Below are positions 1 to 24,978 of a stretch of DNA of 24,978 nt, piece by piece; position 1 is the stretch's first letter; the number at the start of each line of letters is the position of its first letter. The stretch is from Chrysochromulina tobinii. Its lineage: Eukaryota > Haptophyta > Prymnesiales > Chrysochromulinaceae. Under the pieces are notes generated by a model. The model was not told the origin of the DNA. It saw nothing but the letters and a program-made list of their open reading frames with translations, and made no database searches. The stretch spans positions 1 to 24,978 of the forward strand of contig JWZX01003066.1 of assembly GCA_001275005.1 (NCBI GenBank). Reading direction: 5' to 3'. Position numbers and translations under genes: made by a program.

Positions 1-1534
1 TCTTGCCCATCGACTCGCAAGCCGCGCGCTCACGCCGCACGTGCCCACGCCATTGAACGAATGCACGGCGGCGGAAGGTGATTTTATGGTGGCCCAGGCT
101 CTTGCGCATCGACGAGCACGCCACATTTTGCGCAGCCCAAGTTGAGAGCCATGCTCGCAAGGCTCGCGCAAGGCCACGGTTTCGAAAGACGCGGAGCGCG
201 AAGAGCAATCGTTGCCTGTACTGATTGCTCAACTCGAGATAGCTTCTCCACTGCAGCCAACCCGGCAGTCCGCGACCCCGACGAAAAGCAAACGCACCCC
301 GTCGAAGCAGGGCATGCTGACGAAGTATGCAGGAGAAGATCGAAAAGAACTTTGCCATTGCACTGCGCCGACGCCGGTCGTGAATCTCAGCCACTAGGCG
401 GCGCAAATGGACAACGACCTCGGAGACGTGCGACCACGCGCCAAAGGCTTTCGAGAGCTGTGGAAACTTCCATCGGCTCACTGCCACCTGCAGCTGCCGC
501 TTGGCGATCACCCTTTTCTCCCACACGCCGCGCCAGGTGGTCCAGCCGCGAGCCAGATCCTTCTTGAAGATGCGGCGAAGGACGCGCTCACACTTGATCC
601 GGATGACGGCGCGATGTTGCGCGAAGCGTGCGAGATTAGTGAGGGCTATGTGAAGCCCATCTTTGCGAAACCGAGAAATGCACCTTTTTTTCTGCTCCCT
701 CGCCCTGGTGGCGGCCAACGTGAGGACCATCCATTTGCGTAGAGCGCGGCCAATCCATGTGCGCCGAAAGGCCCCGGATGCCGCGCTTGCGATCAGCCAC
801 CTTTTTCTCGCTGGACTCGAATCGCGCTCGCCAGGTGTAGAAGCCGCGTTGCCGCCACGTGATCCTGAAGAGCGCGCGCGCTTTCGTGGCGTACTCTTGA
901 AGCCACTTGTTGTGGTGTGGTCTGGCGATGACTGCAAAGCCTGCTCCCAGGTTTAGACGGCGGTAGACTCTGCGAGCGAGCGCGCGGCGCTTGAAGGCGC
1001 GCCAGTACCACAAGGCGTTGCGCAGTGCACGAGCCTCACGCAGTGTGCGATGGGCAGCAGTAATCTCAGTCGTTACTGCATCTTGCTCGAGCTCGTGCAC
1101 TTTCCTCACCAGCCTCGAGTTCGTTGCTGCCGTCTCCGTGCGTGAGTCAGCGAGGGTGATCGTCGCGCTCTGACCTGTGCGTGCGCGTCTTCGAGTTGTT
1201 TCAAAAGCTCTTCTCTCTCGGCCTCAACCTCATCGATGGCCGCGATAGCCTGAAGCGCCGTCTCTTCCGCCACCGCTGCGCGCTGGGCCAACAACCTGGC
1301 AGCTTCCTCCGCATGTTGGCGCCGGTTGGTCTCACGCCCGGCCACGAGCGCCTCACTCAGCGCGGCCCTGCGGTACGAGTCGCGCAGCTGCGTGTCGCGG
1401 TACGCGATGATGTGCTCGGCCGTGCTGCTGGTGAGCTGCGTGGTGAGCATGTGGAGCGCGGTCCTCAGATAATCGAACCCTTTCTCAAAGAGGGCGCGGT
1501 CGTTTCTTTTCGACACGGCGCGGCGCTTCGTCAT
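1..1534 (-). CDS. Sfi1-like Trp-rich helical repeat protein (3' end beyond window)
   Basis: The gene reads leftward from an ATG at 1532-1534 and runs off the left edge. The first part (1534-1175) is a charged coiled coil. From about 1010 down to 1 the translation consists of repeats of about 30 residues with spaced aromatic and basic positions, for example ALWYWRAFKRRALARRV, FRITWRQRGFYTWRARF, RALRKWMVLTLAATRAR, LARGWTTWRGVWEKR, LARALRAWLSTW and RRRAFVQWRGHVRRERA. This resembles Sfi1-type centrin-binding repeats, so a centrosome, basal-body or flagellar-root role is inferred. The frame from about 806 to 1 has no stop for about 268 codons. Two joins are needed: a possible 41-bp GT-AG intron at 1134-1174, and a one-base frame change at the T-run 802-806. 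The frame break could be a sequence error or real decay. Loose IQ-like repeats are the main alternative. Confidence 0.72.
1134..1174 (-). other. Possible 41-bp intron in the Sfi1-like gene
   Basis: On the minus strand the coiled-coil frame reaches DAHAQ and would soon run into a TGA at 1106. Removing the stretch that starts GTCAGAG and ends CGGAG, with a CTGAC branch-like motif inside, joins it in frame to TAATNSRLVRKVHELEQ, which continues a charged helical pattern. The borders are GT and AG. A 41-bp intron is very short, so an indel in the assembly is the alternative. Confidence 0.4.
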
Positions 1535-1785
1535 CGGTTTGCATCCATACCGGTACCGGTAAAAAGACACCGGGGGAGCCGGGACACACGTGTACGGGAC
1601 ACACCATGTAGAACAGTCATCCCAACGCTCGGAATTCAAACGCCACGGTGGCTGATGCGCCGCCGAAACCCCTCCACTTGCCGATATGGCTAACGAATGT
1701 GAACGTGAACGTGAAGTCCACCTTATCAACTGTTCACCTGACGGTTATGACGAAACATTACCGGTGCCTCAGAAAAAGCGATACG
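1535..1785. promoter_or_regulatory. Shared upstream region of two divergent genes
   Basis: These 251 bases separate the ATG of the leftward Sfi1-like gene from the ATG of the rightward Sec20-like gene, so they must hold both 5' regions. They include one full copy of the dispersed ACCGGT element, only 20 bases from the leftward ATG. No convincing TATA box is seen. An in-frame upstream ATG for the Sec20 gene exists at 1648, but the residues it would add do not look like protein. Confidence 0.5.
1545..1606 (+). repeat. Dispersed ACCGGT element, copy A
   Basis: The core ACCGGTAAAAAGACACCGGG lies at 1555-1574, preceded by a second ACCGGT and followed by GGAGCCGGGACACAC and a further CGGGACACAC. 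The same core occurs at 10652 and 24892. It lies just upstream of the Sfi1-like gene start. Confidence 0.8.
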
Positions 1786-2877
1786 ATGACCACGCTTTCT
1801 TCTGCACTGTTCGAGCTGGAGCAGTCCGTGCAGCGCGAGCTGCTGCGGCTTGCCGAGGCCAACAGCGCCGGCGACTTACATCCCGCTACATTCGAGGCGG
1901 CCAGCTCCGGAGTGCGTGCCTCACTCCGCCGGCATGCTGAGCAGGTTGACGCGCTTGAGCAGCTCGCGGCCGTGCAGGACCGACCATCTGAGGAGGAGGA
2001 AGTACGTGCGCTCGTGCGACGTCACCGTGCCGAGGCTGGTACGCTCAGCATGAGCCTACGCGAGCTCGCAGCCAAGGTGCGGAGCGATCGGAGCCAGCGC
2101 GAGGCGAGTGAGCGTGCAGCGCTCTTTGCACCCGTTGCAGGCTATGACAGCAGCGACGGCAGCTCGGCGCCGAGCGGTGCGTCGTCGCGCTCTGGTAGGC
2201 TAAACGCGCGGGCGTCGGCTCAGGCGGCACGCGACGTGACCGAGTCACTCCGGCGCACGCGTGCGCTGATGGCCAATGAGTTGCAGCGCACTGAGGCGAC
2301 GCTGCGCTCCCTCGACGAGCAGGGCAAGAAGCTCAGGGGCACGCTCAACGAGCACCGCGGGATCGACGGCACGCTCGCGAGCGGCCGGCGCAAGTTGAAC
2401 CGGCTCGAGACGCGCGACATGACGGACAAGGTGCTCTTCGCACTCGCCTTTGGCTTCTTTGTGTGCGTGGTGTTGCACATCGTCAATAAGCGCCTCGGCC
2501 TCGGCCTCTTCGGTCTCGCCTCTTCGCTCGCGGGTAAGAATGCGAGCGATGTGCTCAACGTGATGGCGGTGGCGGCCGGCGGCGGCGTCGGTGGCGCCTC
2601 AGCAGATGTCAGCAGTGCCCAAGTAGACAGCGGCGGAGGCAGCAGCGCCGCGGTTTTGGCGGCGACGTCGGCGACGGCAGCCGCCGACGACTTGGCGCAC
2701 GTCGTTGCGTCAGCCGTTTCCGACTTAATGAGCGAGGCGGCAGCAGCGGCAGCAGCCACGGGCGTGGCAATGGAGTGTTCTGCAGCCGCAGATGCGCCGA
2801 TGTGCAACGAGGAGGGTGTCGCCGCCACCGCCGCGACTAGAAGCCGCGTAGCGGCTCCCGTCAAGGATGAGGTGTAG
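1786..2877 (+). CDS. Sec20/BNIP1-like Qb-SNARE
   Basis: The predicted protein has 363 residues. Residues 1-110 are helical and charged. Residues 146-213 form a Sec20-type SNARE helix (VTESLRRTRALMANELQRTE and the following heptads). A single membrane anchor at about 214-233 (VLFALAFGFFVCVVLHIV) is followed by NKRLGLGLFG, the order and spacing of the Sec20 family. Sec20 acts in the ER t-SNARE complex that accepts COPI vesicles returning from the Golgi. The tail of about 125 residues after the anchor, which would face the lumen, is low-complexity Ala/Gly and ends in KDEV, close to a KDEL/HDEL retrieval signal. Yeast Sec20 ends in HDEL. The start at 1786 was chosen because the upstream extension from 1648 is not protein-like and contains promoter sequence. 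The SNARE call is strong; function of the KDEV tail is inference. Confidence 0.88.
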   Translation: MTTLSSALFELEQSVQRELLRLAEANSAGDLHPATFEAASSGVRASLRRHAEQVDALEQLAAVQDRPSEEEEVRALVRRHRAEAGTLSMSLRELAAKVRSDRSQREASERAALFAPVAGYDSSDGSSAPSGASSRSGRLNARASAQAARDVTESLRRTRALMANELQRTEATLRSLDEQGKKLRGTLNEHRGIDGTLASGRRKLNRLETRDMTDKVLFALAFGFFVCVVLHIVNKRLGLGLFGLASSLAGKNASDVLNVMAVAAGGGVGGASADVSSAQVDSGGGSSAAVLAATSATAAADDLAHVVASAVSDLMSEAAAAAAATGVAMECSAAADAPMCNEEGVAATAATRSRVAAPVKDEV

Positions 2878-3071
2878 TCGAACGGTAGTAGCGTCGTAGT
2901 GACGGTACAAATACTTAGTACGCTCTGTAGAGAAACGTGCCGTTTCTGGGTGTCGGGACCGGTTCCGGTTAGGTTGAAGGTCCCCGGGGACCGGTGTTCC
3001 CGAAATGCGAAAATACTATTATAAATACACCCGGGGGGATTGGAATCAACACGGGACACAAGTGCGCTGGA
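2878..3071 (+). promoter_or_regulatory. Promoter region of the 3072 gene with TATA-like box and degenerate element
   Basis: This stretch lies between the Sec20 stop and the next ATG. It contains a TATA-like TATTATAAATA at 3017-3027, about 45 bases before the ATG. It also holds a diverged copy of the dispersed element (ACCCGGGGGGATTGG, then CACGGGACACA) ending about 8 bases before the ATG, and two ACCGG-containing motifs near 2960-2995. Confidence 0.45.
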
Positions 3072-4613
3072 ATGTCAAGCGAGGTCTGCTGGCAGGCCTA
3101 TCTCAGCACCTTTCCAGCGACGCTCGCCTTGCTCGACCCGATCGAAGCGCGCATGGCGCCCATAGAGGCCGATGCGCAGAAGCGGCTGATGCGCGCGCGC
3201 TTGTTACATTCTGTTGTCACTTCCAAGGCTGCGGCCCTCAAGCTCTCGGATCTGAAGACCATGACCACCGAATGGATCCACGGCATGCTCGAAGCGACCT
3301 TCCCGCTCGAAAGCAACATTGTCGACGAGGGCTTTGCCGATGGCGACGAGCTGGCGCTTCGGGTGGTGCTGGCGGCGCTCGATGGTGCCCACGCGGTCGC
3401 TGGCAAGCTTGCGGCGCTGTACCGAGAGGCAGGCGAGCTCAAGGCCCATCCGGCAAGCCCGGCTAAAGCCGCTCGAGACGGCCGCACGGACAAGGCCGCT
3501 GCCAGCGCGAGCGCAAGCAGCGACGTGCCGAAACGCCCTTCGGAGGCTGAAGCCGCGGAGCTAGTGCGTCGGGCACTCGCGAGCGGTGCGTCGCTCCAGG
3601 AGGCGGTGAGCGCGGGCGTGGACGAGCTGCAGGTCTTCGGTGCGGACCTGTGGGAGGCGCTCTTGTGGCGGCGCGGCGCGCTGCGCTTCTACATGGCGAG
3701 CACCGCCGTCAGGACGCTCGGGACAGCGCTCGGGGCAGCGGATGCCAGGGCGGTGAGCAGTGCAAGCGATGGCTCGGCGGCGAAGGTGAAAGCGGCCGGC
3801 TTCGACGAGGGCGCGGCTGAGGTGAGCGCGGCTGAGCTGGCGGAGGCTGAGGTGGCGGAGGCAGCCGCCGCCTCGATTGTGTCGATCGCGCTGGCGGCCG
3901 TCGACCTCTCCGACAACGGAGGCGCTGGGGGAACCATCGGGCGGGCTGCGGCGGTGGTCACCAATCGTCACGCGGGTAGGGCGGCCGGGCCGAACGCGCA
4001 CTTGATCGAGGAGGCGTACTCGTCGCTCTCGCTGCTGCTCATGGCGCGGCGCGACCCTCATGCAGCGCCTGAGTCCATCCCTCTCCAGCTGCGGTACGGC
4101 ATCTATAGCACGACGCACCTTCTTGGGCTCGCATTCCTCAGTGAGCTCAGCTACTGGCGCTGGGCCGCCAGCGCGGCAGACCCGCTCGGCCTGGGCGCCG
4201 GCGCCGTTGCCAGCGCCGACGCGGCCGACGCTGCCGATCATGCCGATGTGCTCACGACGGCGGCCGTGGGCGGAGAGGCTGCGCCCATGACGGCCGCGGA
4301 CCTGTGGATGCGCCGTGCGGCGGTGAGCTCGCACCGCTACCTTTACACGGTGAGCGTTCTCATGGAGGGGTGCGGCTGGGCGATGGAGAAGCAGCGCGAA
4401 CTGCTTGGGCTGCTGAGCGCCGAATTGGGCAAGTCGGCCGTCGCCGCCGCACTCGCCTCCGAGATGGGCGTGTTGGAGCGCGACGAGGCGCTACGCAAGG
4501 TAGACCGTGAAGCAGCCCGTGAGGTGGCGGCTGCGACCGCGGCGAGCGCACGCACCAGGGGGAGCAAGAAGGGCGGCATCAAAGGTGGCGGCAAGGTTGG
4601 AAGCAGAGGCTGA
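3072..4613 (+). CDS. Uncharacterised Ala-rich helical protein
   Basis: The predicted protein has 513 residues and I do not recognise the family. It starts MSSEVCWQAYLSTF; an upstream in-frame ATG at 2994 would translate the TATA box and repeat element, so I rejected it. Three stretches look folded and non-repetitive: about residues 1-115, a segment with LWEALLWRRGALRFYMAS, and a segment with RYGIYSTTHLLGLAFLSELS followed by YWRW. These are joined by low-complexity Ala/Ser/Glu linkers. The C-terminus is basic and Gly/Lys-rich (KKGGIKGGGK). No signal peptide, clear membrane span or catalytic motif is visible. The all-helical look suggests a scaffold or adaptor, but that is a guess. Frame preservation over 1.5 kb and a promoter-like upstream region support a real gene. 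Confidence 0.75.
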   Translation: MSSEVCWQAYLSTFPATLALLDPIEARMAPIEADAQKRLMRARLLHSVVTSKAAALKLSDLKTMTTEWIHGMLEATFPLESNIVDEGFADGDELALRVVLAALDGAHAVAGKLAALYREAGELKAHPASPAKAARDGRTDKAAASASASSDVPKRPSEAEAAELVRRALASGASLQEAVSAGVDELQVFGADLWEALLWRRGALRFYMASTAVRTLGTALGAADARAVSSASDGSAAKVKAAGFDEGAAEVSAAELAEAEVAEAAAASIVSIALAAVDLSDNGGAGGTIGRAAAVVTNRHAGRAAGPNAHLIEEAYSSLSLLLMARRDPHAAPESIPLQLRYGIYSTTHLLGLAFLSELSYWRWAASAADPLGLGAGAVASADAADAADHADVLTTAAVGGEAAPMTAADLWMRRAAVSSHRYLYTVSVLMEGCGWAMEKQRELLGLLSAELGKSAVAAALASEMGVLERDEALRKVDREAAREVAAATAASARTRGSKKGGIKGGGKVGSRG

Positions 4614-5410
4614 TCCTTTCCTGTCCTTGAGATGGAGCGTCGAGGCCTCCGTCACCGCGCCAGCGTGCAGCGACCTCCGATAATCGACAAAAGCGAAAAG
4701 GCGAGGGCGCCACTGTGGAGGGCGCTGCCTCGCTCCTCGCTGCATGCGCGATCTCGTTTACGCTGCTCTGTCCAGCTCCAGGGCTGTTCTCATCGATTTT
4801 CTCAGATCCTCCTCACTGCGCTTTTGAGGCAAGTGCTAAAACTTGTGTCAGGCACAGCCCGGCGATCGAAGCCAGCGATGGCGCATGCGGTGGCGACTGC
4901 GCGTAAGCCGTAACAATGCCGTAAGCGCCTTTTTGTGAGGTGCATTCTGCTACTGCGGGGTAACTGCGGGGCTAGACGACAGACGTCCTTCGGGTCCTCG
5001 AGCACCCTCACACACCCTCGGCCGAAAAAGGTTAACGGGTTCGGAAAGGACAGTAAAAGCCCCCAAAGCACGGTGCACGGTCGTTTCAAGAGCGCCTAAG
5101 GCTACCGGGTACTTCCGGGTACAAGCCTGGGTGGATTCTCGCGGGGAGACCAGACTCACTAGCGAAATTGAGTAGCCCCGAGAGAACGAGTTACGAGTAC
5201 TCAGTACTTGTGGTTTTGATGTGGTTACCGAGGGGTGCGGAACCGTCTTTTGAGTGGTACCGTGCTAGGGTCTCGGGGGTGCTTGCGATACCCGGCGTGC
5301 TTGCTTGCTTGCTTGTATACCTTGCTTGCTTGCTTGTTGCCGGGGTGGGACGCGAAACGAAACGGATTTCGTCTTCCCGCGGGTCGCGGCGTCGCCCTGT
5401 GGTGGAATCC
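4614..5410. other. Intergenic region, no gene recognised
   Basis: About 800 bases between two rightward genes. Only short open frames of unconvincing composition occur. The last part contains the CTTG microsatellite. An open frame from 5168 joins the SRCR gene in frame, but its hydrophobic stretch is encoded by that microsatellite, so it is treated as 5' flank. Confidence 0.5.
5298..5337 (+). repeat. (CTTG)n microsatellite, interrupted
   Basis: Two runs of CTTG units, about 4 and 4-5 copies, are separated by TATAC. They lie about 75 bases upstream of the SRCR gene ATG. Confidence 0.85.
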
Positions 5411-6364
5411 ATGTTCCTGCGCGCCTTTGCCTTCCTGGCTCCGCTCTTGGCGATGGCCGGAAAGGCACCACCAGGAGAGGCGACGCCACCGCCAGGAGTG
5501 GACACGCGCCTTGTCGGCGGTACGACCCCGAACCAGGGCCGTGTCGAGATCTGGTATGCTCCTCCCGGGAAAAATGCTTCGTGGTCAACGGTATGCGATG
5601 ACGGCTGGGACATAGTGGCTGCGCACATCACGTGCAAGCACCTGGGTTACCCAGGTGCCAGGCGCGCCGTCCAGTGCGAATTAGGCATGTGCGAATTCGG
5701 CTACGGTCCTCCAAGTATGCCTGTGGGCATCAGCAACGTCATATGCAAAGGCGACGAGGACTCCATCTTCGAGTGCAGCTTCTTCTCGTCACCTAACTGC
5801 CGGCACACGGAAGACGCAGGCGTCGAGTGCTTTGGTTCGACCACAGAGTCGCCGCCGCCGCCGCCTTCGCCCACGCCGCCTCCACCGTTTCCGCCAGGCG
5901 ATCCACCGCCGCCACCGCCACCGCCGTCGCGGCCGCCGCCGTCGCCGCGACCGATGAAGCCGGTGCCCCATGCGCCGCCGCCGTCACCCAGGGCGCCGCC
6001 CTCATGGGTCACTGTGCAGGAGACGTTCGCCAGGTACAACACCCTGCTCAGTGAGAATTCGTGGTTCTCGTTCTCCCTCTTTCTGCTGCTAGGATCAGTC
6101 TTTGCTGCACTGCTAGCCAGCTGCTGCGTCTTCGTCGAGGTGGTCTCGTACACCGTCGCGAGTGGCGATCGGCGGCTGCGCTTCCGCCTCGGCTGCTGCT
6201 GCTGGCTCACGCCGTCCGACACAGATGTGCTCAGTGACCCTCCCGCATACAGCAGCTCCTCGACGTACATGACACCGGCGCCGCCTGCGAAGCCAATCGA
6301 GCGCAGCTGGCTCTCGAAAACCTTTGGGTGGGGTCACGACAGTGGCGGTGGCGCCCTCATCTGA
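5411..6364 (+). CDS. SRCR-domain type I membrane protein with Pro-rich stalk
   Basis: The predicted protein has 317 residues. Residues 1-16 (MFLRAFAFLAPLLAMA) look like a signal peptide. Residues 33-142 form one scavenger-receptor cysteine-rich domain: RLVGG at the start, WSTVCDDGWD, CKHLGYPGA, and a final VECFG. Eight cysteines (62, 75, 89, 94, 112, 122, 130, 140) suit the eight-Cys subtype. Residues 147-198 are a Pro/Ser stalk like those of algal hydroxyproline-rich glycoproteins. A membrane span at about 219-246 is followed by a Cys-rich then Ser/Pro-rich cytoplasmic tail of about 70 residues. SRCR domains bind extracellular ligands in animals, and a surface recognition or adhesion role is inferred here. 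The start at 5411 places the signal peptide at the N-terminus. Confidence 0.88.
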   Translation: MFLRAFAFLAPLLAMAGKAPPGEATPPPGVDTRLVGGTTPNQGRVEIWYAPPGKNASWSTVCDDGWDIVAAHITCKHLGYPGARRAVQCELGMCEFGYGPPSMPVGISNVICKGDEDSIFECSFFSSPNCRHTEDAGVECFGSTTESPPPPPSPTPPPPFPPGDPPPPPPPPSRPPPSPRPMKPVPHAPPPSPRAPPSWVTVQETFARYNTLLSENSWFSFSLFLLLGSVFAALLASCCVFVEVVSYTVASGDRRLRFRLGCCCWLTPSDTDVLSDPPAYSSSSTYMTPAPPAKPIERSWLSKTFGWGHDSGGGALI

Positions 6365-6780
6365 GGCGGAGTGGACGCCCCGCGCCGAGCGGCAATCGGC
6401 GGCTCCCGTCGGTGCGAACACGTGTCGGCAGGGGACAGGGTGGGTGCTTTCGCGTGACACGTGCGAGCCCGAGCGTGGAAATCCCATCGGGACGCGCACG
6501 CACGCGAGCTCGCCGCCCCGCGTTTTCCCGCACGCGCCTGCTCCGAGCGTGTGTGGGTGTGCAGCGCGATTGTGTGTGAAGGCAAAACGCACTGCGAAGG
6601 GGTCGAATGTTTGCGATGTCGCCTCGGGGGGGATTGATCCGGACGGGGTAAGGTGTTTAGGGGACTCTTCGCGCCACTTCAAAAGAGAAGACCTCCTGCT
6701 CCCCTTTGCGCATTCAGCACATCGCAAGTTTCCCCCAAAAACGACTTTGGGCGTGGCCTGGGAAGGGAGGGCGGCCTCCA
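6365..6780. other. Intergenic region, no gene recognised
   Basis: About 415 GC-rich bases between two rightward genes. Small open frames exist on both strands, but none resembles protein. The last 100 bases should hold the promoter of the 6781 gene; no TATA box stands out. Confidence 0.45.
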
Positions 6781-7491
6781 ATGCCTCCCAAGATGAGTGG
6801 GGCCCCTCACTCCAAGGTCGGCACGATCACTGGCGGCCGTGGAATGAATGCCGCCCCCCCTCCGCCCCCCGCCCCTGATACGCCCAATACCGCGGCTGCC
6901 AAGGCTGCTGCCGCTGCCGAAGCCGCTGCAGAGAGGCGGCGCAAGTACCAGGAGTGGCTCGCGGCAAATGATGCGCCCCCTGAGGATGACGGCATTGTTG
7001 TCACGGACGAGGGCGTCTTCCGCACAGGCACCTACACGCGCGATCTGTCTGACGGCCCCGACCCGCCTCACGGTGAGTTTTCGACGGTCAACCACTGGCT
7101 CACCGACAAATACGCCCTCCCAGACCTTGCGACTGTCGCTGCCAGGAAGAGTGTGCGCGTGCGGTGCGAGAATGGTGTCATCGTTCCGAGCGTCGGCTGG
7201 GACAAGAGGGGCGACTTTCACCCGGTGCGCCACTTCGACGCCGGCTCGGCATACGAGCGCTACCGCCGTGGTCTCCCGCCAGGGTACACAGGCTACATCC
7301 CGCATGACGCCAATCCGGTTGTGGGTGGCAAGATCGGCGTCATAGAAAAGGCGCACCCGATCCTGTACTCGAAGGTGCGCCCCGCGACCGGTGCGGTCGT
7401 CGCCGACATTCTGGATGACAAGATCCTCACGTCGTCCGGCGTGGGAGATTTCTACGTCAAGGAGAAGCCCATCCGGGGCCCGGTGGATTGA
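6781..7491 (+). CDS. Candidate ciliary microtubule inner protein (CIMIP2/FAM166-like motif)
   Basis: The predicted protein has 236 residues. After a Pro/Ala-rich N-terminus and a short charged helix (about residues 40-65), the sequence is loop-rich, with many Gly, Pro and Asp. The key clue is GLPPGYTGYIPHDANPV at about 163-180, which resembles the PGYTGYIP motif of axonemal CIMIP2/FAM166 proteins. Such proteins bind inside doublet microtubules. HPILYSKVRP and PIRGPVD follow near the C-terminus. There is no signal peptide or membrane span. I chose the ATG at 6781 rather than the upstream ATG at 6706. Assignment rests on one motif and general composition. Confidence 0.6.
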   Translation: MPPKMSGAPHSKVGTITGGRGMNAAPPPPPAPDTPNTAAAKAAAAAEAAAERRRKYQEWLAANDAPPEDDGIVVTDEGVFRTGTYTRDLSDGPDPPHGEFSTVNHWLTDKYALPDLATVAARKSVRVRCENGVIVPSVGWDKRGDFHPVRHFDAGSAYERYRRGLPPGYTGYIPHDANPVVGGKIGVIEKAHPILYSKVRPATGAVVADILDDKILTSSGVGDFYVKEKPIRGPVD

Positions 7492-8585
7492 GCCGCACCG
7501 TTTTGAAACTTTGAGGCGGGCGCGCGCTCGGAGCTTGATGATGGATGGATGGACGGTACTTGCATGGTGTGGTTGACTCGGAGGCTCCGTACGAGCGCCT
7601 CCACGTAGGTTCCAATCAGTGCTGGGGCCGCGCGGGTGGCGACGATCACGATCGCCCGGAGTCGGAATCGGATGCGTGCCCGCGCTGGCCGCTGCGCTCT
7701 CCGCCCTCTTGCGGTTGAGTGCGTGGCGTCTCGACACGGCATTTTGTGTCTCGGAAGAATTGATTCATGATCTGATTTCCGGGCGCCCGCTCGGACATAC
7801 TGTGTATTACCGGTACCGTACGTGCGCGTCACGACGCCCGGAACGGTAGACCTAGACGGTGCGTCGGGGCGGCGCGGCGCCGGCGGACAATCCGGCCAGT
7901 CCGGCGCGCGCCCGGCGCAGGTCGCAGCTCTAACCGTAACGGCGTCCGTACGACTGTTTTCACACTGTACCGGTGCGCTCGGGTCGGCCCGGCCGGGTGT
8001 ATCTCACTGGTATCGGCCGGTGTCGATCGCGTCGTGAACCGTTACCGACTAATTAAATAAGAAATAACCGCGACTCGTCCATCGACACGTGTGCCTGTTG
8101 CGGCCGCGCCGGCCCGGCGGTGATGGTTAGGCTGTTACGTGTTGAGTCGCGTGGGGCCGTGCGGCCGTACGGACAGCGCGGCACCGCGATCCGCGTGTGA
8201 GCATACTGGACACCGCACGTGCGCACGACACGCCTCTCGGCCGACGCACGGGCGGGGACCGTGCGGCGGTAAAGCCGTACGACCGCTTCTTGAGCCCTCA
8301 CAGAGCTCAGCCAAGGGGCTCCCAGTCGAGCCTGGCCCAGAGCCCCTCTCTGTCTCTGTCTCCGTCTCTCGGCCTCACGCGTTAGCACATAGCACTCCAT
8401 GAAGTGGGCTCAGGACGGGGCGTAGCTCACGGCGTAGCCGCGCGACAGCCGCAGCTCTCGCTCGGAACGCGCGCGTCGACTCAGAATGCCTCAAGACTTG
8501 AGAGGCACGAAGCCAGCCAAACTGGCCCAGGGAGTACCCCCCTTGTGCTCGCGACGGCGCGTCCGTGAGCCTATCCCTCTTGACT
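7492..8585. other. Intergenic region between convergent genes
   Basis: About 1.1 kb lies between the stops of a rightward and a leftward gene. It holds a short GGAT repeat near 7541, a TCTCTG/TCTCCG repeat near 8344-8375, several TACCGG/CCGGCC-rich stretches and an AT-rich AATTAAATAAGAAATAA patch near 8051. No gene is seen. Confidence 0.5.
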
Positions 8586-10551
8586 TCAGACGAGGATCTT
8601 AACCTCCGAATCGTGATGCTTGCCGTTGGCCGATTTGGAACCGTTGGCGGCAGCGGCGCTCGCGGCGCGGCGCGTGGCCGCAGCCTTCGTCACACATCCG
8701 CAGCACTGGCTGCAGAGGGCGTCGACCCGCGACGCGATGACTAGACAAACCGAAGGACAGGATGATTCCGACGATGCCCCAGCGGCTGAGCACCGGGACC
8801 ACGTAGCCGCGGGCGAAGAAGTCGTATGTGATCGAGGCGGGCACCGAGAGCATTGCGCCAACCGCTACGAAGGTGGGGGTCGTGAGCGCGATGGCGGCGA
8901 GCAGGCACGTCTGGTACGCAGCCATCAGCAGTGCGACCAACCCGTAGCTCTTCGTAAGCTCGATCGGAGGAACCTCGAAGGGCTCGAAGCCCGAGTAGTG
9001 GAGCAGCGCAATCATGGGGCCCATCGTGACCACCGAGGCGAACCCGATGATCGCGACCACGAGCAGCGAGTCGGTGAAGGGTGTGAGCGACACGCTCACC
9101 GATGGGAAGACCTTCTTGAAGATCACCTCCTTGAACGAGTAGATGGTGGCAGAGGCGAGCACGGTGACCACGCCTTGGATGCCGCGCTCGCCGCCCGTGG
9201 GCGAGCTCGAGTCGTAGCGCGTGCCATTCGCCACGATCGAGGTCGCGATCATCGCGCCGAGCACCGCGAGCATGGAGGTGAGGGTGAGGGGCTGCTTGAG
9301 GAGGGGGATGGAGAAGACGTAGACGAGGAGCGGGTTGACGTTATAGACGGCCGTGTTGATCGAGACAGACGTGAGCGAGAGCGACGCAATCCAGGTAGCC
9401 GAGGCCGCCTGGGTGAGCACCATCATGAGCAAGCCGAGCTGCAGCGTCTTCAGCGTCGGCTTGAGAGGCCTCCGGAACGTGATCTCCGTCTGCACGCTCT
9501 CCTGGCAAGTGTGCAGCACGTACCACAATGGTAGCAAGAAGACCCAAGACGACTTGAGCACGATGGCTAGCGTGTACGGCTTGTTCCACTCGTCCGAGGC
9601 GATGTTTTGGAGCATCTCGGCGTACACCACCCAGATGAGCACCGAGGAAAAGATCAGAAGCGATCCTACGAGCGGAGCCGTGGTCGCCGGCGGCGATGCC
9701 GGAACGACGACCGCGTCAGGGGAAGCGCCTGGCGGGCGCAGCCGCCGCGCGAACATGCGCTCGTAGATGGGCATCGCCTCGGCAATCGTGTCCCGCACAT
9801 TCTGCGGCAGCTCCTCGATGCTCGGCGGCAGCGAGCGCTTTGCGCGCTTCGTGATGCCCGAGGAGGCGAGTACGTCGTCAGTCCACCCTGTCCAGGGAGA
9901 TTTGAGCTCCTCGCACGGTCCAGGCGTCCACGAGAGCATCGAGGGCTTGAATGGCAGGCCGACCGCAGCGCAATATTCCGTCATGAGGCCCTCGGGGTCC
10001 TCGAGCAGGTCGTCAGCGTCAATGATGACGACCGGAAGACAGCCCTTCTGCTGCTCAACGTGATCAAGGATGTCGCGCATCGACGTGTAGCCTGCTTCTG
10101 CTGGGTCGAAGTGCGTGTAACCCGTCTTCTCGTTGTCGATGCACGACTTGTAGTAGAGCGAGACGATGGCCTTGGCCGGGTGCCGAATGATGAATGAGTG
10201 GACAACCTTTGAGTAGTCACCGCCGAGCATGGCGTGCATACTCGGGATGCAATGCGGCGCAAAGTAGTATGTGAGGTTCTTTGAGAAGAGGTACTTCTTC
10301 CCTGATTTGAGCGGGTCGTGCCACAGCCGCTGCGCGACGCTCGAGAATGTCGCGGCGACACGCCTGTCCTCCGCGTTCCGCGATGACGCTGCCTCACTGC
10401 CCCAGTAGTGCGGCACGCCAAAGGGCTCGTGAACGACCTCGATGTCATTGTTCTCGACCATAGCCCTTTCCACAGAGGTGGAGAGCGAGCGAGGCGGCCC
10501 CCACAGCATGACACGTTTCCCCACGGGGGGCTGGCTTGGCGCGCGGCACAT
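8586..10551 (-). CDS. Sulfotransferase-DMT/EamA transporter fusion
   Basis: The single frame from the ATG at 10551 encodes two joined modules. Residues 10-275 resemble a PAPS-dependent sulfotransferase: the P-loop GPPRSLSTSVERAM at 18-31 should bind the 5'-phosphosulfate, and HSFIIRHPAKAIVSLYY at 118-134 matches the 3'-phosphate region. After a Pro/Ala linker (about 272-292), residues 293-605 hold about ten hydrophobic segments of a drug/metabolite-transporter permease, with typical stretches such as INTAVYNVNPLLVYVFSIPL. The P-loop module should be cytosolic. A product sulfated and then exported by the same polypeptide is an inference; the substrate is unknown. The original frame ends at 8599 with an unlikely Arg-rich tail. 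A +1 shift near 8749-8760 would instead give VCLVIASRVDALC and end at 8586 with SEVKILV, a more natural last helix and tail. The fusion could conceivably be two merged genes, but the frame is continuous across the linker. Confidence 0.82.
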
Positions 10552-10878
10552 CTCCTACTGCGAGCGCGTGTATCGTGTCTCGCGAGAAGCGTGCATCATC
10601 ACAATTCTCGCGGGTGATCGCTAGGATTTCCGCAAACCGGGAGAGTCCGGTACCGGTAAAAAGACACCGGGTTAGTCCCGGGGGGAGCGGGTACATTGTA
10701 CCGTACCGGGTACAGTACAGTACAGATACTTTATGATACATGGTGCATGATGGTCTTGGTACTGTACAGATAGCTCTCGTCTCGAATCCGATCTCTCTCC
10801 GCACTCCGGTCTCCGCGGACACGCTCAGCGTCGGACGCTCACATCCATCAATCGGCGCTACGGCCTACGCCGGCGCCT
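10552..10878. promoter_or_regulatory. Upstream region of the sulfotransferase-transporter gene
   Basis: These 327 bases lie between the ATG of the fusion gene and the stop of the next leftward gene. They contain copy B of the dispersed element about 100 bases from the ATG, and a short tract of ACAGT repeats near 10713-10728. No TATA box is evident. Confidence 0.45.
10648..10690 (+). repeat. Dispersed ACCGGT element, copy B
   Basis: The identical 20-base core lies at 10652-10671, again preceded by CGGT. The downstream part differs: GTTAGTCCCGGGGGGAGCGGG replaces the GGAGCCGGGACACAC block of copies A and C. Confidence 0.8.
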
Positions 10879-13296
10879 CTATAACTGGCCAGGGCGAAGG
10901 AGATAAAGTACGGGCAAAGGGTCGACCTGGTGTGGCTCCGGCGCGGCATGGCTTGAGTACGCACTTGAGCTCCCAACGGCATGCCGAGCAGCCTCCTTCT
11001 CTGCCTTGCGCGTCTGCTCCTTCTCCTTACGCGCGCGCCGCTCGTGCTGCTTGCGCGCCTGCGCCTGCAGTCCGCGTGTCAGTTGCGCACCGACATCACC
11101 CGTCAGCCTCTCGCCCTCAGGCTGAAAGCCCACGCCAGCGGCCAATGCGGCATCGGTCTCTGAAACAGCGGCGGCGGCCGGCGCGGCGGCGCCAGCAGCG
11201 CCCCCGCCCGGAGCGCCCCCGCCCGGCCCACCCTCCTCTTGACCCTCCTCTCGTGGCACTGGCAGCGGCGACTCAGACGGTGGAGATGGAGGGCGACGAT
11301 GAGAGTCCTCAACCAGATACACAAGTTGCGAACGAGAACGTTTGAAGCGGTGTTCGAGCAGCTGCAGGTCGAACTGGGCGCGGTCGCGAGAGACTCGAAT
11401 GTTGTCGCCCAGGCGGCGCTGGCGGCGCTGGCGACGATAGCAGCACGCCAGCAAGAGCCCCAAAACAAGTGCCAGGGTGGAGGTGACGATTGCCACTACG
11501 ACTGGTAGTGATGGATACCAGGGCAGCATCTGTGCCGGCGCTGGTGGCGGCCAGGGCGGAGGCGGCATTGGAAGGTCTGGAGGTGGGATGAGCAAAGCAG
11601 CAAAGCAACTTGCATCATTCCCAAGGCTTGTGAGTGTCCTCGAGCCGAACGATGCGATGCCCTGAAAATCACCGGTAACGAGAGCGCCTCCCGCGCCGTT
11701 GTATGCAACTCCAAAGCCTCGGGCGTTGTATGTGGCGCTCGCCTGGACAGTCCAGTGGATGTCGCCCGCCGCCGTCACGTGCATCACGAAAGCGTCGGAG
11801 TAACCCGAGCTTGTGAGCGATGTCAAGCTGAAGGATGCATTGTCGCTGAAGGAGCCCGTCACAAAAGCACCGCACGCGCCATCGTGCGCGATGCCGGCGC
11901 CATAGTCGCCAGACGTACCGCCCGCCTGTATGACCCAGTCGACGTCGCCCGACGCCGTTACGTGCATCACGAAAGCGTCGGAACTGCCTTGGCTTGTGAG
12001 CGACGTCGAGCCGAACGATGCCGTGCCGCCGAAATAGCCCGTTACGAGAGCACCGCCCACGCCATCGTCCGCTACGCCTTCGGCTGAGTCGAACAACTCG
12101 CCGCCCGCTTGGACGGCCCAGTCGATGGCGCCCGATGCCGTCACGTGCATCACGAAAGCGTCGTATTTGCCTCGAAATGTGAGCGATGTCGAGCCAAACG
12201 ATGCCTTGCCGCTGAAGTAGCCTGTCACGAGAGCACCTCCCGCGCCGTCATGTGCTATTCCGCTGCCTCGGACATCGGGGATGCCCGGAGACTGAAAAGA
12301 AGAGGGCGTGTCGTCGCCCGCCTGGACGGCCCAGTCGATGGTGCCTGATGCCCTCACGTGCATGACGAAAGCGTCGAACCCATTAGGGCTTATGAGAAGC
12401 GTGGAGCCGAACCGCGTGTGGCCCCTGAAGGAGCCCGTCACGAGAGCACCGCCAACGCCATCGTTCGAGACACCAGTGCCTTGGCTCCCAAATGACTCGC
12501 TGCCCGCTTGGACGACCCAGTCGATGGCGCCCGACGCCGTCACATGCATCACAAAAGCATCGAAAGTGGCGTTGCTTGTGAGAGACGTCGTGCCAAACAA
12601 TGCTTCGTCTGTGAAGTGACCCGTCACGAGAGCACCGCCCGCGCCATCATCGGCGATGCTGGAGCCTTGATCGTCAGACGTACCCCCCACATTGATGACC
12701 CAGCCGATGGCGCCTGATGCTGTCACGTGAATTACGAAAGCATCGGAACTGCCTCGGCTTGTGAGGGACCGCGTGCCGAACAATGCTGTGCCGCTGAAGC
12801 TACCCGTCACGAGAGCACCGCCCCCGCCATCGTACGCGATGCTGAAGGCACGGATCAGGCCTGTACCGCTCGCCTGAACGGCCCAGGTGTGGTACGAGGT
12901 GACGGTGGTGGCAGAAATGTTGAGGGCGGCCTCGGCGGCGGCGGCGGCGGTGGCGGAGATGGTCGGGTCGGAAAGGGTAGCGGCGGCGGCGGCGGCGGGA
13001 ATGGTGGGGGTGGGCAGGGTGGAGGCGACGGCGGTGACGGAGATGGCGGGGGCGGCCTTGGTGTGATACGAGGTGATGAGCGGATCCCACTCGTCGATGC
13101 TGTCGGAGCGCCCTCCGGCGCTCGTCTGCATCACGAACGCCTCCTCGAGCTGCTGCTGCGAGGCCGTGGAGTGCACTGCCTGGCGGTCTGCTCCCTGGGC
13201 GGCGGTGTCGAGCTGCGCACGCAGAGTGGCTGGGTCTCCGAGGCCGCTGAGTGTGATCGGGCGCGGAAGCGCGGCAAGGCTGCTGTCCGGTGACAT
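10879..13296 (-). CDS. Membrane protein with seven SBBP-like propeller repeats
   Basis: From the ATG at 13296 the predicted protein has 805 residues. Between about 12895 and 11590 there are seven repeats of about 60 residues, each built as (I/V)xW.(V/I)QAGG, (D/Y)DG.GGALVTG.F, a variable short stretch, FGS.SLTS and DAFVMHVTASG. Seven units suggest one complete seven-bladed beta-propeller of the SBBP/beta-propeller-repeat kind. A Pro-rich stretch follows, then one membrane span (VVVAIVTSTLALVLGLLLACC), a basic stop-transfer patch and a long cytoplasmic tail with Gly/Ala-rich and Lys/Arg/Glu helical parts. The propeller would be extracellular or lumenal. No signal peptide is visible. The frame stays open upstream to about 13442 without another ATG, so a 5' exon carrying the signal may be missing. 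An Ala/Thr-rich low-complexity segment (12900-13070) precedes the first blade. Confidence 0.8.
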   Translation of the reverse strand: MSPDSSLAALPRPITLSGLGDPATLRAQLDTAAQGADRQAVHSTASQQQLEEAFVMQTSAGGRSDSIDEWDPLITSYHTKAAPAISVTAVASTLPTPTIPAAAAAATLSDPTISATAAAAAEAALNISATTVTSYHTWAVQASGTGLIRAFSIAYDGGGGALVTGSFSGTALFGTRSLTSRGSSDAFVIHVTASGAIGWVINVGGTSDDQGSSIADDGAGGALVTGHFTDEALFGTTSLTSNATFDAFVMHVTASGAIDWVVQAGSESFGSQGTGVSNDGVGGALVTGSFRGHTRFGSTLLISPNGFDAFVMHVRASGTIDWAVQAGDDTPSSFQSPGIPDVRGSGIAHDGAGGALVTGYFSGKASFGSTSLTFRGKYDAFVMHVTASGAIDWAVQAGGELFDSAEGVADDGVGGALVTGYFGGTASFGSTSLTSQGSSDAFVMHVTASGDVDWVIQAGGTSGDYGAGIAHDGACGAFVTGSFSDNASFSLTSLTSSGYSDAFVMHVTAAGDIHWTVQASATYNARGFGVAYNGAGGALVTGDFQGIASFGSRTLTSLGNDASCFAALLIPPPDLPMPPPPWPPPAPAQMLPWYPSLPVVVAIVTSTLALVLGLLLACCYRRQRRQRRLGDNIRVSRDRAQFDLQLLEHRFKRSRSQLVYLVEDSHRRPPSPPSESPLPVPREEGQEEGGPGGGAPGGGAAGAAAPAAAAVSETDAALAAGVGFQPEGERLTGDVGAQLTRGLQAQARKQHERRARKEKEQTRKAEKEAARHAVGSSSAYSSHAAPEPHQVDPLPVLYLLRPGQL
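11590..12900 (-). repeat. Tandem coding repeats of about 183 bp (seven copies)
   Basis: The propeller blades are visible in the DNA as repeated blocks. The motif ACGTGCATCACGAAAGCG or a close variant recurs near 11776, 11959, 12141, 12353, 12539 and 12721, mostly 180-186 bases apart, with one longer spacing where a blade carries an insertion. The close DNA similarity points to recent duplication or gene conversion among blades. Confidence 0.85.
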
Positions 13297-13428
13297 GCTG
13301 AAAGAGGCGTAGAGCCCTGCGGCGGCGACGTCCTCGAGGTGGAGCGTGCGCCCCCTGAGTTGTTCCCCTGAGAGAGGTCTCCTTCCTTCCTCGTGAGGAT
13401 GTGCTTCCGTGTCCGCGCGGACCTTCAC

Positions 13429-14032
13429 AGAGTTATCACAGAGTCATTGCCACAAAAAGAACCGTTGTCTGTTGTTTATGTAGTAACTTGAACTTGAACT
13501 TGAGAACCGGAGGTAGCCGGGATACACACGGGACACACGACACCTTCACGATACCGTTACGGAACGGCGGTCGCCCCGGGCGCGTCGAAGCGAATGTACA
13601 TTTGCTGTATGATTCGAGTATTCGACACACACAGCCAATGTTGGTTCTAATTCGACACGTGGCTGATACGCGCTGACTCATTTTTCGTGAAACGTCAACT
13701 TTATACGATTTTTAGAGCGTATTTAAGTGTTTCAGGAATCTGCGAATCTCACGTCCGAACATCGGCTTTCGACAACAATAAGCAAGCAGCCCGCGGGCCA
13801 CAGATCCACAGGCCCGCCTTCACAGGTTGATCAATTGATCAGGTTATGATCAGGTCAGCCCGGTCGAGCAGCCGCAGGCAAATAAGGGCTTGAGGGTTAA
13901 GCTTCATGAGGTTAGCTTGTTAGCTTGTTGAGGGCATCTTCCAGCATGGATTTTACATGGATTTGTCGCCGGGTGCCGCGCCCACTGCCCAGGTCGATCA
14001 CGGCCAGCAGGGCGGCGTCGCAGAGGCTGCGG
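13429..14032. other. Intergenic region with degenerate element and palindrome
   Basis: About 600 bases between two leftward genes. The right part is AT-richer than its surroundings. It holds a GAACTT triplet repeat near 13488-13502, a partial dispersed element near 13504-13545 and the palindrome TGATCAATTGATCA at 13828-13841. A very short open frame (ATG ACT CTG stop) lies just upstream of the propeller gene. No gene is recognised. Confidence 0.5.
13504..13545 (+). repeat. Degenerate dispersed element, copy D
   Basis: GAACCGGAGGTAGCCGGG followed by ATACACACGGGACACACGAC matches the right half (AGCCGGGACACACACGGGACACAC) of copies A and C, but lacks the ACCGGTAAAAAGACACC left half. It lies upstream of the propeller gene. 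Confidence 0.6.
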
Positions 14033-15313
14033 CTACGTCAGATGTGCTTGCACCTTGCTTGCTTCGACACTCCCTGTTATAGCCCTTGGTGCCCCCGCCC
14101 CGCCGCCGTGCTCAGCCTGAAGCTTGGCGAGGACCTCATCCATGCTGCAGATCGCCTTGATAATCCCTCCGCGAAAATGCGCCGTGCCGTACGACGGCGG
14201 CACGGCGGTGCGCTCATTCCAGGGCGCGTGGCGCAGGGGGCGGCCGGCCGCCATGCACGGCACTCGTTTGAATCTCTCCAGAGTCGCAAAGCGCAGTGAC
14301 GGGCCCCAAGGGCTGAAGACTAGCCGATCGTACTGGTGGATCACTGCGACAGGCGCTCCGGTATCGCGCCGTCGGAGGCTGCCTTCCGCGAACGTGATCG
14401 GCCATCCTGTATTTATAACTGAATGGTTCTTATCTCCTCCAGCCCGCCTCCGGCCAGGAGCCGCGTACGTGATCGGCCATGTTCCGGCATGATCCCCCCC
14501 TTGCACCCCTCCTCCGTCCAGTACCGGTAGCTTTCGCACGTGCATTTTGTAGGCGCTTAGGCTGATGACATTACCGGCGCCCGGGAGCTGCAGAGTGATG
14601 TGCACAGCCCCAAGGAGTTTGCGCTGCGATGGCGCGTGGATCAGCGCGTTGAGCACGCCTTGGTCGATGCCATCGCGTGCCTCGCGGCATGTCGTGTGCG
14701 CATACCCATGCGCGAGCGCAGAAAACGCCGCCGCATTGCCGAAGAGGACGCCAGAGCACACGATCGGCTTCTTTCGCATCGCCTTGAGCTCCCTCGAGCC
14801 TCTGCCGTAGCAGACGCTCACCCAGTTGGCGTTGACCACGTCGGTGGCCACATCCGTATTGGCATGCTCGATCGAGCCGACAAGCCATCCTCTAGTTCCG
14901 TTTGGAGCCGCCTGCAGCGTGGCGAACGGATCAGCCTGGAAATAAACGTCGCGAAAGTCGGTGGCGAAGCAAGCATCATACCGAGACTGGCATAGATCTG
15001 GGTAGATTGCGAATCGCTGGAACTGCGGGTGCATGAGCCCGTGCGAGGCGCTTGAGTTGGCCATGTTGATCATCGCGCGGGGTAGCAAGGAGACATTGTG
15101 CGCCTCACAAAACTTTCGAGCGACCGACGGGACGCGCTCGCCTACAACCAAGACGACGTCCCCCGCATAGCCGCTCGCTCGCAAGGTGCCCACAAAGATG
15201 TAAAACAACTCCGGGTCTTGGTAGCCGATTGCAAAGGACATGACTAAAGTTGCGACATAGTTGCCGACGATTGGCATTGCGAGTTCTAGCGCCACGTCCG
15301 GCATCGCATGCAT
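14033..15313 (-). CDS. GT-A type glycosyltransferase, algal HQYDR family
   Basis: The predicted protein has 426 residues and starts at the ATG at 15313. It reads as a nucleotide-sugar transferase. VATLVMSFAIGYQ and GTLRASGYAGDVVLVV fit the first Rossmann strands. DACFATDFRDVYFQADPF carries the acidic TDxRD motif, the DxD-like metal site. VCSGVLFGN, GIDQGVLNALI and VAVIHQYDRL are late motifs that recur together in algal glycosyltransferases of unknown acceptor. The protein probably works in the secretory pathway, yet no clear signal anchor precedes the domain, so an upstream exon may be missing. The 40 C-terminal residues are unlike a known domain. Donor and acceptor cannot be told from sequence. 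Confidence 0.75.
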   Translation of the reverse strand: MHAMPDVALELAMPIVGNYVATLVMSFAIGYQDPELFYIFVGTLRASGYAGDVVLVVGERVPSVARKFCEAHNVSLLPRAMINMANSSASHGLMHPQFQRFAIYPDLCQSRYDACFATDFRDVYFQADPFATLQAAPNGTRGWLVGSIEHANTDVATDVVNANWVSVCYGRGSRELKAMRKKPIVCSGVLFGNAAAFSALAHGYAHTTCREARDGIDQGVLNALIHAPSQRKLLGAVHITLQLPGAGNVISLSAYKMHVRKLPVLDGGGVQGGDHAGTWPITYAAPGRRRAGGDKNHSVINTGWPITFAEGSLRRRDTGAPVAVIHQYDRLVFSPWGPSLRFATLERFKRVPCMAAGRPLRHAPWNERTAVPPSYGTAHFRGGIIKAICSMDEVLAKLQAEHGGGAGAPRAITGSVEASKVQAHLT

Positions 15314-15805
15314 GAAAAGGACTACTGACGAATCTAGTGGTTGTGCAGTGATTTTACGTGCATCAACCGCAAACTTTGGAATCCATGCGGTGTTGCATGC
15401 AACTGGCCAGATAGGCTATCGCCGTATAAAAGCATGAGATCCGAAACACGCTGTGACTTACACGCATCGCGACACGTTTGCAGGCATCGGCATCAATTCG
15501 GCGCGCAGTCCCGTGCGGCGCCCTGCGTGTGGCAGCTCCGGGCTCACGGGCTGTGCGGCAACACAGGCGAAGACGCGGGGCTCGGACACTCGTCATCTCT
15601 CATGCGGTCATTATGGTATGGCTGCGGCCATCATGGTATGGTCTCCCGGATCCACGTTTGTTTACAATCTCATGGGGATCACGCCATGCAGGCTGTCGTT
15701 GGCCAGGAGAGTCGCGGTCTCGTCGCCGTACCTCCTGGGCAGCACAAAGCCCCGTGCGCCTGCTTCCATTTCAGCACGAGAGGTGCACTTGGCCAATGAA
15801 GCGTA
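15314..15805. other. Intergenic region, no gene recognised
   Basis: About 490 bases between the F-box gene stop and the glycosyltransferase start. It contains a direct repeat, ATTATGGTATGG and ATCATGGTATGG, near 15610-15640. Open frames here look non-coding. Confidence 0.45.
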
Positions 15806-17302
15806 TCAGGTTGAGCTCCTGGACCTCAGGTAGCAGACATCTGGCACGTGGAGGATCGCACCCGGGTCCTGGTCGATTACGTTAGCGCAGATGAGTCCCC
15901 TCGAGTGCGTCGAGAGGCAGAGCAGCGAGCCGCCCGAGCCGTCGCGGATGGTGTTGCCCTTGACCGTCGAGGCACCGCCGTGTCCAATCGCGACTCCCGC
16001 CATCTGGTTGGCGTAAATGTCGTTGTCGACGACAGATCCCTTCCCCTGTTCGCACACGAGCACCCCCGAATCGAAGCCGTCGAAGATGCGGTTGCGCGAG
16101 ACGAAGGGCGAACCCTCGCGCAAGATCGCCACGCCCGCGCGCAGGTTGGCAAAGATGTCGTTCTCCTCGATGCGCCCGCGCCCTTTCTCAGACACGAGCA
16201 CGCCCGCATCCTTGCCGGCGTGGATGCGGTTGAGGCGTACGACGGGGTTGGCTCCTGAGAGGATGGCGACGCCGGCGCGCGAGTTGCCCACGACGTCGTT
16301 GTCTTCGATGAGTCCGCGCGCGTGGTCGCATACGAGGATGCCCACGCCCTTGCCGTTGCTCACCATGTTGTGCAGAATGTAGCCGCATGAGTCCATACCC
16401 TTGATGACGATGCAGTGGCCCGCCGCGGAGGTTACGTGGCAATCCTCGAGCACGAGCACGGCGCCGCCCTCGCAGCGCACGGCGCCAGACATGGGCGCTC
16501 CCTCTGACAACGACTGCTGCTCGATGGTCAGCTTGGCCACGCGGCACGCGACGCGGCTGCTCGTCACCGCGACCACCGGCCCATCGACGGCAATGATCGT
16601 CACCGCGCCGATGGGCCCCATCCCGATGATGTCGATGGGCTTGTCGATGTCAAGGCGCTCGCGGTAAGTGCCCGGTGCAATGAGCACCGTGTCCTGCGGC
16701 TTGGCGCATGCGATCGCCGCACGGATCGAAGAGAAGCACTCTGGAATGGACGGGTCGACAATGTGCACGTCCGTGTGCAACTGTGTGCCGGTGAGTGCGC
16801 CCGGGAACATCATCTGCGCGAGCCGGCGCAGCTTCTTCCGGGCGGGCGGCACTACACAGCGCGCGAGCACGCTCGTTGGCTGCGGATCGTGCGGCCGGAG
16901 CGAGAGCAGTGGCATCGTCGCGTCGCCTTCAGCCGAGGAGCCGCTGTTGGTCTCGTTGGCAGTAGAGAGGCCGGTCTCGCTGGCGGTAGAGAGGCCGCGT
17001 TGCCTCCAGCTGCGTGACCAATCCTCACGGCGCACGAGCTCAGCCTTCCAGCACAGCGGTGTTGCGAGCGCCGGGCTACGGCGCGATGCCAGGAAGACAC
17101 GACGCCATGCGACGTCATCCACGATGAAAGAGCGCGTGGTGCGCGAGCACTGCTCGAGACGGCAGAGCTCGCGCGCGCCCAGTGCCGCCTGCATGATGAT
17201 GTTATGGATCAGATCGTGCGGGAGTGCGTGCAATTCGAAGCCCGCGATCGGCTGAAAAGGCGACGCGTCCATCGGAGTGGTTGATGAGGTTCCCGGTTGC
17301 AT
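15806..17302 (-). CDS. F-box protein with right-handed parallel beta-helix (FBXO11-like architecture)
   Basis: The predicted protein has 498 residues from the ATG at 17302. An F-box-like segment spans about residues 24-72 (LHALPHDLIHNIIMQAAL, then LCRLEQCSRTTRSFIVDDVAWRRVFL), which would recruit Skp1 of an SCF ubiquitin ligase. A Ser/Thr-rich linker follows. From about residue 190 to 490 there are many beta-helix (PbH1) turns, for example GVGILVCDHARGLIEDNDVV, AGVAILSGANPVVRLNRIHA, DAGVLVSEKGRGRIEENDIF and AGVAILREGSPFVSRNRIFD. This order (F-box, then CASH/beta-helix) is that of FBXO11-type substrate receptors. The target is unknown. Regular blades and no internal stop argue for a functional gene. 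Confidence 0.88.
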   Translation of the reverse strand: MQPGTSSTTPMDASPFQPIAGFELHALPHDLIHNIIMQAALGARELCRLEQCSRTTRSFIVDDVAWRRVFLASRRSPALATPLCWKAELVRREDWSRSWRQRGLSTASETGLSTANETNSGSSAEGDATMPLLSLRPHDPQPTSVLARCVVPPARKKLRRLAQMMFPGALTGTQLHTDVHIVDPSIPECFSSIRAAIACAKPQDTVLIAPGTYRERLDIDKPIDIIGMGPIGAVTIIAVDGPVVAVTSSRVACRVAKLTIEQQSLSEGAPMSGAVRCEGGAVLVLEDCHVTSAAGHCIVIKGMDSCGYILHNMVSNGKGVGILVCDHARGLIEDNDVVGNSRAGVAILSGANPVVRLNRIHAGKDAGVLVSEKGRGRIEENDIFANLRAGVAILREGSPFVSRNRIFDGFDSGVLVCEQGKGSVVDNDIYANQMAGVAIGHGGASTVKGNTIRDGSGGSLLCLSTHSRGLICANVIDQDPGAILHVPDVCYLRSRSST

Positions 17303-17589
17303 GGGGGAATCTTGCCACAAATAATCGACCCATCATCAAACGGCGTCAACAACGAATCAAGTGAATCAAGCCCTTTTCGAGCCGAAGTCACGAAACTTGG
17401 TGAAACTGAGTCTTGCGTTTCATTAAAAGAGGGGCACGACGGAAGTCGTCGCGCTCACAAATTGTACCGTACATCCGTACTCAACTGACAATTCCCATGC
17501 ACCGAACAACCCAATCGTGTTGTAGAACAACGGGGCCGCATCCTCAATTCCATGATTCCGAGAGAAGGTGCCCCTAAAAGTACTAGGAT
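17303..17589. other. Short intergenic region
   Basis: About 290 bases, AT-richer than the flanks, between the ABC ATPase stop and the F-box gene start. It should hold the F-box gene promoter. No defined element is seen. Confidence 0.4.
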
Positions 17590-18681
17590 TCAGAGGGAAA
17601 ACACGCTCTTGCCCTTCTGGAACGCGTTGCGCAGGTTCTTCCCATGCGAGCGATCCTCATTCTCCGTGCACTGCGTGATGTACACGAGGGTGTCCTTCCT
17701 CTGCGGCCTTTCGACCATGTCATGCGCCTGGCCACCTTCGATGAAACGGCCATTCTTCATAAATGCGGCCTCGTTGGCGCACATGAGCGAGAACGATGTG
17801 AGGTCAACCGTGAGGAAAACGATCGCCAGACCGAATTTCAGCTGCAGTCGCTGCAGCAGCTTGAGCATCGAGGACTGCCGATCGATGTCCAGCGAGCAGA
17901 GGCATTCGTCGCAGATGAGGACGCGCGGCCGAGAGGCGAGCACAGACAAGAGGTAGACGAGATGGCGTTGGCCGCCAGAGAGCTCGCCGCACGTGAGACC
18001 ATCATTCAGATACTGCTCGGCGTTGCCAACGGGGGTACCCGTGTCGGCCATCATCTGAAACCCGGATGCTTCGAGAGCAGCGCGCACTTCGCGGCGTCGC
18101 TCCTCTCGTGACCATTCGCGCGGCATGTCTTGCGCGATTGCATCCTCAACGGTTTGGTTGGCTTTCAGCTTTTGGCCGCCATCGTGCTCACTCGACATGT
18201 ATGCCACGCCGATCGCGAGCATATTGGCTGGCGCTCTACCCGAGTCGGTCCTCGCGTGGCGATTGCCGCGCTTCGATGCCACCGCGTGCACAACGTGCGT
18301 GACCTCGAGCAGCACGAGCAAAAGTGGCAGCGCCCAAACACCAGTCTCGTTCATCGAGGCGAGCAGCAGCGGCCATCCAAGCGGATCGAGTACCGCTGCC
18401 GCTGCCGTAGCAGCACAGCAAACAGCGAGAAGTGTGTGCACAACGTAGGGCCACCGAGGTGTATGGAAGCGCCGGCCGGCGGGAGGGAACCCAAACACCT
18501 TGATCGAGCCGCTCTCTGGCGTAAGGTTGCCCATCAAGAGCTGTGCGAGCGTGGTCTTGCCACACTCGTTGGCACCAAGAACACCAAATGTCTCGCCCTC
18601 GCGCAGCGCGAAGCTCACATTTTTCACCTGCGGCTGGCCTGGCTCGTGGCGGAAAGTCACGTCGTCGACCTCTAGAAGCAT
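17590..18681 (-). CDS. ABC-type ATPase with membrane hairpin inserted in the nucleotide-binding domain
   Basis: The predicted protein has 363 residues from the ATG at 18681. The Walker A motif GANECGKTT is at 36-44, the signature LSGGQ at 234-238 and Walker B RVLICDE at 253-259, so one ABC nucleotide-binding domain spans the protein. Two features are odd. About 75 residues lie between the Walker A half and the Q-loop region, with two hydrophobic segments (about 76-97 and 113-134) that look like a membrane hairpin. The Q-loop region reads AIGVAYMSSEHDG without a clear Gln, and the H-loop reads FLTVDL with Val in place of the usual His. ATP binding seems possible; normal hydrolysis is doubtful. 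The frame is open upstream to 18915, but only a GTG starts it; residues there (RKKGATRAVSLLRVG) could be coding if spliced. Its transporter partner is not in the window. Confidence 0.78.
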   Translation of the reverse strand: MLLEVDDVTFRHEPGQPQVKNVSFALREGETFGVLGANECGKTTLAQLLMGNLTPESGSIKVFGFPPAGRRFHTPRWPYVVHTLLAVCCAATAAAAVLDPLGWPLLLASMNETGVWALPLLLVLLEVTHVVHAVASKRGNRHARTDSGRAPANMLAIGVAYMSSEHDGGQKLKANQTVEDAIAQDMPREWSREERRREVRAALEASGFQMMADTGTPVGNAEQYLNDGLTCGELSGGQRHLVYLLSVLASRPRVLICDECLCSLDIDRQSSMLKLLQRLQLKFGLAIVFLTVDLTSFSLMCANEAAFMKNGRFIEGGQAHDMVERPQRKDTLVYITQCTENEDRSHGKNLRNAFQKGKSVFSL

Positions 18682-19032
18682 CGCCGAAGTTCCACTGGCT
18701 TCAGACTCGGGGTTGACCAGGGATGTGCCGACTCTGAGCAGAGAGACGGCTCGTGTTGCGCCCTTCTTTCTCAACCTTGTGTGACGTGAGCCGTCCGCGA
18801 GTTGCGTCGGAGTTGCACCTCCGAGCGAGGGGTGTCGAAAATGACCGATGGCTGTGAAGTGGACACAATGGGTTGCGACGACGTGCGCACTCCGAGACAA
18901 ACTGTTTCTGGACACACACTGTCCTCCAGGAAGTTCAAGTTGTTCCTGTTAACACGAACACTCCACGAGGAAGTCTTGACGAAGTCGATTTCAATGTTGC
19001 GACCTCACCGCCCACATATCTTCTCCGTTCCA
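18682..19032. promoter_or_regulatory. Shared upstream region of divergent ABC ATPase and NT-C2 genes
   Basis: These 351 bases separate two divergent ATGs and must hold both 5' regions. Both strands stay open over much of it, so true starts could lie further upstream on either side. No TATA box or dispersed element is seen. Confidence 0.4.
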
Positions 19033-20109
19033 ATGAAATTTTACTTTCGGACGCAAGACATCCACGTGACACTGCCTGGTGCTGAGCTGGACGGCAAACT
19101 GGTCCTCGTCTGGAAGCGCGGGCCCCGCAGGACGCAAACCGAGCCCTTTGAAGTGAAGGAGAAGCTGAGCAGCGTCGACGGTTCCCTCTCACGCAGTGCG
19201 TCCACCACTCAGGACCTCGCGCTTATCTGCACTATGTACAAGAATGCCAAAACCGGGGCCTTCGAGTCCAAGTCGGCCTCCTTCTCACTGCGAGAAGAGG
19301 GTGCAGATGGCAAGGAGAAGAAGATTGGTTCTGCCGCAATCGATCTGAGCTCATATGCGACCTCGGACAAGACGAGCGAGCGCGTCGAGCTCGGCTTCCT
19401 GAACGGTAAGATCCGGTTGCATCTCACGCTGACCACGCACTGGTTGAAGTCGATGAACGCGAGTATCGACGACGATGACGACTCGATGAGCAGCAGCGGG
19501 ATGTCGAGTGCACTCGGGGGCAAGTCCGATGAGGATCATGATTTAGATGTGAGCCAGTGGACAGGCACTGGTAGCAGCAGTGGAGCCGCCAACAGTAGCA
19601 ACTTCGCTGTGCCGCGCGGTGGTGGCGGCGGCGCTTCTGCGGTCGCTCTGCCTCTCGTCGGGCCAAGGACCGAGCGCGAGCTTACTGATGCGATGCGCAC
19701 TACCGCGATCGAGGCTCGGTGGAATCAGGAAGCTGAGCGAGCAGAGAGGGCCGACCTTCTGGAGCAGGCGCAGGCAGAACTCGCTCAGGTGCGCACCCTG
19801 TACGCTGCGTCGCAGAAGGAGCTGAAAACGATTCGGGCGCAGGCTGAGCGGCTGGGGAGCGAGAACCGGGTGCTGCGACGCGCGCAGCGCGGTGGCAAGC
19901 GCGATGAAGTCATTCTGCAGCTGGAGACGGAGCTCTACCAGGAGCACCATGAGCGTGCGGACATGGAAGAGAACCTTTCGAGAGCCTTTCGTAGCGTGCT
20001 GGATGATGCGCACTCGCGCATCACACTGCTCACGGCTGAGCGGGATCGCCTGCTGGTGGCACTCGAAGAGGCAACTGGCAAGAAAGGTGGCTTCGCTTTG
20101 CGGAAGTAG
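19033..20109 (+). CDS. NT-C2 domain and coiled-coil protein (EEIG1/EHBP1-like N-terminus)
   Basis: The predicted protein has 358 residues. Residues 1-140 read as an N-terminal C2 (NT-C2) domain: MKFYFRTQDIHVTLPGAE, LVLVWKRGPRRTQTEPFEVK, then FSLREEG, IGSAAIDLSSYAT and a final KIRLHLTLTTHWLK. This matches the strand order of EEIG1/EHBP1/PMI1-type proteins, which tether membranes or organelles to the cytoskeleton. An acidic/Ser-Gly linker follows (about 145-215), then a coiled coil from about 225 to 350. I took the ATG at 19033 because it begins the domain directly; the frame is open further upstream to 18802. A role in organelle positioning or trafficking is inferred from the family. Confidence 0.8.
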   Translation: MKFYFRTQDIHVTLPGAELDGKLVLVWKRGPRRTQTEPFEVKEKLSSVDGSLSRSASTTQDLALICTMYKNAKTGAFESKSASFSLREEGADGKEKKIGSAAIDLSSYATSDKTSERVELGFLNGKIRLHLTLTTHWLKSMNASIDDDDDSMSSSGMSSALGGKSDEDHDLDVSQWTGTGSSSGAANSSNFAVPRGGGGGASAVALPLVGPRTERELTDAMRTTAIEARWNQEAERAERADLLEQAQAELAQVRTLYAASQKELKTIRAQAERLGSENRVLRRAQRGGKRDEVILQLETELYQEHHERADMEENLSRAFRSVLDDAHSRITLLTAERDRLLVALEEATGKKGGFALRK

Positions 20110-20604
20110 AAGCGCGCGCTATGTTTACCAAGACATCGGCTCAGACTTATGGGCGGAGGGTCCTCCAAAGTCTGTTTCATTAGGAGGACCTTTGGCTTGT
20201 GGCTCCAGGCTCCACTCCAGACCCTGAGCGACTCCACACCCCGGACCCCGCCCGAGGCGGCGCGAGGCGGCGAGGGGCCGAGGCGCGGGAGCCCGCGAGG
20301 GCCGCCGCGGGCCGCGCCGTGCGGCTACGGGTCCGCGGGCGAAGGTTCGTGACGCGCGAATAAATCCAAGGTCCCTTAAGTAGAGCGCCCATACGACGGT
20401 CCACCGTACCCGTGTATATAGTATATAGTAGAGAGTTTATACGCTACCTTATGTATGACACCTACATTGTAGTTCGTACATGTAGCGTTACAGTAGAGAG
20501 TTTATACCTACCTACATCGTACATGTAGCGTTACATACTACATTATTGCCGCTGCTCCCACGCGATCGTACCGCGCGGTCCGCCGCGCTTCGCGCTCTAG
20601 CCGT
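20110..20604. other. Intergenic region between convergent genes
   Basis: About 495 bases between the NT-C2 gene stop and the carboxylase-like gene stop. The left half is very GC-rich (near 20220-20345); the right half is AT-rich with tandem repeats. No gene is recognised. Confidence 0.5.
20427..20534 (+). repeat. Two-copy imperfect tandem repeat
   Basis: Unit 1 (20427-20490) and unit 2 (20492-20534) both begin AGTAGAGAGTTTATAC and end CGTACATGTAGCGTTAC with one mismatch; unit 1 has about 20 extra bases in the middle. A GTATATA direct repeat precedes it at 20414-20426. Confidence 0.85.
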
Positions 20605-22443
20605 CTATCGTCCGTTTGATCTTCCGCGCTCAGCTCCGAACACATAGGCCCAGCAGGAATTGGGGCCTGTCAAAGTGCGCACGGCATGCGGTGTCCCAGG
20701 TCGGATGGCTATCGGAGCCGAGCTGGGAACGAGCTCAGGGGTACCATGTGAAGCCGAGCCCCATTTTGGAGGTAGGAGCAAGGTGGTTTGGCCCATCTGA
20801 TCGACCTCAATCCGTCCTTGCAGCGGTACCAGAAGCACGCGAGCTGGGAAAGGGCTCATATCAGGAAAGGACTCGTTGAACACGCCGTCCGGGGTGTCGG
20901 CAAAGAAGGCGGTTCGGTGATCGGCAGCCGCCAATCGTGCACGAAGCCATCCCATGCGCCCCCGCCATGCCGACGATCCAAACTCACGAAGCAGCGGGCG
21001 CACCCATGTGGGCCTCGAGAGCTCAAGGATCTCCACGGTGGCGAGATCTGCACCGGGGTCCACAAAGCGTTGTAGCGGGCGGCCGTTGATCGAGGACCAG
21101 AGATGGCCCACCACACGGCAACCCGTGTCCGCCCGACAGCCACTACGCCTCGCAGCATCACGCGCAAAGTGAAGCAGCATGGCGGGTGTGTATGGCATGT
21201 ACCCTGCTTGACGCGGCTCTAGGCGCGGGGCAGTCGAAATCAAGTCCAGCGAGCCATTGGCGTGGCTTAGGTATAGCCGATTGTATGTGCGAGTCATGAA
21301 CACCGTTGCCCCGAGGCGTTCGTCATGAAGGCTGACGTTGATGAAGTTGCGCGTCGTGACCGCCATCATTCGCCACGAGAGCAATGTGTGGCTCTTCGTG
21401 TGCACCGCATCGAGGGCATCAAACTTGAAAATGACCAGGGGCCGGAGTGGCAGCAGCACCTGCACCAACATGTGGACTAGACCAATTACAGCCGAAACGC
21501 GCGACCATGCCGAGCCGTCTTGCGAAGAGGGCAAAGCACGTGCTTGACGATCGAGCTTCTCAGACCTCGGTGAGTTCACAACGGGCGTCGACCATGCGGA
21601 CTGCGCGCTTCCAGGCGGCCCATCCAAGAAGAGCACATTCGTAGCCAGCATCACCCAAGGGAACTCTCCTAGCGACCAGATGACATGGTTGGTTAGGTGG
21701 AAACTCGTCGCGAGCAGCAGACCCGCGGGGCGCGTGGGGCGCCAACAAAGTAGTGGCGCAATCGCGAGGTCGAAGATCAACCCTGCCCACGAGACAACGC
21801 GGGCTGTCTCTGGGAGCCGCAGCAGCGGCTGCAGCAGTGGCTGCGTCCACGACAAGTGCATCGCAGCTTCATCTACCAGCTTTGTCGCCATCGGCTGTGC
21901 ATGTACGATCCAGTCTTCGTTTAGTTTGGCGATGCCTGCGTACATGTAAACGATGCAAACCTGAGCCCGCAAAATGTCGCGATGCCAAGCAGGGCATGTT
22001 GATGCTCCGCCGCGGCCCACAGCGCGCGCCATCGACAGGGAGAATGTTTGGTCAGCACCGACCAGGGCGATGAGGACGCTGAGTAGAGCGTACAGGTAAT
22101 AGTGGTTGTTAAACATCGTGCGCTCGCAAAGCACGAAACCGGAGTACGTCAGAGCAAAGGTGACCGCACCCACACGTGTGGCGATACCAAGCGTGATGCA
22201 CATGGCACTAACGGCCATGAGCAGCAGGTGCACGTGGGCCTCATGGGTACTCCTTGGCGGAACCAACCATGGAAGTGGCTGCAGCGTCACACCATTGACG
22301 ACATACGGAAAGTGCATCTGTGGGCGCAGCACAGAGCGCTCGTACATTCCCAGGTGATGCAGCCGCCACACGTGCGCCACCATCAGCGAGCCGAATGGGA
22401 CGCGAAACGCGCACATCGGGCGCGCGTCGCACTGCCTAGGCAT
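20605..22443 (-). CDS. Vitamin K-dependent gamma-carboxylase homologue (HTTM family)
   Basis: The predicted protein has 612 residues from the ATG at 22443. The first 300 residues contain several membrane spans with family motifs: CERTMFNNHYYLYALLSVL at about 106-124, and YMYAGIAKLNEDW at 166-178. The latter matches the gamma-carboxylase motif around the catalytic base; Lys173 aligns with human Lys218. SFHLTNHVIWSLGEFPWVML follows, then FLDGPP. The C-terminal half is mostly soluble and would be lumenal. The known enzyme converts Glu to gamma-carboxy-Glu using reduced vitamin K, CO2 and O2 in the ER. Algal targets are unknown. Overall length is somewhat below that of the animal enzyme (about 758 residues). 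An in-frame TTG just upstream was ignored in favour of the ATG. Confidence 0.82.
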   Translation of the reverse strand: MPRQCDARPMCAFRVPFGSLMVAHVWRLHHLGMYERSVLRPQMHFPYVVNGVTLQPLPWLVPPRSTHEAHVHLLLMAVSAMCITLGIATRVGAVTFALTYSGFVLCERTMFNNHYYLYALLSVLIALVGADQTFSLSMARAVGRGGASTCPAWHRDILRAQVCIVYMYAGIAKLNEDWIVHAQPMATKLVDEAAMHLSWTQPLLQPLLRLPETARVVSWAGLIFDLAIAPLLCWRPTRPAGLLLATSFHLTNHVIWSLGEFPWVMLATNVLFLDGPPGSAQSAWSTPVVNSPRSEKLDRQARALPSSQDGSAWSRVSAVIGLVHMLVQVLLPLRPLVIFKFDALDAVHTKSHTLLSWRMMAVTTRNFINVSLHDERLGATVFMTRTYNRLYLSHANGSLDLISTAPRLEPRQAGYMPYTPAMLLHFARDAARRSGCRADTGCRVVGHLWSSINGRPLQRFVDPGADLATVEILELSRPTWVRPLLREFGSSAWRGRMGWLRARLAAADHRTAFFADTPDGVFNESFPDMSPFPARVLLVPLQGRIEVDQMGQTTLLLPPKWGSASHGTPELVPSSAPIAIRPGTPHAVRTLTGPNSCWAYVFGAERGRSNGR

Positions 22444-22752
22444 CCACCACAAAAGCTTGTGTGAACGTGCCTGTTAATACTCCCGCCTGCTCACGCAGCG
22501 AATCAGGTGTTGAGGAGCGTCCGATTGTCGTGACGAGGAGGAGGAGACGTGGAGTCTCGAATCGTGTGATTCGCCCCGCGGGCGGCTGTTTTATAGAGCG
22601 GCCAGTCGACATGCCAGCGACGTTGCTATCATTATAATTAGAAGTGCTTTGTGGGTTGATTTTAGAGTTGGTTGAGCCTTAATTTGGTTCACAAACAATT
22701 CGAACTTCTCGTGGGCATCCTTTGCTCACCTGCGCGCGCGTGAAGGAGCGCA
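22444..22752. promoter_or_regulatory. Shared upstream region of divergent carboxylase-like and ankyrin genes
   Basis: These 309 bases separate two divergent ATGs. The right half (about 22610-22710) is markedly AT-rich, with a TTTTATAGAG TATA-like motif near 22589 and ATTATAATTAG near 22631. They probably act as promoter sites for one or both genes. Confidence 0.5.
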
Positions 22753-23406
22753 ATGGCCGCACCACAGGAATACGTAAACCCTTTCGACATCAAGCCGGAC
22801 TACTCGAAGCCCGTCGGCCCACCCATGCAGGACATCCACTTTATCAAAGGTTCGACGCCTATGCACAAGGCAGCCGCTCTCCTCAAGTTTGCAGAGGTTG
22901 ATGCGCTGCTAGCCGCTGGCTCAAAGGACGTCAACACAGGCGACGTCCTCGACCAGACGCCGCTCACCCTGCTCGCACGCAACCACTATGACAATGAAGA
23001 CGTACCAAAAGCTGTCGCCATGATCGAGAAGCTCCTCGCCGCCGGCGCGGCTTTGGTGGACGAGGAGGGAAAAATGAAGCGCGACAAGTACGGCGACTCG
23101 CTGCTGCACCTCGCGGCGATGGCCTCGGGGCGCAACGGACCCGCCGTGATTAAGGCACTCGTCGACGCACTGCCCACGGGTGGCCCGTACACGAAGGTGC
23201 AGCTTGTCTCGGCGCGATGCAAGAACTTTGGCAACACAGCCCTGCACTGGGCCACGCTTAATGGCAACGTCGAAGCGTGCAGGCTGCTCATCGAGGCCGG
23301 CACGCGCCTCGACCGCTTGAACCGCCAGAAGGAGAGCATCCTCGACTACGCGAATAAGTACGAGCACGTGAAGCTCAAAGCCAAGTACGAGGGCCTCATG
23401 AAATGA
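22753..23406 (+). CDS. Small ankyrin-repeat protein
   Basis: The predicted protein has 217 residues. Ankyrin-type units are visible: STPMHKAAALLKFAEVDALL at about 34-53, QTPLTLLARNHYDNEDVPKA with KLLAAGA, DSLLHLAAMASGRNGPAVIK, and NTALHWATLNGNVEACRLLI at about 160-179. A charged C-terminal helix closes the protein. There is no signal peptide, membrane span or other domain, so it should be a soluble protein-binding adaptor whose partner is unknown. The ATG at 22753 follows the short sequence GAGCGCA, and nothing upstream in frame looks coding. Confidence 0.88.
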   Translation: MAAPQEYVNPFDIKPDYSKPVGPPMQDIHFIKGSTPMHKAAALLKFAEVDALLAAGSKDVNTGDVLDQTPLTLLARNHYDNEDVPKAVAMIEKLLAAGAALVDEEGKMKRDKYGDSLLHLAAMASGRNGPAVIKALVDALPTGGPYTKVQLVSARCKNFGNTALHWATLNGNVEACRLLIEAGTRLDRLNRQKESILDYANKYEHVKLKAKYEGLMK

Positions 23407-24398
23407 AGCCTCAAGAGCGGTGCAAGAGTCCAAGAGGAAATGTGCTGCAACCCTCGCAAAAGGTAATGTGCTGCAGAGCATACACGTACGTACACAGTAC
23501 TCACTCCGAAGTACTAAGATAGCTCGCAAAGCTGTGCTCGCCGTACAACAGTAGTAAGTCATACGGTCCGACTTACCAACGATGAATGAGCAACCACCTG
23601 GTCAGAGTCTTACGTGTTACCGGTGCTTCCTTCTCGCCTTTTCTGTTTTCATCTCGGTACCGGAAGGCGGAAGCGGAACACGGTGCCGCGCGGGGGGTGG
23701 CGCGCTTCCGTTCGAACTTCCGTGTTCCGACTCGTATCGATGGTATTTATAGGTAGCTACGGGTAAGTTACAAATGCGTAGGAAGCACGTAAGTACGGGT
23801 CAGTGAATCACGTCGATACCACCCGGGTACCGGGCGCGGTGGCGCGCGCGTCGACCGGAACGACCGCGTCCGCGCCGGCGTTACGTCCCGAAAAAGGGTA
23901 ACAACACGCTCGCTTCCTCCTCATTCGTCAACTTAGGAGTTAGGTTTGCTCACACGGATACAAACGGGGTCGCGCGTGCCCGACTGCCCGTGCTCATCGT
24001 ACAGTATGTGTGCGTTTCTGTGGCCGAACACTCAACACAGCTAACGGAGCAGCAGCAGGTGAGCGCGGCGTTCCGGGGCGCGGCTAACGGCAACCGGCCG
24101 AGAACGCGCCCAAGCCCCAACAACGACAGGTCCCGCAGCGTACACCGCAGTCTCCGCACACGCTTGTCACACGCTGTCCGCCGGACGGTCCGCGCTGTCC
24201 CGCCGGTCTGCGGCCCTGCGGACCCGTGCCCTACCCGTGCCCGCGCGGGCGCGGCGCGCTCAAGGGCGCGCTGGGGAAAAGTGAACGAGATCGCTGTGTG
24301 CGTCTCCGGACTCCGCACACACAGCGGACGCGCAAGAGTCGGACGCCGCGCGCGTGCGAGATTGCGACAAACCAGATTATGGATACAGCTCAGTAAAC
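23407..24398. other. Intergenic region between convergent genes
   Basis: About 1 kb after the ankyrin gene and before the stop of the zinc-finger gene. It contains an inverted repeat at 23674-23729, several TACCGG motifs and GC-rich stretches. Open frames on both strands have no protein-like character. No gene or RNA is recognised. Confidence 0.5.
23674..23729. repeat. Inverted repeat with 10-bp arms
   Basis: CGGAACACGG at 23674-23683 is the exact reverse complement of CCGTGTTCCG at 23720-23729. The 36-base gap is GC-rich. It could form a hairpin in the 3' flank of the ankyrin gene, but may be chance. Confidence 0.5.
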
Positions 24399-24761
24399 TT
24401 ACTCACTAACCCCGCGCGTCCCGAGCGATCGAGAAGTTGACGCCTCCGCCTGCTCTAACCATGGGCTGCCGAGCCAAGGGCGTTGCTCATCAGCCCGCTT
24501 GAAAAAGTGCAGCGCAATATCTGGTGATTTGTTGGACAGCAGCTCGTGCCGGAACAAGTAGCTGAAGAGGCAGTCTCCCGAGCAGAAGACGGTGTCAGAA
24601 AGGGAGGGCGTCATACTGCTTGTCGGCGTGACAAGCCATGATTGTGAAGAGTTTTGCCATGATTGGTTCTTCGTGTGCTCGAGCATGGCGGAAAAGGAGT
24701 GCTTGAACGGCATGGGCGTAAACCTCATACAGTTTTGACAGGGCGCGTTGTTCGCCACCAT
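24399..24761 (-). CDS. Small FCS-type zinc-finger-like protein
   Basis: The predicted protein has 120 residues from the ATG at 24761. CQNC at residues 8-11 and FCSGDC at 59-64 give a C-x2-C, then C-x3-C arrangement like the FCSxxC half of MYM/TRASH or FLZ zinc fingers, although the 48-residue gap is longer than usual. The middle is Ser/Thr/Gln-rich. A short helical part follows (LFSYLFRHELLS), then a polar tail. The frame is open further upstream, but that stretch translates the dispersed element and is probably 5' UTR. Without homologues the zinc-binding claim is tentative. Confidence 0.5.
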   Translation of the reverse strand: MVANNAPCQNCMRFTPMPFKHSFSAMLEHTKNQSWQNSSQSWLVTPTSSMTPSLSDTVFCSGDCLFSYLFRHELLSNKSPDIALHFFKRADEQRPWLGSPWLEQAEASTSRSLGTRGVSE

Positions 24762-24887
24762 TGGCCGCGGGGCGGCGCGCAGTGGGATGTGATGCGCTTC
24801 GCGGGAAAAACGAGCACCGGCTGATTGCGTCTCATCAATGTACAAAAAGGTGTCACACGTTTCCTGGGGCGGACATCTCAACGCCAG

Positions 24888-24948
24888 GCATACCGGTAAA
24901 AAGACACCGGGGGGAGCCGGGACACACACGGGACACACGGGACACGCG
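24888..24948 (+). repeat. Dispersed ACCGGT element, copy C
   Basis: The core ACCGGTAAAAAGACACCGGG at 24892-24911 is identical to copies A and B. It is followed by GGGAGCCGGGACACACACGG and two more GGGACAC units. It lies about 130 bases upstream of the zinc-finger gene ATG. Confidence 0.8.
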
Positions 24949-24978
24949 GAAGCACAAAGGCACACAGACCAATCTCAC

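Follow-up and report, generated by a model that had tools for sequence, protein, structure and literature searches.

Does a single haptophyte gene encode both a sulfotransferase and the carrier for its product, and what would such a protein do? The question is raised by a stretch of 24,978 nucleotides from Chrysochromulina tobinii (contig JWZX01003066.1), which was analysed at its full length and is referred to here as the window. The features that bear on the answer all lie on its minus strand (residue numbers are those of the 650-residue protein):

8599..10551, minus strand: main open frame of the sulfotransferase-DMT fusion, 650 codons and a stop, supported by Pfam domains and homologues
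9745..10515, minus strand: Sulfotransfer_5 (PF19798) domain, residues 13-269, by Pfam
10477..10500, minus strand: P-loop GPPRSLST, residues 18-25, motif present
10417..10431, minus strand: HEPFG motif, residues 41-45
10153..10191, minus strand: motif IIRHPAKAIVSLY, residues 121-133
9679..9744, minus strand: linker, residues 270-291, poorly conserved
8728..9678, minus strand: ten-helix DMT carrier domain, residues 292-608, by Pfam, AlphaFold2 model and fold comparison
8586..8744, minus strand: homologous C-terminal tail and stop in a shifted frame, ending Ile-Leu-Val, by match to the tail of P0002

A single frame of 650 amino acids, which starts with an ATG at 10551 and stops at 8599-8601, holds both domains. 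In 300 random sequences of the window's length and the region's dinucleotide composition, the longest frame always fell short of 651 codons (median 330, maximum 557), and because GC-rich sequence yields long frames, homology is stronger proof of the frame than length. An earlier note on this DNA had placed both domains in one frame with its low end at 8586; the frame stands as far as 8599, and the end at 8586 does not belong to it. The span 10551-8586 is 1966 nt (3n+1), no multiple of three; a one-base frame offset lies near 8745, and the last ~50 residues fall in another frame. From about residue 603, the final residues of helix 10, and with them the C-terminal tail, are outside the main frame. 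The tail of the relative P0002 (94% identity) past its last helix corresponds to the window's shifted frame, from about 8744 to a stop at 8586-8588, and since the homologous tail sits there, the low coordinate of the earlier note marks where the shifted frame stops. Judged by this homologous tail, the C-terminus of the 650-residue frame is not the ancestral one. The offset may come from the assembly or may be a true lesion of the gene; intact relatives exist.

Relatives were sought among ~5.8 billion proteins by scoring the 7996 candidates with the most shared words, and 32 homologues reached E <= 1e-3 within this set. For ten of the 32 the alignment covers 93% or more of residues 1-635, with 48-94% identity and the same domain order, namely Prymnesium parvum AB1Y20_016633 and nine more, two of which are near-copies of each other. 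An eleventh fusion, P0005, is full-length and interrupted by an insert, and a P. polylepis EukProt protein (coverage 74%) has both Pfam domains, although its enzyme half contains an intron-like insert and its sequence ends inside the carrier. The named organisms with the fusion, P. parvum and P. polylepis, are both haptophytes, and the second species on which the earlier note had made its proposal depend is found in P. parvum. A profile search with 11 rows (7995 candidates scored) gave 33 matches at E <= 1e-6, and only two of them lie outside this family: a liverwort protein with an aminotransferase and Sulfotransfer_5, and an oomycete DMT protein. NCBIfam gave no match for P0001 or P0012, and in one viral-contig scan for a viral origin none of the 44 pattern matches encoded a relative.

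The same proteins bear on the transcript. P0004 and P0005 agree at 660 of 662 residues, save for one insert of 68 amino acids in the second carrier helix of P0005; by eye, P0013 and P0016 also turn to unrelated sequence at this position. The insert was considered as coding sequence and this reading was rejected in favor of a retained intron, so that P0005 would carry a 204-nt intron kept in the genomic sequence and removed in P0004. Because P0004 appears spliced, a single transcript across both domains is suggested by the comparison of protein sequences, which argues against the two separate transcripts that had been named as fatal to a fusion.

When 38 sulfotransferase domains were placed in a maximum-likelihood tree, one clade (95/96) took in 17 fusion rows (10 that are full-length, P0018, and six that end in the first carrier helices) together with the fragments P0021 and P0040, whose state is undetermined; outside it lie seven stand-alone proteins with another common tail and three further undetermined rows. 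A strict count of labels on the tree gives three changes and not one, owing to P0021 and P0040 within the clade, and it should be read with the fact that rows P0018, P0021, P0034, P0035, and P0037 were cut at 290 residues and some unrelated sequence entered the alignment. Distances between the enzyme halves closely track those between the carrier halves (r = 0.96 over the 45 pairs that 10 fusions give), and so the two halves appear to have travelled together. The fusion apparently arose once, and that it is a true fusion is very nearly certain.

The N-terminal half matches PF19798 with an E-value of 8.6e-16 and 58.5 bits (cut-off 23.2), over positions 2-225 of the 226 in the model. GPPRSLST, which we take to be the 5'-phosphosulfate-binding motif, and IIRHPAKAIVSLY, which we take to be the 3'-phosphate-binding motif, both lie within the sulfotransferase fold, the arrangement of a PAPS-dependent sulfotransferase; the description of this half as a complete P-loop sulfotransferase is thereby borne out. 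Among 71 family members chosen by the pattern PR[STA].[SL]T, the second motif is present as R[HDN]P in 69, and the glutamate of HEPFG is present as E[PM][FLY] in 70, with E followed by YY in the 71st. This glutamate, E42, aligns with that of the GEET motif in TPST1 (a weak match, E 0.11) and is the putative catalytic base, a role known from TPST. When solved relatives of the full-length protein were sought by sequence, no match was significant. The fusion is the only PF19798 match in the genome, where other sulfotransferase families have 7 and 13 matches. The N-terminal half is with high probability an active sulfotransferase.

The linker between the halves ranges from 18 to 66 amino acids in the ten proteins measured, and its mean pairwise identity is 0.31, compared with 0.67 for the sulfotransferase and 0.57 for the DMT part. 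Residues 296-440 match EamA at an E-value of 1.6e-5 and 25.7 bits when the protein is searched, just below the cut-off of 28.2, and the same stretch scores 30.3 bits, above the cut-off, in a six-frame search of the genome. An AlphaFold2 model (mean pLDDT 80.2, pTM 0.62) has an alpha/beta domain followed by ten membrane helices over residues 292-608, and the predicted structure has the ten-helix DMT fold that the earlier note had named. Seven residues inside the helices (K333, N399, N406, K474, E475, D494, and D577) are invariant in 11 aligned fusions. The C-terminal domain is modeled as a carrier and is quite probably an active one.

Which way the enzyme faces, and where the protein resides, can be approached from its charges and its end. 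The charge bias of the 11 rows is modest and would place the enzyme side in the cytosol; in three of the 11, D+E outnumber K+R in the loops on the N-terminal side, which also has both of the longer termini. This suggests that the sulfotransferase would face the cytosol. All 17 usable carrier C-termini of the relatives end in [LM][VI], an ending that the window copy has only in the shifted frame and that is absent from its main frame. A C-terminal hydrophobic or valine ER-exit signal has been documented, in the part of the source available, in animal cells and not in haptophytes (PMC11470877). From this resemblance, a location in the secretory system is probable.

The reading that we prefer is that the gene encodes a conserved bifunctional membrane protein of haptophytes, in which a cytosolic sulfotransferase would hand its product to its own carrier, to be moved to the secretory pathway or outside the cell; we give it a probability of roughly 0.5. 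The N-terminal domain would carry out PAPS-dependent sulfation of a small soluble metabolite in the cytosol, and the charged product would be freed beside the carrier, to which the enzyme is joined by a short flexible linker. The ten-helix DMT carrier would then move this product, or a near relative of it, across the Golgi, vesicle, or plasma membrane, the protein having been sent to the secretory system by its C-terminal [LM][VI] exit signal. The step that the cargo of the carrier is the product of the enzyme is argued by analogy, and the odds on it are about even.

Bacterial relatives of the enzyme were surveyed at the best 80 of 300 loci, a sample biased toward close relatives of the query row, and neighbors were counted by tblastn with one representative per neighbor type. 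An arylmalonate-decarboxylase-like gene lies by Sulfotransfer_5 in 74 of these 80 loci (marine proteobacteria and others), and directly upstream of it in 41 of 60 parsable loci, 20 having been dropped for an unrecovered anchor gene. Other neighbors in the 80 are a Rieske oxygenase (28), RpiR (25), F420H2-dehydrogenase-like (20), carboxymuconolactone decarboxylase-like (18), aldehyde dehydrogenase (13), ATP sulfurylase-like (10), ABC ATPase (8), HAD (7), BCCT (6), and hydroxyisobutyrate-dehydrogenase-like (5) genes; Pfam named Amdase and ATP-sulfurylase only, and the remaining names were read from the sequences. No single substrate follows from these neighbors. One tested DMT type occurs in three of the 80 loci, a lower bound for DMT genes because a few other multi-helix frames there look DMT-like, and the bacterial sulfotransferase thus appears to have no notable link to DMT genes. 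A search of the C. tobinii genome for the arylmalonate-decarboxylase-like partner, run without a positive control, gave no match.

Other carriers of the same genome offer a comparison. The genome search with EamA gave 80 matches and 13 frames of at least 500 amino acids, three of which carry an enzyme: the window gene and one on each of the contigs C1285 and C1666, both known from this one genome. The C1285 frame (415-2406, plus strand, 664 amino acids) begins with a GNAT acetyltransferase (Acetyltransf_3, E 2.7e-23; the PA3944 acetyltransferase is a solved relative, E 1.5e-6) and continues into an EamA carrier. At C1666:6800-11800 (frames 983-2839, 3123-4187, and 4139-4996, plus strand), a Vrg4-like carrier (9s35 match, E 1.1e-6) occurs with nucleotide-sugar enzymes. 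The start of a ColD-like 3-dehydratase is in the carrier's frame, and its remainder and a GDP-fucose-synthase-like domain are in the downstream frame or frames; the gene requires introns. The best NCBIfam model for the dehydratase is RfbH, far under its cut-off, and ColD is the favored, though not certain, identity. Since an extra hydrophobic segment lies between the carrier and the enzymes, the topology may differ from that of the sulfotransferase fusion. ColD and a GDP-fucose-synthase-like enzyme are, we assume, the last two steps to GDP-colitose, which a GDP-sugar carrier could plausibly transport; the gene looks like a GDP-colitose-type enzyme-transporter fusion. Because the enzymes at this locus could make the cargo class of their carrier, the idea that a fused enzyme names the carrier's cargo gains support. 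Coupling of sulfation to export is plausible in view of the charge bias, the ER-exit-like C-terminus, and this other carrier frame with enzymes for its cargo class.

The remaining long frames, that is, the other ten of at least 500 amino acids, five of 465-495 amino acids, and three that the TPT and UAA models brought up (on C1934, C1987, and C2167), have only carrier families. The last group includes a frame of 920 amino acids at C1934:17800-23600 (1768-4530, plus strand), in which an SLC35B1-like UAA carrier (E 1.3e-29) is accompanied by another long hydrophobic half, one that on inspection by eye resembles a second carrier; the frame upstream of it has no Pfam match. A second sulfotransferase-DMT fusion was considered on C1067 and rejected, the two genes adjoining on one strand in separate frames:

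C1067:21000-26500, 1048-2217 and 2490-4019, minus strand: Sulfotransfer_1/3 gene and TPT-type carrier, unfused neighbors

Elsewhere in the window (20605-22473, minus strand), a single frame of 622 amino acids combines HTTM with a vitamin K-dependent gamma-carboxylase lumenal domain.

The carrier could have a task other than export of the product. It may serve the cofactor side, moving PAPS in or PAP out and so feeding or clearing the fused enzyme, which is unlikely. UAA (PF08449, SLC35B-type) is not reported for the protein at E <= 1, a setting at which HMMER's filters drop most weak matches, though it has 17 matches elsewhere in the genome; a cytosolic enzyme, as the charge bias has it, would find PAPS there without need of Golgi import. 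The fold comparison ranks SLC35B1, TPT, and Vrg4 within a Z of 1 and does not separate them. Less likely again is a supply of the acceptor, whereby a metabolite would be imported to the cytosol, sulfated, and trapped there for uptake, detoxification, or storage: nothing in the sequence points to an importer, and the ER-exit signal, compatible with plasma membrane and Golgi alike, decides neither way. The DMT part may also act chiefly as an anchor or pseudo-carrier, holding the sulfotransferase at the membrane with transport uncoupled. Since some close sulfotransferases (71-73% identity) stand alone and have no carrier, the carrier is unnecessary for the enzyme, and the lower conservation of the DMT half fits an anchor as well; ten full helices with invariant residues inside them exceed an anchor's needs, and this is the least likely of the three. 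That two adjacent genes were read as one through an error of assembly or gene calling, for which the single contig of a fragmented 53-Mb assembly and the 3' frame offset might speak, is scarcely credible against an uninterrupted frame over both domains and the same order in 10 other full-length proteins from several sources, among them the annotated P. parvum protein.

Beyond export of a sulfated product by this one protein, a general make-and-ship design of haptophytes, with cytosolic enzymes covalently joined to a DMT carrier that exports their product, is a tentative proposal. The sulfotransferase-DMT protein would be its conserved sulfation version, and the GNAT-DMT and Vrg4-like-ColD frames might be others. 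If it is true, the sulfated product would be a secreted metabolite or surface component. Haptophytes are major producers of marine organic sulfur. Little is known of the ways in which they produce and release sulfated compounds, and a gene that joins a sulfating enzyme to a carrier allows a direct test. If several enzymes really are fused to DMT carriers in this genome, the enzyme half would hint at the cargo, which is usually hard to deduce.

A literature search, with subscription papers and preprints outside its reach, found no published sulfotransferase-DMT fusion, in agreement with the earlier note, which knew of no described enzyme-exporter pair of this kind. In the available text of two papers, PF19798 is named merely in lists (PMC12506393; PMC11625862), and the accessible part of a report on a Phaeocystales genome describes expanded sulfotransferases and transporters and names no such fusion (PMC12480563). 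Stand-alone Sulfotransfer_5 proteins share the domain and motifs of the fusion and differ in having no carrier domain. Three of them, P0014, P0015, and P0017 (presumably algal paralogues), are 71-73% identical to it, and rows P0062-P0105, many of them bacterial, 26-36%. Close stand-alone paralogues have another conserved tail in place of the carrier; by eye, P0014, P0015, P0017, P0020, P0023, P0034, P0035, P0037, and P0038 share a tail of the form KPI.AS..S.D..L ... PIRAVL.AD. The land-plant proteins of Urochloa (P0033) and Riccia (P0107) are fusions of Sulfotransfer_5 too, but to an aminotransferase of class IV and with no carrier. On the carrier side, the solved chains of the TPT, SLC35B1, and Vrg4 fold that were matched (295-315 residues) are carriers alone. 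A haptophyte fusion of metabolite-making enzymes is described, in the part of the source available, for RmlC/D of Prymnesium parvum (PMC6556577), which joins two enzymes without a carrier. A parallel in function is LplT-Aas, a lysophospholipid flippase and an acyltransferase, in which a carrier and an enzyme acting on its cargo cooperate, apparently as one open frame in some bacteria according to the accessible part of the source (PMC11416262). It differs from the present fusion in being bacterial, in acylating rather than sulfating, and in that its enzyme acts after transport and not before. The folds of the two systems differ as well. Enzyme-carrier fusions as such are already known from LplT-Aas, and what is new here is the pairing of a sulfotransferase with a DMT carrier.
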